From: Agrococcus sp. Marseille-Q4369
GTDB lineage: Bacteria; Actinomycetota; Actinomycetes; Actinomycetales; Microbacteriaceae
Reading direction: 5' to 3'
Length of the DNA: 64,000 bases
NCBI RefSeq assembly: GCF_018308945.1
Contig: NZ_CP070501.1
Location: 186,001-250,000, forward strand
Shown here: positions 1-64,000 of the stretch, piece by piece
Layout: each line of letters opens with the position of its first letter
Position numbering within the stretch: the stretch's first letter is position 1
Translations under genes and position numbers: made by a program
The notes under the pieces: generated by a model
What the model was told of the DNA's origin: nothing
Databases searched by the model: none
The model's input: only the letters and a program-made list of their open reading frames with translations

Positions 1-82
1 ACGCGCGCGCCACGACCGCCGGCTCGACCGGCCACGCCCACGGCGCGACGGCGAGCGCGAGCAGGATCGCGAGGGCGCGCAT
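1..82 (-). CDS. N-terminus of an exported protein (partial, runs off the window)
   Basis: A reading frame on the minus strand starts with ATG at 82-80 and stays open to the window edge, 27 codons. The visible residues are a classic signal peptide start: Met-Arg, then a long run of Ala, Leu, Ile and Val. In many actinobacteria the gene placed divergently upstream of rpsB is an M23 murein peptidase, and that is my guess from position alone; no catalytic residues are visible. A strong RBS-like purine stretch is not obvious upstream. Confidence 0.5.
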   Translation of the reverse strand, partial: MRALAILLALAVAPWAWPVEPAVVARA

Positions 83-172
83 CCCGACAGCGTGCCGCGG
101 AGGGCGGCGGGGCGGGGCGGATGCGCGCGGCACCGGTGGAGAACGGGCTGCGACGACGGGCCCCGCAGCGTG

Positions 173-360
173 TAGCATGAGAGGGCGTCGCCTCTCGGCG
201 ATGACTACGCGCGCCCGTCGCGACGACACCCCCGATGGTCCAGCTCTCGAGCACAGAGCCTGCAAGTTCCGTGCCCGAGCGCCTGGTGGTGGTGCGTCAG
301 GGCGCCAGGGGCTCGGCCGACCGGTCGAGCCGGCAACCAGAACAGAAGAAGGAGGCGGCC
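173..360 (+). promoter_or_regulatory. Probable rpsB promoter -10 and long untranslated leader
   Basis: TAGCAT at 173-178 fits the -10 hexamer seen before many genes in this window, which would put the transcript start near 185 and leave a leader of about 175 bases before rpsB. The leader ends with a strong ribosome binding site, AAGGAGG at about 348-354. The frame of rpsB stays open back to 235, but the upstream codons do not look like ribosomal protein S2. In other bacteria S2 represses its own operon through the rpsB leader; whether this leader does so is not known. Confidence 0.4.
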
Positions 361-1275
361 ATGGCCGTCGTCACGACTCGCCAGCTGCTCGACAGCGGCG
401 TGCACTTCGGGCACCAGACCCGACGCTGGAACCCCAAGATGAAGCGATTCATCTTCACCGAGCGCTCCGGCATCTACATCATCGACCTGCAGCAGTCGCT
501 CGCCCACATCGACAAGGCGTACGACTTCGTCAAGGAGACGGTCGCCCACGGCGGCAGCGTGCTCTTCGTCGGCACGAAGAAGCAGGCGCAGGAGTCGATC
601 GCCGAGCAGGCGACGCGCGTGGGCCAGCCCTACGTCAACCAGCGCTGGCTCGGTGGTCTGCTCACGAACTTCAACACGGTCTCCAAGCGCCTCAGCCGCA
701 TGAAGGAGCTCGAGGAGCTCGACTTCGACGACACGACGCAGGGCTACACCAAGAAGGAGCTGCTGCTCAAGAAGCGCGAGCTCCTGAAGCTGCAGAAGTC
801 GCTCGGCGGCATCCGCAACCTGCAGCGCACGCCGTCCGCGCTGTGGATCGTCGACACGAACAAGGAGCACCTCGCGGTCGACGAGGCGAAGAAGCTCGGC
901 ATCCCGATCATCGCCATCCTCGACACGAACTGCGACCCCGACGACGTCACGTACCCGATCCCGGGCAACGACGACGCGATCCGCTCGGTCGCGCTGCTGA
1001 CGAAGATCGTGGCCGACGCGGCTGCCGAGGGGCTCATGCAGCGCCACGGCGGCGGCGCGGACGCCGAGGTCGAGCCGATGGCCGAGTGGGAGCGCGAGCT
1101 CCTGGAGCAGGCCAACGCCGAGCAGGCCAACGCCGAGCAGGCCAACGCCGAGCAGGCCGCTGCGCCCGCCGCTGACGAGGCCGCCGCCGAGGCGCCGGTC
1201 GCCGAGGAGGCCCCCGCCGAGGAGGCCCCCGCCGCCGAGACCACCGAGGACGCCACCGCGTCCGAGTCGAACTAA
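361..1275 (+). CDS. rpsB: 30S ribosomal protein S2
   Basis: S2 of the small ribosomal subunit, 304 residues. The start is set by the family N-terminus ([18 protein letters not shown]) directly after a strong AAGGAGG site. The conserved core ([37 protein letters not shown]) spans about residues 1-235. Beyond it lies a 60-residue Ala/Glu-rich tail, common in actinobacterial S2 but here containing a recent-looking tandem repeat. tsf follows after 10 bases, the usual rpsB-tsf operon. The function is certain; the role of the acidic tail is not known. Confidence 0.98.
1105..1158 (+). repeat. 15-bp tandem repeat inside rpsB, three full copies plus a partial
   Basis: The unit GAGCAGGCCAACGCC occurs at 1105-1119, 1120-1134 and 1135-1149, with nine bases of a fourth copy. 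The three copies are identical. Because the unit is a multiple of three it adds Glu-Gln-Ala-Asn-Ala steps to the S2 tail without breaking the frame, so copy number could vary between strains. Confidence 0.95.
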
Positions 1276-1285
1276 GGAGCAGCGC

Positions 1286-2113
1286 ATGGCCAACATCAGC
1301 ATCGCCGACCTCAAGATGCTGCGCGAGCAGCTCGGCACCGGCATGAGCGACACGAAGGCGGCCCTCGAGGAGGCCGGCGGCGACGTCGAGAAGGCGACCG
1401 AGATCCTCCGCCTCAAGGGCGCGAAGGGCAACGCGAAGCGCGCCGACCGCTCCACGAGCGAGGGCCTCGTCGCCACAGCCTCGGGCGAGGGTGCCGTGAC
1501 GATGATCGCGCTCGGCTGCGAGACGGACTTCGTCGCGAAGAACGAGAAGTTCATCGCGCTCTCCGAGCGCGTCGTCGCGGCCGTCGCCGCGGCAGGCGCC
1601 GCCGACCTCGAGTCGGCGCTCGCCGCTCCGGCCGAGTCGGGCACCGTCAAGTCGATCATCGAGGAGCAGGCCGCCACCATCGGCGAGAAGGTCGAGCTCA
1701 CGAAGGTCACGCGCGTCGAGGGCGACCAGCACGCCGTCTACCTGCACCGCACGTCGAAGGACCTGCCCCCGCAGGTCGGCGTCGTGGTCGCCTACTCGGG
1801 CGACGACGCGGAGACGGCGCGCGCCGTCGCGCAGCACATCGCGATGTTCGACCCGACCTTCGTCTCGCGCGACGAGGTGCCGGCCGAGCAGGTCGAGAAG
1901 GAGCGCGAGCTCGTCTCGGAGATCGCTCGTGGCGAGGGCAAGCCCGAGGGCGCCCTGCCGAAGATCATCGAGGGCCGCCTCACCGGCTTCTTCAAGCAGA
2001 TCGTCCTGCTCGACCAGGACTACGCCCGCGACAGCAAGCAGACCGTCGGCAAGGTCCTCGAGGCCGCCGGCCTGACGGTCACCGGCTTCGCGCGCTTCAA
2101 GGTCGGCGCGTAG
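1286..2113 (+). CDS. tsf: Translation elongation factor Ts
   Basis: EF-Ts, the nucleotide exchange factor that recycles EF-Tu from GDP to GTP. It has 275 residues, normal for actinobacteria. The N-terminal UBA-like domain (ADLKMLREQLGTGMSDTKAAL) is at residues 5-45, and the EF-Tu contact motif, with residues TDFV after a Cys-Glu, is near residue 82. The start ATG follows GGAGC in the 10-base gap after rpsB, whose TAA forms part of the AAGGAG site. It is followed by a strong hairpin terminator, so rpsB-tsf is probably the main transcription unit. Confidence 0.98.
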   Translation: MANISIADLKMLREQLGTGMSDTKAALEEAGGDVEKATEILRLKGAKGNAKRADRSTSEGLVATASGEGAVTMIALGCETDFVAKNEKFIALSERVVAAVAAAGAADLESALAAPAESGTVKSIIEEQAATIGEKVELTKVTRVEGDQHAVYLHRTSKDLPPQVGVVVAYSGDDAETARAVAQHIAMFDPTFVSRDEVPAEQVEKERELVSEIARGEGKPEGALPKIIEGRLTGFFKQIVLLDQDYARDSKQTVGKVLEAAGLTVTGFARFKVGA

Positions 2114-2135
2114 CAGCTCGCAGCACGCAGCACTG

Positions 2136-2161
2136 GAGGGCCGGGGGAGACCCCGGCCCTC
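2136..2161 (+). terminator. Hairpin terminator after tsf
   Basis: An 11-bp perfect GC-rich stem (2136-2146 with 2151-2161) closes a GAGA tetraloop 22 bases after the tsf stop. There is no U-tract, as usual in high-GC actinobacteria. It separates rpsB-tsf from pyrH, perhaps with read-through. Confidence 0.85.
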
Positions 2162-2240
2162 TCGCGTTCCCGTCCTCGGGGTTCCCCGGTCGCGGTAGGC
2201 TTCTCAGGGCCCGCCGGGGGTCACGATCCAGGAGGAGTCC

Positions 2241-2954
2241 ATGCCAGCACAATCGCGCCGCCGAGTCCTCCTGAAGCTCTCGGGCGAGTCGTTCGGCGGC
2301 GGCAGCCTCGGCGTGAACCCCGACGTGGTCTCGGCGATCGCGAAGCAGATCGCCGAGGCGGCCGAGACCGTCGAGATCGCGATCGTCGTTGGCGGCGGCA
2401 ACTTCTTCCGCGGCGCAGAGCTGAGCCAGCGCGGCATGGACCGCGGCCGCGCCGACTACATGGGCATGCTCGGCACGGTCATGAACTCCCTCGCGCTGCA
2501 GGACTTCCTCGAGCAGGCGGGCGCCGAGACGCGCGTGCAGTCCGCCATCCAGATGACCCAGGTCGCCGAGCCGTACATCCCGCGCCGCGCCGAGCGCCAC
2601 CTCGAGAAGGGCCGCGTCGTCATCTTCGGCGCCGGCGCCGGCCTGCCCTACTTCTCGACCGACACCGTCGCGGCCCAGCGGGCGCTCGAGATCGACGCCG
2701 ACCAGGTGCTCGTCGCCAAGAACGGCGTCGACGGCGTCTACAGCGCCGACCCGAAGCTCGACGCAACCGCCACCCGCTTCGACGAGATCACCTACCAGGA
2801 CGCGCTCGTGCGCGGCCTCAAGGTCGTCGACTCCACGGCGTTCAGCCTGTGCATGGACAACCGGATGCCGATGCGCGTCTTCGGCATGGACGGCGACGGC
2901 GCGCTCGCCAAGGCGATCCTCGGCGAGCCGGTCGGCACGCTCGTCCGCGCCTGA
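2241..2954 (+). CDS. pyrH: UMP kinase
   Basis: Phosphorylates UMP to UDP in pyrimidine nucleotide synthesis; hexameric bacterial UMP kinase of the amino acid kinase fold, 237 residues. Visible motifs are [10 protein letters not shown] at the start, the glycine-rich loop [10 protein letters not shown] near residue 55, and the [11 protein letters not shown] segment near residue 160. ATG follows AGGAGG with good spacing. A -10-like TAGGCT lies near 2197, so it may have its own promoter. It heads the usual pyrH-frr-cdsA run. Confidence 0.97.
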
Positions 2955-2999
2955 TCCCGCGATCCGCGCACTAGAATCCACAGCAACGGAAGGAACCAC

Positions 3000-3554
3000 G
3001 TGATCAGCGACGTTTTGGCTTCGGCCAAGGAGAAGATGGCCCAGTCGATCGAGGTCGCGAAGGACGACTTCCAGACCGTGAGCGCGGGCCGCGCCAACGC
3101 GGCGCTGTTCCAGCGCCTGAACGTCGAGTACTACGGCACGCCGACGCCGCTCATGCAGCTCGCGTCGTTCCAGCAGCCCGAGGCTCGCACGCTCGTCATC
3201 ACGCCGTTCGACAAGTCGGCGCTCAAGGAGATCGAGCGCGCGATAGTCAACGCCCCGCACCTCGGCGTGACGCCGTCGAACGACGGCCAGATCGTGCGCA
3301 TCACCATGCCTGAGCTCACGGCCGAGCGCCGCAAGGACTACGTGAAGATCGTCAAGGACAAGGCCGAGCAGGCCCGCGTCGCGATCCGCAACGTGCGCCG
3401 CCAGGCGATGACCGACCTCGACAAGCTCACCGGCGAGGTCGGCGACGACGAGATCGCGCGCGCCGAGAAGGAGCTCGAGCAGGTCACGAAGCAGGCGATC
3501 GAGGGCGTCGACGAGGCGCTCAAGAAGAAGGAGGCCGAGCTCCTCGAGGTCTGA
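3000..3554 (+). CDS. frr: Ribosome recycling factor
   Basis: RRF splits post-termination ribosomes together with EF-G. 184 residues, the normal family length. The start is GTG after GGAAGGA. The N-terminal helix contains the [11 protein letters not shown] motif near residue 28, the central domain has [15 protein letters not shown], and the C-terminal helices carry [16 protein letters not shown]. It lies 45 bases after pyrH, in the classical pyrH-frr order. Confidence 0.97.
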
Positions 3555-3576
3555 TCGAGGGCTCGGGAGGCGACGG

Positions 3577-4506
3577 ATGCGCAAGGAGCACCGCAGCGCC
3601 GCCGAGATCGACGCCCAGATCCAGGCGCAGATCCACGCGGCCAGGGATCAGATCGAGGCGACTCGCGCGCGCGTCAACAAGCGCACCGGCCGCGATCTCG
3701 CCGCCGCGATCGGCATCGGCCTGCTGCTCGGCGCGCTCCTGCTCGCAAGCATGCTGTGGGTCAAGGAGCTCTTCATGCTCCTCGGCACGGTCATGGTCGG
3801 GTTCGCGCTCTACGAGCTCGCGAGCGCGCTGCGGTTCGCCGGCCGCGACGTGCCCCGCATCCCGCTCGTGCTGCTCGGCAGCGCGATCGTGCCGATCACG
3901 TGGTACTTCGGCGCCGCGGGGCTGTGGTGGTCGACGCTCGGGGCGATCGCGCTCGTCGCGCTCGTGCGCGTGCTCGAGCTCGCCGACGTGCGCACCCGCA
4001 CCGGCGCATCCGCCGTCTTCGCCGACGTCACGGGCGGTGCGCTCTGCATCGCCTACATCGCGGTGCTCGGCAGCTTCGCCGTGCTGCTCACGGCGCAGGA
4101 GGGCGGCCAGTGGTGGACACTCGCGATGATCGCCATGACGACCGTCATCGATACCGGAGCGCTCGCCGCCGGCGTGCTGCTCGGCAAGCACAAGCTCGCG
4201 CCGCGGATCAGCCCCGGCAAGACGTGGGAGGGCCTGGCGGGCGGCGCGCTGCTCGCGACGCTCACGGGCATCGCGCTCTCGGTGTGGCTGCTCGACCAGG
4301 AGTGGTGGTTCGGCTTCATCCTCGCCGCGCTGCTCGTCGTCACCGCGACGGTCGGCGACCTCGCCGAGTCGATCATCAAGCGCGACCTCGGCATCAAGGA
4401 CATCGGATCGTTCCTGCCGGGCCACGGCGGCTTCCTCGACCGGCTCGACTCCGTGCTGCCGAGCGCGGTCGTGATGATGGCGCTCTTCCAGGCGGTGCAC
4501 GCCTGA
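3577..4506 (+). CDS. cdsA: Phosphatidate cytidylyltransferase (CDP-diglyceride synthase)
   Basis: Integral membrane enzyme that makes CDP-diacylglycerol from phosphatidate and CTP, the branch point of phospholipid synthesis. 309 residues with about eight hydrophobic segments after a 45-residue charged N-terminal extension. The family signature is complete near the C-terminus: AESIIKRDLGIKDIG followed by PGHGGFLDRLDS. The start ATG follows GGGAGG. It is 22 bases after frr, so very likely co-transcribed with it. Confidence 0.97.
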   Translation: MRKEHRSAAEIDAQIQAQIHAARDQIEATRARVNKRTGRDLAAAIGIGLLLGALLLASMLWVKELFMLLGTVMVGFALYELASALRFAGRDVPRIPLVLLGSAIVPITWYFGAAGLWWSTLGAIALVALVRVLELADVRTRTGASAVFADVTGGALCIAYIAVLGSFAVLLTAQEGGQWWTLAMIAMTTVIDTGALAAGVLLGKHKLAPRISPGKTWEGLAGGALLATLTGIALSVWLLDQEWWFGFILAALLVVTATVGDLAESIIKRDLGIKDIGSFLPGHGGFLDRLDSVLPSAVVMMALFQAVHA

Positions 4507-4523
4507 GGCGAGCCGCCCCTGAC

Positions 4524-5084
4524 ATGATGGTGACGATGAGCACGTTCCCGAGGGCGAAGCGGTCGCAGCCCGGCTACGACATCGAGCAGGTCGAGGACTT
4601 CCTCGAGGATGCTCGGCGGGCCTACGCGACCGACGCCCGCGCCGCGACGGCGATCGACTCGTCGAGCATCCGGCGCACGAGCTTCCCGATGCAGAAGGGC
4701 GGCTACTCGCCCGCGCACGTCGACGCCGCGCTCGAGCGGCTCGAGGAGGCGTTCGCGCGGCGCGAGCACGAGCGCGGGATCGCCGAGCACGGGGAAGAGG
4801 CGTGGTACGCGCAGATCCGCGAGCGCGCCGTGCAGGTGCTCGCGCAGCTGCGCCAGGGCGACGGCGAGCGCTTCCGGCGCGTGAGCCGCATCTCGCGCGG
4901 CTACCGCGTCGCCGAGGTCGACGCGTTCGCCGCCCGCATCGCCGACTACCTCGAGGACGGGCCAGACATGTCAGCTCGCGAGGTGCGCACGGCCCAGTTC
5001 GACGCGCAGTTCGGGGGCTACGACGAGGACGAGGTGGATGCGCTCCTCGACACCGTCGTCGGCCTGATGCTGGCGGTGCGCTGA
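4524..5084 (+). CDS. DivIVA-domain-containing protein
   Basis: About 186 residues. Three copies of a DivIVA-like N-terminal motif of the form F-P-x-(4)-GYD-x-x-QVEDFLEDARR can be read: near residue 8, near residue 56 (FPMQKGGYSPAHVDAAL) and near residue 118 (FRRVSRISRGYRVAEVDAF), with a fourth degenerate one at the end (FGGYDEDEVDALL). Such proteins bind negatively curved membrane or partner with the polar growth machinery in actinobacteria. Several starts are possible (ATG 4524, 4527, 4536); 4524 has the best-spaced GAGGCGAG upstream. No long coiled coil is present, so it is not the main Wag31/DivIVA. Confidence 0.8.
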   Translation: MMVTMSTFPRAKRSQPGYDIEQVEDFLEDARRAYATDARAATAIDSSSIRRTSFPMQKGGYSPAHVDAALERLEEAFARREHERGIAEHGEEAWYAQIRERAVQVLAQLRQGDGERFRRVSRISRGYRVAEVDAFAARIADYLEDGPDMSAREVRTAQFDAQFGGYDEDEVDALLDTVVGLMLAVR

Positions 5085-5102
5085 CCCTCGCGCCCTCGGC
5101 TT

Positions 5103-5132
5103 CGTTACCATTCCGTGATAACGTCGACCCTC
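5103..5132 (+). promoter_or_regulatory. Inverted repeat and -10 element before the transglycosylase-like gene
   Basis: CGTTA at 5103-5107 and TAACG at 5119-5123 form an inverted repeat around ACCATTCCGTGA. The right half includes GATAAC, a possible -10, ten bases before the GTG at 5133. No ribosome binding site precedes that GTG, so a leaderless transcript is likely. A regulator binding the repeat would block this promoter; that is inference. Confidence 0.35.
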
Positions 5133-5792
5133 GTGTTCACCCGATCTGCCACCGCTTCCGCGCGCTCGACGCGCACTCGCGGCGTGCTCTCGGGCGTCTC
5201 GCTCGTCGCCGCTGCGGGCTTCGTGCTCGTCTCCGTCGCCGCGAGCCCGGGCGCGCAGGTCGCTGCCGAGCCGGCCACGCTGCTGAGCGAGCCGCGACCC
5301 GGGCAGGCGCTCGGCGAGGTCACCGGCGAGCAGGCGTCGCTCATCCGCGACACGATCGTCGTGCACACGCCCACGCCGACGCCGACGCCCACCCCCGAGC
5401 CCGCGCGCGCCGCGGCGGCTCCCGCGGCAGGCAGCGGCGCCACGGCAGCGCGCGCCGCGGTGCCGATCCCCGCGGTCGCCGCGCCCGACCCCGGCTCCGC
5501 CCAGGCGATCGCGCGCCAGATGGTGCTGAGCCGCGGCTGGGGCGAGGACCAGTACTCCTGCCTCTACTCGCTGTGGCAGAAGGAGTCGAACTGGAACGTC
5601 TACGCGCAGAACCGCTCGAGCGGCGCGTACGGCATCCCGCAGTCGCTGCCCGGCTCCAAGATGGCCTCGGCCGGAGCCGACTGGCAGACGAACCCCGTGA
5701 CGCAGATCACGTGGGGCCTCGGCTACATCTCGGGCCGCTACGGCACCCCGTGCGGCGCCTGGGCGCACTCGCAGCGGGTCGGTTGGTACTGA
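5133..5792 (+). CDS. Secreted lytic-transglycosylase-like (SLT/Rpf-type) protein
   Basis: About 219 residues. An Arg-rich N-terminus and a hydrophobic stretch (SGVSLVAAAGFVLVSVAAS) form a signal peptide or anchor, followed by a Thr-Pro-rich linker (a run of TPTPTP near residue 85) and an Ala-rich region. The last 90 residues are the SLT-like fold: LYSLWQKESNWN with the likely catalytic Glu, SGAYGIPQSLPGSKM, and the closing YGTPCGAW. It is expected to cleave peptidoglycan glycan strands outside the cell. GTG 5115 is an alternative start six codons upstream; I prefer 5133 because a -10 lies right before it. Confidence 0.85.
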   Translation: MFTRSATASARSTRTRGVLSGVSLVAAAGFVLVSVAASPGAQVAAEPATLLSEPRPGQALGEVTGEQASLIRDTIVVHTPTPTPTPTPEPARAAAAPAAGSGATAARAAVPIPAVAAPDPGSAQAIARQMVLSRGWGEDQYSCLYSLWQKESNWNVYAQNRSSGAYGIPQSLPGSKMASAGADWQTNPVTQITWGLGYISGRYGTPCGAWAHSQRVGWY

Positions 5793-6079
5793 TGCCGTCG
5801 CGGCGGCCGTCTCGTCGCCGCACCACCGAGCACGTGCCGCTCGACGTCGAGCGGCTCATGCAGGGCGTGCGGCGCGTCGAGCGGCGCGCGGGCGGCGAGT
5901 GGCACGTGCAGCCGATGGCGGCGCACGCGGCGCTCAAGGACTACACGTGCCCGGGCTGCGGCCAGGTCGTCGCGACCGGCACCGCGCACGTCGTCGTCTG
6001 GCGCGCCGACTCGATCTTCGGCGAGCGGGCGATCGAGGACCGCCGCCATTGGCACACCGGCTGCTGGCGCGCCGCCTGA
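5792..6079 (+). CDS. Small zinc-ribbon-like protein (often labelled ATP/GTP-binding)
   Basis: 95 residues, start ATG overlapping the previous stop (TGATG), so translation is likely coupled. The N-terminus is Arg-rich; the middle carries CPGCG at about residue 54 and the end HWHTGCW, a Cys-x-x-Cys plus His/Cys pattern that suggests one bound zinc. Homologues are common in actinobacteria and are often called ATP/GTP-binding proteins, without a nucleotide motif that I can see here. The function is unknown. Confidence 0.8.
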   Translation: MPSRRPSRRRTTEHVPLDVERLMQGVRRVERRAGGEWHVQPMAAHAALKDYTCPGCGQVVATGTAHVVVWRADSIFGERAIEDRRHWHTGCWRAA

Positions 6080-6080
6080 G

Positions 6081-7157
6081 CTACTTCAGATCCTGCTTCG
6101 GGATCACGACTTCCTTCAGGATGAGCTGGACCGCTGCCGCGACCGGGATCGCGACGAGCGCCCCGAGGATGCCGAGCAGCGTGCCGCCCGTGAGGGCCGC
6201 GAGCACGACGACGACGCCCGGCACCTTCACCGCGCGGTTCATGACCTGCGGGCTGATGACGTACGCCTCGAGCTGCATGTAGACGAGGTACCAGATCGCG
6301 ACCGGCAGGGCCGTCTGCGGTCCGTCGAGCAGCAGCACGAGCAGTGAGATGACGACGGATGCGGTGATCGTGCCGACGAGCGGGATGGTCGAGGCGATGA
6401 GCGCGATGAAGGCGTAGACGCCCGCGAGCTCGGAGCCGACGATCGAGAGCACGATGAGGGAGAGCGTGCCGTTCAGCAGGCCGAGCGCGCCCTGACCGAG
6501 CACGAAGCGGCCGACCGACTTCATGATCTGCTCGGCGATCTCGATGAACTTGGGTCGCGACGACGCCGGCACGAGCCGGTACATGCCCGACTTGATCGCC
6601 GGCAGCGAGCCCGTGAAGTAGAGCATGAGCACGACGACGATGAGCGCGCCGCCGATCGCGAACGCGACCTGCCCGACGCTCGCGACGATCGACCCGAGCA
6701 CCCCCGCCATCCACGGCGGCAGCGACGACCAGGTGTTGAAGTCGGTGAGCGCGCCGCCGAGCTGGTCGAGCGTGCCGTCGACGTCGAAGGCCGGGAACGT
6801 CTCGCGCACCCAGTCGAGCACGCTGTCGAGCAGGCCGCTCTCGACCTCCTGCGCGATCGCCTGCACGAGCAGCGAGAACTGCGCGACGATCGTCGGCACG
6901 ATGAGCCAGCCGGCGCCCACGAGGGCCGCGACGATCACGATGAAGATCAGCAGCACCGCGGCCCAGCGCGGCACGCGGCGGCGGATGAGGAACTGGATGA
7001 CCGGCTCGAGGCCGAGCGCGAGGAAGATGCCGGCGAACGCCCACACGAGCACGGTGCCGATCTGCTGCACCGCCGCGCCGATGGCGATGGCGAGCAGCAC
7101 GCCGAGGCCGCCGAGCAGGCCGAGCACGAAGGCGTTGCGGATCTTCACAACCCGCAT
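6081..7157 (-). CDS. AI-2E family transporter (PerM/UPF0118)
   Basis: Membrane protein of about 358 residues with seven or eight hydrophobic segments. The family pattern is clear: paired N-terminal helices, a soluble loop with the segment around GLLDSVLDWVRETFPAFDVDG, then the C-terminal membrane part with VGSELAGVYAFIALIASTIP and the end motif LVYMQLEAYVISPQVMNRAVKVP. Members have been linked to autoinducer-2 export or Na+/H+ exchange; the substrate here is unknown. The start is ATG 7157, with GTG 7148 possible because a purine stretch sits better before it. It converges on the zinc-ribbon gene with one base between the stops. Confidence 0.88.
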   Translation of the reverse strand: MRVVKIRNAFVLGLLGGLGVLLAIAIGAAVQQIGTVLVWAFAGIFLALGLEPVIQFLIRRRVPRWAAVLLIFIVIVAALVGAGWLIVPTIVAQFSLLVQAIAQEVESGLLDSVLDWVRETFPAFDVDGTLDQLGGALTDFNTWSSLPPWMAGVLGSIVASVGQVAFAIGGALIVVVLMLYFTGSLPAIKSGMYRLVPASSRPKFIEIAEQIMKSVGRFVLGQGALGLLNGTLSLIVLSIVGSELAGVYAFIALIASTIPLVGTITASVVISLLVLLLDGPQTALPVAIWYLVYMQLEAYVISPQVMNRAVKVPGVVVVLAALTGGTLLGILGALVAIPVAAAVQLILKEVVIPKQDLK

Positions 7158-7333
7158 CCTAGGCTGACGCCGCACGCCGCTCCCTGCACGCCGCGCGGCC
7201 GAGCGGGGCCCGCGACCACCGGGCGCTTGGCAGCACCCAGGGATCGTCGGTACCCTGGAGGCTTGCCCGCTCTGCGTCGTCCGGCCGGACGGCCCGCCGC
7301 AACCCGCGGGGAGCGTGAAAGGACCTCTGACCC

Positions 7334-9301
7334 GTGCGATACATCCTCGCGGCCGTGAGCCTCGTGATCTCGCTCGTGCTGCTCGGCCTCGGCATCGGGC
7401 AGCGCACGATCTGGGAGCCGCCGGAGACGATCGTCGCCCAGGTCCAGGAGCCCGCCGAGTCGCAGGTCGTCATCATCCCGGGTGAGGCGATGAACGCGCA
7501 CGACGGCGTGCAGACGCTCACCGTCGAGGGCGAGGGCCCTGTCACCGCGGTCGTCGGCCGCGCCCACGACGTCGCCGGCTGGATCGGCGAGAGCGCGCAC
7601 GCGATCGCGAGCGTCGACGAGACCGACGCGCTCGTGCTCGACGAGCAGCGCGGCGACGAGGAGCCCCTGCCCGAGATCGCCGGCAGCGACATGTGGATCG
7701 AGGAGGCGCAGGGCGAGGGATCGCTCGAGCTGACGATCGACCTGCCGATCGGCTACTCGGTCGCCATCACGGGCGCGCCCGGCGAGGCCGCCCCGGCGGC
7801 GATCGGCGTCGCGTGGCCGTTCGATGCGAAGACGCCGCTCTTCGGCCCGCTCATCACCGCCGGCCTCGTGTTCCTCGCGCTCGCGCTGCTGTTCCTGCTG
7901 CTCGCGCTGCGCCACCACCGTCGCCGCCGCGGCCCGCAGCGCCGCAGCCACCGCGAGCTCTCGCGCGCCGAGCGCCGCGCGCTGCGCCGCGAGGCGCAGG
8001 AGGGCCTGCCGCTGCCCGCGAAGCCGATCTCGCCCACGCCGCCCGCCGGCGAGCAGGGCGCGGTCGAAGCGGATGCGTCGACGCCGTCGAGCGCGGAGCC
8101 CGCGTCCGAGACGGCTCCGGCGTCGTCGGTCGAGCACGGTGCCGACGACGCCCCCGCCGCGGCGTCCGCGCCGGAGCCCGGGACGGCATCCGCCCCCGAC
8201 ACCCCCGAGCGCGAGTCGAGCACTCGCGAGCGGCGCGCGACGCGCTCGCGCCGCAGCCGATTCGGGCTCATCGCCCTGCCCGTCGTCGCGCTCGTCGGCC
8301 TCACCGGCTGCGGGCCCCAGTACTGGCCGAGCGGCGAGACGGAGGCGGCGCCGACCGACGCGCCCACGCCCTCGACGCTCGAGGAGACGCTGCCGCCGGT
8401 CGCGCTCACCGAGAACCAGTTCGACCGCGTGCTCGAGTCGACGCGCGAGACGGTCGCCGAGGCCGACGAGGCGCTGAACGCCGAGGTCGCCTCGAGCCGC
8501 CTCGCGGGGCCGATGCTCGAAGCCCGCACGACGAACTACCAGGTGCGCTCGCAGAACGCCGAGCTCGCGCCGGCGCCCGGGATCCCCGACGGCGAGGTCG
8601 AGCTGCTCCTCCCGCAGCAGACGGAGGTGTGGCCTCGCTCGGTCATGGCCGTCGTCGGGTGGGAGGACGGCGCGCAAGCCCAGTCGGCGCTCATGTTCCA
8701 GCAGCGCGACGCGCGCTCGAACTACCGGCTCGCCTACATGATGACGCTCGCCTCTGGCGTGCAGCTGCCGGCGGTGGCCAGCCCGACGATCGGCGCCGCG
8801 AGCCTGCCGGGCGACACCCCGCTGCTGCTGCACCGGCCGAACGAGATCACCGCCGCGTACGCCGACGTGATCCTGAACGGCGCCGAGTCGCAGTACAACT
8901 CGTGGTTCCGCGAGGAGGGGGATGCGCTGCGCGCCGAGATCGGGCGTCCCGCGAAGGACGCGATGCGCGCGCTGCCCGAGTTCGAGCTCTCGAACCTCGA
9001 GTGGAGCGTCGCCGAGGACGAGCAGGCGCCGATGCTGCTCGTCACGAACGAGGGCGGTGCGCTGCTCGCGACGTCGTTCCTCGAGACGCAGCGCACGACG
9101 CCGACGGAGAGCGGCGTCGAGATCGAGGCGCAGGCCGGCGCGGGCATCCTCGCCGGCGTCCAGCAGTCGGACACCGGGATCGAGACGACCTACCAGATCC
9201 AGGTGCTCTTCTCGGTGCCGCCGGCGGATGCGCCGGAGGGCACGCAGATCCAGGTCGTCGGCTACAGCCAGTCGCTCGTGAGCGCAAGGGAGGTCCAGTG
9301 A
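7334..9301 (+). CDS. Large membrane protein joined to a lipoprotein-like extracytoplasmic domain
   Basis: 655 residues, start GTG after GAAAGGA. Four parts can be read. Residues 1-22 are a membrane helix; 23-170 an extracytoplasmic domain; 171-192 a second helix followed by an Arg-rich stretch (RHHRRRRGPQRR). Residues 225-310 form a Pro/Ala/Glu-rich linker. Residues 308-326 look like a lipoprotein signal (GLIALPVVALVGLTGCG, Cys at 326) and about 330 residues of soluble domain follow. This looks like a fusion of a two-helix protein with a lipoprotein. The stop overlaps the YbbN start, so the two are coupled. I do not recognise the function; similar genes occur in Microbacteriaceae by my recollection. 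Confidence 0.8.
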   Translation: MRYILAAVSLVISLVLLGLGIGQRTIWEPPETIVAQVQEPAESQVVIIPGEAMNAHDGVQTLTVEGEGPVTAVVGRAHDVAGWIGESAHAIASVDETDALVLDEQRGDEEPLPEIAGSDMWIEEAQGEGSLELTIDLPIGYSVAITGAPGEAAPAAIGVAWPFDAKTPLFGPLITAGLVFLALALLFLLLALRHHRRRRGPQRRSHRELSRAERRALRREAQEGLPLPAKPISPTPPAGEQGAVEADASTPSSAEPASETAPASSVEHGADDAPAAASAPEPGTASAPDTPERESSTRERRATRSRRSRFGLIALPVVALVGLTGCGPQYWPSGETEAAPTDAPTPSTLEETLPPVALTENQFDRVLESTRETVAEADEALNAEVASSRLAGPMLEARTTNYQVRSQNAELAPAPGIPDGEVELLLPQQTEVWPRSVMAVVGWEDGAQAQSALMFQQRDARSNYRLAYMMTLASGVQLPAVASPTIGAASLPGDTPLLLHRPNEITAAYADVILNGAESQYNSWFREEGDALRAEIGRPAKDAMRALPEFELSNLEWSVAEDEQAPMLLVTNEGGALLATSFLETQRTTPTESGVEIEAQAGAGILAGVQQSDTGIETTYQIQVLFSVPPADAPEGTQIQVVGYSQSLVSAREVQ

Positions 9302-10239
9302 TGTCGGAGGCTCGACTGCCAGCGTCGATGGGGGGAGCGGTCGACCTGTCGGCCCTCGCCGCCCGCCACGAGCAGCCCGCGCCCGCGCCCGCAGGCGACG
9401 GCGCGCCCGGCGGCATGCCGAGCGCGATCATCGACGTCACCGACGCCGACTTCGCGCAGGTCGTCGAGCTCTCGAACCGCGTGCCGGTCATCATCGACAT
9501 CTGGGCCGAGTGGTGCGGGCCGTGCAAGCAGCTCTCGCCGGTGCTCGAGCGCCTCATCCAGGGCCACGGCGGCCGCCTCGTGCTCGCGAAGGTCGACGCC
9601 GACACGAACCCGCAGCTCGTGCAGGCGTTCAACGCGCAGTCGATCCCGACGGTCGCGGCTGTCATCGGGGGCCGCCCGGCGCCGCTCTTCACCGGCGCCC
9701 TGCCGGAAGAGCAGGTGAAGGACGTCCTCGAGCAGGTGCTCGCGTTCGCCGAGCAGCAGGGCATCACCGGTCGCGTGCCGGTCGGCGACGCCGACGAGGC
9801 GCCCGCCGAACCCGCGCCCGAGCCGGTGCCGCCGCTGCACCAGGAGGCGTACGACGCGCTCGAGAAGGGCGACCTGCCCGCAGCGATCGCGGCGTTCGAG
9901 AAGGCGATCGCGCAGAACCCGCGCGACGCCGACGCGATCGCCGGGCTCGCGCAGGTGCGGCTGCTCTCGCGTCTGCAGGGCAAGACGACCGACGAGGTGC
10001 GCGCTGCTGCGGCCGCGGCGCCGCGAGACATCGAGGCGCAGATGCTCGCGGCCGACCTCGACCTCTCGGGCGGGCACGTCGAGGATGCGTTCCTGCGGCT
10101 GCTCGAGCTCATGGCGACGCTCTCGGGGGACGAGAAGCAGGACGTGCGGCTGCGGCTGCTCGACCACTTCGAGATCGTCGGTCTCGAGGACCCGCGCGTG
10201 ATCGCGGCGCGCAAGCGCCTGACCGCGCTCCTCTACTAG
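9301..10239 (+). CDS. YbbN-type thioredoxin/TPR co-chaperone
   Basis: 312 residues. After a Pro/Ala-rich N-terminus, a thioredoxin fold spans about residues 42-150 with the active site WCGPC at 71-75, intact for thiol-disulfide exchange, and the cis-Pro in QSIPTV. The C-terminal 120 residues carry TPR-like repeats (YDALEKGDLPAAIAAFEKAIAQNPRDADA). The architecture matches CnoX/YbbN, which works with chaperones on oxidised or unfolded proteins; E. coli CnoX lacks the classic motif, whereas this one keeps it. The start ATG overlaps the preceding TGA. Confidence 0.9.
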   Translation: MSEARLPASMGGAVDLSALAARHEQPAPAPAGDGAPGGMPSAIIDVTDADFAQVVELSNRVPVIIDIWAEWCGPCKQLSPVLERLIQGHGGRLVLAKVDADTNPQLVQAFNAQSIPTVAAVIGGRPAPLFTGALPEEQVKDVLEQVLAFAEQQGITGRVPVGDADEAPAEPAPEPVPPLHQEAYDALEKGDLPAAIAAFEKAIAQNPRDADAIAGLAQVRLLSRLQGKTTDEVRAAAAAAPRDIEAQMLAADLDLSGGHVEDAFLRLLELMATLSGDEKQDVRLRLLDHFEIVGLEDPRVIAARKRLTALLY

Positions 10240-10273
10240 CCCCGCCGGCGCTCCGCCCGCAGCGGCGGCGCCG

Positions 10274-10704
10274 AGTGGCGCCTCCGGCGGGTGAGGGGCG
10301 CCTGCGGCAGGTGAGCGGTCACCTCGGCGTCCGAACGGTCAGGTCAGCGTACGAACGGTCAGTTCCGCGTGTGAACGGTCAGTCCGGGATGTGAGCGGTC
10401 AGTCGCGCTTGTGAGCGGTCAGTTCGGGGAGTGAGGTGTCGGTCTCGGATGCGTCCGGCCGCTTGAGTGAGTTGGCACTGCTCACGCGTGGCCGTGACCG
10501 CTCGCGTGCTGGAGTGACCGCTCGCGCGCGGAAGTGACCGCTCGCGCGCGGAACTGACCGCTCGCGTGCGGAAGTGACCGCTCGCGCGCGGAAGTGACCG
10601 CTCGCGCGCGGAAGTGACCGCTCGGGAGCGGGAGGCGCCACGCGGGTGCGGGAGGCGCCACTCAGGTGCGGGAGGCGCCACTCAGGTGCGGGAGGCGCCA
10701 CTCA
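10274..10704. repeat. Inverted arrays of 20-bp units between convergent genes
   Basis: The 460-base gap between the YbbN gene and glgB holds no gene. From 10291 to about 10430 a unit of the form GTGARCGGTCA plus nine variable bases recurs every 20 bases. From about 10494 to 10633 the reverse-complement unit (TGACCGCTCGC plus GCGGAAG) recurs about seven times in the same 20-base register. Outside these, AGTGGCGCCTCC at 10274 on the left is mirrored by four copies of GGAGGCGCCACT, also 20 bases apart, at 10631-10702 on the right; the last one reaches the glgB stop codon. The whole is a 430-base imperfect palindrome around a 60-base centre. It could act as a bidirectional terminator, a structured RNA or a protein-binding array; the sequence alone does not decide. 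Confidence 0.95.
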
Positions 10705-12906
10705 CTTCGCGGGCGGGGCGGTCGCCTCGCTCGCGATCGCGGCTGCCGGAGCGGGGGAGGGCGCCGCCTTCGGCTTCAGGAGCAGGCCCGCGAGCGGCGG
10801 GATCGTGATCGTCGCCGACGCGGGTCGGCCGCCCCACGGCTCGTCGGTCGCGTGGACGGTGCCGAGGTTGCCGACGCCGGAGCCGCCGAACTCGACGGCG
10901 TCGGAGTTCACGACCTCCTCCCACTCGCCCGCGAACGGCAGCCCCATCCGGTAGCCCTCGATCGGGCGCCCGGAGAAGTTGACGATCGCCGCGACCGGGT
11001 CGCGATCGGCGCCCCAGCGCAGGAACGCCACGACGTTGTCGGAGGAGTTGCCCCCGTCGATCCACTCGAATCCGCCCGGCTCGTTGTCGCGCAGCCAGAG
11101 CGCCTCGGTCTCGCGGTAGACGCGGTTGAGCTGGCCGACGAGCGACATGAGGCCGCGGTGCACCGGCTGGTCGAGGATCCACCAGTCGAGGCCGCGCGCC
11201 TCGCTCCACTCGCTCGGCTGCCCGAACTCCTGCCCCATGAACAGCAGCTGCTTGCCCGGGTGCGCCCACATGAACGTCAGGTAGGCGCGCACCGAGGCGA
11301 GCTTCTGCCACTGGTCGCCGGGCATCTTGTTCAGCAGCGAGCCCTTGCCGTGCACGACCTCGTCGTGGCTGATCGGCAGCACGAACTGCTCCGAGAACGC
11401 GTAGAGGAACGAGAACGTGATGTCGCCGTGGTGGTGCGAGCGGTACATCGGATCGACCGCCATGTACTGGAGCGTGTCGTGCATCCAGCCCATGTTCCAC
11501 TTGAGCCCGAAGCCGAGCCCGTCGACGTCCGTCGGCTTCGTGACGCCCGGCCACGAGGTTGACTCCTCGGCGATCATGACGATGCCGGGGCACCGGCGGT
11601 ACACCGTCGCGTTGACCTCCTGCAGGAGCGAGATCGCCTCGAGGTGCTCGCGCCCGCCGTGCACGTTCGGCAGCCACTCGCCGTCGTTGCGCGAGTAGTC
11701 GAGGTAGAGCATCGAGGCGACCGCGTCGACGCGCAGGCCGTCGATGTGGAACTCCTCCATCCAGTAGACGGCGTTCGCGACGAGGAAGTTCTTCACCTCC
11801 GGCCGTCCGAAGTCGAACACGTGCGTGCCCCAGTCGGGCTGGTCGCCGCGGCGCGGGTCGGGGTGCTCGTAGAGCGGCCGGCCGTCGAAGCGCGCGAGCG
11901 CCCACTCGTCCTTCGGGAAGTGGCCGGGCACCCAGTCCATGATCACGCCGTAGCCGGCGCGGTGCAGCCGATCGATGAGGTAGCGCAGGTCGTCCGGGTG
12001 GCCGAATCGGCTCGTGGGCGCGTAGTAGCCGGTGACCTGGTAGCCCCACGAGCCGCCGAAGGGGTGCTCGGCGAGCGGCATGAACTCGACGTGCGTGAAG
12101 CCCGTCACCTCGAGGTGCTCGATGAGCGCATCGGCCATCTCGCGGTAGTCGAGGCCCGGCCGCCACGAGCCGAAGTGCAGCTCGTAGACCGACATGGGGG
12201 TGTTGTGGGGGTCCCTCGCGGCCCGGGACCGCATCCACTCGTCATCGCTCCACGCGAAGCGGCTCGAGCCGATCTTCGACGCGGTCGCGGGCGGCACCTC
12301 GGTGTAGCGCGCCATCGGGTCGGCGCGCGTCACCCAGCCGTGGTCGGTGAGGATCTCGTACTTGTAGGCGGCGTGCTCGAGCTCGCCCGGCACGAACAGC
12401 TCCCAGACGCCGCTCGCGCCCATCGAGCGCATCGCGTGGCCGCGCCCGACCCAGTCGTTGAAGTCGCCGATGATGCGAACCGCGTGCGCGTTCGGCGCCC
12501 ATACGGCGAACGTCGCACCCCGCACGCCCTCGTGCTCGCGCAGCCGCGAGCCGAGCACCTTCCACGCCTGCTCGTGGCGGCCCTCGCGCCACAGGTGCAG
12601 GTCGAGCTCGCCGAGCGTCGGCGTGAAGCGGTACGGGTCCTCCGCCTCCCACGATCCGCCGTCGCCGTACGTCGTGCGCAGGCGATAGGGGCGGATGGGG
12701 CCGCTCACCGTGGCCTCCCACACCCCGTGCCCGAGGTGCTCCATGGGCGTATCGGCCTCACCCACGACCGCGACGCCGTCGGCGAGGTGCCGCACGGTCC
12801 GCACGAGGTGCGTGGCGCTGTCGATCGGGTGCGCGCCCAGCAGGTCGTGGGGCAGCGGATGCGCGCCCTCGGCGAGCCGGCGGAGGGTTGCGTCGTCGAG
12901 CATCAT
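10702..12906 (-). CDS. glgB: 1,4-alpha-glucan branching enzyme
   Basis: Cuts alpha-1,4 chains and re-attaches them through alpha-1,6 bonds in glycogen-type glucan. 734 residues, full length: an N-terminal glycogen-branching module, a CBM48 domain (FAVWAPNAHAVRIIGDFNDW), and a GH13 barrel with the nucleophile region DGLRVDAVASMLYLDYSR, acid in IAEES, and the downstream SHDEVVHGKGSL. The start ATG overlaps the glgE stop as ATGA, and GGAGG lies just upstream, so it is the second gene of a glgE-glgB operon. A short Ala/Pro tail extends to the end of the inverted array. Confidence 0.97.
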   Translation of the reverse strand: MMLDDATLRRLAEGAHPLPHDLLGAHPIDSATHLVRTVRHLADGVAVVGEADTPMEHLGHGVWEATVSGPIRPYRLRTTYGDGGSWEAEDPYRFTPTLGELDLHLWREGRHEQAWKVLGSRLREHEGVRGATFAVWAPNAHAVRIIGDFNDWVGRGHAMRSMGASGVWELFVPGELEHAAYKYEILTDHGWVTRADPMARYTEVPPATASKIGSSRFAWSDDEWMRSRAARDPHNTPMSVYELHFGSWRPGLDYREMADALIEHLEVTGFTHVEFMPLAEHPFGGSWGYQVTGYYAPTSRFGHPDDLRYLIDRLHRAGYGVIMDWVPGHFPKDEWALARFDGRPLYEHPDPRRGDQPDWGTHVFDFGRPEVKNFLVANAVYWMEEFHIDGLRVDAVASMLYLDYSRNDGEWLPNVHGGREHLEAISLLQEVNATVYRRCPGIVMIAEESTSWPGVTKPTDVDGLGFGLKWNMGWMHDTLQYMAVDPMYRSHHHGDITFSFLYAFSEQFVLPISHDEVVHGKGSLLNKMPGDQWQKLASVRAYLTFMWAHPGKQLLFMGQEFGQPSEWSEARGLDWWILDQPVHRGLMSLVGQLNRVYRETEALWLRDNEPGGFEWIDGGNSSDNVVAFLRWGADRDPVAAIVNFSGRPIEGYRMGLPFAGEWEEVVNSDAVEFGGSGVGNLGTVHATDEPWGGRPASATITIPPLAGLLLKPKAAPSPAPAAAIASEATAPPAK

Positions 12907-14906
12907 GCCTCCGATCGTCGTACGTGGATGATGTGCGCGGGCTCGACGAAGGCGTCGAGCCGCACGAAGTTGTGGTCGCTCCACATCCAGGTCTCGCCGC
13001 TGATGAGGTCGTGGGCCTCGAACCGGTCGCCGGCCTTGAGGCCCAGCTTCGTCAGGTCGAGGTGCACGGTCGTCTGGCGCGCCGAGTGCGGGTCGACGTT
13101 CGCGATCACGATGATCGTGTCGTCCTCGCCGGTCTCGGTGAAGCGGCCCTCGACGCGCTTCGAGTAGACGAGGACCGCGTCGTCGTCCGACCAGTGCACG
13201 TCGAGCGCCCACAGCTGGCGGATCGCCGGGTGCTGCGCGCGGATCTCGTTGAGCCGCGTGATGTACGGGGCGATCGTCGTGCCGTTGCGCTCGGCCTGCT
13301 CCCAGTCGCGCGGCTTGAACTCGTACTTCTCGTTGTCGATCGCCTCTTCCGCGCCGGGGCGCGCGACCGCTTCGATGAGCTCGTAGCCGGCGTACATGCC
13401 CCACGTCGGCACCGCGGTCGCGGCGATCGCCGCGCGCACCTTGAACGCGGGCACGCCGCCGAACTGCAGGTACTCGGTGAGGATGTCGGGGGTGTTGACC
13501 CAGAACGCGGGCTTGAACCACGCGGCCTGCTCGCCGGAGACCTCCCGCAGGTACTCCTCGAGCTCGGCCTTCGTGTTGCGCCAGGCGAAGTACGTGTACG
13601 ACTGCTGGAAGCCGACCTTGCCGAGCGCCTGCATGATCGCGGGCCGGGTGAAGGCCTCCGCGAGGAAGACGATGTCGCCGTGCTCCTCGTTGACCTCGCG
13701 GATGGTGCGCTCCCAGAACCAGAGCGGCTTCGTGTGCGGGTTGTCGACGCGGAAGATGCGCACGCCGCACGCGATCCACTGGTCGATGATGCGCCGCACC
13801 TCGGCGACGATCCCCTCGGGGTCGTTGTCGAAGTTGACGGGGTAGATGTCCTGGTACTTCTTCGGCGGGTTCTCGGCGAACGCGATCGAGCCGTCGGGGA
13901 GGGTCGTGAACCACTCCGGATGCTCGGTGACCCACGGGTGGTCGGGCGCGGCCTGGAGGGCGAGGTCCATCGCGATCTCGAGCCCGGCATCCGCCGCCTT
14001 CGCCACGAACGCGCGGAAGTCGTCGATCGTGCCGAGGTCCGGGTGGATCGCGTCGTGACCGCCGTGCTTCGAGCCGATCGCCCACGGGCTGCCCGGGTCG
14101 CCCGGCTGCGGCGTGAGGGTGTTGTTGCGGCCCTTGCGGTTGACCTCGCCGATCGGGTGCACGGGCGGCAGGTAGAGCACGTCGAAGCCCATGGCCTTGA
14201 CGGCCGGCAGGCGCTTGGCGGCCGTCTCGAAGGTGCCGGAGCGCCAGGAGCCGTCGCTGCGCCGCTCGGCGCCCTCGGAGCGCGGGAAGAACTCGTACCA
14301 GGCGCCGACGGCCGCGCGCGTGCGCTCGACGCGCAGCTCGAGCTCGGCGGATGCGGTCTCGAGCGACCGCGGGCGGTGGCGGTCGACCGCGTCGAGGATG
14401 TCGGGGTCGTTGACGGACGCCCAGCGCTGCAGGATCGGTGCGCGCGAGTCGCCGAGCGCCTTCGCCGCGCCCGCGAGGAGCGTCGCGTCGGCCCCGGTCG
14501 CGCCCTTCGCCGCGCGGCTCAGCAGCTGCGCGCCGATCGTGGCCATGAGCTCGGTGTCGATATCGGCCGGGATCTTGATCTCGGCGTTGTGGTGCCACGT
14601 CGCCCACTCGTCGGCCCAGGCCTCGACGTGCCATCGCCACGTGCCGCGCTCGTCGACCTGCGCGAGCGCCTGCCAGCGGTCGAAGCCGTCGCCGAGCGGC
14701 TCCATCGGCACGCGCCGCTCGCGCCCGGAGGGGGAGCGCAGCACGAGCGTCACGCCGATGCGGTCGTGACCCTCGCGGAACGCGACCGCGCGGAACGGGA
14801 TCACGTCGCCCTCCACCGCCTTCGCGGGGAACGTGTTCCCGGGCTGCTGCGGGTACAGGTCGAGCACCGGGATCCGGCCGGACAGGACATCCATCTGCTT
14901 CGCCAC
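12903..14906 (-). CDS. glgE: Alpha-1,4-glucan:maltose-1-phosphate maltosyltransferase
   Basis: GlgE adds maltosyl units from maltose-1-phosphate to alpha-1,4-glucan. About 667 residues. The N-terminal beta-domain is followed by a GH13_3 barrel with GFDVLYLPPVHPIGEVNRKGRNN, the nucleophile segment FRVDNPHTKP and the acid in FLAEAFTRPA. The start is uncertain: GTG 14912, GTG 14906 (best spaced after GGGTAGG) or ATG 14894. glgB is coupled downstream. The partner genes treS and pep2/maltokinase, which feed GlgE from trehalose in mycobacteria, are not in the window, so the source of maltose-1-phosphate must lie elsewhere, for example GlgM. Confidence 0.97.
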   Translation of the reverse strand: MAKQMDVLSGRIPVLDLYPQQPGNTFPAKAVEGDVIPFRAVAFREGHDRIGVTLVLRSPSGRERRVPMEPLGDGFDRWQALAQVDERGTWRWHVEAWADEWATWHHNAEIKIPADIDTELMATIGAQLLSRAAKGATGADATLLAGAAKALGDSRAPILQRWASVNDPDILDAVDRHRPRSLETASAELELRVERTRAAVGAWYEFFPRSEGAERRSDGSWRSGTFETAAKRLPAVKAMGFDVLYLPPVHPIGEVNRKGRNNTLTPQPGDPGSPWAIGSKHGGHDAIHPDLGTIDDFRAFVAKAADAGLEIAMDLALQAAPDHPWVTEHPEWFTTLPDGSIAFAENPPKKYQDIYPVNFDNDPEGIVAEVRRIIDQWIACGVRIFRVDNPHTKPLWFWERTIREVNEEHGDIVFLAEAFTRPAIMQALGKVGFQQSYTYFAWRNTKAELEEYLREVSGEQAAWFKPAFWVNTPDILTEYLQFGGVPAFKVRAAIAATAVPTWGMYAGYELIEAVARPGAEEAIDNEKYEFKPRDWEQAERNGTTIAPYITRLNEIRAQHPAIRQLWALDVHWSDDDAVLVYSKRVEGRFTETGEDDTIIVIANVDPHSARQTTVHLDLTKLGLKAGDRFEAHDLISGETWMWSDHNFVRLDAFVEPAHIIHVRRSEA

Positions 14907-14954
14907 GAGCACAACCTACCCATCGCTCCTGCGAGCGCGCGGACAGTCGCCGAC

Positions 14955-14968
14955 TAGGCTCTGGACAC
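14955..14968 (+). promoter_or_regulatory. -10 element for leaderless glgP
   Basis: TAGGCT at 14955-14960 stands eight bases before the GTG of glgP, and there is no ribosome binding site in between. This is the pattern of a leaderless actinobacterial gene. The glgE start is about 60 bases away on the other strand. Confidence 0.6.
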
Positions 14969-17509
14969 GTGAGAGCGATTCGCAAGTTCACCGTCCGCAC
15001 GTCCCTCCCCGAGCGACTGCGCCGCCTCGAGCAGCTGGCCTCGAACCTGCGCTGGTCGTGGCACGAGCCGACCCGCGAGCTCTTCCGCGAGATCTCGCTC
15101 GAGGGCTGGCGCGCGACCGGGCACGACCCGCTGCAGCTGCTGGGCTGGGTCGGCACCGAGCGGCTGGGCCAGCTCGCCGCCGACGACGCCTTCGTCGCCC
15201 GCGTCGACGCGCTCGCCGACGAGCTCGACGACTACCTGTCGCAAGCGCGCTGGTACCAGTCGCTCGAGGACGTGCCCGAGTCGATCGCGTACTTCTCGCC
15301 CGAGTTCGGCATCACGAGCGCGCTGCCGCAGTACTCCGGCGGCCTCGGCATCCTCGCGGGCGACCACCTCAAGGCCGCGAGCGACCTCGGGGTGCCGATC
15401 GTCGGCGTCGGCCTCTTCTACCAGGCCGGCTACTTCAAGCAGGCGATCTCGCGCGAGGGCTGGCAGCAGGAGGCCTACCCCGTGCTCGATCCCGACGGCC
15501 TGCCGCTCACCATCCTGCGGCGCCCCGACGGCGAGCACGCGACCGTCTCGATCGCCCTGCCGGGCGGCCGCACGCTCCACGCGCGCATCTGGCAGGCCAC
15601 CATCGGCCGCGTGCCGCTCCTCCTGCTCGACACGAACATCCACGAGAACGACGACGACCTGCGCGGCGTCGCCGACCGCCTCTACGGCGGCGGCGGCGAG
15701 CACCGGCTGCAGCAGGAGCTGCTGCTCGGCATCGGCGGCGTGCGCGCCCTCGACGTCTACAGCGAGCTCACGGGCGCGCCGCGGCCGGGCGTCTTCCACT
15801 CGAACGAGGGCCACGCCGGCTTCCTCGGCGTCGAGCGCATGTCGCAGCTCATCTCGCGCGAGGGCCTCGGCTTCGACGAGGCGCTCGCGGTCGTGCGCGC
15901 CGGCACGGTCTTCACGACCCACACGCCCGTGCCCGCGGGCATCGACCGCTTCGACGTCGAGCTCGTGCGCAGCCACCTGACGGGCGAGCTCGTGCCCGGC
16001 ATCGACGTCGACCGCGTGCTCGCGCTCGGCCGCGAGAGCGACCCGAACATCTTCAACATGGCGCAGCTCGGCTTCTCGATCGCGCAGCGCGCGAACGGCG
16101 TCTCGAAGCTCCACGGCGCCGTGAGCCGCTCGATGTTCCAGGACCGCTGGCCCGGCTTCGACACCGACGAGCTGCCGATCACGTCCGTGACCAACGGCGT
16201 GCACGCATCCACCTGGACCTCGCCCGTGCTCAAGCACCTCGCCGAGCGCGAGCTCGGCACGCTCGACACGACGCGCTGCGACTGGGCCTCCGACGCCGTC
16301 TCGGACGAGACGATCTGGGCGGCGCGCAACGAGATGCGCCGGCAGACGATCGAGGACGCGCGCGCCCGCACGCGCGTCAAGCACGAGCGCAACGAGGGCG
16401 TCGCCCCGCGCTGGATCGACGAGATGCTCGACCCCGACGTGCTGACGATCGGGTTCGCGCGCCGCGTGCCGACCTACAAGCGGCTCACGCTCATGCTCCA
16501 CGACCGCGACCGGCTGCGGGCGCTGCTCACGCACCCCGAGCGCCCCGTGCAGCTCATCATCGCGGGCAAGTCGCACCCGGCCGACGAGGCCGGCAAGGGC
16601 CTCATCCAGGAGCTCGTGCGCTTCTCGCAGGAGCCCGAGGTGCGCGGCCGCATCGTCTTCCTCGAGAACTACGACATCTCGATGGCGAAGTCGCTCTACC
16701 CGGGCTGCGACGTGTGGCTCAACAACCCGCTGCGGCCGCTCGAGGCGTGCGGCACGTCGGGCATGAAGGCGGCGCTCAACGGCTCGCTCAACCTGTCGAT
16801 CCTCGACGGCTGGTGGGACGAGTACTTCGACGGCAAGAACGGCTGGGCGATCCCGTCGGCGCACGAGCAGATGGATGCGGCGCAGCGCGACGCGTTCGAG
16901 GCCAACGCGCTCTACGAGATCATCGAGCACCAGGTCGCGCCGCGCTTCTACGAGCGCGACGAGCGCGGCCTGCCGACCGCGTGGATCGAGTCGATCCGCC
17001 ACACGCTCGCGACCCTGAGCCCCGAGCTCTCGGCCGAGCGGATGCTCGCCGAGTACGTCTCGCGGCTCTACGCGCCCGCGGCGCGCGCCTCGGCGCTCGC
17101 GACGGCCGACGGCCACCGGGCGGGGCGCGAGCTCGCGGCGTTCACGCGGCGGATGCGGGAGTCGTTCGGGCGCATCGAGGTGCGCCACGTCGAGGTCGAG
17201 GGGGTCGACACGCCCCCGATCATCGGCGACACCGTGCTCGTGCGCGCCTACGTCGCGCTCGACGGCATCCCGGAGTCGGACGTCAAGGTCGAGGTCGTCG
17301 CCGGCAGGATCACCGAGGAGGGGGAGCTGCGCAGCACGCGTCGCTACGCGCTCGAGCCCGTCGCGGTCGAGGGCGACGCGCACCGCTTCGAGGTGCGGGT
17401 GCAGCTCCCGGTCGCCGGCACCTTCGGCTACACCGTGCGCGTCGTGCCGCAGCACCCGATGCTCGACTCCGAGGTCGAGCTCGGGCTCGTCGCCTACGCG
17501 AAGGGCTGA
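14969..17509 (+). CDS. glgP: Alpha-glucan (maltodextrin/glycogen) phosphorylase
   Basis: GT35 phosphorylase releasing glucose-1-phosphate from alpha-1,4-glucan. 846 residues, the long actinobacterial form with an N-terminal DUF3417 domain (RLEQLASNLRWSWHEPTRELF). The catalytic core is evident in YFSPEFGI, NEGHAGFLGVERM, and the pyridoxal phosphate lysine in CGTSGMKAALNGSLNLS near residue 595. It is divergent from glgE-glgB and overlaps the convergent glgX by 16 bases at the 3' end. Together these genes form a build-and-break cycle for a glycogen-like polymer. Confidence 0.97.
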   Translation: MRAIRKFTVRTSLPERLRRLEQLASNLRWSWHEPTRELFREISLEGWRATGHDPLQLLGWVGTERLGQLAADDAFVARVDALADELDDYLSQARWYQSLEDVPESIAYFSPEFGITSALPQYSGGLGILAGDHLKAASDLGVPIVGVGLFYQAGYFKQAISREGWQQEAYPVLDPDGLPLTILRRPDGEHATVSIALPGGRTLHARIWQATIGRVPLLLLDTNIHENDDDLRGVADRLYGGGGEHRLQQELLLGIGGVRALDVYSELTGAPRPGVFHSNEGHAGFLGVERMSQLISREGLGFDEALAVVRAGTVFTTHTPVPAGIDRFDVELVRSHLTGELVPGIDVDRVLALGRESDPNIFNMAQLGFSIAQRANGVSKLHGAVSRSMFQDRWPGFDTDELPITSVTNGVHASTWTSPVLKHLAERELGTLDTTRCDWASDAVSDETIWAARNEMRRQTIEDARARTRVKHERNEGVAPRWIDEMLDPDVLTIGFARRVPTYKRLTLMLHDRDRLRALLTHPERPVQLIIAGKSHPADEAGKGLIQELVRFSQEPEVRGRIVFLENYDISMAKSLYPGCDVWLNNPLRPLEACGTSGMKAALNGSLNLSILDGWWDEYFDGKNGWAIPSAHEQMDAAQRDAFEANALYEIIEHQVAPRFYERDERGLPTAWIESIRHTLATLSPELSAERMLAEYVSRLYAPAARASALATADGHRAGRELAAFTRRMRESFGRIEVRHVEVEGVDTPPIIGDTVLVRAYVALDGIPESDVKVEVVAGRITEEGELRSTRRYALEPVAVEGDAHRFEVRVQLPVAGTFGYTVRVVPQHPMLDSEVELGLVAYAKG

Positions 17510-19632
17510 CCGCTCGGGGAGCCCTGCTCGGTCGTCGGGGCCGACGGCGGCGTGCGGTAGCGCGCGACCGTCGGCTCCGGCGCTCCGGCCGCGGGCATCC
17601 CGTGCACGGCGTAGACGCGCAGGCTCATGGGCGTGATCGAGATCTCGCCGCCCGGCGCGACGAGCTCGTCGCCCGCGCCGTCGAGCGCCGAGTCCCACAG
17701 CAGCTCGAAGCCGGTCGCGCCGTCGGCCTCCGGCACCACGACGATCCGCTCGCGCGGCGAGCCGTGGAAGACGACGAGCACGCGCGAGTAGGGCTCGTCG
17801 ACCGACGTCGACTCGGCGAGCATCTGCATCGTGCGGTCGTGGGAGTGGTCCCAGTCGTCGATCGTCATGTGCAGGCCGTCGGCGTTGTACCAGTCGAGGC
17901 GCGAGGCGCCCGCGACGCGCTGGCCGCCCTGGCCGTACTCGCGGGGCCGCAGCGCAGGGTGATCGCGCCGCAGCCGCACCAGGCGCTTCGTCTGCTCGAG
18001 GAACGCGACCTGCCAGTCCTCGAGCTCCCATCGCATCCACGTGAGGGCCGAGTCCTGGTTGTAGGCGTTGTTGTTGCCGCGCTGGGTGCGCCCGATCTCG
18101 TCGCCCATCGTCAGCATCGGGAGGCCGGCCGAGACGAGCAGCGTGCCGAGCAGGTTGCGCATCGACTTCCGGCGGTCGAGCTCGATGCCGATGTCGTCGC
18201 TCGGCCCCTCGACGCCGTGGTCGAAGGAGCGGTTGTCGTCGGCGCCGTCGCGGCCGTCCTCGCCGTTGGCCTCGTTGTGCTTGCGGTCGTAGCGCACGAG
18301 GTCGGCGAGCGTGAACCCGTCGTGCGCGGTGATGAAGCTCACGCTCTCGACGGGTCCGCGCTCGGAGGCGAACAGGCCCTCCGAGCCCGAGACGGCGTGC
18401 GCGAGCGGGCCGACGCCCGTCGCGCCGTCGCCGCCCTGCCGGAAGGAGCGGTAGTCGCTGAGCCAGAACTGCCGGGCGGTATCGCGGAAGCGGTCGTTCC
18501 ACTCTGAGAAGCCGGTGGGGAAGCGGCCGGTCTGCCAGCCGTCGGGGCCGATGTCCCACGGCTCGGCGATCATCGTCGCCCCCGAGAGCGCGGGGTCGGC
18601 GAGGATGCGCTGCAGCAGCGGGTGCCGAGGGTCGAAGGCGCCGTCGGCGCCCCGCCCGAGCGTGACCGCGAGGTCGAAGCGGAAGCCGTCGATCTGCATC
18701 TCGCGGTGCCAGTAGCGCAGCGAGTCGAGCACGAGCTCCTGCGCCGCGGGCTCGGAGGCGTCGAGGGTGTTGCCGCAGCCGGTCCAGTCGATGGGCCGTC
18801 CTTCGTCGTCGAGGCGGTAGTACGACGCGTTGTCGATGAGCCGCAGGCTCGACGGCGGGCCGTCGGCGCCCTCCTCCGACGTGTGGTTGTAGACGACGTC
18901 GAGGAAGACCTGCAGCCCCGCCTCGTGCAGCAGGCGCACCATGCCCTTGACCTCGCGCAGCACGCCGCCCGTGCCGTCGAACTGCGCTTGCCGCGAGGCG
19001 TAGGCGCTGTGCGGCGCGAACCAGCTGAGCGAGTTGTAGCCCCAGTGGTTGACCCTGCCCTGGCGGATCAGGCGCTGCTCGGAGACGAACAGGTGGATCG
19101 GCAGCAGCTGCACGGTCGTGACGCCGAGCTCCTGCAGGTACCGGATGGTCGACGGATGCGCGAGGCCCGCGTAGGTGCCGCGGAGCTCGAGCGGCATGTG
19201 GGGGCTCAGCTTCGTCATGCCCTTGACGTGCGCCTCGTAGATCACCTGCCGGTCGCGGCGGACGCGCGGCCGCGGGGCGTCGCCCCAGTCGAAGGCGTCG
19301 TCGGTGACCGTCGCGCGGTGCTGGCCGTGGGGCGTGCGCACGATGCCGCGCGCGTGCGGCGGGATGGCGTTCCGCGCCGGATCGAAGGCGTGCCCGGGCC
19401 CCACCGGCCCCTCCACGCCGATCGCGTACGGGGTGCCGACCTGCAGCAGCTCGGTGTCGATCGTGAACTCGTCGCCGACGCGCTCCATCGGGAGCGCGTG
19501 CAGCAGCCAGTCGGGGTCGCCCGCGTCGAACACCCGCAGCTCCATCGTCGTCGCGTGGCGCGACCAGACGGTGAGCCGGTGGCCGATCGCGGTGCGCGCG
19601 ATGCCCCGCACCCGCTCGTCGCCCGCACTCAC
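17494..19632 (-). CDS. glgX: Glycogen debranching enzyme (isoamylase type)
   Basis: Hydrolyses alpha-1,6 branch points, usually after phosphorylase has trimmed outer chains. 712 residues: a CBM48-like N-terminus (GHRLTVWSRHATTMELRVFD), then a GH13_11 barrel with VFLDVVYNHTSEEG, the nucleophile motif DGFRFDLAVTLGR, acid in TMIAEPWD and FITAHDGFTLADLV. The start is GTG 19632 with a TACCCT -10 eight bases upstream. The final codons overlap the end of glgP on the other strand by 16 bases, so the two transcripts must run into each other. Confidence 0.96.
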   Translation of the reverse strand: MSAGDERVRGIARTAIGHRLTVWSRHATTMELRVFDAGDPDWLLHALPMERVGDEFTIDTELLQVGTPYAIGVEGPVGPGHAFDPARNAIPPHARGIVRTPHGQHRATVTDDAFDWGDAPRPRVRRDRQVIYEAHVKGMTKLSPHMPLELRGTYAGLAHPSTIRYLQELGVTTVQLLPIHLFVSEQRLIRQGRVNHWGYNSLSWFAPHSAYASRQAQFDGTGGVLREVKGMVRLLHEAGLQVFLDVVYNHTSEEGADGPPSSLRLIDNASYYRLDDEGRPIDWTGCGNTLDASEPAAQELVLDSLRYWHREMQIDGFRFDLAVTLGRGADGAFDPRHPLLQRILADPALSGATMIAEPWDIGPDGWQTGRFPTGFSEWNDRFRDTARQFWLSDYRSFRQGGDGATGVGPLAHAVSGSEGLFASERGPVESVSFITAHDGFTLADLVRYDRKHNEANGEDGRDGADDNRSFDHGVEGPSDDIGIELDRRKSMRNLLGTLLVSAGLPMLTMGDEIGRTQRGNNNAYNQDSALTWMRWELEDWQVAFLEQTKRLVRLRRDHPALRPREYGQGGQRVAGASRLDWYNADGLHMTIDDWDHSHDRTMQMLAESTSVDEPYSRVLVVFHGSPRERIVVVPEADGATGFELLWDSALDGAGDELVAPGGEISITPMSLRVYAVHGMPAAGAPEPTVARYRTPPSAPTTEQGSPSGQPFA

Positions 19633-19652
19633 GCGCTCTAGGGTAGGGGAGC
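19633..19652. promoter_or_regulatory. Overlapping divergent -10 elements, glgX and cysteine desulfurase
   Basis: Only 20 bases separate two GTG starts on opposite strands. TAGGGT at 19639-19644 serves the plus gene and TACCCT (complement of 19641-19646) the minus gene, each eight bases from its start. The two hexamers overlap by four bases, so polymerase should be able to occupy only one direction at a time. Confidence 0.5.
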
Positions 19653-20780
19653 GTGCACCAGTTCGATCACGCCGCCGCGACGCCGATGCGCGAGTCGGTG
19701 CGGCAGGCGCTCGCGACGGCGGAGCCGCTCGCGAACCCCGCGTCGACGCACCGCGAGGGCCAGCGCGCCCGGGCGGTGCTCGAGGAGGCGCGCGAGCGCC
19801 TCGCGATCGCCCTCGGGTGCCACCCGACCGAGGTCGTGCTCACCTCCGGCGGCACCGAGTCGATCAACCTCGCGCTCAAGGGCGCGTGGTGGGCGGCTCG
19901 CGACGCCGGGGCCGCGGGCGCGATCGTCGTGCCCGTCGCCGAGCACCACGCGACGCTCGACGCCGTCGCGTGGCTCGAGGCGCACGGCGCGCCCGTGCGC
20001 TGGGTGGGCGTCGACGAGCACGCGGTGACCGACCTCGACGCCTTCCGGGCGGCGCTCGAGCAGGGCGGCGCCGCGGTCGCGACGGTGCTCGTCGCGAGCA
20101 ACGAGGTCGGCTCGCTGCAGCCCGTGCGCGAGGCGGCGGATGCGTCGGCGCGCGCGGGCGTGCCCCTCCACCTCGACGCGGTGGGCGCGTTCGGGCACGT
20201 GCCGCTGCGGTTCGTGGACTCCGGCGCGTCGCTCATGAGCGTCGCGAGCCACAAGCTCGGCGGCCCGCACGGCGTCGGCGCGCTCGTCGTCGGCCGCGAT
20301 GTGCGGATCGAGGCGCTCCACCACGGCGGCGGGCAGCAGCGCGGCCTCCGCTCCGGCACGCAGGACGCGCTCGGGGCCTCGCTCTTCGCGCTCGCTGCGG
20401 AGGAGGCGCTCGCCGAGCTCGACGCCGAGGCGACGCGCCTCGCGGCCCTCACCGACCGCATCCGCTCGCTCGCCTCGTCGCTGCCGGGCGTGCGGATCCT
20501 CACGGCCGACGAGCGGCTGCCGCACATCGCGCACCTCGTGGTCGAGGGCGCGAGCGGCGAGGCGCTGCAGTTCCTGCTCGACGAGGCGGGCTTCGCGGTC
20601 TCGAACGGCTCGGCGTGCTCCGCGGGCGTCGCTCGCGAGTCGCACGTCGTGCGCGCGTGCGGCGTCGAGGGCGCGGCGCCGCTGCGGCTCTCGCTCGGTC
20701 GCACGACGACCGAGGCAGAGGTCGAGGCGCTGCTCGCAGCGCTGCCGAGCGCCGTCGAGCGCGCGCGCTCGCTCGGCTGA
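19653..20780 (+). CDS. Cysteine desulfurase (NifS/IscS family)
   Basis: Pyridoxal phosphate enzyme that takes sulfur from cysteine and passes it on as persulfide. 375 residues. Motifs: FDHAAATPMR at the start, TSGGTESINLAL, AEHHATLD, the lysine in SVASHKLGGPHG near residue 200, and the active-site Cys in SNGSACSAGV near residue 325. mnmA lies 1.5 kb downstream on the same strand, and in actinobacteria this enzyme type commonly feeds tRNA thiolation. The start is GTG, leaderless. It is not part of a SUF cluster. Confidence 0.95.
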   Translation: MHQFDHAAATPMRESVRQALATAEPLANPASTHREGQRARAVLEEARERLAIALGCHPTEVVLTSGGTESINLALKGAWWAARDAGAAGAIVVPVAEHHATLDAVAWLEAHGAPVRWVGVDEHAVTDLDAFRAALEQGGAAVATVLVASNEVGSLQPVREAADASARAGVPLHLDAVGAFGHVPLRFVDSGASLMSVASHKLGGPHGVGALVVGRDVRIEALHHGGGQQRGLRSGTQDALGASLFALAAEEALAELDAEATRLAALTDRIRSLASSLPGVRILTADERLPHIAHLVVEGASGEALQFLLDEAGFAVSNGSACSAGVARESHVVRACGVEGAAPLRLSLGRTTTEAEVEALLAALPSAVERARSLG

Positions 20781-20793
20781 GCGCGCGCCCGCT

Positions 20794-21423
20794 TCAGCGC
20801 TCGCGCTCGCGCAGCTCTGCTGCGGCATCGTCCGCTGCCGTGCCGGTCGTCGCGGCGTCGGCGGCAGCCCGGCCGCGCTCCCGCCGCTCGCCGGCCTCGA
20901 CCGCGATCGCGGCGATGAGCGCGCCGATCGCGTCGGCGACGAGGTCGGTGAGCGTGTCCTCGTAGCCGACGCCGATGTCGGGCGTGATGAACGCGTGGCC
21001 CGCCCACTCGCCGAGCTCCCACAGCAGGCCCAGCATCGCGACCGCCGTCGTCACGTGCAGCACGCGGGCCGCGCGGCCGCCCGGTTCCGCCGGCAGCAGT
21101 CCCGAGCGCAGCAGGATCGTGCGGGTCAGCAGCGCGAGCACCGCGCCGCTCGCGAGGTGCGACGCGAGGTCGAGGCCCGGCACGACCTGGTACGCGCCGA
21201 TCGCCGCGAACCAGGCGGAGCCGCCGAGCACCGCTTGCCCGACGACGTCGGCGGGCACGCTCATGCGGGCGAAGCGCAGCGCCATCGTGCCGCCGAGCGC
21301 GAGCAGCATCGCCGCGGCAGCCGGGCCGCTCGCGACGAGGTAGGCCGCAGGCACCGAGACGGCGATCGCGACGCGCAGCCAGTCGGTGGGCAGCCAGCGG
21401 TCCTGCCCCTCGAGCCAGCTCAC
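20794..21423 (-). CDS. Membrane protein with a YjdF/DUF2238-like C-terminal motif
   Basis: 209 residues with about five hydrophobic segments. The segment [13 protein letters not shown] followed by [20 protein letters not shown] resembles the conserved E-x-x-E-W and D-T-x-x-D-x-x-x-D-x-x-G signature of YjdF-type inner membrane proteins. A charged, Ala-rich cytoplasmic tail ends the protein. GTG 21423 overlaps the stop of the glycosyltransferase gene (GTGA), so both are translated together. The function is unknown; the pairing suggests an envelope role. Confidence 0.8.
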
Positions 21424-22190
21424 CGCCGCTCCTCCCGCTCGAGCAGGCCGCGGCCCGAGACCCGGTGCAGCCAGCGGCGGCCGGCCGAGCCGTCGATCGC
21501 CCAGTTGCGGCGGAAGGTGCGCATCGCCATCGCGACGCGGCCCCGCGCGGCGGCTCGGCTGTGGAACATGCGCCCCTCGGCGCCGACCTGCAGCCGCGGC
21601 TCGAAGCGCAGCCGAGCGCGCGGGCCGAGCCGCATCGTCAGGTCGAGGTCGTCGTGCACGCTCGCGTCGCGCCGCTCGACGTCGGCCGAGACCGCCGCCC
21701 ACGCCGTGCGGCGCAGCGCCATGTTCGAGCCCCACAGCGGCACGTTCGCGATCGCCGCGCCGCTCGCGCCGAATGTGCCGGCGGCGTAGGCGAGGCTCGC
21801 GATCCCGCGCCACGCTCGCGGCAGGTCGACGAACCGGCCGGGGCCGGTGAGCCCGTCGAGCGCCGGGTCGGCGTCGAAGGCGTCCCGGATGCGCTCGATC
21901 CAGTCGGTGGGGACGATCGAGTCGGCGTCGCAGCGCGCGATGACGTCGCCGATCGCCGCGTCGTAGCCCGCGGCCGCCGCCGCCGGGATGCCGCGCACCG
22001 GCTCCTCCACGACGCGCGCGCCGGCGGCGCGCGCGACGTCGGCCGAGCCGTCGGCGCTGCCGTTGTCGACCACGACCACCTCGAGCGGCGCGACCGACTG
22101 CGCGGCGAGCCGCTCGAGGCAGCGCGCGAGCGCGCGCTCGTCGTCGAGCACGGGGATCACGACCGAGATCGTGAGCGGCGCAGCGGTCAC
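21420..22190 (-). CDS. Family 2 glycosyltransferase
   Basis: 256 residues. The GT-A fold starts at residue 8 ([21 protein letters not shown]) with [11 protein letters not shown] near 40 and a D-x-D motif as RCDADSI near 88. It has the acceptor region [11 protein letters not shown]. No membrane helix is evident, so it is likely cytoplasmic and may modify a lipid-linked or carotenoid-like acceptor; the substrate cannot be told. The start is GTG with CAGGCT six bases upstream as a possible -10. It is coupled to the membrane protein downstream. Confidence 0.9.
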
Positions 22191-22247
22191 GCAGACAGCC
22201 TGGCACCTCCGGCCACGAGATCGCTGGTGCTCGATAGCCTTGTCGGC

Positions 22248-23372
22248 ATGAAGGTGCTGGCCGCGATGTCCGGCGGGGTCGACTCCGCCGTCGCCGCCGC
22301 GCGCGCCGTCGACGCCGGGCACGAGGTCGTCGGCGTCCACCTCGCGCTCAGCCGCATGCCCGGCACGCTCCGCACCGGCAGCCGCGGCTGCTGCACCGTC
22401 GAGGACGCGATGGATGCGCGGCGCGTCGCCGACCGGCTCGGCATCCCGTTCTACGTGTGGGACTTCTCCGAGCGCTTCGCAGACGCCGTCGTGCAGGACT
22501 TCGTCGACGAGTACGCCGCGGGCCGCACGCCGAACCCATGCCTGAGGTGCAACGAGAGGATCAAGTTCGAGGCGCTCCTGGATCGCGCGATCGGGCTCGG
22601 GTTCGACCGCGTCGTCACCGGGCACTACGCGCGCGTCGAGCGCTCCGAGCGCGGTGCCGAGCTGCACCGCGCCGCCGACTGGGCGAAGGACCAGTCGTAC
22701 GTGCTCGGCGTGCTCACCGCCGCGCAGCTCGAGCACTGCTGGTTCCCGCTCGCCGAGACCCCGACGAAGGCCGAGGTGCGCGCCGAGGCGGCGGAGCGCG
22801 GGTTCCTGCTCGCGCAGAAGCCCGACAGCCACGACATCTGCTTCATCCCCGACGGCGACACCCGCGGCTTCCTCGCGGATCGGCTCGGCGCCGAGCCGGG
22901 CGAGATCGTCGACCGCGACGGCCGCGTCGTCGGCTCGCACGAGGGTGTGCACGGCTACACCGTCGGCCAGCGCCGCGGCATGTCGCTCGGCGTGCCCTCG
23001 CCCGACGGCCGGCCGCGCTTCGTGCTCGAGGTCAAGCCGCAGTCGCGGCAGCTCGTCGTCGGCCCCAAGGAGGCGCTCGCGGTCGTGCGCCTCGCCGGCA
23101 CCCGCATCTCCCACGCCGGCGCACCGCATCCGCAGCTCGCCGACGGCATGCACGTCGAGGTGCAGATCCGCGCGCACGCGGACCCTGTGCCGGCCTTCGC
23201 GCGCATGGTCGGCCACGAGCTCGTCATCGACCCGGCCGAGCCCCTCTCCGGCGTCGCGACCGGGCAGTCGGCCGTGCTCTACGACGGCACGCGCGTGCTC
23301 GGGCAGGTCACGATCGACCGCACCCTGGCCGCTGACGCTGCAGAGCACCTCGCCGAGGCGGGCGCCGCGTGA
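22248..23372 (+). CDS. mnmA: tRNA-specific 2-thiouridylase
   Basis: Thiolates U34 of tRNA-Lys, -Glu and -Gln. 374 residues. PP-loop ATP-binding motif [10 protein letters not shown] at residues 9-18; first catalytic Cys in [13 protein letters not shown] near residue 100; second in [10 protein letters not shown] near 200; the C-terminal barrel has [15 protein letters not shown] stands seven bases before the ATG, so it is probably leaderless. Sulfur would come from the desulfurase upstream. The next gene starts in its stop codon. Confidence 0.97.
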
Positions 23373-23740
23373 CCGCGCTCGACGAGCTGCTCGCGCTCGA
23401 GCGAGCGGGCTGGCGCTCGCTGTGCGAGTCGACCGGCGACGAGTTCTACGGTCGGCTCATGACCGACGACGGCCTGATGGTGCTCGTCGACGGATCGGTG
23501 CTCGACCGCGCAGCGGTCGTCGCCTCGCTCGGGCAAGCGCCGCCATGGGCGACGTTCGAGATCCGCGAGCCGCGCATCGTCACCCTCGGCGCGGAGTCGG
23601 CTGCGCTCGTCTACACCGGCGTCGCGCGGCGCGACGGCACCGACTTCGTCGGCCGCATGTCGAGCGCGTACGTGCGGGTCGACGATGCGTGGCGGCTCGC
23701 GCTCTACCAGCAGTCGCTCGCCGGCCCCGACGGAGGCTGA
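23369..23740 (+). CDS. DUF4440 / SnoaL-like NTF2-fold protein
   Basis: 123 residues; the start GTG overlaps the mnmA stop (GTGA). The pattern [34 protein letters not shown] and the closing [12 protein letters not shown] fits the DUF4440 or NTF2-like cone fold that binds small ligands or catalyses simple reactions. No catalytic residues can be assigned. Co-translation with mnmA is probably a matter of packing rather than function. Confidence 0.8.
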
Positions 23741-23752
23741 GCGAGGCTCCGG

Positions 23753-24250
23753 CTAGTGCCCGACGTGCTCGTCGACATCGAGCACGACGCCGTGCTCGCC
23801 GTGCGGCTGCGCGAAGGCGCCCGCGTGCGTGCCGGTGAGCGCGATGGTCGCGACGGGCGCGACGACGACCGCGGCGCCGACGAGCACGAGCAGCGACGCG
23901 ATCGGTGCCGGAGCCCGCGTCGCGCGCGACCGGCGCGCGAGCAGGCCGGCGGCGGTGAGCGCGAGCGCCGACTCGGCGAGCATCGGCCCGAGCGGCAGGG
24001 ATGCGGCTGGGTCGCGAACCAGGAGCAGCGTCGCGAGCCACGCGAGGGTCGGGAGTAGCAGCGGTGCCGCGACGGCGGCGACCGCGAGCTTCGCACCGCG
24101 GAGCGCGAGCACCGAGACGATCGCCTGGCCGACGCCCGCTGCGAGGAGCGGCACGGCGAGCCACAGCGGGGCGGCGGCGCCCACCGCGAGTGCGATGAGC
24201 GCCGCGCCCAGCGCGGCGATGGCGCCGCCGAGCTGCGCCAGTGACGCCAT
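23753..24250 (-). CDS. Hypothetical four-to-five-helix membrane protein
   Basis: 165 residues, almost entirely Ala, Leu and Val in hydrophobic segments (about 7-27, 30-52, 55-78, 85-105 and 117-138), then an extracytoplasmic tail rich in His, Asp and Glu (HGEHGVVLDVDEHVGH), which could bind a metal. I do not recognise the family. Eight bases separate it from the DUF4383 gene, which lies just downstream of the start codon side in the same direction, so the two may be one unit. Confidence 0.65.
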   Translation of the reverse strand: MASLAQLGGAIAALGAALIALAVGAAAPLWLAVPLLAAGVGQAIVSVLALRGAKLAVAAVAAPLLLPTLAWLATLLLVRDPAASLPLGPMLAESALALTAAGLLARRSRATRAPAPIASLLVLVGAAVVVAPVATIALTGTHAGAFAQPHGEHGVVLDVDEHVGH

Positions 24251-24258
24251 CGGCTCGT

Positions 24259-28337
<4,079 letters not shown>

Positions 28338-28394
28338 CGCGCTGCGGACGCCGATCTCAGCAGACTCGGCGGATGCGCGCGTAGGTTCTGGGGC

Positions 28395-29390
28395 ATGGCT
28401 CAGCGAGACGAGGTCCAGGCGGCGTTCGGCGAGGTGCTCACGATCGAGCCGGGCGAGTCGCTCTCGCCCTGGAGCGAGGTCTGGCCGGCGCGCGTGCACG
28501 GCGGCGACGGCGACGTCGCGGCGGTCGTGAAGCGCACGTGGAGCGCTCCCGTACCGCTCGAGGCGTGGCAGCGGGCGCTCGTCGCGCACGGCATCCGCAC
28601 GGTGGCCCCGCTCGTGCCGCCCGTCGCGGTCGGCAGCGGTGATCAGGCGGAGCCGTTCGACGCCGCCACCACCGGCGGCGGGGCCGGTGACGAGATCGCC
28701 GATGACGAGAACTGGGTCGCATACCCGCGGCTCCGCGGCCGCGAATGGGATGGCGGCGCCGACGACCCCACGGCGGCCGGGCGGCTGCTCGGCCGCATGC
28801 ACGCAGCCTCTGCCGGGCTTGCCATCGACGGCTTCCCACCGTTCGAGTGGGGCAGCGCGGACCGGCGCTCGATCGACGAGGACATCGACGCGATCCGCGA
28901 CAGCGCCGCGCAACACTGGCCGCACTCCGATGCATCGCGCTGGATCGCCCAGCTCGACGGCTTCGCCGACCGGCTCGAGCGGATGCGCGCGGCCGACGTC
29001 CCCGCGATGCCCGTCTCGCTCGACCACCGCGCGGTCAACCTGCTGTTCGACGACCAGGGCGCGCTCGCGCTCGACCTCGAGAACGCCGCGTTCGCGCCGC
29101 GTATCCTCGACCTCGCGGTCGCGGCGCTGCTGTTCCCGCTTGAGCACGTGGGCTCCGGCGGGAGCGCGCTCGGCAGCGACGAGTGGGCCGCGTTCCGCGG
29201 CGGATACCTCTCCGAGGCGCACCTCACGCAGGAGGAGCGCGACATCTGGCCCAACGCGCTCACCTACATGAAGCTCGAGTGGGGCACGTGGCACCTCACG
29301 GAGGGCGTGGAATCGGAACCGGAGGGGAACCTCGGCTACCTCGACGACCTGCTGACGCTCGACGAGCACGCCCGCTTCCCGCTGCACTGA
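28395..29390 (+). CDS. Phosphotransferase-family (aminoglycoside phosphotransferase fold) protein
   Basis: 331 residues. The kinase-like fold shows as AAVVKRTW near residue 45 (possible ATP lysine), GRLLGRMHAAS at the interdomain hinge, the catalytic loop VSLDHRAVNLLFDD near 210, and the metal-binding ALDLENAAFAPRILDLA. Substrates in this family range from antibiotics to small metabolites and cannot be predicted. The catalytic-loop Asp is followed by His, unusual but within family variation. TAGGTT seven bases before the ATG points to a leaderless transcript. Confidence 0.82.
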   Translation: MAQRDEVQAAFGEVLTIEPGESLSPWSEVWPARVHGGDGDVAAVVKRTWSAPVPLEAWQRALVAHGIRTVAPLVPPVAVGSGDQAEPFDAATTGGGAGDEIADDENWVAYPRLRGREWDGGADDPTAAGRLLGRMHAASAGLAIDGFPPFEWGSADRRSIDEDIDAIRDSAAQHWPHSDASRWIAQLDGFADRLERMRAADVPAMPVSLDHRAVNLLFDDQGALALDLENAAFAPRILDLAVAALLFPLEHVGSGGSALGSDEWAAFRGGYLSEAHLTQEERDIWPNALTYMKLEWGTWHLTEGVESEPEGNLGYLDDLLTLDEHARFPLH

Positions 29391-29408
29391 GGCGGCGCCG
29401 CCGCTCAG
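29387..29408. terminator. Short palindrome between convergent stops
   Basis: CTGAG and CTCAG flank a GGCGGCGCCGCCG core, so the 14-base gap between the phosphotransferase and radical SAM genes, together with both stop codons, folds into a GC-rich hairpin. It could terminate transcription from both sides. Confidence 0.4.
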
Positions 29409-30478
29409 AAGAGCGTCGCCGCCGCGAGCATCGGCTCGCCCGACGTGCTCGGAAGCTGCTTCGCGCGGTTGCTCGGCGCGACGGCCGAGATGCCGGTGCC
29501 GGGGGCGACGACGGTGCGGCCGAGCCCATAGCGGCGCTGCAGCGGGCGGATGCGGTCGCGCAACCACGAGCGGTAGTCGGGGTGCGCGTAGGACCCGAAG
29601 CGACCGCGCGCGTCTCGGTAGACCCGGTCGTAGAGCGGCAGCAGCTCGGGATGCTCGGCGCGGAGCCACTGCAGGTACCACTCGCGCGCGCCGGGTCGCA
29701 GGTGCAGGGCGCTCGCGATCGCGCTCGTCGCGCCCGCCTCGGCGATCGCCGCGAACGCTCGCTCGAGGTGCTCGCGCGTGTCGGTGAGCCCCGGCATGAT
29801 CGGCATCGCGAAGACGGCGCAGTCGAGCCCCGCCTCGCGGACGGCGCGCACCGTCTCGAGCCGCGAGCGCGTCGTCGGGGTGCCGGGCTCGACCTCCTGC
29901 TGCAGCTCGTCGTCGAAGATCGCGATCGACATCGCGATCGAGACCGGCACGTCGCGCGCGATCGACTGCAGCAGCGGCAGGTCGCGCCGCAGCAGCGTGC
30001 CCTTCGTGAGGATCGAGATCGAGGCGCCGTGCCGTGCGAGCGCGCGCAGCACGCCCGGCATGAGCCGGTAGCGGCCCTCCGCGCGCTGGTACGGGTCGGT
30101 GTTCGTCCCCAGCTGCACGGCGTCGACGTCGCGGCGCGGCCCCGCGAGCTCGCGCTCGAGCACCTCGACGAGATTGGCCTTCACGACGATGCGGGAGTCG
30201 AAGTCGGCGCCCGCGTCGAGGTCGAGGTAGGTGTGCGTGTTGCGCGCGAAGCAGTAGCGGCACGCGTGCTGGCAGCCGCGGTAGGGGTTGATCGTCCACG
30301 CGCCGCCCATGAAGCCGTCGCCCGCGACGTGGTTGAGCGCGCTCTTCGCCGTGATCTCGAGGAACGACATGCCGTCGAACCCCGGAGTCGGCCATGACTC
30401 GAGCACGCTCGAGCGCTCCTCGAGGCCCGGCAGCGCGTCGTCGTCGACGTGCGTCGCGGCTTGCGTCTCCCATCGCAT
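29405..30478 (-). CDS. Rv2578c-family radical SAM protein
   Basis: About 357 residues. The radical SAM cluster motif is CxxxCxxC as CQHACRYCFAR near residue 70, preceded by NPYRGC. Downstream come LGTNTDPYQRAEG, ILTKGTLLRRDLPLL and MPGLTDTREHLERAF. It groups with the Rv2578c family, distantly related to spore photoproduct lyases. A perfect LexA box lies ten bases upstream, so it should be induced by DNA damage. The chosen ATG 30478 is seven bases from a TCGAAT -10; ATG 30487 is the alternative but sits against the LexA box. Confidence 0.92.
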   Translation of the reverse strand: MRWETQAATHVDDDALPGLEERSSVLESWPTPGFDGMSFLEITAKSALNHVAGDGFMGGAWTINPYRGCQHACRYCFARNTHTYLDLDAGADFDSRIVVKANLVEVLERELAGPRRDVDAVQLGTNTDPYQRAEGRYRLMPGVLRALARHGASISILTKGTLLRRDLPLLQSIARDVPVSIAMSIAIFDDELQQEVEPGTPTTRSRLETVRAVREAGLDCAVFAMPIMPGLTDTREHLERAFAAIAEAGATSAIASALHLRPGAREWYLQWLRAEHPELLPLYDRVYRDARGRFGSYAHPDYRSWLRDRIRPLQRRYGLGRTVVAPGTGISAVAPSNRAKQLPSTSGEPMLAAATLF

Positions 30479-30487
30479 GGCGATCAT

Positions 30488-30503
30488 TCGAACACACGTT
30501 CGA
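30488..30503. promoter_or_regulatory. LexA (SOS) box
   Basis: TCGAACACACGTTCGA is an exact match to the mycobacterial/actinobacterial LexA consensus TCGAAC-N4-GTTCGA. It overlaps a candidate promoter reading toward the radical SAM gene: TTGCGG at 30514-30509, 17 bases, TCGAAT at 30491-30486, then seven bases to the ATG. LexA bound here would cover the spacer and -10. The divergent YdcF-like gene starts 40 bases away and might be affected too. Confidence 0.88.
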
Positions 30504-30543
30504 TCTTGCCGCAAGCGGCGCGCCGCCCGGTTAGGGTCGCAGC

Positions 30544-31515
30544 GTGACGGCGGTGCGGGGGCGGATGCGCGTGCTGGCTCCCGCGATCGTCGCCGGTGCG
30601 GTCGTGATCGCGATCGTCGCGATCGCCGGCGTCCTCGTGGCTGCGCCGCTCGCGCGCTGGCTCGACGCCGACGCTCGCGAGCCGCTCTGGGGCACCGTCG
30701 TCGTCGCCGCGGCGATCGCGACCACCACGCTCGGCGGCGCTTCGGCGTGGCACGGCCTCGTGCTCACGCGGCTCGTGCGCGTGCGGCTCGTCGACCGGCT
30801 CATCGCGGCGCTCGGAGTCGGCATGCTGCTGCTCGCCGCCGGCATCGTCGCCGCGGTCGGGATCGAGCCGGCGCTCGCGCGCGCCGCGCTGCTGCTCGCG
30901 TCGCCGCTCTGGGCCGCGGGCCTCGGCTTCGCGGTGCTCGTCGGCGCGATGCTGCTGCACGCGCGAGCGCCGCTGCACGAGCCGCCCGGCGCCGTGCTCA
31001 TCCTCGGCGCGGGGCTCCGGGGGCGCGATGTCGGTCCGCTGCTGCGCCGACGCGTCGAGCGGGGGGCGGAGGTCTGGCGCGCAGCGCTGCCCGGCCGGCC
31101 CGACGCCCGCATCGTCGTCGCCGGCGGCCGGGGGCCCGACGAGGTGCGCACCGAGGCGTCGGCGATGGCCGAGCACCTCACCGAGCGGCTCGGCGTGCCG
31201 CCCGGCGCGATCGACCTCGAGCAGGCGTCGACCTCGACGCGCGAGAACCTCGAGCTCTCGCGGCCCTTCCTCACGGGGGAGCGGGCGCCGCTCGCGGTCG
31301 TGACGAGTGGCTACCACGCCTATCGCACCGCGTGGCTGCTCGCCGAGCTCGGCATGGACGGCGCCGTGGTCGGCGCGTGGACGCGCCCCTCGTACCGGCC
31401 CGGCGCCGTCGTGCGCGAGGCGCTCGCGATCGCCGCCGACGCGCGCCGGTGGTGCCTCGCGGCGGCACTCGCGATCGAGGCGATCGCGGTCTGGGCGCTC
31501 GTCGTCGAGCCGTAG
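30544..31515 (+). CDS. YdcF/ElyC family (DUF218) membrane protein
   Basis: 323 residues. Four N-terminal membrane helices (about 12-35, 47-70, 83-106, 110-135) precede a DUF218 domain: AVLILGAGLRG, DARIVVAGGRGPDE, EQASTSTRENL and VVTSGYHAYRTAWLL. A final helix ends the protein. The E. coli relative ElyC affects envelope and peptidoglycan precursor balance. The start GTG has TAGGGT six bases upstream, a leaderless pattern. Its promoter is back to back with the LexA-controlled gene. Confidence 0.9.
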   Translation: MTAVRGRMRVLAPAIVAGAVVIAIVAIAGVLVAAPLARWLDADAREPLWGTVVVAAAIATTTLGGASAWHGLVLTRLVRVRLVDRLIAALGVGMLLLAAGIVAAVGIEPALARAALLLASPLWAAGLGFAVLVGAMLLHARAPLHEPPGAVLILGAGLRGRDVGPLLRRRVERGAEVWRAALPGRPDARIVVAGGRGPDEVRTEASAMAEHLTERLGVPPGAIDLEQASTSTRENLELSRPFLTGERAPLAVVTSGYHAYRTAWLLAELGMDGAVVGAWTRPSYRPGAVVREALAIAADARRWCLAAALAIEAIAVWALVVEP

Positions 31516-31552
31516 GATCGAGGGCGAACCCCCGCTGCCGACGAGGAGACGT

Positions 31553-31852
31553 ATGTCCGAGATCACCCGCGACGACGTCCAGCACCTGGCTGGACTCGCT
31601 CGCATCGCGCTCACCGACGACGAGGTGACGAGCCTCACGAGCGAGCTGTCCGCGATCGTCGACGCGATCGCGACTGTGAGCGAGATCGCCGGCCCCGACG
31701 TGCCCGCCACGAGCCACCCCGTGTCGCTCTCGAACGTCATGCGCGACGACGTCGTCGGCGAGACGCTCTCGGCCGAGCAGATCTTCGCCGGTGCCCCGAG
31801 CCACGACGGCGAGCGCTTCCGCGTCTCGGCGATCCTGGGGGAGGAGCAGTGA
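31553..31852 (+). CDS. gatC: Asp/Glu-tRNA amidotransferase subunit C
   Basis: 99-residue subunit that braces the GatA-GatB interface in the tRNA-dependent amidotransferase. The family start [21 protein letters not shown] and the C-terminal [10 protein letters not shown] and [13 protein letters not shown] are all present. ATG follows GAGGAG. Its TGA overlaps the gatA start, so the three gat genes form one coupled operon. Confidence 0.96.
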
Positions 31853-33378
31853 TGGAGCAGGCTCAGAGCGGGGATCTCACCCGCCTCGCGGGCCATGAGC
31901 TCGCGGCGCTGCTGCGCAGCGGCGAGGTCTCGTCGGTCGAGGCGACGCAGGCCCACCTCGACCGCATCGCCGAGGTCGACGGCGACGTGCACGCCTTCCT
32001 CCACGTCAACGCGGCCGCGCTCGAGCAGGCGAAGGCGATCGACGAGCGCCGCGCCGCCGGTGAGGAGCTCCACGAGCTCGCGGGCGCCCCGGTCGCGATC
32101 AAGGACGTGCTCTGCACGGTCGGCATGCCCTCGACCGCGGGCTCGCGCATCCTCGAGGGCTGGATCCCGCCCTACGACGCGACCGTCGTCGCCCGCCTGG
32201 GGCACGCCGGCCTCGTCGCGCTCGGCAAGACCAACATGGACGAGTTCGCGATGGGCTCGTCGACCGAGCACTCCGCCTACGGCCCGACCCGGAACCCGTG
32301 GGACCTCGAGCGCATCCCCGGCGGCTCGGGCGGCGGCTCGGCGGCCGCGGTCGCGGCGTTCGAGGCGCCCTTCGCGCTCGGCTCCGACACCGGCGGCTCG
32401 ATCCGTCAGCCCGCGGCCGTCACGGGCACGGTCGGCATGAAGCCGACCTACGGCGGCGTGAGCCGCTACGGCGCGATCGCGCTCGCCTCGAGCCTCGATC
32501 AGGTCGGCCCCGTGACCCGCACCGTGCTCGACTCGGCGCTCATCCACGACGTCATCGGCGGCCACGACCCGCTCGACTCGACGAGCCTCGAGCGCGAGTG
32601 GCCGTCGTTCGCGGCGGCGGCGCGCGAGGGCGCGTCGAGGGGCGACCTCGCGGGCGTCAGGGTCGGCGTCGTCAAGGAGCTCGACTCCGACGGCATCGCC
32701 GCCGACGTGCAGGCGCGCTTCCAGGAGACCCTGCAGGTGCTGACCGATGCGGGGGCTGAGGTCGTCGAGGTGTCGTGCCCGTCGTTCGCGTACTCGGTCG
32801 CCGCGTACTACCTCATCCTCCCCGCGGAGGCATCGAGCAACCTCGCGCGCTTCGACTCGGTGCGGTTCGGGCTGCGGGTCGAGCAGGCCGGGCAGACGGT
32901 CGAGGACGTCATGGCCGCGACGCGCGAGGCCGGCTTCGGCACCGAGGTCAAGCGCCGCATCATCCTCGGCACCTACGCGCTCTCCGCGGGCTACTACGAC
33001 GCCTACTACGGCTCGGCGCAGAAGGTGCGCACGCTCATCCAGCGCGACTTCGACGCCGCGTTCGAGCAGGCCGACATCCTCATCAGCCCCGCTGCGCCGA
33101 CCACGGCGTTCAAGCTCGGCGAGAAGCTCGACGACCCGCTCGCGATGTACGTCAACGACATCACGACGATCCCGGCGAACCTCGCGGGCATCCCCGGCAT
33201 GGGCCTGCCGATGGGCCTCGGCGACGACGGGCTGCCCGTCGGACTGCAGCTGCTCGCGCCGATGTTCGAGGACGAGCGGCTCTACCGGGCAGGCGCCGCG
33301 ATCGAGGCGCTCCTCGCGCAGCGCTGGGGCGGCATCCTCGCCACCAAGGCACCCGAGCTCGCAGGAGGCGCCCGATGA
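31852..33378 (+). CDS. gatA: Asp/Glu-tRNA amidotransferase subunit A
   Basis: The glutaminase subunit, 508 residues. Catalytic Ser-cisSer-Lys triad can be read: Lys 84 in APVAIKDVL, the cis-Ser in [11 protein letters not shown] near 159-163, and the nucleophile Ser 183 in [10 protein letters not shown]. Ammonia from glutamine is channelled to GatB to amidate misacylated Glu-tRNA-Gln or Asp-tRNA-Asn. GTG 31849 is an alternative start one codon upstream. Both neighbours overlap it by one to four bases. Confidence 0.97.
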
Positions 33379-34886
33379 AGGACAAGCTGATGGACTTCGA
33401 CGAGGCGCTCGAGCGCTTCGAGCCCGTGCTCGGCTTCGAGGTGCACGTCGAGCTCGGCACGCGCACGAAGATGTTCTCCGCCGCGCCCAACCCCGCGCAT
33501 CCGGACTTCCACGACGCCGAGCCCAACACGCTCGTCGACCCGCTGAGCCTCGGCCTGCCCGGCAGCCTGCCGGTCGTGAACGCCGAGGCCGTGCGCTACT
33601 CGATCTCGCTCGGGCTCGCGCTCGGCTGCGAGATCGCGCAGTCGTGCCGGTTCGCGCGGAAGAACTACTTCTACCCGGACACGCCGAAGAACTACCAGAT
33701 CTCGCAGTACGACGAGCCCATCGCGTTCGAGGGCGCTGTCGAGATCGAGCTCGCCGACGGACGGCAGATCTCGATCCCGATCGAGCGCGCGCACATGGAG
33801 GAGGACGCCGGCAAGCTCACGCACGTGGGCGGCTCGACCGGTCGCATCCAGGGCGCCGAGTACTCGCTCGTCGACTACAACCGCGCGGGCGTGCCGCTCG
33901 TCGAGATCGTCACGAAGCCGATCTTCGGCGCCGAGCACGACGCCCCCGAGCTCGCGAAGCGCTACGTCGCGGCCATCCGCGACATCGTGCTCTCGCTCGG
34001 CATCTCGGAGGCCCGCATGGAGCGCGGCAACCTGCGCTGCGATGCGAACGTGAGCCTGCGTCCGCGCGGCCAGGAGAAGCTCGGCACCCGCACCGAGACG
34101 AAGAACGTCAACTCGCTGCGCTCGGTCGAGCGCGCCGTGCGCTACGAGATCCAGCGGCAGGCGGCGATCCTCGCCGCGGGCGGCACGATCGTGCAGGAGA
34201 CGCGGCACTGGCACGAGGACACGGGCGCGACGAGCCCGGGCCGGCCGAAGTCGGACGCCGACGACTACCGCTACTTCCCCGAGCCCGACCTGCTGCCGCT
34301 CGCGCCGAGCCGGGAGCTCGTCGAGGAGCTGCGCACGCAGCTGCCGGAGCAGCCCGTCGCGCACCGCCGCCGGCTCAAGGCCGAGTGGGGGTTCACCGAC
34401 CTCGAGTTCCAGGACGTCGTGAACGGCGACATGCTGCACCTCGTCGAGGCGACGGTCGCCGCGGGCGCCACGCCGCAGGCGGCGCGCAAGTGGTGGACGG
34501 GCGAGATGGCCCGGCTCGCGAACGAGCAGGGCGTCGAGGCGTCGAGCCTCGTCGAGCCCGAGCACGTCGCGCAGCTGCAGGCGCTCGTCGACGAGGGCGC
34601 GCTCACCGACCGGCTCGCGCGGCAGGTGCTCGAGGGCGTCATCGCTGGCGAGGGCGCTCCCGCCGAGGTGGTCGAGTCGCGCGGGCTCAAGGTCGTCACC
34701 GATGAGTCGGCGCTCGTCGCCGCGGTCGACGAGGCGCTCGCGGGCCAGCCCGACGTGCTGCAGAAGATCCGCGACGGCAAGGTGCAGGCGGCGGGCGCGG
34801 TGATCGGCGCCGTCATGAAGGCGATGCGCGGTCAGGCAGACGCGGCGCGAGTGCGGGAGATCGTCCTTCAGCGGGCTATGGATTAG
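33375..34886 (+). CDS. gatB: Asp/Glu-tRNA amidotransferase subunit B
   Basis: The tRNA-binding and kinase-transamidase subunit, 503 residues. The core is recognised by [46 protein letters not shown] and [10 protein letters not shown], with the helical and YqeY-like tail domain at the C-terminus ([21 protein letters not shown]). The start ATG overlaps the gatA stop as ATGA. No terminator is visible in the 115 bases that follow. Confidence 0.97.
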
Positions 34887-34897
34887 TCAGGTACGGC

Positions 34898-34919
34898 CCA
34901 GGAACCTTCCAGGAACCTG
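34898..34919. repeat. Two tandem 11-bp direct repeats before the GlsB-type gene
   Basis: CCAGGAACCTT at 34898-34908 is followed at once by CCAGGAACCTG at 34909-34919. Further down, GTTC at 34937 and GGAGTA at 34959 loosely resemble a stress-sigma promoter, but the 18-base spacing is long. The repeat may be a tandem operator for the small stress gene; this is a weak inference. Confidence 0.4.
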
Positions 34920-35001
34920 CGGGAGGCTTGCTCTCAGTTCCGCACAGGCGGGCTCGGCGGAGTAAAACCCTTGCACCGCTGCAGAGAGAAGGGACCACAC
35001 T

Positions 35002-35274
35002 ATGGGCATTCTCGGTTGGATCGTCCTCGGCCTCGTCGCCGGTGCCATCGCCAAGCTGATCCTCCCCGGCCGCCAGGGCGGCGGATGGATCATCACGCTG
35101 ATCCTCGGCGTCGTGGGCGCGCTGCTCGGAGGCTTCCTCGGGTCGGTGCTGTTCAACGTCGGCCTGGAGGACTTCTGGTCCATCCAGACGTGGCTGCTGG
35201 CCATCGGCGGTGCGATCATCGTGCTGCTGATCTACGGCCTGCTGACCAAGAACCGCGGTCGCACCACGGCGTAA
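35002..35274 (+). CDS. GlsB/YeaQ/YmgE-family small membrane protein
   Basis: 90 residues with three hydrophobic segments; the family motif GWIVLGLVAGAIAKLILPGRQGGGWIITLILGVVGALLGGFLG is split by a positive loop around residues 20-27. Members are general-stress membrane proteins (transglycosylase-associated family by old name) without known biochemistry. A GAGAAGGGA site precedes the ATG and a strong terminator follows, so it is monocistronic. Confidence 0.93.
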   Translation: MGILGWIVLGLVAGAIAKLILPGRQGGGWIITLILGVVGALLGGFLGSVLFNVGLEDFWSIQTWLLAIGGAIIVLLIYGLLTKNRGRTTA

Positions 35275-35290
35275 GCGCCACGGACGACAC

Positions 35291-35322
35291 GGAAGGGGGC
35301 TGCCTGCGGGCAGCCCCCTTCC
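35291..35322. terminator. Strong bidirectional hairpin terminator
   Basis: A 14-bp perfect stem (35291-35304 with 35309-35322) closes a TGCG tetraloop, 16 bases after the GlsB-type stop and 15 bases before the end of the convergent LLM gene. It should stop both transcripts. Confidence 0.9.
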
Positions 35323-35337
35323 GCGTGCTCGGACGGC

Positions 35338-36267
35338 TCAGGCGGCGACCGGCACCTCGACGCCCGCGAACGATGCGAGCTCGTCGAGGTGGTCGAGGTC
35401 GGTCATGTCGAGCACCTGCAGGTAGACGCGCTCGACCCCGTCGTCGGCGAGCCGGCCGAGCAGGTCCTCGACCTCGGCGCGCGAGCCGGCCACGCCGTGC
35501 TGCCGCAGCTCCTCGGGCTCGCGACCGATCGCATCCGCCCGCCGTCGGAACGTCGCCTCGTCGTCGCCGACGCACGCGACGAGCGCGACCGAGCGCACGA
35601 CGGGGCGCTCGCGCTCCTCGCGCTCGATGGCCTCGTCGAGCGCGGCGAACAGGGGTCGGATGCGCTCGAACGGCGGGAACGAGAGGTTGTGCTCGTCGCC
35701 GAACTGCGCGGCGAGCCGTGGCGTGCGCTTCGCGCCCAGTCCGCCGACGATCACGGGGATGCGCTCCTGCACGGGCTTCGGGAGCGCGGGGGAGTCCTCG
35801 AGGCGGTAGTGGTCGCCGTCGAACGAGAATCGCGCGCCCGCGGGCGTCTGCCAGAACCCCGTCACGATCGCGAGCTGCTCCTCGAGCAGGTCGAAGCGGC
35901 GCTCGGGGAAGGGGATGCCGAAGGCGCGGTGCTCCTGCTCGAACCAGCCGGTGCCGAGGCCGAGCTCGACGCGGCCGCCCGACATCGCGTCGACGTTCGC
36001 GACCTGCACGGCGAGGATGCCGGGGAGCCGGTAGGTGACGGACGAGACGAGCGTGCCGAGGCGCACCCGCTCGGTGTCGCGCGCGAGGCCCGCGAGCGTC
36101 GTCCACGCATCCGTCGGCCCGTAGCCCGGGTCGCCGTCGCCCATGCGGAGGTAGTGGTCGGAGCGGAAGAAGCCGTCGAAGCCGAGCTGCTCGGTGCGCA
36201 GCGCGACCGCGAGCAGCTCGTCGTAGGAGGCGCCCTGCTGGGGCTCGGTGAAGATGCGGAAGTCCAT
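35338..36267 (-). CDS. LLM class F420-dependent oxidoreductase (TIGR03560-like)
   Basis: 309 residues, TIM barrel of the luciferase-like monooxygenase family: FRIFTEPQQGASYDELL, RLGTLVSSVTYRLPGILAVQVANVDAMSGGRVELGLGTGWFE, and IPVIVGGLGAKRTPRLAA. Actinobacterial members usually use coenzyme F420 rather than FMN; the cofactor cannot be proved here. TAGGCT six bases before the ATG indicates a leaderless transcript. A second LLM gene is divergent, 87 bases away. Confidence 0.9.
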   Translation of the reverse strand: MDFRIFTEPQQGASYDELLAVALRTEQLGFDGFFRSDHYLRMGDGDPGYGPTDAWTTLAGLARDTERVRLGTLVSSVTYRLPGILAVQVANVDAMSGGRVELGLGTGWFEQEHRAFGIPFPERRFDLLEEQLAIVTGFWQTPAGARFSFDGDHYRLEDSPALPKPVQERIPVIVGGLGAKRTPRLAAQFGDEHNLSFPPFERIRPLFAALDEAIEREERERPVVRSVALVACVGDDEATFRRRADAIGREPEELRQHGVAGSRAEVEDLLGRLADDGVERVYLQVLDMTDLDHLDELASFAGVEVPVAA

Positions 36268-36354
36268 GGGGCGAGCCTACGGAAGCGGCGCGCCGCTCGT
36301 GCATCCGGCACAACCGGTCGGTTGCGCGGGGCCCGGGTGGGCAGGATGGGCACC

Positions 36355-37389
36355 ATGGACTACGGCTACATGCTCGGCTACTGGAAGGCCGCGCCGCCCG
36401 CGGGGGCGCTCGAGGCGGTGCAGGCGGCGGAGCGGCTCGGCTTCGACTCGATCTGGACGTCGGAGGCATACGGGTCGGATGCGTTCACCCCCCTCGCGTG
36501 GTGGGGTGCGGCGACGTCGCGCATCCAGCTCGCGACCGGCATCGCGCAGCTCTCGGCGCGCACCGCGGCGTCGACCGCGATGACGGCGATGACGCTCGAC
36601 CACCTCTCGGGCGGTCGCGTGATCCTCGGGCTCGGCGTGAGCGGGCCGCAGGTCGTGGAGGGCTGGTACGGGCAGCCGTTCCCGAAGCCGCTCGCCCGCA
36701 CGCGCGAGTACGTCGCGATCCTCCGCAGCATCATGGCGCGCGAGGCGCCCGTGACGGCGCCGGGACCGCAGCTGCCGCTGCCGCTCACGGGCGAGGGCAC
36801 GACGGGGCACGGCAAGCCGCTCATCTCGACGCTGCACCCGCTGCGGCAGCACATCCCGATCCACCTCGCCGCGGAGGGACCCAAGAACACGTCGCTCGCG
36901 GCCGAGATCGCCGACGGCTGGCTGCCGTTCCTGTTCTCGCCCGCGCAGGACGCCGCCTCGCGCGCGCTGCTCGAGGAGGGCTTCGCGAAGCGCGACGCGG
37001 CGCTGCCGCCCGCGGATCGCTTCGAGGTCTCGGTGCCGGTGCCGATCGTCGTCGACGCCGACGTCGAGGCGGCGGCCGACCGGGTGCGGCCGATGATCGC
37101 GCTCTACGTCGGCGGGATGGGCGCGAAGGGCGCGAACTTCCACTACGACGCGGTCGCGCGGCTCGGGTTCGAGGCGGAGTGCGCCGCGATCCAGGAGCTC
37201 TACCTCGCGGGCCGCAAGGCCGAGGCGATCGCGGCGGTGCCGACGCGGCTCGTCGACGAGATCGCGCTCGTCGGGCCGATCGAGCGCGTGCGCGACGGGC
37301 TCGAGCGCTGGGAGGAGTCGGTCGTCACGCGCATCCTCGTGCAGGGCGACCTCGCGACGCTCGAGGCGGTCGCGCGCCTGCGCGGCTGA
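36355..37389 (+). CDS. LLM class F420-dependent oxidoreductase
   Basis: 344 residues, same barrel family as the divergent neighbour but a different subgroup: LGFDSIWTSEAYGSDAFTPLAWWGAATSRI, GTGIAQ-like ATGIAQLSARTAASTAMTAMTLDHLSGGRVILGLGVSGPQVVEGWYG. This pattern is typical of the mycobacterial F420 LLM group active on hydrophobic substrates. The start ATG 36355 is seven bases after CAGGAT; ATG 36346, three codons upstream, is possible. The substrate is unknown. Confidence 0.9.
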   Translation: MDYGYMLGYWKAAPPAGALEAVQAAERLGFDSIWTSEAYGSDAFTPLAWWGAATSRIQLATGIAQLSARTAASTAMTAMTLDHLSGGRVILGLGVSGPQVVEGWYGQPFPKPLARTREYVAILRSIMAREAPVTAPGPQLPLPLTGEGTTGHGKPLISTLHPLRQHIPIHLAAEGPKNTSLAAEIADGWLPFLFSPAQDAASRALLEEGFAKRDAALPPADRFEVSVPVPIVVDADVEAAADRVRPMIALYVGGMGAKGANFHYDAVARLGFEAECAAIQELYLAGRKAEAIAAVPTRLVDEIALVGPIERVRDGLERWEESVVTRILVQGDLATLEAVARLRG

Positions 37390-37417
37390 GCGTCCCGGCA
37401 CGTCTACGCTCGATCGA

Positions 37418-38272
37418 GTGCTGATCGACTGGGACTCGTGGGGCGGCGACGTGCTCTCGCCGGAGGCGAAGGCGGCCAGGAAGCCGCCGCCGCCCAGGCA
37501 GGTCGCGGCCGAGCGCGAGCTCGTCCTCGAGCGGCACGACGGCTACGTCGGCGCGGTCGTCGGCATCGAGGCGGGCCACGTGCAGCTCGAGGATCGGCGC
37601 GGCAAGGTGCGGCTGTTCCCGCTCGGCCGCGGCTTCCTCGTCGAGGGCGTCGAGGTCGAGCTCGTGCCGCCCGCGGTCGAGAAGAGCGCGCCGACTCGCA
37701 CGGCGTCGGGCTCCCGCGCTGTCGAGGGGCTCAAGGCGCGCGTCGCGCTCCCGAGCCGCATCCTCGTCGAGGGCACCCACGACGCCGAGCTCGTCGAGCA
37801 GGTGTGGGGCCACGACCTGCGGGTCGAGGGCGTCGTGGTCGAGCCGCTCCACGGGGTCGACGACCTCGCGGGCATCGTCGCGGAGTTCGCGCCGAGCGCG
37901 ACGCGCCGCCTCGGGATCCTCGTCGACCATCTCGTGCCCGGCTCGAAGGAGACCAGGATCGCCCAGGCCGTCGAGCGCGGTCCGCACGCCGCGCACGTGC
38001 GCATCGTCGGGCATCCGTTCATCGACATCTGGCAAGCCGTGAAGCCCGCGCGGCTCGGCATCGAGCGCTGGCCCGACGTGCCGCGCGGCGAGGACTGGAA
38101 GCAGGGCACGCTCAAGCGGCTCGGGATGCCGCACCGCGACCAGCAGGACGTCGCGCGCGCGTGGCAGCGCATCCGCGGTCGCGTGCGCGACTGGAACGAC
38201 CTCGAGCCGGCCCTGCTCGCGCGCGTCGAGGAGCTCATCGACTTCGTGACGACGGGGCAGTCGGGGGCCTAG
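37418..38272 (+). CDS. DUF3097 family protein
   Basis: 284 residues. The whole length matches DUF3097, an actinobacterial family: WDSWGGDVLSPE at the start, RLFPLGRGFLVEGVEVELV, ILVEGTHDAELVEQVWGHDLR and IVGHPFIDIWQAVKPA. The ILVEGTHDAELVEQVWG stretch resembles a Toprim-like segment (E, then D-x-D-like acidic residues), so a nucleic acid role is possible. Start GTG, leaderless (TACGCT seven bases upstream). The stop shares a CTAG with the convergent SGNH gene. Confidence 0.88.
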   Translation: MLIDWDSWGGDVLSPEAKAARKPPPPRQVAAERELVLERHDGYVGAVVGIEAGHVQLEDRRGKVRLFPLGRGFLVEGVEVELVPPAVEKSAPTRTASGSRAVEGLKARVALPSRILVEGTHDAELVEQVWGHDLRVEGVVVEPLHGVDDLAGIVAEFAPSATRRLGILVDHLVPGSKETRIAQAVERGPHAAHVRIVGHPFIDIWQAVKPARLGIERWPDVPRGEDWKQGTLKRLGMPHRDQQDVARAWQRIRGRVRDWNDLEPALLARVEELIDFVTTGQSGA

Positions 38273-39030
38273 GTGATCGGCGGCACCTCGACGAAGCCGG
38301 GCAGCTTCGGATCGCGGCCGTCGCCCGAGGAGCGACCCGTGAACCGGCGGCCGAGCCACGGCATCACGAACTCGCGGTAGTAGGCGACGTCGCGGCGGCC
38401 CTCGGCGGTCGAGATCGCCGCGAGGTCGCGCCACGACTCGGGTGCGGGGTGACCGAGCGCCCGCAGCACGTTGCTCGCGACGTGCGCGTGCCCGGCGGCG
38501 TTGAGGTGCAGCCGATCGCGCGACCAGAAGCGGGGGCTCCGCAGCTCGACGTCCGACCAGTTGTCCACGTAGGGCGCGTCGAGGTCGGCGACCCGCGAGA
38601 CGACGGCGCGCGCGAGCGCATCGCCGCGGCGCTGCATGACGGCGCCGATGGGCATGACGCCCGAGGGGTTGCCGCCCGAGAGCATGATGGGGCGGATGCC
38701 TGCGGCCGCGATGCGGTGCGCGGCATCCGCGAGGCGCTCCCCGACGTGGTAGATCGAGACCTTCGGCCGGAGGATGTCGTTGCCGCCGCCGTTGATGCTG
38801 ATCGCGTCGGGGCCGAGCGCGATGGCCGCGTCGAGCTGCTCGTGCAGGATCTGCCCGAGCTTGCGGCCGCGGATCGCGAGGTTCGCGTAGCGCACCGGTG
38901 CGCCCTGCGCGGTCGCGAGGCCCGCGGCGACGAAGTCGGCCCAGCCGCGCACCGAGCCGTCGGGCAGCTCGTCGCCCACGCCCTCGGTGAAGCTGTCGCC
39001 GATGGCCACGAAGGATCCGATGTGCTGCAC
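38269..39030 (-). CDS. SGNH/GDSL hydrolase
   Basis: 253 residues without a signal peptide. The four blocks are visible: GDSFTEG near residue 11 (catalytic Ser), the Gly in NLAIRG, the Asn in GGGNDI and the D-x-x-H in DRLHLNAAGH near 170. It is a predicted cytoplasmic esterase or lipase. Start GTG with TAGGCT six bases upstream. Its TAG overlaps the TAG of the DUF3097 gene on the other strand. Confidence 0.92.
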   Translation of the reverse strand: MQHIGSFVAIGDSFTEGVGDELPDGSVRGWADFVAAGLATAQGAPVRYANLAIRGRKLGQILHEQLDAAIALGPDAISINGGGNDILRPKVSIYHVGERLADAAHRIAAAGIRPIMLSGGNPSGVMPIGAVMQRRGDALARAVVSRVADLDAPYVDNWSDVELRSPRFWSRDRLHLNAAGHAHVASNVLRALGHPAPESWRDLAAISTAEGRRDVAYYREFVMPWLGRRFTGRSSGDGRDPKLPGFVEVPPIT

Positions 39031-39070
39031 CCGTCGAGCCTACGCGCGCCACCCGCTCGACGCCCCGGGC

Positions 39071-39207
39071 TAGACTGGCTGGCGACACGGGAGTCCGGTG
39101 CGCCGGGCTGAGAGGAAGGCTGAAGCCTTCGACCGTCAAACCTGATCTGGATCATGCCAGCGCAGGGAGGACACGCACCCGTGCCATTCCACCGAGAAGG
39201 GCACTTC
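39071..39207 (+). promoter_or_regulatory. TPP riboswitch (THI element) with promoter and RBS-sequestering hairpin
   Basis: TAGACT at 39071-39076 is the likely -10. The aptamer runs from about 39083 to 39172: CTGAGAGG at 39108-39115, the variable P3 hairpin GAAGGC/GAAGCCTTC, ACCGTCAAACCTGATCTGG (39132-39150) and ATCATGCCAGCGCAGGGAGG, all textbook THI-box parts. After it, GTGCC at 39181-39185 can pair with GGCAC at 39200-39204, which includes the end of the GAGAAGGG ribosome site, suggesting control of translation initiation. Thiamine pyrophosphate would then shut the downstream transporter. Confidence 0.95.
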
Positions 39208-39831
39208 ATGACCACTGCATCCACTGCATCCGCTTCGTCGACCGGGCGCCGCCGCATCGGCCGCTGGCGGGTCGTCGACATCGTCGTCGCCGCCGTGCTC
39301 GGCGTCGCAACCGGCCTGCTGTTCGTGCTCTGGAACAGCGTCGGCTACGCATGGTTCAGCGTCATGGACGCGCTCACGCCCGGCTTCGGCGGCCTCGCCG
39401 TCGGCATCTGGCTGATCGGCGGCGTGCTGGGCGGGCTCATCATCCGCAAGCCGGGCGCGGCGCTCTTCGTGGAGCTGCTGGCGGCGACCGTGTCGATGCT
39501 GCTCGGCAGCCAGTGGTCGATCGAGACCGTCTACTCCGGCATCGCGCAGGGTCTGGGCGCCGAGCTGATCTTCCTGCTGTTCGCCTACCGACGCTTCGGC
39601 CTCGGCGTCGCCATGCTCGCCGGCATCGGCGCCGCCGTCGCCGCGTGGACGATCGAGCTGTTCATCTCGGGCAACCTCGCCATGAGCGGCGAGTTCCTGA
39701 TGATCTACCTCGGCTGCCTCGTCGTCTCGGGCGCCCTGCTCGCCGGCGTGGTCGGCTGGCTGCTGACACGGGCGCTGGCGGCGACCGGTGTGCTCGACCG
39801 CTTCGCCTCGGGTCGGTCGCGCGGCCGGTGA
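39208..39831 (+). CDS. ykoE: ECF transporter substrate-binding S component, thiamine/HMP type
   Basis: 207-residue membrane protein with six hydrophobic segments, the S component of a YkoEDC-type importer: FVLWNSVGYAWFSVMDALTPGFGGLAVGIWLIGGVLGGLIIRKPGAALFVE is the family core. The TPP riboswitch upstream identifies the ligand as thiamine or its pyrimidine precursor. The ATG follows GAGAAGGG; earlier in-frame ATGs lie within the riboswitch and are excluded. The stop overlaps the next start. Confidence 0.93.
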   Translation: MTTASTASASSTGRRRIGRWRVVDIVVAAVLGVATGLLFVLWNSVGYAWFSVMDALTPGFGGLAVGIWLIGGVLGGLIIRKPGAALFVELLAATVSMLLGSQWSIETVYSGIAQGLGAELIFLLFAYRRFGLGVAMLAGIGAAVAAWTIELFISGNLAMSGEFLMIYLGCLVVSGALLAGVVGWLLTRALAATGVLDRFASGRSRGR

Positions 39832-41270
39832 CCGGCTCCCGCATCCGCGCTCGCGGGTGGGGCTGGCGGCACGCCGGGCGGGAGGCGCCCGCCGTGGCCG
39901 GGCTCGACCTCGACGTCGAGCCCGGCGAGCGCGTGCTGCTGCTCGGGCCCTCCGGCGCGGGCAAGTCGACGCTCCTGTCGGCGCTCGCCGGCGTGCTCGG
40001 CGGCGACGAGGAGGGCGAGGAGACCGGCGAGCTGCTCGTCGACGGCGCCCACCCCGGGAGCCGGCGCGGCCTCGCCGGGCTCGTGCTGCAGGACCCGCAG
40101 GCCAACACGATCATGTCGCGCGTCGGCGACGACGTCGCCTTCGGCTGCGAGAACCTCGCGGTGCCGCGTGACGAGATCTGGCCGCGCGTGCTGGACGCGC
40201 TCGGCGCCGTCGGCCTCGACGTCGACCTCGACCGCTCGACCGCGGCGCTCTCGGGCGGGCAGCGGCAGCGGCTCGCGCTCGCGGGCGTCATCGCCATGCG
40301 CCCGGGCCTCATCCTGCTCGACGAGCCGACCGCGAACCTCGATCCCGTGGGCGTCGTCGAGGTGCGGGATGCGGTGGCGCGCGTCGCCGCCGCGACCGGG
40401 GCGACGCTCGTGGTCGTCGAGCACCGCGTCGACACGTGGCTGCCCGTCGTCGACCGCGTCGTCGTGCTCGAGCCGCGCGGGGGCGTCGCGGCAGAGGGCT
40501 CGCCCCACGCGGTGCTCGATGTGCACGCGGAGCGCCTCGCGGCGGGCGGCGTGTGGGTGCCGGGGCTCCCGGTCGAGGTCGCGCGCGAGCGCCGCGCGGC
40601 CGGGCCGGCGCTGCTCGTCGCCGAGGCGCTGCGGTCCGGTCGCGCTGGCGAGGCCGTGCACGAGCCCATCGGCGTCGAGGTTCGTGCAGGCGAGGCACTC
40701 GTTGTCACCGGGCGGAACGGCGTTGGCAAGTCGACCCTCGCGCTGACCCTCGCGGGACTCCTGCCGCCGGTCGCGGGCGCGGTGCGCGCGACGACGGAGC
40801 TGCGCGGCGGCGCAGCGGCCGAGGCGCCGATGCGCTGGCGACCGAAGCAGCTCGCGACGCGCATCGGCACGGTCTTCCAGCAGCCCGAGCACCAGTTCGT
40901 CGCCGCGCGCGTGCACGACGAGGTCGCGGCGGGGCTGCGGGCGCTCGGGCGGGACGACGCCCAGGTGCGCGACCGCGTCGACGCGCTGCTCGCGGCGCTG
41001 CGGCTCGACCACCTCGCCGACGTCAACCCCTTCACGCTCTCGGGCGGTGAGCAGCGGCGGCTCTCGGTCGCGACGGTCCTCGCGCCCGCGCCGCGCGTGA
41101 TGGTGCTCGACGAGCCGACGTTCGGGCAGGACCGCCGCACGTGGCAGGAACTCGTCCGGCTCATCGCGTCGCTCGTCGACGACGACGGATGCGCGGTCGT
41201 CGCGGTGACCCACGACGCCGACGTCGAGCGCGTGCTCGGCGATCGCGTACTGCGGCTGGGCGCCGCGTGA
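39828..41270 (+). CDS. ykoD: ECF transporter duplicated ATPase, YkoD type
   Basis: 480 residues, two fused ABC ATPase domains. First: Walker A GPSGAGKST near residue 40, signature LSGGQRQRLALAG, Walker B ILLDEPTANLD. Second: Walker A GRNGVGKST near residue 300, signature LSGGEQRRLSVAT, Walker B VMVLDEPTFGQD. Both look active. It energises the YkoE-YkoC membrane pair. GTG start overlapping the ykoE stop as GTGA. Confidence 0.94.
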   Translation: MTGSRIRARGWGWRHAGREAPAVAGLDLDVEPGERVLLLGPSGAGKSTLLSALAGVLGGDEEGEETGELLVDGAHPGSRRGLAGLVLQDPQANTIMSRVGDDVAFGCENLAVPRDEIWPRVLDALGAVGLDVDLDRSTAALSGGQRQRLALAGVIAMRPGLILLDEPTANLDPVGVVEVRDAVARVAAATGATLVVVEHRVDTWLPVVDRVVVLEPRGGVAAEGSPHAVLDVHAERLAAGGVWVPGLPVEVARERRAAGPALLVAEALRSGRAGEAVHEPIGVEVRAGEALVVTGRNGVGKSTLALTLAGLLPPVAGAVRATTELRGGAAAEAPMRWRPKQLATRIGTVFQQPEHQFVAARVHDEVAAGLRALGRDDAQVRDRVDALLAALRLDHLADVNPFTLSGGEQRRLSVATVLAPAPRVMVLDEPTFGQDRRTWQELVRLIASLVDDDGCAVVAVTHDADVERVLGDRVLRLGAA

Positions 41271-42025
41271 AGGCGCTCGAGCGGGTGAACCCCGTCACGC
41301 CCATCCTCGCGGCGGTGCTCTACTCCATCCCGATGCTGCTCACGATCGACGTCGTCACGGCGGCCGTCGCGCTCGCCGCGTGGGCGATCGTCTTCGCGAG
41401 CGTCGGGATCGGCCCCCGCACCGTCGTGCGCCGCTCGTGGCCGCTGCTCGTCGCCGCGCCGCTCTCGGCCGTCAGCATGCTGCTCTACGCCGAGCCGGCC
41501 GGACGCATCCACGCCCAGGTCTGGCTCGCCGTCATCAGCGACCGCTCGATCGAGCTCGCGCTCGCGATCGGCCTGCGCGTGCTGGCGGTCGGCGTGCCGA
41601 CGCTCGTCGCGCTCGTCGGCGTCGACCCGACGCGGCTCGCCGACGGCCTCGCGCAGGTCGCGCGGCTGCCGCACCGGTTCGTGCTCGCGGCGCTCGCGGG
41701 CACGCGCCTGTTCGGCGTGCTCGGCGAGGACTGGCGGCAGATCTCGCTCGCGCGGCGAGCCCGCGGGCTCGGCGACACGGGCGCCGTGCGGCGGTCGCTG
41801 CAAGCGGCGTTCGCGCTGCTCGTCGTCGCGCTGCGGCGCGGCGGCACGCTCGCGACCGCGATGGAGGCGCGCGGGTTCGGCGGGCCGGAGCGCACATGGG
41901 CACGGCCGTCGACGCTCGGGTGGCGCGATGCGGTGCTCGTGCTGCTCGTCGCCCTCGTGACGGCGACCGCGCTCGGCGTCTCACTCGCGGCAGGATCGTT
42001 CTCGCCGGTGTGGGAGAGGGCGTGA
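41267..42025 (+). CDS. ykoC: ECF transporter transmembrane T component, YkoC type
   Basis: 252 residues, five or six membrane helices and the T-component coupling motifs of the A-R-G form: ARRARGLGDTG near residue 162 and MEARGFGG near 205, which dock to the ATPase domains. It completes the YkoEDC importer. GTG start overlapping ykoD (GTGA). Confidence 0.94.
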   Translation: MKALERVNPVTPILAAVLYSIPMLLTIDVVTAAVALAAWAIVFASVGIGPRTVVRRSWPLLVAAPLSAVSMLLYAEPAGRIHAQVWLAVISDRSIELALAIGLRVLAVGVPTLVALVGVDPTRLADGLAQVARLPHRFVLAALAGTRLFGVLGEDWRQISLARRARGLGDTGAVRRSLQAAFALLVVALRRGGTLATAMEARGFGGPERTWARPSTLGWRDAVLVLLVALVTATALGVSLAAGSFSPVWERA

Positions 42026-42492
42026 TGCTGACGATCATCGACGGGCGATCCGGTGCAGGCAAGACCGAGCTCGCCGCGCGGCTCGCCGCCGAGACGGGCG
42101 CGCGCGTCATCCACATGGACGATCTCTACGCGGGCTGGCACGGGCTCGCGACCGGCTCGCGGCTGCTCGAGCGCGGCATCCTCGCGCCGCTCGTCGCCGG
42201 TCGCACGGCGGTGTGGCGGCGGTGGGACTGGGCGGCCGGCGACTGGGGAGACGAGGATCGCGCCGAGCCGGGGGAGCCGCTCATCGTCGAGGGCTGCGGC
42301 TCGCTCACGCTGCAGTCGCGCGAGCACGCCGGCCGGGCGCTGTGGCTCGAGGCTCCGGAGGAGGTGCGGCACGCCCGCGCGCTCTCGCGCGACGGCGAGG
42401 ACTCGTGGTGGATGCTGTGGCGCGAGCAGGAGGACGCCCACGTCGCCGCGAACGACCCCGCAGCGCTCGCCGACGAGGTCATCCGCACCTGA
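42025..42492 (+). CDS. Small P-loop nucleoside/nucleotide kinase-like protein
   Basis: 155 residues. Walker A DGRSGAGKTELA at residues 6-17, RVIHMDDLYAGWHGL (lid/substrate Asp), and IVEGCGSL near 90. It resembles uridine-kinase-like P-loop kinases found as orphan genes in actinobacteria. It is coupled to ykoC by TGATG, so it is the last gene under the TPP riboswitch, which suggests, without proof, a role in salvage of an imported thiamine precursor. GTG 42022 is an alternative start. Confidence 0.85.
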   Translation: MLTIIDGRSGAGKTELAARLAAETGARVIHMDDLYAGWHGLATGSRLLERGILAPLVAGRTAVWRRWDWAAGDWGDEDRAEPGEPLIVEGCGSLTLQSREHAGRALWLEAPEEVRHARALSRDGEDSWWMLWREQEDAHVAANDPAALADEVIRT

Positions 42493-42557
42493 GCTGCGCC
42501 CTCCACAGCTGCTCGCCCCGCTCCTCGCATGTGGGTGGTGCACGGGAGGATCAGGGC

Positions 42558-44195
42558 ATGGAGACGCAGCCCGGCAGCGGAGCGGAAGCGCTCGACGCGC
42601 TGCCGCTCGAGCCGCGCTCGGCGGCCGAGATCGCCGCGGACGACGAGCTCGACGCGTTCCTCGCCGAGCTGTCGGCCCAGGTCGCGGCGATGTCGGAGGA
42701 GCAGGTCGAGGCAGCGGCCGAGCGCGGCGTGCCGATCCCGCCGCTCCCGCGAGCCCCGGAGTCGGCGGCGGAGCGGCGCTTGCGGCTCGACGGGGAGCTC
42801 CTCTCCGAGCTCGTGACGATCGAGGCGCAGTCGGCGCGGCTCGAGGGCCGGCGGCGCGCGCTGCTCGCCGAGCACATGCAGAGGATGATCGACCAGCCCG
42901 GCGACACCGGCGCGATGCTGCGCGAGATCGCGTCGTTCGCGGCGGTCGAGCTCGGTCTGACGAACCCGACCGTCGAGCGGCACATCACCGAGGCCTGGAC
43001 CATCGTCCGCGAGCTCCCCGCCGCCCACGAGGCAGCCGCCGAGGGGCGCATCACCGCGAGCCACCTGCGGATCATCGAGGCCGAGACCCGCGCGCTGCGC
43101 GATGATGCGGCAGTCACGCCAGCCGATCGCGACCGGGTGGTCGCCGAGCTCGTCGATGTCGCCGAGCGCACGAGCACCGCGAGGCTGCGGTCGAAGGCGA
43201 AGCAGGTCGTGAACGATGTGCTCTCGACGCCGCTGCAGGTCCGGCACGAGACGGCTCGGCAGCGGCGGCGGGTGGAGGTGTCGGATGCGGGTGATGGGAT
43301 GGCGCACCTGTACGCGTTCCTGCCGGCGCTGGAGGCGTTCGCGGTGCTCGATCGGCTGACGCAGGCGGCGCGCGGGAAGCCGAAGGAGGATCCTCGCTCG
43401 TTCGACCAGTTCCGGGCGGATGCGTTCCAGGAGCTGCTGCTGTCCGGCGTGGTGCCGGAGGACCTGCACGGCACGTCCGGCATCCGGGTCAAGCCGATGA
43501 TCGCGATCCCCGCGGGCGGGCTGTGCTTCGACGGCACGGCGGCGGAGGCCGAGGCGGCCGGGCACCGGTTCCCGGCGATGCTCGACGGGAAGGTGATCGT
43601 CGACCTCGAGACCGCCAGGCGGCTGGCGGGGGAGGCGTCGACCTGGCTGCGGCTCTTCACCGACCCCGTGACGGGCGTCGCGGTCACGGTCGACTCGTAC
43701 ACCCCGACCGCTGGGCAGCGGCACGTCCTGCTCGGGCGCGATCAGCGCTGTCGAGCACCCGGGTGTCCGCATCCGGCCCGCCGCGCCGACCTCGACCACA
43801 CCCTCGCGTGGGCCGAGGGCGGCGCGACGAGCCTCGACAACCTCGGCTTCGTCTGCCGCCGAGATCACGTCCTCAAGCACAGCTCCCGCTGGTCGGTCGA
43901 GCAGCTGCCGCACGGGGTGCTGCGCTGGACGTCACCGCTCGGGCAGGTGATCGACGACCTGCCCGAGCCGGTCGGGCCCGTGTTCACCGACATGCCGCGC
44001 ACGAAGCCGAGACCGCCCACCCGCACTCGCGCTGAGCGGCGTGCCGATCAGCGCGCAGCGCTCGAGCGCCTCGGCCGCTGGGACGACCCGACCACCTGGC
44101 CCGAGCCCGATCCCGCCGCGCTTCGCGACTGGTACGGGAGTCCGGCGAGCGACGCGGTCGACGACGACCCGAACGCGCCACCGCTGCCGTTCTGA
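42558..44195 (+). CDS. DUF222 / HNH endonuclease signature protein (13E12-like)
   Basis: 545 residues. DUF222 covers about residues 60-380 (VERHITEAWTIVRELPAAHEAAAEGRITASHLRIIEAE). The HNH motif follows near residue 400: CRAPGCPHPARRADLDHTLAWAEGGATSLDNLGFVCRRDHVLKH, with the two Cys of the first zinc knuckle and the H-x-x-x-W-x-x-GG-x-T core. Such genes are multi-copy in many actinobacterial genomes and resemble the 13E12 REP family of mycobacteria; whether this copy is mobile or active is not known. ATG with GGGAGGA upstream. No inverted repeats or target duplications were seen. Confidence 0.93.
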   Translation: METQPGSGAEALDALPLEPRSAAEIAADDELDAFLAELSAQVAAMSEEQVEAAAERGVPIPPLPRAPESAAERRLRLDGELLSELVTIEAQSARLEGRRRALLAEHMQRMIDQPGDTGAMLREIASFAAVELGLTNPTVERHITEAWTIVRELPAAHEAAAEGRITASHLRIIEAETRALRDDAAVTPADRDRVVAELVDVAERTSTARLRSKAKQVVNDVLSTPLQVRHETARQRRRVEVSDAGDGMAHLYAFLPALEAFAVLDRLTQAARGKPKEDPRSFDQFRADAFQELLLSGVVPEDLHGTSGIRVKPMIAIPAGGLCFDGTAAEAEAAGHRFPAMLDGKVIVDLETARRLAGEASTWLRLFTDPVTGVAVTVDSYTPTAGQRHVLLGRDQRCRAPGCPHPARRADLDHTLAWAEGGATSLDNLGFVCRRDHVLKHSSRWSVEQLPHGVLRWTSPLGQVIDDLPEPVGPVFTDMPRTKPRPPTRTRAERRADQRAALERLGRWDDPTTWPEPDPAALRDWYGSPASDAVDDDPNAPPLPF

Positions 44196-44213
44196 TCGCG
44201 ACGCGGAGGGCGG

Positions 44214-44585
44214 CTACGCCCAGCCCAGCTCGTGCAGCTGCTCGTCGTCGATGCCGTAGAAGTGCGCGATCTCGTGCACGATCGTCGTCCGCACCTCGGC
44301 CCGCAGCTCGTCGATCGTCTCGGTCGAGTCGAGGTGCGGGAGCCGGTAGACCATGATCCGGTCCGGCAGCTCGCCGAAGCCGTACTGGCCGCGCTCGGTG
44401 ATCGCGACACCCTCGTAGATGCCGAGCAGGTCCTCCTCGGGGTGCTCGTCCTCGACGAGGAAGACGACGTTGTCGAGGCCCTCGACCATCTCGTCGGGCA
44501 GCGCGTCGAGCACCTCGGTGACGAGCGCCTCGAACGCGTCGTGGTCGAGCTCGAGCACCGCGACCGCCTCCCTCTGCATCCTCAT
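44214..44585 (-). CDS. Zincin-like metallopeptidase family protein
   Basis: 123 residues. The metal site is HEIAHFYGIDDEQLHELGW near the C-terminus, HExxHxxGxxDxxL, with Asp as third ligand; the N-terminal half has FEALVTEVLDALPDEM and NVVFLVEDEHP. This fits the short actinobacterial metallopeptidase family (Zincin_1). No signal peptide; cytoplasmic. ATG 44585 or 44579. The gene is divergent from the siderophore-interacting protein gene with 53 bases between them. Confidence 0.9.
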   Translation of the reverse strand: MRMQREAVAVLELDHDAFEALVTEVLDALPDEMVEGLDNVVFLVEDEHPEEDLLGIYEGVAITERGQYGFGELPDRIMVYRLPHLDSTETIDELRAEVRTTIVHEIAHFYGIDDEQLHELGWA

Positions 44586-44638
44586 CGTGAGCCTATCGAC
44601 CGCGGTCGGACGCAGTCCCGCTGATACCGTCGAGGACG

Positions 44639-45487
44639 ATGAGCGCCCCCGTCCGTCCCCCTCGCCCCAACCGTCCGCAGCACGTGATGGAGGTCGTCCG
44701 CGTCGAGCGGATCGCTCCGAGCATGGTGCGGATCTGGATCGGCGGCGACGGCTACGCGACCTTCGCACCCAACGCGTTCACCGACGCCTACGTCAAGATC
44801 TGGTTCGCCAAGCCCGAGCTCGGCCTGGAGCCGCCCTACGACGTCGCGGCCCTCCGCGAGTCGCTCGCGCCCGACGACCTGCCGGTCACCCGCACCTACA
44901 CCGTGCGCGCGATCGCCGACGACTCCTTCGCGATCGACGTCGTCGTGCACGGCGATCAGGGCCTCGCAGGTCCATGGGCCGCGCGCGTGCAGCCGGGGGA
45001 GCGCGTCGTGTTCGGCGGCCCGGGCGGCGCCTTCGCGCCCGACGAGACCGCGGCGTGGCACCTCTTCCTCGGCGATGAGTCGTCGCTCCCGGCGATCGCG
45101 CGGAGCGTCGAGTCGCTCCCCGCGACCGCGCGCGGCGCCGCGCTCATCGAGGTGCGGGATGGGTCGGAGGAGCTCCCGTTCTCGGCTCCCGACGGCTTCG
45201 AGGTGCGGTGGCTGCACCGCGGCGAGGCGAGCGCGGACACCGTCGGACTGCTCGCCGACCAGACCGCGGCGCTCGAGCTGCCGGAGGGACGAGGCCAGGT
45301 CTTCGCGCACGGCGAGCGCGAGTCGATGAAGGCGCTCCGCGACGAGCTGCTCGTGCGCCGCGGACTCGAGCGCTCGCAGGTGTCGCTCTCGGGCTACTGG
45401 GCGCTCGGGCGCACGGAGGACCGCTTCCAGGCCGAGAAGCGCGAGCCGATCGGGCAGATCCTGCCGCCGGCGCACGCGGCCTCCTAG
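44639..45487 (+). CDS. Siderophore-interacting protein (FAD-dependent ferric-siderophore reductase)
   Basis: 282 residues. FAD-binding barrel (VRVERIAPSMVRIWIGG), flavin motif TRTYTVRA near residue 85, GPGGAF, and the NAD(P)H-binding part with LGDESSLPAIARSVESL, ending with GYWALGRTED. It would release iron from imported siderophores by reduction. No siderophore transporter or regulator is nearby. Start ATG with TACCGT eight bases upstream, leaderless. Confidence 0.92.
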   Translation: MSAPVRPPRPNRPQHVMEVVRVERIAPSMVRIWIGGDGYATFAPNAFTDAYVKIWFAKPELGLEPPYDVAALRESLAPDDLPVTRTYTVRAIADDSFAIDVVVHGDQGLAGPWAARVQPGERVVFGGPGGAFAPDETAAWHLFLGDESSLPAIARSVESLPATARGAALIEVRDGSEELPFSAPDGFEVRWLHRGEASADTVGLLADQTAALELPEGRGQVFAHGERESMKALRDELLVRRGLERSQVSLSGYWALGRTEDRFQAEKREPIGQILPPAHAAS

Positions 45488-45520
45488 CCGGCCCCCAGCG
45501 CCGCGCGACACACTGACCGC

Positions 45521-45811
45521 ATGACGCGCGCGCCCGACGGCCCGATGGAGTCGGCCATCCTCGACCTCCTGGCGCGGCGCCGCGACGGTGCGACGATCTG
45601 CCCGAGCGACGCGGCGAAGGCCGTCGCGGGCCCGGACGAGGCCGACTGGCGACCGCAGATGGATGCGGCGCGCGACGCTGCTCGCAGGCTCGTCGCCGAT
45701 GGTGCCGTCGAGGTCACGCAGCGCGGCGAGGTCGTCGACCTCGACAGCGCGAAGGGGCCCATCCGCATCCGCCTCGCCCAGCGTGCCGAGCCTCCCGATG
45801 GAACCGCCTAG
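45521..45811 (+). CDS. DUF3253 domain protein
   Basis: 96 residues. A short winged-helix-like protein: ILDLLARRRDGATICPSDAAKAV, WRPQMDAARDAARRLVADGAVEVTQRGEVVD and GPIRIRLA match DUF3253, which is usually found alone in actinobacteria and proteobacteria. The fold suggests DNA binding, but the function is unknown. It is closed by a strong terminator. Confidence 0.85.
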   Translation: MTRAPDGPMESAILDLLARRRDGATICPSDAAKAVAGPDEADWRPQMDAARDAARRLVADGAVEVTQRGEVVDLDSAKGPIRIRLAQRAEPPDGTA

Positions 45812-45818
45812 GAGCGGC

Positions 45819-45851
45819 GAAGGCCCGGAGGACATGATCCTCCGGGCCTTC
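45819..45851. terminator. Hairpin terminator after the DUF3253 gene
   Basis: A 14-bp stem (45819-45832 with 45838-45851) with loop CATGA. It also lies just beyond the 3' end of tRNA-His on the other strand, so it may serve both. Confidence 0.88.
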
Positions 45852-45855
45852 CGCG

Positions 45856-45931
45856 TGGGGTGAGTAACGGGGCTTGAACCCGCGGCCTCCTCGACCACAA
45901 CGAGGCGCTCTACCAACTGAGCTATACCCAC
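45856..45931 (-). tRNA. tRNA-His (anticodon GTG)
   Basis: Cloverleaf on the minus strand: acceptor GTGGGTA/TACTCAC, D arm GCTC-GAGC, anticodon stem CCTCG/CGAGG with loop TTGTGGT, giving anticodon GTG, T arm GCGGG/CCCGT. G at the -1 position (45932) opposite C73 is the identity mark of tRNA-His. CCA is encoded (45858-45856). Confidence 0.95.
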
Positions 45932-46002
45932 CATGTGCGCGAGCGCAACCATGACAGCATACGACATCCGCGACGCCCGCACGACATCGGCGGGACGGTG
46001 TG

Positions 46003-46626
46003 TCAGCTGCCGAGGTGCTCCCCGAAGCCGTCGACGACGTCGGCCGCGATCGCCTGGAGCTCTTCGCTCGAGCGACCCGGCGCTTCCGTGAACACCGCGC
46101 GCCGGTAGTAGCGCAGCTCGCGGATCGACTCGAGGATGTCGGCGAGCGCGCGGTGGCCGCCCGCCTTCTCCGGGCTCTGGAAGTACGCGCGCGGGAACCA
46201 GCGGCGCGAGAGCTCCTTGATGCTCGAGACGTCGATCGAGCGGTAGTGCAGGAAGCCGTCGAGCGCGGGCATGTACCGCGCGAGGAACATCCGGTCGGTG
46301 CCGATCGTGTTGCCGCCGACGGGCGCCGAGCGCTCGAGCGGCACGAAGCGCTGCACGTACTCGAGCACGAGCAGCTCAGCCTCGGCGAGCGAGACGCCGT
46401 GCTCGAGCTCGGCGTCGAGCCCGCTCGTCGCGTGCATCTGGCGCACGAAGTCGTTCATCTGCTCGAGCGCGGCGTCCGACGGCTTGATGACGACCTGGAG
46501 GCCCGGGTCGAGCACCTGCAGCTCGAAGTCGGTGACGACGACCGCCACCTCGACGAGCTCGTCGACCGTGGGGTCGAGGCCCGTCATCTCGCAGTCGATC
46601 CAGACGATCCGGTCAGAGGCAGCCAC
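46003..46626 (-). CDS. orn: Oligoribonuclease
   Basis: 3'-5' exonuclease that degrades di- to penta-ribonucleotides, including pGpG from c-di-GMP. 207 residues. DEDDh motifs: [11 protein letters not shown] at residues 9-19, the Asp in [18 protein letters not shown], and HRALADI. Start GTG with TAGACT six bases upstream, leaderless. Next to tRNA-His, a common actinobacterial arrangement. Confidence 0.96.
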
Positions 46627-46656
46627 ACGCCGAGTCTACGGGCGGCCCGCCGACGC

Positions 46657-47298
46657 TCAGCCCAGCTGCGCGAAGAGCTTGTCGGCGTCGATGTCGGCGA
46701 GCGTCGCGATCGTGCGCTCGGCGGGCACGGGCGACGCGGTCAGCTGCGTCGTGAGGAACCAGAGCCGGGCACCCGCGGCTGCCGCCGAGCGGGCGCCGCT
46801 GCTCGAGTCCTCGAACGCGACGCTCCCGGATGCGTCGGCCCCGAGGCGTCGGACGGCGAGCGCGTACGGCTCGGGGTCGGGCTTCGAGCGCTCGACGTCG
46901 TCGGCCGTGACGGCGAAGCGCAGCGCGCCCGCGGGCGCCGCCTGCAGGAGCGCCTCGGCGTTCTCACGCGTCGCGTTCGTGACGAGCGCCGCGGGCACGC
47001 CCGCCTCGGCGACGCGCTCGAGCAGCGCGACGCTGCCCGGGAGCCACGGCGTCTCCTCGCGCACGGCGGCGGCCACGGTGCCTGCGACGGTGGCGATGAT
47101 CGACGCGCGGTCCATCGTGACGCCGCGCTCGCGCATCCGGTCGGCCCACTCGATCATCGGCCTGCCGGTCGTCCAGTGCGCGTCAGCCACGGTCCACTCG
47201 ATGCCCTGCACGCGCGCGAAGGCGCGCATCTCCTCGTGCCAGAGGGGTTCGGAGTCGATGAGCGTGCCGTCCATGTCGAACAGGAGTGCGCCGGGCAT
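46657..47298 (-). CDS. HAD family hydrolase (beta-phosphoglucomutase-like)
   Basis: 213 residues. Motif I DMDGTLIDSEP at residues 8-18 with the nucleophile and acid Asp, motif II in ALVTNATREN, Lys in ERSKPDPEPY, and motif IV FEDSSSGARSA. A helical cap lies between residues 20 and 85. It could be a sugar-phosphate phosphatase or mutase; the substrate is unknown. ATG with GGAGGC upstream. Confidence 0.93.
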   Translation of the reverse strand: MPGALLFDMDGTLIDSEPLWHEEMRAFARVQGIEWTVADAHWTTGRPMIEWADRMRERGVTMDRASIIATVAGTVAAAVREETPWLPGSVALLERVAEAGVPAALVTNATRENAEALLQAAPAGALRFAVTADDVERSKPDPEPYALAVRRLGADASGSVAFEDSSSGARSAAAAGARLWFLTTQLTASPVPAERTIATLADIDADKLFAQLG

Positions 47299-47338
47299 GC
47301 CTCCAGCCTGGCATGCCGCCGGGGCGCGCCCGACCGCG

Positions 47339-48208
47339 TCAGGCAGCGCTGCGGTGTCGGCGCACGAGCCGCTGCGCGACGCGGTCGGCGGTGCCGACGA
47401 AGCGCCCGAGGGTGTGCACGGTGACGACGCGGTCGGATGCGGTGTCGACGGCGACGAAGGACCCCGAGTCGCGCACGTGGCCGTTGTGCCAGCGCACCGT
47501 GCCCGCGACCTGCCAGCCCGGTGCCCACGCATCCGCCCCTGTGTGCCGCATCGCGGCGCTCGCGTAGCGCTCGAGGGCGTCGAAGGTGCCCCAGAGGCCG
47601 CCGGCACCGACGAAGGGGCCGGTGTGCATCGTCCACTGCGCGCGCGGCGCGCCGCTCCAGGCGCGCACGACCGGGCGTCGCTCGGCGGGCGGGTCGACGG
47701 CGACGTCGACCACCCCGAGGGGCTCGAGCACGCGCGAGCGCGCGAGCTGCCACCAGGACTGGCCGGTGAGCTCCTCGAGCGCGCGCGTGAGCACCGCGTA
47801 ACCGAGGTTCGAGTACTCAGGGGCCGGCTTCGGCTCGCGTCGGAGCGCCGCGAGGGCCGGTACGACCTCCATGTCGAAGCGCCGGGTCGTGAAGGCGGCG
47901 TAGGGATCGAGCGGGTCGGTCATGCCCGCGGGCACGCGCGGCAGGCCCGAACGGTGCTCGATGAGCGTGCGGACGGTCACGGCGCCGGGCAGCAGCGTCG
48001 CAGGCAGGAGGGTCGCGACGGGTGCGTCGAGGTCGAGCTCGCCGGCCTCGGCGAGCCGGGCGGCGATCGCGGCCGTGACGGTCTTCGTGATCGAGCCCCA
48101 CTCGAGCATCGGCGCGCCTCGATGCAGCGGGCCGAACCGCTCGACCACCACGCGATCGCCGTCCCGCAGTCGCTGTGCGGTGCTGCGGTCTCGCGCGAGG
48201 ATGCTCAC
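47339..48208 (-). CDS. Serine hydrolase (class C beta-lactamase-like)
   Basis: 289 residues. Ser-x-x-Lys as SITK in LEWGSITKTVTAA near residue 40, Tyr-x-Asn-like YSN in PEYSNLGYAV near 135, and a late HTLGRF in place of the Lys-Thr-Gly triad. No signal peptide is seen, so a cytoplasmic esterase or D-aminopeptidase-like role is more likely than antibiotic resistance. Start GTG 48208. Next gene in the same direction is the HAD hydrolase, 40 bases on. Confidence 0.88.
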   Translation of the reverse strand: MSILARDRSTAQRLRDGDRVVVERFGPLHRGAPMLEWGSITKTVTAAIAARLAEAGELDLDAPVATLLPATLLPGAVTVRTLIEHRSGLPRVPAGMTDPLDPYAAFTTRRFDMEVVPALAALRREPKPAPEYSNLGYAVLTRALEELTGQSWWQLARSRVLEPLGVVDVAVDPPAERRPVVRAWSGAPRAQWTMHTGPFVGAGGLWGTFDALERYASAAMRHTGADAWAPGWQVAGTVRWHNGHVRDSGSFVAVDTASDRVVTVHTLGRFVGTADRVAQRLVRRHRSAA

Positions 48209-48266
48209 CGACCCACTCTGCCACCCACGCCGTCGAGCGCCGTCAGCGAAGGGCTGCGGCCGTCGG

Positions 48267-48339
48267 TGCCCCCGGCAGGAATTGAACCTGCGACCAAGAG
48301 ATTAGAAGGCTCCTGCTCTATCCGCTGAGCTACGGGGGC
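48267..48339 (-). tRNA. tRNA-Arg (anticodon TCT)
   Basis: Cloverleaf on the minus strand: acceptor GCCCCCG/CGGGGGC, D arm GCTC-GAGC, anticodon loop CTTCTAA giving TCT, T arm GCAGG/CCTGC, discriminator A. The anticodon stem pairs GGAGC with TCTCT, with a G-T pair and a C-T mismatch next to the loop. CCA is not encoded. It reads the rare AGA codon in this high-GC genome. Confidence 0.94.
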
Positions 48340-48400
48340 GTGCCTTGCGACACCGGCGATCCTATCGAGTCGCCCAGCGGCCCGACCGTAGGCTGTCGTG

Positions 48401-49075
48401 GTGCTCCCGACGATCCTGCAGTCCACCCAGCCCTCCGACGAGCTGAGCGGCGTCGCCGGTTGGGCGGTGGGGCTGATGGAGACGATCGGCGCTCCCGGCG
48501 CCGCCGTCGCGATCGCAGCCGAGAACCTCTTCCCGCCCATCCCGAGCGAGGTCATCCTGCCGCTCGCGGGCTTCAGCGCGGCGCAGGGCACCTTCACCGT
48601 CGCCGAGGCCATCATCTGGACCACGATCGGCTCGGTCTTCGGCGCGCTCGTGCTCTACCTGCTCGGCCGCTGGCTCGGCCACGACCGGCTCGTGTCGATC
48701 GCGCGGAAGATGCCGCTCGTGCGCGCGAGCGACATCGACAAGACGACCGCGTGGTTCGCGAAGCACGGCTGGAAGACGGTGCTGTTCGGCCGCTTCCTGC
48801 CCATCTTCCGCAGCCTCATCTCGATCCCCGCCGGCATCGAGCGCATGCCGGTGCTGCTGTTCCTCGGGCTCACCCTCGTCGGCTCCGCCATCTGGAACAC
48901 GATCTTCATCCTGATCGGCGTCTTCCTCGGCCGGAACTACCACGTCATCGAGCCCTACATGGACTGGTTGCAGTGGGTCGTCATCGGGCTCGTCATCGTC
49001 GTGCTCGTGTGGTTCGTGGTGCACCGGATGCTCCAGAACCGCAAGGAGGGGAAGCCGCTGCTCTCGGGCGAGTGA
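48401..49075 (+). CDS. DedA family membrane protein
   Basis: 224 residues. DedA/VTT-type features: AAENLFPPIPSEVILPLAGFSAAQG with the conserved E and P-P-x-P-S-E, then FGRFLPIFRSLISIPAGIERMP, with R-F-x-P and the G-x-x-x-M-P that follows. Family members are thought to flip lipids such as undecaprenyl phosphate or phosphatidylethanolamine. GTG 48401 is six bases after TAGGCT (48389-48394), so I prefer it over GTG 48398. A second DedA gene is at 61.1 kb. Confidence 0.93.
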   Translation: MLPTILQSTQPSDELSGVAGWAVGLMETIGAPGAAVAIAAENLFPPIPSEVILPLAGFSAAQGTFTVAEAIIWTTIGSVFGALVLYLLGRWLGHDRLVSIARKMPLVRASDIDKTTAWFAKHGWKTVLFGRFLPIFRSLISIPAGIERMPVLLFLGLTLVGSAIWNTIFILIGVFLGRNYHVIEPYMDWLQWVVIGLVIVVLVWFVVHRMLQNRKEGKPLLSGE

Positions 49076-49172
49076 CGGGCCGCGAGGCGCGTCGCAACGG
49101 ATCGGGAATGGCTTCGCGCGATAGCGTGTTGTTCGAATTCGCACGACTTCACCGACGCCCCGAAAGGCACCC

Positions 49173-49733
49173 ATGCTGCAGAACTTCCCCGGCTACCAGC
49201 CCGGCACCTACGTCATCGACGGCTCGCACTCGAACGTCACCTTCTCCGTCCGCCACATGATGGTCGCGAAGGTCCGCGGCGAGATCGAGGGCCTCGAGGG
49301 CACGATCGTGCTCGCTGAGAACCCCGAGGAGTCGACGATCACGGCGACCGTCGACCCGTCGACGATCAACACGAAGAACGCCGACCGCGACCAGCACCTG
49401 CGCTCCAACGACTTCTTCGCGATCGAGGAGCACCCGGAGTGGACGTTCGTCTCGACCAGCGGACGCGTCGAGGGCGACGACCTCTACGTCGACGGCGACC
49501 TGACGCTCCGCGGCGTGACGAAGCGCGTCGCGCTGCTCGTCGAGTTCGGCGGCATCGGCCCCGACACGTGGGGCAACACCCGCGCGGGCGCGTCGGCCCG
49601 CACGCGCATCAAGCGCTCCGACTTCGGCATCAGCTGGAACGTCGCGATCGAGACCGGCGGCGTCATGCTCTCCGACGAGGTCGACATCGAGATCGAGATC
49701 TCCGCGATCCAGCAGGCGCCCGTCAGCGCCTGA
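49173..49733 (+). CDS. YceI family protein
   Basis: 186 residues, lipocalin-like beta-barrel: YVIDGSHSNVTFSVRHMMVAKVRGEIEGLEG at the start, DQHLRSNDFFAIEEHPEWTF, GDLTLRGVTKRV, and TRIKRSDFGISWN. It lacks a signal peptide, unlike E. coli YceI, so it is probably cytoplasmic. The fold binds isoprenoid-like lipids in related proteins. ATG with GAAAGG upstream. Confidence 0.94.
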   Translation: MLQNFPGYQPGTYVIDGSHSNVTFSVRHMMVAKVRGEIEGLEGTIVLAENPEESTITATVDPSTINTKNADRDQHLRSNDFFAIEEHPEWTFVSTSGRVEGDDLYVDGDLTLRGVTKRVALLVEFGGIGPDTWGNTRAGASARTRIKRSDFGISWNVAIETGGVMLSDEVDIEIEISAIQQAPVSA

Positions 49734-49802
49734 TCCGCACCGCGAGCGGGGGCGGGGCCGGGGCGAGAGCCTCGGCCCCGCCCTCGTCGTCTCGGCAGTG
49801 GA

Positions 49803-50054
49803 TCATGGGCCGGTGAAGCACGCGAGCGCGTCGTCGAGCGACCAGCACTGGCCGATCGGCAGCATCGCGGTGCCGCCGGGCAGCAGGCGACGCGCCTCGA
49901 ACGCGGGCCCGGTCGCCGCGCCGACGCGGGCGATGTAGCCGAGGGCGAGGCCGGATGCGCTGACCACCCTCCAGAGGTCGTCGCGCACGCGCTTGGTCGC
50001 GACGTGCGGCGCGTGCGGGGCGTCGCGCCGCTGGGCGGTCGACATGATGGCCAT
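49803..50054 (-). CDS. Hypothetical protein
   Basis: 83 residues starting with ATG 50054 behind a strong GGAAGGA eight bases away. Content: a basic N-terminus (VATKRVRDDLWRVV), then GLALGYIARV and a Cys-containing end WSLDDALACF. No membrane segment or motif was recognised. Codon use is like that of its neighbours, and the good ribosome site supports a real gene. The gene is divergent from msrA. Confidence 0.65.
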   Translation of the reverse strand: MAIMSTAQRRDAPHAPHVATKRVRDDLWRVVSASGLALGYIARVGAATGPAFEARRLLPGGTAMLPIGQCWSLDDALACFTGP

Positions 50055-50138
50055 GGCGTGCTCCTTCCTTCCTGCCTGCGACGCTACGAGCGGCCACCGA
50101 CATCGGGATCGCACAGCCGCCGCCGCTACGCTGGCGGC

Positions 50139-50663
50139 ATGCAGGAGATCGTGCTCGCCGGTGGTTGCTTCTGGTGCCTCGACGCCGCCTATCGCGTCGT
50201 CGACGGCGTCGACGACGTCGTCTCGGGCTACACGGGCGGGTCGGTGGCGCACCCGAGCTACGAGCTCGTGTGCACGGGGGCGACGGGTCACGCTGAGGCC
50301 GTGAAGGTCATCTACGACGAGGAGCGGCTGCCGACCGAGGTCGTGCTCGACATGTTCTTCACGATGCACGACCCGCGACAGCTCAACCGCCAGGGCAACG
50401 ACATCGGCACGCAGTACCGCTCGGCGATGTTCTACCGCGACGAGGCCGAGCGCGAGCGCTTCGAGACCGCGATCGCCCGCGCCGCCGAGTGGTGGCCGGG
50501 AGAGATCGTCACGACGCTCGAGCCGCTCGGCGACTTCTACGACGCCGAGGACCACCACCAGGACTTCTTCGCGAAGAACCCGACGCAGGGCTACTGCCTC
50601 GCAGTGGCGGCACCGAAGGTCAACAAGATCCGCGCCGGCTTCGCGGAGTACCTGCGCGCCTGA
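50139..50663 (+). CDS. msrA: Peptide methionine-S-sulfoxide reductase MsrA
   Basis: Repairs the S-epimer of methionine sulfoxide. 174 residues. The catalytic motif GGCFWCLDAAYR is at residues 8-19, with the second resolving region GYCLAVAAPKVNKIR near the C-terminus; in between, GYTGG, GHAEAVKVIYDE and GNDIGTQYRSAMFY. TACGCT six bases before the ATG marks a leaderless transcript. Confidence 0.97.
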   Translation: MQEIVLAGGCFWCLDAAYRVVDGVDDVVSGYTGGSVAHPSYELVCTGATGHAEAVKVIYDEERLPTEVVLDMFFTMHDPRQLNRQGNDIGTQYRSAMFYRDEAERERFETAIARAAEWWPGEIVTTLEPLGDFYDAEDHHQDFFAKNPTQGYCLAVAAPKVNKIRAGFAEYLRA

Positions 50664-50730
50664 CGCGGTTCTCCACAGGCCGCGCGTCGAGGCGCTCGTC
50701 GCCTGCGCTCGCCGGTGCATCCTCGCCCGC

Positions 50731-51228
50731 ATGAGCGAAGCAATCTCCGTGGTCGGGTCCATCGGCACCGACCCCATCCTGAAGTCCGTCGCCGGCGACC
50801 AGGTCGCCGAGTTCCGCATCGGCTGCAAGTCCCGTCGCAAGGACGGCGACGACTGGGTCGATGCCCACACCAACTGGTTCACCGTCGAGGCCTGGGGCGG
50901 CTTCGCGCGGAACGTCATCACGTCGGTCCGCAAGGGCGACGTGGTCGTGGTGCTCGGCCGCCTCAAGGTCGACCAGTGGGAGTCGGGCGAGCGCCGCGGG
51001 ACGAGCGTGAAGATCCGCGCCGACCACATCGGGCACTCGATGCGCGTGAGCCCCACGTCGCGCGAGCGGCGCCCCCGCGACGACGCGGAGCAGCGCGCGG
51101 CCGAGCAGCCGGGCGCCTCGCTCGATCCGATGGAGCCGTCGCCACTCGAGCCGCAGGAGCCCGCGCTCGCGGGCGCGGGCGGCGAGCAGTGGGGCGCACC
51201 GGTCATCGGCAGCGAGACGCCGTTCTGA
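50731..51228 (+). CDS. ssb: Single-stranded DNA-binding protein
   Basis: 165 residues. OB fold in residues 1-108 (ISVVGSIGTDPILKS, FRIGCKSRRKDGDDW, NWFTVEAWGGFARNV, VLGRLKVDQWESGERRG), a disordered tail, and a C-terminal Pro-Phe that fits the SSB protein-interaction tip. It does not sit with rpsF-rpsR, so it is probably the second SSB (SsbB-like) rather than the replicative one. Leaderless start ATG (CATCCT seven bases upstream). Confidence 0.93.
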   Translation: MSEAISVVGSIGTDPILKSVAGDQVAEFRIGCKSRRKDGDDWVDAHTNWFTVEAWGGFARNVITSVRKGDVVVVLGRLKVDQWESGERRGTSVKIRADHIGHSMRVSPTSRERRPRDDAEQRAAEQPGASLDPMEPSPLEPQEPALAGAGGEQWGAPVIGSETPF

Positions 51229-51300
51229 GCCGGCATCCCTGGTGCGCGGCGCCGCGGCCGGATAGCGTGACGATGACCCGAGGGGCGAGGAGGTCCACCG

Positions 51301-51450
51301 ATGGAATGGCTGATGATCGTCTTCCTGGTGCTGGTCTTCGCGATCGCCACCGCGTTCCTGCTCGCGATCGATGCGGTCAGCGCCGTGCTCGCGAAGGTCG
51401 TCGTCTCGCTCGCGGGCCGCGTGCGGCGCGGCAGGGGCGCCGCGCTCTGA
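51301..51450 (+). CDS. Small single-pass membrane protein
   Basis: A 49-codon frame begins with ATG after GAGGAGG. It is Met-Glu-Trp, then a hydrophobic helix at residues 4-23 (LMIVFLVLVFAIATAFLLAI), an amphipathic middle, and a basic Arg-Gly tail (RVRRGRG). Good ribosome site and spacing and a normal stop support a real gene, although it is short. The function is unknown. Confidence 0.6.
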   Translation: MEWLMIVFLVLVFAIATAFLLAIDAVSAVLAKVVVSLAGRVRRGRGAAL

Positions 51451-51527
51451 GCCCGCGCGGGGAACGGGGCCGCGAGCGGCCGCCGCCCTAGACTGGCCGC
51501 GTCCCGTCACGCATCGGAGGAGGGCGC

Positions 51528-51944
51528 GTGCGCCAGCTCACGGCAGTCGCGCTCGTCGGCGTCCTCGCGCTCGTCGGCTGCGCCGCCGATGCGCCGTCGC
51601 CGTCGCCGGCGCCGTCAGCATCCGACGCGGGTCGCAGCGCGGACGTCGACGTCGAGACCGATCCCGAGGTCGACGCGTTCCGCGCAGCGCTCGAGGGGCA
51701 CTCGCCCGCCGATCCCCACGCGCTCGTCGCTGCCGTCGAGGCTGCTGGCTTCGAGCGCTCCGCGATCGAGCGCACGCGCGAGCTCGACTCGCTCGGCGAG
51801 CCGGTCACGTTCCTCGAGATCGCGGTGCGGCAGGGGGAGTCGTGCCTCCTCGGCCAGGTCGGCGAGGGCGAGGCGAATGCGCTGCGCGCCGACGCCCTCG
51901 GCGGCGGCCGGTGCCTCGTGGGCGAGATCGTCACCGTAGACTGA
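51528..51944 (+). CDS. Lipoprotein with a DUF6993-like domain
   Basis: 138 residues. Signal peptide with lipobox LVGC, Cys at residue 18, then a Ser/Pro-rich linker and a domain with two Cys (GESCLLGQVGEGEAN and GGRCLVGEI) likely to form a disulfide outside the cell. The start GTG follows GGAGGAGGG. The -10 of ettA lies in its last codons. I assign DUF6993 tentatively. Confidence 0.8.
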   Translation: MRQLTAVALVGVLALVGCAADAPSPSPAPSASDAGRSADVDVETDPEVDAFRAALEGHSPADPHALVAAVEAAGFERSAIERTRELDSLGEPVTFLEIAVRQGESCLLGQVGEGEANALRADALGGGRCLVGEIVTVD

Positions 51945-51948
51945 GGGC

Positions 51949-53630
<1,682 letters not shown>

Positions 53631-53631
<1 letters not shown>

Positions 53632-54086
53632 TGCGACTCGCGGTGCCGGTGACGGTCCGCTGGTCGGACCTCGATGCCTACGGGCACGTCAACAACGCAT
53701 CGCTGCTGACGCTCCTCGAGGAGGCGCGCGTCGCCGCCTTCTGGGCCGGCGGGCCCGAGGGCTCGCCGTCGACGGCCATCATCGACGCCGGCCACGGGGC
53801 GACGAGCATCACGGTGATCGCCCGCCAGGAGGCGGAGTACCTCGGCCAGATCCCACACCACCGCGAGCCGATCATCGTCGACACGTGGATCGGGCACATG
53901 GGCGGCGCGAGCATGCTGCTCTGCTACGAGGTGCGCTCGCCCGACCGCGCCGAGCTGTACGCGCGGGCGACGACGACGGTGGTGATGCTGGATGCGTCCA
54001 CGGGCCGGCCGCGCCGGCTCACGAGCGCGGAGCGCGAGGCCTGGGAGCCGTACCTCGAGGAGCCGATCGCGTTCCGCCGTCGCTGA
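53631..54086 (+). CDS. Acyl-CoA thioesterase (4HBT hotdog fold)
   Basis: 151 residues, ATG overlapping the ettA stop. The pattern VRWSDLDAYGHVNNASLLTLLEEARVAAF is the 4-hydroxybenzoyl-CoA-type active helix with its catalytic Asp. It is a predicted cytoplasmic thioesterase, and the ettA-thioesterase pair occurs in other actinobacteria by my recollection. The substrate is unknown. Confidence 0.9.
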
Positions 54087-54137
54087 CGCGCCGCCGATAG
54101 GCTGGAGGGGCAACGTCGCGACCCGAGGAGGAGCCCC

Positions 54138-55691
54138 ATGACCGACACTGCCGTCGAGCCCGAGGAGCAGATCACCGACGAGGTGAGGGACGACCCGAGC
54201 GGCCCCGACCGCATCCCGCACTTCATCGACGGGCAGCGTCGACAGGGAGCCGGTGAGACGGCGCCCGTCTTCAACCCGGCCCTCGGCACGCCCGTCTCCC
54301 AAGTGCCGCTCGCCGGCGCCGACGAGGTCGGCGAGGCGATCGCCGCCGCGAGCGCGGCGTTCCCCGCGTGGCGCGACCTCTCGATCGCGAAGCGCCAGGC
54401 GATCATGTTCCGCTTCCGCGAGCTCATCGTCTCGCGCAAGGATGAGCTCGCCGCGATCGTCACGCGCGAGCACGGCAAGGTGCACTCCGACGCACTCGGC
54501 GAGATCGCGCGCGGCATCGAGGTCGTCGAGCTCGCGACCGCCTTCCCGCTGCTGACGAAGGGCGAGTACTCCGAGAACGCCTCGACCGGCGTCGACGTCT
54601 ACTCGCTGCGCCAGCCCCTCGGCGTCGTCGGCATCATCAGCCCGTTCAACTTCCCGGCGATGATCCCGCTGTGGTTCGCGCCGGTCGCGCTCGCCGCGGG
54701 CAACGCCGTCGTCATCAAGCCGAGCGAGAAGGACCCATCGGCCTCGGTCTTCATCGCCGAGCTCTTCCAGGAGGCTGGGCTGCCCGACGGCGTGCTCAAC
54801 GTCGTGCACGGTGGCAAGGAGGCCGTCGACACCCTGCTGACGCATCCCGACGTCCAGGCCATCTCGTTCGTCGGCTCGACGCCGATCGCCGAGTACGTCT
54901 ATGAGACCGGCTCGAAGCACGGCAAGCGCGTGCAGGCCCTCGGCGGCGCGAAGAACCACATGCTCGTGCTGCCCGACGCCGACCTCGACGTCACCGCCGA
55001 CGCGGCTGTCAACGCGGGCTTCGGCTCCGCGGGCGAGCGCTGCATGGCGATCTCGGTCGTCGTCGCGATCGACTCGATCGCCGACGAGCTCGCCGCCAAG
55101 ATCAAGGAGAAGATGGCGTCGATCCGCACGGGCGACGGCACGCGCGACAACGACATGGGGCCGCTCATCACGGGGCAGCACCGCGACAAGGTCGCCGGCT
55201 ACATCCAGACCGCCGCCGACGACGGCGCCTCGCTCGTCGTTGACGGTCGCGACCCCGAGGTCGACGGTGACCCCAACGGCTTCTGGCTGAAGCCCACGCT
55301 CATCGACAACGTGCCCACCGACTCCGCCGCCTACAAGGAGGAGATCTTCGGCCCGGTGCTCTCGATCGTGCGCGTCTCGACCTACGAGGAGGGGCTCGAG
55401 CTCATCAACTCGAACCCCTACGGCAACGGCACCGCGATCTTCACGAACGACGGCGGCGCCGCGCGGCGGTTCCAGAACGAGGTGCAGGTCGGCATGGTCG
55501 GCATCAACGTGCCGATCCCCGTGCCGGTCGGGTACCACTCGTTCGGGGGCTGGAAGCGCTCGATCTTCGGGCAGGGCAAGGCCTACGGCAAGCACGCGTT
55601 CGAGTTCTACTCGCGCGAGAAGGTCGTCACGAGCCGCTGGCTCGACCCGAGCCACGGCGGGCTCAACCTCGGGTTCCCACAGCACGACTGA
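54138..55691 (+). CDS. mmsA: CoA-acylating methylmalonate-semialdehyde dehydrogenase
   Basis: 517 residues, NAD-dependent oxidation of malonate/methylmalonate semialdehyde to acetyl- or propionyl-CoA in valine and inositol breakdown. Catalytic Cys in FGSAGERCMAIS near residue 300, NAD-binding GIISPFNFPAMIPLWF, SFVGSTPIAEYVYE and the CoA-type end YHSFGGWKRSIFGQ. It stands alone, without iol or valine genes nearby. ATG with GAGGAGG upstream. Confidence 0.95.
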   Translation: MTDTAVEPEEQITDEVRDDPSGPDRIPHFIDGQRRQGAGETAPVFNPALGTPVSQVPLAGADEVGEAIAAASAAFPAWRDLSIAKRQAIMFRFRELIVSRKDELAAIVTREHGKVHSDALGEIARGIEVVELATAFPLLTKGEYSENASTGVDVYSLRQPLGVVGIISPFNFPAMIPLWFAPVALAAGNAVVIKPSEKDPSASVFIAELFQEAGLPDGVLNVVHGGKEAVDTLLTHPDVQAISFVGSTPIAEYVYETGSKHGKRVQALGGAKNHMLVLPDADLDVTADAAVNAGFGSAGERCMAISVVVAIDSIADELAAKIKEKMASIRTGDGTRDNDMGPLITGQHRDKVAGYIQTAADDGASLVVDGRDPEVDGDPNGFWLKPTLIDNVPTDSAAYKEEIFGPVLSIVRVSTYEEGLELINSNPYGNGTAIFTNDGGAARRFQNEVQVGMVGINVPIPVPVGYHSFGGWKRSIFGQGKAYGKHAFEFYSREKVVTSRWLDPSHGGLNLGFPQHD

Positions 55692-55696
55692 ACGCG

Positions 55697-55740
55697 GCAG
55701 GTGAAGGCGGAGGCCCTTCCGGGCTTCCGCCTTCACCTGC
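55697..55740. terminator. Long bidirectional hairpin terminator
   Basis: A 20-bp stem (55697-55716 with 55721-55740, one G-T pair) with loop TTCC, between the mmsA stop and the convergent GNAT gene. It should end both transcripts. Confidence 0.92.
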
Positions 55741-55748
55741 TTCGACTC

Positions 55749-56324
55749 CTACGTGGCGCGCCGCACCGCGAAGATCAGCGACGTGCCGAGCTCGCCCGTC
55801 GCGGGGTTGACCTCGTCGTCGACGAAGCGCCCCTCGAGCTGCATGCCGAGCCGCTCCGCGACCTTCCGCGAGCCGGCGTTCTGCTCGTCGAGGTGGGCGA
55901 TGACGCGGTGCGCGCCCATCGCGAAGGCGAGCTCGAGCGCCGCGCGCGCGGCCTCGGTCGCGATGCCCTTGCCCTGCTGCTCGGCCGCGATCATCCAGCC
56001 GAGCTCTGCCTGCCGGCTGCCGAGGCTCGTGATGCGCAGCATGAGATCGCCGACGAGCACCCCGTCGAGCTCGATGCCCAGCTGTGCGGCGTCGCCGTCG
56101 CGCAGGAAGACGGGCGCGCCGCCCGACGTCCAGGCCATGAGCTCGGCCTCGGTCTGGTCGCGGTTGTAGGTCCAGCGGCGCTGGCCGGGTGCGTTCCGGT
56201 AGCCGCGCACCGCGTCGAGGTCGGCGGGGGAGAGCGTGCGCAGCAGCAGCCGCTCGGTGCGCAGCGGCAGCACCGCGCGCAGCGTGCGCATCGCCTCTGC
56301 GGGCGCGATCGGCCGCACCGGCAT
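55749..56324 (-). CDS. GNAT N-acetyltransferase (RimJ-like)
   Basis: 191 residues. LRTERLLLRTLSPADLDAVRGYRN at residues 22-45, ELGWMIAAEQQGKGIATEAARAAL with the acetyl-CoA loop near 120, and HRVIAHLDEQNAGSRKVAERLGM. The pattern is of the RimJ/RimL subgroup that acetylates protein N-termini or small amines. ATG overlaps the tesB stop (ATGA), so it is the second gene of a pair. Confidence 0.92.
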   Translation of the reverse strand: MPVRPIAPAEAMRTLRAVLPLRTERLLLRTLSPADLDAVRGYRNAPGQRRWTYNRDQTEAELMAWTSGGAPVFLRDGDAAQLGIELDGVLVGDLMLRITSLGSRQAELGWMIAAEQQGKGIATEAARAALELAFAMGAHRVIAHLDEQNAGSRKVAERLGMQLEGRFVDDEVNPATGELGTSLIFAVRRAT

Positions 56325-57208
56325 CAGTGCTGCTGCTCCTCGGTCGGCACGCGCACCATCCCCTCTTGCGCGATCGTCGCGACGTGCGTGCCGTCGGCCT
56401 TGTAGACGAGGCCGTGGCCGAGCCCGCGGCCGCCGCCGGAGGAGCTCGTCTCGAGCTCGAGCAGCAGCCACTCGTCGACTCGCGCGCGACGGTGCCACCA
56501 CACGGCGTGGTCGAGGCTCGCGGCCTTGAGGCCCGGCGTCGACCACGCGGCGCCGTGCATGCGGACGATCGGTTCGAGGATCGCGTAGTCGGAGAGGTAG
56601 GCGAGCGCCGCGCGATGCAGGGCGTCGTCGTCGGGGAGGCGGTCCTTCGCCTTGATCCAGACGTGCTGCTTGCCGTGCCGCGGGCGCGAGGGGTCCGGCA
56701 GGTAGACGGGCCCCTCGACGTGGCGGATGTCGAAGGGCCGCGCGATCACGGCTCGCGCCGAGGGGTTCTCGGCGAACGGCGCGAGCAGATCATCCGAGGA
56801 GGGCAGGTCCTCGGGCGACGGCAGTCCCTCGGGCATCGGGTGCTGCGAGCTCGGGCCGGGGTCGACGTCCTGGAACGACGAGATCATCGACATGATCGGC
56901 AGCCCGTGCTGGTAGGCCTGCACGCGCCGCGTCGAGAACGATCGGCCGTCGTGGATGCGATCGACCGCGAAGGTGATCGGCAGCTCGACGTCGCCGGGCC
57001 GCACGAAGTAGCCGTGCACCGAGTGGATGAACCGGTCCTCGGCGATCGTCCGCTGCGCCGCGACCACGGCTTGCGCCATCACCTGTCCGCCGAAGACCCT
57101 GCCGAGCGGCATCGGGTGGCTCGTGCCGGTGAAGATGTCCTCGTCCGTGCGGGCACCGGTGTCGACGAGGTCCAGGGTCTCCAGCAGGATGCGGATGCGC
57201 TCGCTCAT
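56324..57208 (-). CDS. tesB: Acyl-CoA thioesterase II
   Basis: 294 residues, double-hotdog thioesterase. The first half has GRVFGGQVMAQAVVAAQRTI and HSVHGYFVRPGD; the second half has the catalytic Asp and the segment SLDHAVWWHRRARVDEWLLL, ending GHGLVYKADGTHVATIAQEGM. It releases CoA from medium- to long-chain acyl-CoAs. ATG with GAGAGGA upstream. The -10 region is shared head-to-head with the next gene. Confidence 0.94.
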   Translation of the reverse strand: MSERIRILLETLDLVDTGARTDEDIFTGTSHPMPLGRVFGGQVMAQAVVAAQRTIAEDRFIHSVHGYFVRPGDVELPITFAVDRIHDGRSFSTRRVQAYQHGLPIMSMISSFQDVDPGPSSQHPMPEGLPSPEDLPSSDDLLAPFAENPSARAVIARPFDIRHVEGPVYLPDPSRPRHGKQHVWIKAKDRLPDDDALHRAALAYLSDYAILEPIVRMHGAAWSTPGLKAASLDHAVWWHRRARVDEWLLLELETSSSGGGRGLGHGLVYKADGTHVATIAQEGMVRVPTEEQQH

Positions 57209-57248
57209 TCGGTTCCTCTCGGGGTCTGCCGCCTAGTCTAGGGAGCGC

Positions 57249-57863
57249 ATGCACGCCATCCTCGCCCTCGACGAACGGGCGCGCGCCGACCTCGTCCTGC
57301 TGCTCGATCGCGCCGCCGTGTTCGGCGACGGCACGGTGCGACTCGTCGCCGACGGCGACGTCGCGCTCCTCACGACGCCCATGGCGGCGGCTGCCGGACT
57401 CCTCGACTCGGGGCCCACGATCCTGGTCGCGCGAGCGTCGCGCATGCGTGAGCCGGCGCGCTTCGACGGCGTCGTGCCGCTGCCGGCGCTCCGCGATGCG
57501 CTTCGCGACGGCGCGGATGTGGAGATCCCGGATGCGGTGACCCGGCCCGCGTGGGCCGCCGTCTCACCGCCTCGGTCGGGGTGGGCGCACGCGGGCGATG
57601 TCTCGCCCGAGACGATCCGCGCGCTCGCCGCACAGGCCGCCGCCGATGTCGAGGCGGCGCTGCCGACGTCGCCCGGCGAGGCGGTGCGTCGACGCGCGGA
57701 GCGAGCGGTGTGGGCGCGGCCGGTGGACCCGAGCGGCCTCACCGCGGGCCAGGCGGCAGCGCTCGTCGCGATGCGCTTCCTCGGCGACGCCCCCGTGCGC
57801 GTGACCGCTGCCGGCGGCTGGACGCGCGCGTCGGCCCGCGCCGGCGAGGTGCTCGCGCGCTAG
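57249..57863 (+). CDS. Hypothetical protein
   Basis: 204 residues, mostly Ala, Asp, Arg and Val, without a membrane helix or clear motif. A run near residue 40 (DVALLTTPMAAAAGLLD) and an Arg-rich segment near 145 (EAVRRRAERAVWARPV) can be seen. Similar genes may exist in Microbacteriaceae; I cannot name the family. The ATG lies nine bases after TAGTCT. The stop is inside the CTAG shared with the convergent gene. Confidence 0.65.
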   Translation: MHAILALDERARADLVLLLDRAAVFGDGTVRLVADGDVALLTTPMAAAAGLLDSGPTILVARASRMREPARFDGVVPLPALRDALRDGADVEIPDAVTRPAWAAVSPPRSGWAHAGDVSPETIRALAAQAAADVEAALPTSPGEAVRRRAERAVWARPVDPSGLTAGQAAALVAMRFLGDAPVRVTAAGGWTRASARAGEVLAR

Positions 57864-58312
57864 CCGACCGCGGACGGGGCGGCGTGCGAGCGCAGCACCC
57901 GCGCGGTCGACACGAGCAGCACGACGCCTGCTGCCGCTGCCGCGAGGCCGAGCACGAGGATGAGCGCGGATCGCGGGTTCCCGGTCATCGCGAGCATCAG
58001 CCCGCTCAGCGCGCAGCACAGCGAGCCGAGTGCGAGCATGGTGCAACCGGTCACGAGCCGCGCCACGAGCAGCGGCCGAGCGCGCAGCTGGCCGACGCGC
58101 GCGACCGCATCGCCGGCGTCCGCTCCGTCTGCGAGCGCGTCGAGCAGATGCGCGCGGATCTGCTCGACCAGGAGTACGCGCTCGGCAGGGGGCAGCGAGG
58201 CCGCCTCGAGGTCGATGGGAAGCGCTAGTGCGGGTGGCTCTCGACGTACCGCAGCAGTCCCGCAGGCACGAGGTCGAGCGCCGGGTCCTTGAAGCGGTCC
58301 ACGGGGAGCCAC
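57860..58312 (-). CDS. Membrane protein with an N-terminal HAAS-like domain, start uncertain
   Basis: The last 115 residues look real: a HAAS-like helical module (LPPAERVLLVEQIRAHLLDALADGADAGDAVARVG) followed by two membrane helices (about VTGCTMLALGSLCCALSGLML and ALILVLGLAAAAAGVVLLV). There is no start codon near the module: in frame the only options are GTG 58312 or 58315, deep inside the NUDIX gene, or GTGs inside the HAAS part. Either the gene overlaps the NUDIX gene by 90 bases or its head has been lost. HAAS proteins normally pair with a PadR regulator, none of which is nearby. Confidence 0.45.
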   Translation of the reverse strand: MAPRGPLQGPGARPRACGTAAVRREPPALALPIDLEAASLPPAERVLLVEQIRAHLLDALADGADAGDAVARVGQLRARPLLVARLVTGCTMLALGSLCCALSGLMLAMTGNPRSALILVLGLAAAAAGVVLLVSTARVLRSHAAPSAVG

Positions 58313-58659
58313 CACAGCGGGTGGCCCGCATCCGTGACCGAGGGGAGCACCGCATCCGCCGCCGCCTCGACCGCGAGCACGAAGACGTGCTCGTGCAGGG
58401 TGTGCCCGGCGAAGTCGAAGACGTGCTCGATGACGCCGAGGAGCCGGGGCGACTCGACCGCGAGGCCGAGCTCCTCGTCGAGCTCGCGCACGATGGTGTC
58501 GGTCGCGCGCTCGCCCGGCTCGATGCCGCCGCCCGGCGGCCGGACGAACGTGCGACCGGTGACGGGATCGTCGGTGCTCGTCACGAGCAGGCGGCCGGCG
58601 GCGTCGCGGATGAGCGCGATCGCGATCGGGCGGATGCGGTCGGGCGAAGCCGGGCTCAC
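58225..58659 (-). CDS. NUDIX hydrolase
   Basis: 144 residues. Full Nudix box GGIEPGERATDTIVRELDEELGL near residue 55, matching G-x5-E-x7-REU-x-EE-x-GU. The substrate could be a nucleoside diphosphate derivative or a damaged nucleotide. GTG 58659 overlaps the App1 gene stop (GTGA), so the two are coupled. Confidence 0.93.
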   Translation of the reverse strand: MSPASPDRIRPIAIALIRDAAGRLLVTSTDDPVTGRTFVRPPGGGIEPGERATDTIVRELDEELGLAVESPRLLGVIEHVFDFAGHTLHEHVFVLAVEAAADAVLPSVTDAGHPLWWLPVDRFKDPALDLVPAGLLRYVESHPH

Positions 58660-59693
58660 AGGATGTCGAGCTCGGGGATGGCGCCGAGCTCCTTCGCGAG
58701 CCCACCGCCGTTCGACGACCACACCCACGGGTGCATCGAGCGCGTGTCGGCGTGCTTGCGGCCACCGGCGAGCACCGCCTCCTGCGCCGAGAGCTCGCGG
58801 ATGGCGACCGCGCGCACGTGCTCGGGGTGGGCGCTCGCGAACTCGCCGTAGAGCTCCTCGTCGTGCTGGCCGTCATCGCCGACCAGCAGCCACCGCACGT
58901 GCGGCAGCTCGCGGGCGAGCCGCCGCAGCTGCGCGCGCTTGTGCTCCTTGCCGGAGCGGAAGAAGCGGTCGGGGGTGGGGCCCCAGTCCGTCAGCAGCAT
59001 GCTGCCGGCGGGGTAGAGGTTGCGGGAGAGGAAGCGCGTGAGCGCCGGCGCCGCGTTCCAGGCGCCGGTCGAGAGGTAGATGAAGGGGCTCCCGGGGTGT
59101 CGCTGCGCGATGCGCTCGTAGAGCACCGCCATGCCCGGCACGGGGGAGCGCGCGTGCTCATCGAGCACGAACGCGTTCCAGGCGGCGAGGAGCGGGCGCG
59201 GCAGCGACGTCACCATCACGGTGTCGTCGATGTCGCTCACCACGCCGAAGCGCGTGGCGGGATCGACGACGAACACGGGCGCCGTGACGGGCGCGCTGCC
59301 CGCGACGGAGACGGTCACCTCGCGCCAGCCGGGCTCGAGCTGCATCGGCACGCGAGCGTCGACGAGGCCGCCGCGATCGGCGGTCACGACGTGGCGCTCG
59401 CCGCCCGCCTCGATCATCACGTCGACGTCGTTGAGTGCGAGCGACGTGAACGAGCGCCAGCCGCGCACGTTCTCGTAGAGCGCGCCGCGCTCACCGCCGG
59501 GCTCGACGAGCAGCACGCGCGCGAGCACGCGCACCCAGCCCTCGCCGCCGTAGCCGGGGTAGGTGACGATCGCGGGCATGCGGCCGGATCGCAGCGCCCC
59601 GGCCTCGCGGTGCTCGTGCACCCAGTCCTCCACGCGCGCCGCGACGTGCTTGATCGGCTCGGGGATGCGGGCGAGCGGCACCAGCTCATCCAT
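58656..59693 (-). CDS. App1-family phosphatase (DUF2183)
   Basis: 345 residues. The N-terminal half is beta-rich (VTYPGYGGEGWVRVLARVLLVEPG), the C-terminal half has the phosphatase motif VVSDIDDTVMVTS near residue 175 and GDDGQHDEELYGEFA near 290. Yeast App1 dephosphorylates phosphatidate; bacterial members may act on lipids or unknown phosphates. ATG with GGGAGGA upstream. Confidence 0.9.
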   Translation of the reverse strand: MDELVPLARIPEPIKHVAARVEDWVHEHREAGALRSGRMPAIVTYPGYGGEGWVRVLARVLLVEPGGERGALYENVRGWRSFTSLALNDVDVMIEAGGERHVVTADRGGLVDARVPMQLEPGWREVTVSVAGSAPVTAPVFVVDPATRFGVVSDIDDTVMVTSLPRPLLAAWNAFVLDEHARSPVPGMAVLYERIAQRHPGSPFIYLSTGAWNAAPALTRFLSRNLYPAGSMLLTDWGPTPDRFFRSGKEHKRAQLRRLARELPHVRWLLVGDDGQHDEELYGEFASAHPEHVRAVAIRELSAQEAVLAGGRKHADTRSMHPWVWSSNGGGLAKELGAIPELDIL

Positions 59694-59728
59694 GGGCGGC
59701 TCCTCCCGCGACTCGGTCGGGATCGACC

Positions 59729-60421
59729 CTACCGACTCGGCACCGGCTCGATGAGCGACGGGCCCTCCTCGCGCACGCTCCCGACGCGTCGATCGACCTC
59801 GTGCATCGCGAGCGACTCGGCGACCGAGCCCGCCTCGGCGACGACGGCCCCGAGCGCGGCCTCGCCGTCCTCGTCCGGGTCGAGCCACGCATCCCGCATC
59901 TCGGGGGAGACGACGACCGGCATGCGCTCGTGGATCTCGGCGAGCGCACCCGTCGCCGCCGTCGTGAGGATCGTCGTCGAGAGCAGCCATGAGCCGTCGG
60001 GCTGCTTCCACCAGGCGTAGAGGCCGGCGAAGCTCAGCGGGCGGTCGTCGTGGATGTAGAAGGGCGTCTTCGACTCGCCCCGCTTCTGCCACTCGAACCA
60101 GCCGTCGGCAGGCACGAGCGCGCGGCGCTCGCGGACGGCGTCGCGGAACATCGGCTTCGACGCGGCGCTCTCGGCGCGCGCGTTGAACGCGCGCGAGCCG
60201 ACCGAGACGTCGTCGGCCCACGACGGCACGAGGCCCCAGCGAGCGGGCTCGAGCCGCCGGATGGGCGGCGAGTCGTCGCGCGGGGCAGGCTCGACGACGA
60301 TCGGCACCGTCGTCGTCGGCGGGATGTTCCAGTTCGCCGCGGGGATCTCGCCCTGCTCGTCGACCTCGAAGAGGGCCACGAGGTCGGTCGCGGGCGTCGC
60401 CATGACGTAGCGTCCACACAT
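59729..60421 (-). CDS. SOS response-associated peptidase (YedK/HMCES, SRAP)
   Basis: 230 residues. The start is fixed by the catalytic Cys at position 2 (MCGRYVM). Further active-site residues sit in FNARAESAASKPMF, PADGWFEW and HERMPVVV. It forms a thiazolidine cross-link with abasic sites in single-stranded DNA to protect them. No LexA box is seen upstream. Next to App1, 35 bases away. Confidence 0.95.
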   Translation of the reverse strand: MCGRYVMATPATDLVALFEVDEQGEIPAANWNIPPTTTVPIVVEPAPRDDSPPIRRLEPARWGLVPSWADDVSVGSRAFNARAESAASKPMFRDAVRERRALVPADGWFEWQKRGESKTPFYIHDDRPLSFAGLYAWWKQPDGSWLLSTTILTTAATGALAEIHERMPVVVSPEMRDAWLDPDEDGEAALGAVVAEAGSVAESLAMHEVDRRVGSVREEGPSLIEPVPSR

Positions 60422-60470
60422 GTCCGACATGCTCCCACCGCTCGGGCCCCTCGTGCGAGAGGATGGGCGC

Positions 60471-61115
60471 ATGAACGATCGCCCGGGCAGCGGATCCTCC
60501 GTCACGGTGCGCCACGAGCCGGTGCAGGCGCGCGCGGCGCTGCGCATCGAGGCGCTCCTCGACGCCGCGGCGGCGGTCGTCGTCGACCACGGCATCGAGC
60601 ACCTCACGACCGCGCTCGTCGCCGAGCGCGCCGGCGCCTCGATCGGCACCGTCTACCGCTACTTCCCCGACCGCGTCGCGGTGCTCGTCGCGCTCGCCGA
60701 GCGCAACCTCGAGCGCATCCGGCTCGCGATCGAGCGCGTGCTGCTCGCCGAGCATCCCTCGCTCATGGCGACGATCGAGGCGGTCGTGGCCGCGATGGTC
60801 GAGACGTTCCGCACGGTGCCGTCGTTCCGCTCGCTCCGCGGCGGCGAGGGGCTCGACCTCGGCCCCTCCGAGCGGCCGCCCGTCGCCCCGACCTTCGTCG
60901 ACGACATGGCCGCGCACTTCCGCGAGCGCTGGGAGATCGAGCTCGACGACGAGCAGCGCCAGGCGCTCGAGCTCGCGATCGGGGCGCTCGACGCGCTCGT
61001 GACCTACGCGTTCCTGCACGACCCCGACGGCGACCCGCGCTACCTCGAGGTCGGCGTGCGCGTCATGCGCGAGCACATCGTCGCGGCGCTGCCGCAGCTC
61101 GCCGAGGGCGCGTAG
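60471..61115 (+). CDS. TetR family transcriptional regulator
   Basis: 214 residues. HTH in residues 15-65: AALRIEALLDAAAAVVVDHGIEHLTTALVAERAGASIGTVYRYFPD; the ligand-binding domain is all-helical and of unknown specificity. ATG 60471 lies six bases after GAGGAT, leaderless. ATG 60420 upstream overlaps the YedK start and is less likely. Divergent from YedK, so it may control it or itself. Confidence 0.9.
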   Translation: MNDRPGSGSSVTVRHEPVQARAALRIEALLDAAAAVVVDHGIEHLTTALVAERAGASIGTVYRYFPDRVAVLVALAERNLERIRLAIERVLLAEHPSLMATIEAVVAAMVETFRTVPSFRSLRGGEGLDLGPSERPPVAPTFVDDMAAHFRERWEIELDDEQRQALELAIGALDALVTYAFLHDPDGDPRYLEVGVRVMREHIVAALPQLAEGA

Positions 61116-61118
61116 CGC

Positions 61119-61805
61119 CTATCGCTCCTGTGGGCGCTGCCCTTCGGCGCGCTCCTCGTCGTCCTCGCGCATGTGCCGTGCCTCGACCCGCGAGACGAGC
61201 TGCTTGACGCCCCACACGACGAGGAGGAAGGCCACGATCAGCCCGACGAGCACGTAGCCCGCGCCGTGCAGGTCGTCGGCGAGCTCGCGATAGCTGCCGC
61301 CGGCCGCCCAGCCGGCGCTCGCGTAGGCCGTCGCCCACAGCACGCACGCGGGGATCGTCCAGGCGAGGAACCGCCGGTAGGACATCGGCGAGGCGCCGAC
61401 GATGAGCGGCACGAGCGAGTGCGCGACCGGGAGGAAGCGCGAGAGGAAGATCGCGATGCCGCCGCGCCGCGCGAGGTACCGCTCGGTGCGGCGCCAGCGC
61501 TTCGACGCCGCCGGCCAGCGGCGCGCGAGCCACCGATCGATCGATGGGCCGAGCCAGCGCCCGATCGCGAAGCCGATCGACTCGCCCGCGATCGCCCCGA
61601 GCACCGTCGCGGCGATGAGGGCGAGCCACCACGGCCAGTCCTCGACCGCGAGGGCGGCGATGATGACGACCGTGTCGCCCGGCACGAAGAGCCCGAGCAG
61701 CACGCTCGTCTCGAGCGCCATCGCGAGGAACGCGAGCAGGGTGCGCAGCCACGGGTCGATCGAGCCGACCGTCTCGAGCACGACGTCGATGACGTCATCG
61801 ATCAC
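61119..61805 (-). CDS. DedA family membrane protein
   Basis: 228 residues, the second DedA of the window. LLGLFVPGDTVVIIAALAVEDWPWW is the first re-entrant motif, FLSRFLPVAHSLVPLIVGASPMSYRRF the second, followed by membrane helices and a basic tail (EARHMREDDEERAEGQRPQ). GTG 61805 overlaps the pabC stop (GTGA), so it is co-translated with a folate gene, probably without functional link. Confidence 0.93.
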   Translation of the reverse strand: MIDDVIDVVLETVGSIDPWLRTLLAFLAMALETSVLLGLFVPGDTVVIIAALAVEDWPWWLALIAATVLGAIAGESIGFAIGRWLGPSIDRWLARRWPAASKRWRRTERYLARRGGIAIFLSRFLPVAHSLVPLIVGASPMSYRRFLAWTIPACVLWATAYASAGWAAGGSYRELADDLHGAGYVLVGLIVAFLLVVWGVKQLVSRVEARHMREDDEERAEGQRPQER

Positions 61806-62578
61806 GAGCGGCCCGCCATCACCGGAGTGCGGAGCCCCTCGAGCCGCTCCCGCCACGAGCCGACGCGGGACGGTGCGGCGAGCTGCGGCCCGCCGACCCA
61901 CGCCGCGACGCCGCGGATGCCGCGCAGCGCGTTCGCGAGCCACACCTCGGCGCCCTCGAGCTCCTCCGGGTGCGCTGCGACGCGCCGCACCTCCACGCCG
62001 TCGAGGGCGGCGACCTCCTCGATCACCGCGGCGGTCACGGAGGCCATGCGGCGGATGCGCGGGGCCGGCACGTGCAGGACACCGTCCTGCCACCACAGCA
62101 GCGCCGACCGGGATGCCTCGGCGACGCAGCCGTCCGAGCACAGGATCGGCTCGACGTCGCGGCCGACCCTCGCCGACTCCTCCTCGAGCAGCGTCTGCAT
62201 CGCCTCGAGGTCGGGGCCCTTCCGCAGCGGCTCGCGGCGGGGATCGCGCGACGCGGTGACGACCTCGACCCTGTCGCTCGGCGGCGGGGCCGGCCGCATC
62301 CGCAGCCGGATGCCGGCCGGGGTGAGGTCGACGCGCGGCGACCAGCGGCCCTCAGCGGGCGCGAGTCCGACGGCGCTCCTGACGGCCGCCATCGCGTCGA
62401 GACGATCCCCGCCCGCCTCCGCCACCGCATCCGCGAACCGCAGCTGGTGCCGCTGCCACGCGAGCACGCGGCCGTCGACGACGAGCCACGAATCGGCCGC
62501 GAGCGTCGCGCCGATCGGCTCGTCGACGGGCTCGAAGCCACCCGCTGTCCAGGCGCGGACGGGGTGCTCGGCGCTCAT
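61802..62578 (-). CDS. pabC: Aminotransferase class IV, likely 4-amino-4-deoxychorismate lyase
   Basis: 258 residues, pyridoxal-phosphate fold type IV. The Lys in RKGPDLEAMQTLLEE near residue 125 fits the PLP lysine, and the Glu in SDGCVAEASRSALLWW fits the conserved acid. It would release pyruvate from aminodeoxychorismate to give p-aminobenzoate. The name rests on its divergent neighbour pabB. The spacer to pabB is 12 bases. Confidence 0.85.
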   Translation of the reverse strand: MSAEHPVRAWTAGGFEPVDEPIGATLAADSWLVVDGRVLAWQRHQLRFADAVAEAGGDRLDAMAAVRSAVGLAPAEGRWSPRVDLTPAGIRLRMRPAPPPSDRVEVVTASRDPRREPLRKGPDLEAMQTLLEEESARVGRDVEPILCSDGCVAEASRSALLWWQDGVLHVPAPRIRRMASVTAAVIEEVAALDGVEVRRVAAHPEELEGAEVWLANALRGIRGVAAWVGGPQLAAPSRVGSWRERLEGLRTPVMAGRS

Positions 62579-62590
62579 AGGATGCACCCT
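62579..62590. promoter_or_regulatory. Interlocked divergent leaderless promoters of pabC and pabB
   Basis: The two ATG codons stand on opposite strands with 12 bases between. TAGGAT (62578-62583) is seven bases before the pabB ATG and overlaps the pabC start codon; TAGGGT on the minus strand (62591-62586) is seven bases before the pabC ATG and overlaps the pabB start. Each gene's -35 would lie inside the other gene. Confidence 0.6.
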
Positions 62591-63880
62591 ATGCCAGCGA
62601 CCTCTGCGCACTTGCTGCCGCACCTCGGCGCTCGCTGGTCGCTCCCGGCCGACGTCTCGCCCGAGTCGGCGTTCGCCGCGCTCGAGGCTGCCGGCGGCGA
62701 CGTCGTCTGGCTCGACTCCTCGTCGAGCGGCGACCACGTGATCGGCACCGGAGCGCACGTGCTGCTCGTCGAGGACGGCCGCGCGTCGCTCGATGGCCGC
62801 CGCATCGAGGGCGACGCGCTCGAGGCGCTCGAGGCGGCGGGGGCGGCGACGCCGGGCGCGTGGGTCGGCTGGCTCGGCTTCGAGGCGGGAGTGCGGATGC
62901 TCGGGCTCGAGCCCGCGCCGGGGCGCTTCCCCGAGGCGGCGTGGCTGCTGCTCGACCGCTGGGTCGTCGTCTCGGGCGGCCAGGCGCAGCTGCAGTCGCG
63001 GAGCGGCGAGGCGTGGGCGCTCGCGGAAGTGCCGCCCGGGCGCGCGCCCTCGCGCGCGCGCATCGATCCGTCGAGCCTCCGCTGGCGCGACGACGACGCC
63101 GCCTACGCCGCGAAGGTCGAGCGCTGCCGCGACCACATCCGCGACGGCGACTCCTACGTGCTGTGCCTCACGACAGCGATCGAGGCGCCGCCGCTCGACA
63201 TGGTCGCGACCCACGCGCGGCTGCGCGCCGCGAGTCCGGTGCACCATGGCGGGCTGCTCCGCATCGGCGGCGTCACGGTCTCGAGCGCGAGCCCAGAGAC
63301 CTTCTTGCGCGTCGAGGGCGGTGTCGCCACCACTCGCCCGATCAAGGGCACGCGCCGCCGGGGCACCGATGACGACGAGGCGCTCGCGCGCGAGCTCTTC
63401 GAGAGCGAGAAGGAGCGCGCCGAGAACGTCATGATCGTCGACCTGTGCCGCAACGACCTGCAGCGGGTCTCGGCGCCCGGCTCGGTCGACGTCGCAGGCC
63501 TGCTCGCCGTCGAGACGTTTCCGACGGTGCACCAGCTCGTCTCGACCGTGCGCTCCCGCCTGCTGCCCGGCCTCGACCCGCTCGACGCCGTCCGAGCGCT
63601 GTTCCCCGCTGGCTCGATGACCGGCGCTCCGAAGCGCCGCACGGTCGAGCTGCTGCACGACCTCGAGGGCGCCCCGCGCGGCATCTACAGCGGATGCTTC
63701 GGGATCGTCGCGGGCGAGACGTGCCAGCTCGCGATGGTCATCCGGTCCGTCGTCGCCGACGCCGCGGGCGCCCACATCGGCGTCGGCGGGGGAGTGACGG
63801 CCCTCTCGGAGCCGGCGTTCGAGGTCGAGGAGCTGCACGTCAAGGCCGCGGCGATGCTCGCGTCGCTCGTGCCGGGCTGA
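62591..63880 (+). CDS. pabB: Aminodeoxychorismate synthase component I
   Basis: 429 residues. Chorismate-binding core in the C-terminal 300 residues: FEAGVRMLG, AAKVERCRDHIRDGDSYVLCL, SPETFLRV, TTRPIKGTRRRG, ENVMIVDLCRNDL and GSMTGAPKRRTVELL. The PIKGT motif, with the Lys that attacks chorismate, marks PabB rather than TrpE (PIAGT). It makes aminodeoxychorismate with a glutaminase (PabA) that lies elsewhere. Confidence 0.95.
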   Translation: MPATSAHLLPHLGARWSLPADVSPESAFAALEAAGGDVVWLDSSSSGDHVIGTGAHVLLVEDGRASLDGRRIEGDALEALEAAGAATPGAWVGWLGFEAGVRMLGLEPAPGRFPEAAWLLLDRWVVVSGGQAQLQSRSGEAWALAEVPPGRAPSRARIDPSSLRWRDDDAAYAAKVERCRDHIRDGDSYVLCLTTAIEAPPLDMVATHARLRAASPVHHGGLLRIGGVTVSSASPETFLRVEGGVATTRPIKGTRRRGTDDDEALARELFESEKERAENVMIVDLCRNDLQRVSAPGSVDVAGLLAVETFPTVHQLVSTVRSRLLPGLDPLDAVRALFPAGSMTGAPKRRTVELLHDLEGAPRGIYSGCFGIVAGETCQLAMVIRSVVADAAGAHIGVGGGVTALSEPAFEVEELHVKAAAMLASLVPG

Positions 63881-63886
63881 GGCTCC

Positions 63887-64000
63887 TCAGCCGCGATCGC
63901 GATCGCGATCGCTTGCCGCGCGCGCCTCGGCCATCCGCGCGACGCGGTCGAGTCGCGACTCCCACTGCCGCCCGATCGCGTCGAGCCGGTCGGCGAGCGC
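63887..64000 (-). CDS. C-terminus of a probable ArsR-type regulator (partial)
   Basis: A minus-strand frame open from the window edge ends with TGA at 63889-63887, 37 codons. The visible residues (ADRLDAIGRQWESRLDRVARMAEARAAS) match the C-terminal helix common in ArsR-family regulators with a Trp, and then Asp-Arg repeats from three GATCGC units (63895-63912). Only the tail can be seen, so the assignment is tentative. Confidence 0.5.
   Translation of the reverse strand, partial: ALADRLDAIGRQWESRLDRVARMAEARAASDRDRDRG

Follow-up and report, generated by a model that had tools for sequence, protein, structure and literature searches.

What is the long run of inverted 20-bp units that separates ybbN from glgB in Agrococcus sp. 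Marseille-Q4369, and how did it come to lie there? The window analysed here is a stretch of 64,000 nucleotides, G000:C1:186001-250000, from the 2.74-Mb chromosome of this strain (G000, its own genome). Direct reading and two repeat finders agree that window positions 10273-10703 hold 9 units of 20 bp on the left and 11 inverted units on the right, laid out as follows.

9280..10239, plus strand: ybbN-like gene, the stretch used as query; its stop codon ends at 10239 and its start is approximate.
10273..10312, plus strand: outer left arm, two B-type 20-bp units (GAGTGGCGCCTCC.., GAGGGGCGCCTGC..).
10313..10452, plus strand: inner left arm, seven A-type 20-bp units (GAnCGGTCA..), the last one degenerate.
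10453..10483, no strand: centre, 31 bp between the arms.
10484..10623, minus strand: inner right arm, seven inverted A-type units (GAGCGGTCACTTCCGCGCGC read on the minus strand; GAGCGGTCA-type).
10624..10703, minus strand: outer right arm, four inverted B-type units (GAGTGGCGCCTCCCGCACCT read on the minus strand; GGCGCCTCC-type).
10702..12902, minus strand: glgB, a name taken from an earlier note on this DNA; its right limit is that of the neighbouring reading frame only.

The two genes converge on the array, which begins 33 bases past the ybbN stop and whose outermost right-hand B unit overlaps the glgB stop codon (10702-10704, minus strand). The earlier note, made from the letters alone, had described this placement between two 3' ends, the last unit at the glgB stop, the 20-bp step and the nesting of one inverted motif within another. 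These descriptions stand: the step holds in both arms, and the nesting amounts to two B and seven A units on the left, seven A and four B on the right. Its 430-base palindrome holds as a pair of inverted arms but is imperfect: the repeat finder returns arms of 168 nt that are 70% complementary and lie 55 nt apart. The B-type (GGCGCC-type) units comprise one exact and one variant copy on the left and 3 exact and 1 variant on the right. A and B units share a register and most of their letters, differing mainly in TCA versus CGC, which we take to make them two versions of a single unit. The core of that unit, GAnYGG(TCA/CGC/CCA), differs from lineage to lineage. It is near-palindromic (TGANCGGTCA), and the step equals two helix turns, which, as the earlier note proposed, would put a bound protein on one face of the DNA. 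Selection for GA at positions 1-2 and TCA at 7-9 gave 98 in-register A units from nine loci of this genome; 95-97 of them retain CGG at positions 4-6, 91 retain C13 and 90 retain G15, and position 3 varies freely (72 G, 15 C, 11 A). The centre showed no similarity to the centres of the three other loci of this genome long enough for comparison (best score 7).

As the earlier note supposed, the array is no named element, at least by Rfam, whose matches in the window are two tRNAs and a TPP riboswitch, none of them at the array. The riboswitch (39077-39186, plus strand) is itself barely above the Rfam threshold, at 56 versus 54.3 bits. A CRISPR array can be set aside, as the units are contiguous at their 20-bp step and have no unique spacers between them.

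The earlier note had also reasoned that an array found only here would be a random local expansion. This is not what the genome contains. A paired-unit pattern allowing up to 2 mismatches matched this genome 52+48 times and its reversed form 0+0 times, and the matches resolve into 13 loci: one at a nuclease gene, discussed below, and 12 solo arrays that enclose no gene, the window array included, at about the following chromosome positions.

171.8, 196.3 (window array), 262.5, 412.0, 655.2 and 729.6 kb: solo arrays.
766.7, 901.4, 978.3, 1526.7, 2261.7 and 2588.4 kb: solo arrays, continued.

Two inward-facing arms are present at 10 of the 12, and one arm at 262.5 and 901.4 kb. The family extends across the genus: the A pattern matches 15/24 Agrococcus genomes, the B pattern 13/24 and a GGCCA variant 8/24, counts that include some genomes with single matches and come from patterns searched at different stringency, with 0 to 4 matches per genome and pattern for the reversed controls. 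When the core motif was searched across the family, the strict A-type pattern matched 2 of 299 genomes, both of them Agrococcus.

Comparison of units suggests how the arrays lengthen. Adjacent units of an arm are more alike (0.805) than non-adjacent ones (0.716), and the arms of one locus are as different from each other as arms of separate loci (0.62 in both comparisons), with no matching change between the two arms of a locus visible at this level; thus the arms appear to grow independently by tandem duplication. B units lie outside A units in the window array, in A. lahaulensis and at the 766.7- and 2588.4-kb loci, and they tend to do so as if younger units arose in the middle. This order is no rule: the ybbN-glgB array of A. 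pavilionensis ends on its right side in one A unit, and the arrays in the aroB slot of G010 and G011 have an A-like unit at the outer edge. One very long array, at G003:C1:1554940-1555492 and beyond, consists of near-identical GACTGGCGGCTCCCGTCGCT units with at least 27 successive pair matches.

Arrays come and go at one slot among sister species. The closest ybbN relatives, at 93-94%, are those of A. lahaulensis and A. pavilionensis, and reading of their ybbN-glgB slots gave arrays that differ from ours in length and in units. Other Agrococcus records have short spacers in this slot, some with other palindromes, and three records, two of them from one metagenome-assembled genome, have short GGCGCC palindromes. 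The single palindromes in L044, L045 and L095 take the form GGCGCCTCC..GGAGGCGCC and are possibly an unexpanded form of the B unit. The dnaE-hisD slot carries arrays in 6/24 genomes, A-type in G000, B-type in G010, G011, G013 and G020 and mixed in G023, the G020 spacer being partly masked. The aroB-aroQ slot does so in another 6/24, A-type in G000, G009 and G017 and B-type in G010, G011 and G016, a count from which a further aroB match, in G005, was left out as spurious; in several relatives the next gene begins less than 90 bases past aroB. One spacer, in G012, was unreadable.

The main fact beyond the reach of the earlier note is that the family also brackets a nuclease gene at another place in this genome. 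A single gene at 448.75-450.02 kb has a B array on its left and an inverted B array on its right.

448995-449885 of the chromosome (G000:C1:448995-449885; L031:2996-3886): nuclease gene; its neighbours are an ANTAR response regulator and, next to polA, a thioesterase.

The protein ends in a C-terminal DUF559 domain, and its match to MTES_1575 falls below that family's cut-off. Both families were matched by 14/14 scanned members of the nuclease family, and no transposase family is among the five families listed for these members at E 0.1. A PADLOC match to AbiEi covers residues 10-128 (8e-5). A PDB search with the single protein returned nothing useful; profile matches point to a weak homology to solved nucleases, namely to 3hrl, described as endonuclease-like, at 1e-4 and to the mobile intron protein 3r3p (I-Bth0305I) at 0.014. 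Viral relatives are distant, partial matches. In a 74-row alignment, into which at least five genes entered twice, residues S207, E210, R214, H259 and D268 (numbered by the reading frame of the locus) are conserved at 1.0, and D242, E253 and Y254 at 0.97-0.99. The conserved residues form an E-D-x-H-D pattern, which would correspond to the residues that give the EDxHD family its name. EDxHD is a family of homing endonucleases (PMC3943268), and the DUF559 protein VsrA of Caulobacter is a Vsr-like endonuclease of the PD-(D/E)XK superfamily that was reported as the cause of an SOS response (PMC12907096). In Pfam, DUF559 is a domain of unknown function.

How closely are nuclease and repeat associated within Agrococcus? 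The nuclease lies between the ANTAR regulator and the thioesterase in 18/24 genomes, and in G010 it has one of these neighbours and the contig ends there. Even members of only about 45% identity occupy this slot in the genus. Among the homologs fetched, none had these neighbours in G005, G006, G012, G019 and G022, three of which (G012, G019 and G022) are less than 90% complete. Step-20 arrays face inward on both sides of the gene in 14/14 genomes whose nuclease ortholog is at least 70% identical, a result to be read with the fact that the array detector also reports scattered 3-unit chains at unrelated loci, so that short chains alone mean little. Summed over the three core patterns, the 19 nuclease-slot genomes have 4-174 matches versus 0, 0, 0, 2 and 1 in the other five, with the arrays at the nuclease itself included in these sums.

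The association extends to the type of unit. With type labels assigned by hand from the pattern-search and flank results, the type that flanks the nuclease is also the commonest type of the genome in 13/16 genomes (shuffled mean 6.3, p 0.00065). In one of these, G015, all 14 flank-type matches are at the nuclease, and no array of its own type is seen elsewhere; the agreement is 12/16 (p 0.005) without the G015 nuclease matches and 12/15 (p 0.0015) with G015 dropped. Flank and commonest dispersed type differ in G010, in G017 and in our own strain, where B units flank the nuclease and mostly A units occur elsewhere. In the nuclease tree, the GGCCA-flanked close orthologs of G001 and G015 form a supported clade, as do the A-flanked ones of G009 and G017, and the distant clade of G007 and G008 has a GGCCA-like core as well. 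Seven other places in the G007 genome carry slightly altered versions of the units found at its nuclease (GATTGGCCACTTCCTGCGGT).

When the left flank of each nuclease gene in the genus was aligned with the reverse complement of the right, 40/49 rows (35/44 distinct loci) reached at least 20 and 9/49 scored below, a tally in which L122 (wrong flank coordinates at a contig end) and L139 (half a gene) count as failures, although arrays flank both. Mismatched flank pairs scored at most 16.5 in 44/49; the five above 20 are explained by draws that can pair two loci from a single repeat family. At G004:C1:216615-217495 (L139, L149, L151) the syntenic nuclease is split into two reading frames, yet A-type arrays are abundant in this genome. 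Paralogous nuclease genes (L172, L175, L181, L144, L185 and L189) have flanking repeats of their own, with other periods (40, 32, 31 and 41 bp) or as single long palindromes. Exact or near copies of CGACACGCCG stand beside the nuclease genes L140, L147, L183, L190, L215 and L218; as a nuclease-linked motif this sequence was rejected, being found at 24/77 loci versus 26/69 control flanks.

Beyond the genus, relatives of the nuclease occur in 90/120 sampled Microbacteriaceae genomes, often several in each, and in 49/149 genomes of a phylum sample. In other genera, 12/28 nuclease loci have an inverted flank score of at least 22 and 16/28 lie below it; controls peaked at 15 (69 ybbN flanks) and 18.5 (138 random windows). 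At the phylum level, where 28 of 29 loci were scored and one was left out for its short flank, 8/28 score above 18.5, the highest value among 82 inverted controls; 17/28 reach 19 when direct matches are counted as well, a figure to be set beside controls that, here and outside the genus, cover inverted matches only. In G127, from another genus, a nuclease has on either side hairpins that belong to the CGAGATCGCACTT family, with one mismatch allowed, and this family is dispersed in the genome as well. Hairpins of the CGAGATCGCACTTCGGCGG type recur around the genomes of G127 and G054, often as two arms 44 bp apart, and the one nuclease locus read in G054 has the hairpin motif on one side only. 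A wider motif read from nuclease flanks, CGARNKNSCACTT, is above control in 5/25 nuclease-positive and 0/17 negative genomes (190 matches versus 29 in G068 and 52 versus 30 in G146; also G090, G065 and G127). Single palindromes may thus represent the usual state, from which the 20-bp arrays seen in Agrococcus would have expanded.

From these results we judge it probable that the array between ybbN and glgB is a gene-less copy belonging to a system that resembles REP/RAYT, in which an unrelated nuclease would recognise the unit and drive its spread. Two inverted arms of tandem 20-bp units surround a short centre or, at the nuclease locus, the nuclease gene. The AbiEi-like N-terminal part of the protein would bind the unit, or the hairpin formed by the inverted arms, and the DUF559 (EDxHD/Vsr-like) domain would nick or cut it. 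Repair or replication past the cut could then place copies at new sites, and the same process could lengthen the arms through tandem duplication. Copies would be tolerated directly 3' of stop codons, chiefly between convergent genes, where a bidirectional hairpin should do little harm and might even replace a terminator.

REP/BIME/REPIN sequences with TnpA-REP (RAYT) are among the closest known systems. REP sequences prefer the 3' ends of genes, and both systems have a gene with its repeats, gene-less copies and many extragenic sites, the Agrococcus arrays lying near stop codons in 28/30 cases. In PMC8266576, REP sequences are described as dispersed palindromic repeats thought to be non-autonomous, with a domesticated, housekeeping-like gene that has its cognate repeats nearby and with separate repeat classes for separate enzymes. 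A vertically kept gene beside cognate repeats is what we find here (slot in 18/24, flanks in 14/14, type in 12-13 of 16). However, the RAYT enzyme is a HuH transposase, whereas the Agrococcus enzyme is DUF559/EDxHD-like with an AbiEi-like N-terminus; the GTAG tetranucleotide, a feature of REP, is absent from the Agrococcus unit consensus sequences as read by eye; and the Agrococcus repeat, unlike REP, consists of 20-bp units in tandem, arranged as two inverted arms. With an enzyme of another superfamily and no GTAG, the system would work like REP/RAYT but stand outside it.

Other known systems share single features. EDxHD homing endonucleases such as 3r3p, the weak profile match at 0.014, have conserved E, D, H and D residues to which those of the Agrococcus protein would correspond, but they sit in an intron, an intein or their target, whereas the Agrococcus nuclease occupies a fixed intergenic slot and its flanking repeats also occur alone. 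The AbiE type IV toxin-antitoxin system shares the AbiEi match at residues 10-128 (8e-5), but the Agrococcus gene carries a nuclease domain and adjoins the ANTAR regulator and the thioesterase instead of an AbiEii gene. Vsr-like endonucleases such as Caulobacter VsrA share the DUF559 domain, and the accessible part of PMC12907096 uses the words 'palindromic' and 'repeats' 0 times and mentions no link to repeats. MITEs and their parent transposons likewise have the same inverted arms around a gene or a short centre, but the Agrococcus arms are tandem arrays of varying length and the enclosed gene is no known transposase.

It is tempting to see the arrays simply as elements that terminate transcription in both directions or stabilise 3' ends, lengthened by tandem duplication and linked to the nuclease only incidentally. 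Their placement is one argument for this account. We compiled 30 solo arrays from five genomes, 12 from G000 and the others among the matches listed for G003, G004, G009 and G010, with genes called by a simple codon-model caller trained on the window. Of these, 20/30 lie between convergent genes, 9/30 between co-directional and 1/30 between divergent ones, versus 6/31 convergent among window gaps longer than 30 bp (Fisher p 2.6e-4), and in 28/30 the distance from the array to a predicted stop codon is at most 60 bp. Pfam-checked examples from the strain's own genome are, for convergent genes, cyclase/ribosomal protein S20, PPK2/chorismate-binding enzyme and ParA-like/MerR; for co-directional genes, aroB-aroQ and dnaE-hisD; and for divergent genes, a weak DoxX match/serA. 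In a genus outside Agrococcus with dispersed hairpins, 10 places comprise 5 convergent and 5 co-directional ones. Folding argues in the same direction: the array RNA reaches -317 and -277.6 kcal/mol on the two strands (z -10.0 and -12.0), each better than 100/100 dinucleotide shuffles, which bears out the long stem that the earlier note had predicted on either strand.

That note had gone on to propose a double terminator for the two genes. Short hairpin-like palindromes were read in the ybbN-glgB slot of several relatives, which keeps this role possible; against it, the array has no U-tract and is, as a family, co-directional in 9/30 cases and divergent in one. A classical intrinsic terminator can be rejected, since the G+C-rich hairpin is present but no T-run terminator-like site was found at 10150-10800. 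Bidirectional intrinsic terminators are, like the array, hairpin-forming inverted repeats between convergent genes, but the array differs in its missing U-tract, its length of hundreds of bases and its genome-wide unit family. Furthermore, arrays occupy the aroB-aroQ and dnaE-hisD gaps, where several relatives have a plain short spacer, and termination explains neither why arrays face inward from either side of the nuclease in all 14 genomes nor why the unit types usually match. As a full account of the arrays we consider termination or stabilisation rather unlikely, although it can be a secondary effect alongside the nuclease system.

The units might instead be operator or docking sites for the AbiEi-like part of the protein, used in self-regulation, in the control of other genes or in chromosome folding, while the nuclease serves some other end such as defence. 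Such binding would suit the AbiEi match at residues 10-128 and the near-palindromic core TGANCGGTCA repeated at two helix turns. Operators would hardly be expected at 3' ends, with just 1/30 arrays between divergent genes, nor on both sides of the gene they regulate, and the occupancy of slots differs among sister species; we regard this explanation as improbable.

Less probable still is that the nuclease is a selfish, homing-type gene that inserted into pre-existing repeats, which were themselves spread by an unseen transposase or by replication slippage. The position of the gene at the centre of an inverted array pair and the weak match to 3r3p, which comes from a mobile intron, would fit such an origin, but the gene keeps one slot genus-wide down to about 45% identity, and repeat type mostly tracks nuclease lineage. 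The five genomes in which no gene was found in the slot have at most 2 pattern matches and so are not rich in dispersed arrays. Finally, a random local expansion of no function, to which the likeness of adjacent units (0.805 versus 0.716) and the arm divergence equal to that between loci (0.62) would be congenial, has next to no chance as a full account, refuted as it is by one family at 13 loci in this genome and in many relatives, and by the placement bias.

How far can the nuclease-driven reading be generalized? We lean, by very little, toward a second nuclease-repeat partnership in the Actinomycetota, independent of REP/RAYT: a widespread family of AbiEi-DUF559 (EDxHD-like) proteins, several per genome, each of which would maintain and spread its own palindrome, with the Agrococcus lineage having turned its palindrome into inverted 20-bp arrays that may act as bidirectional transcript ends. 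The logic is that of REP/RAYT, but the enzyme comes from a different superfamily and two of the features that define REP/RAYT are missing. Among the titles and abstract openings of the open-licence literature, we found no paper that links DUF559 or Vsr-like nucleases with REP-like repeats. If each such protein keeps a cognate repeat, an orphan protein family would gain a directly testable substrate, and a class of intergenic palindromes in high-G+C bacteria an owner. The life style of REP/RAYT would then have arisen twice, with unrelated enzymes.
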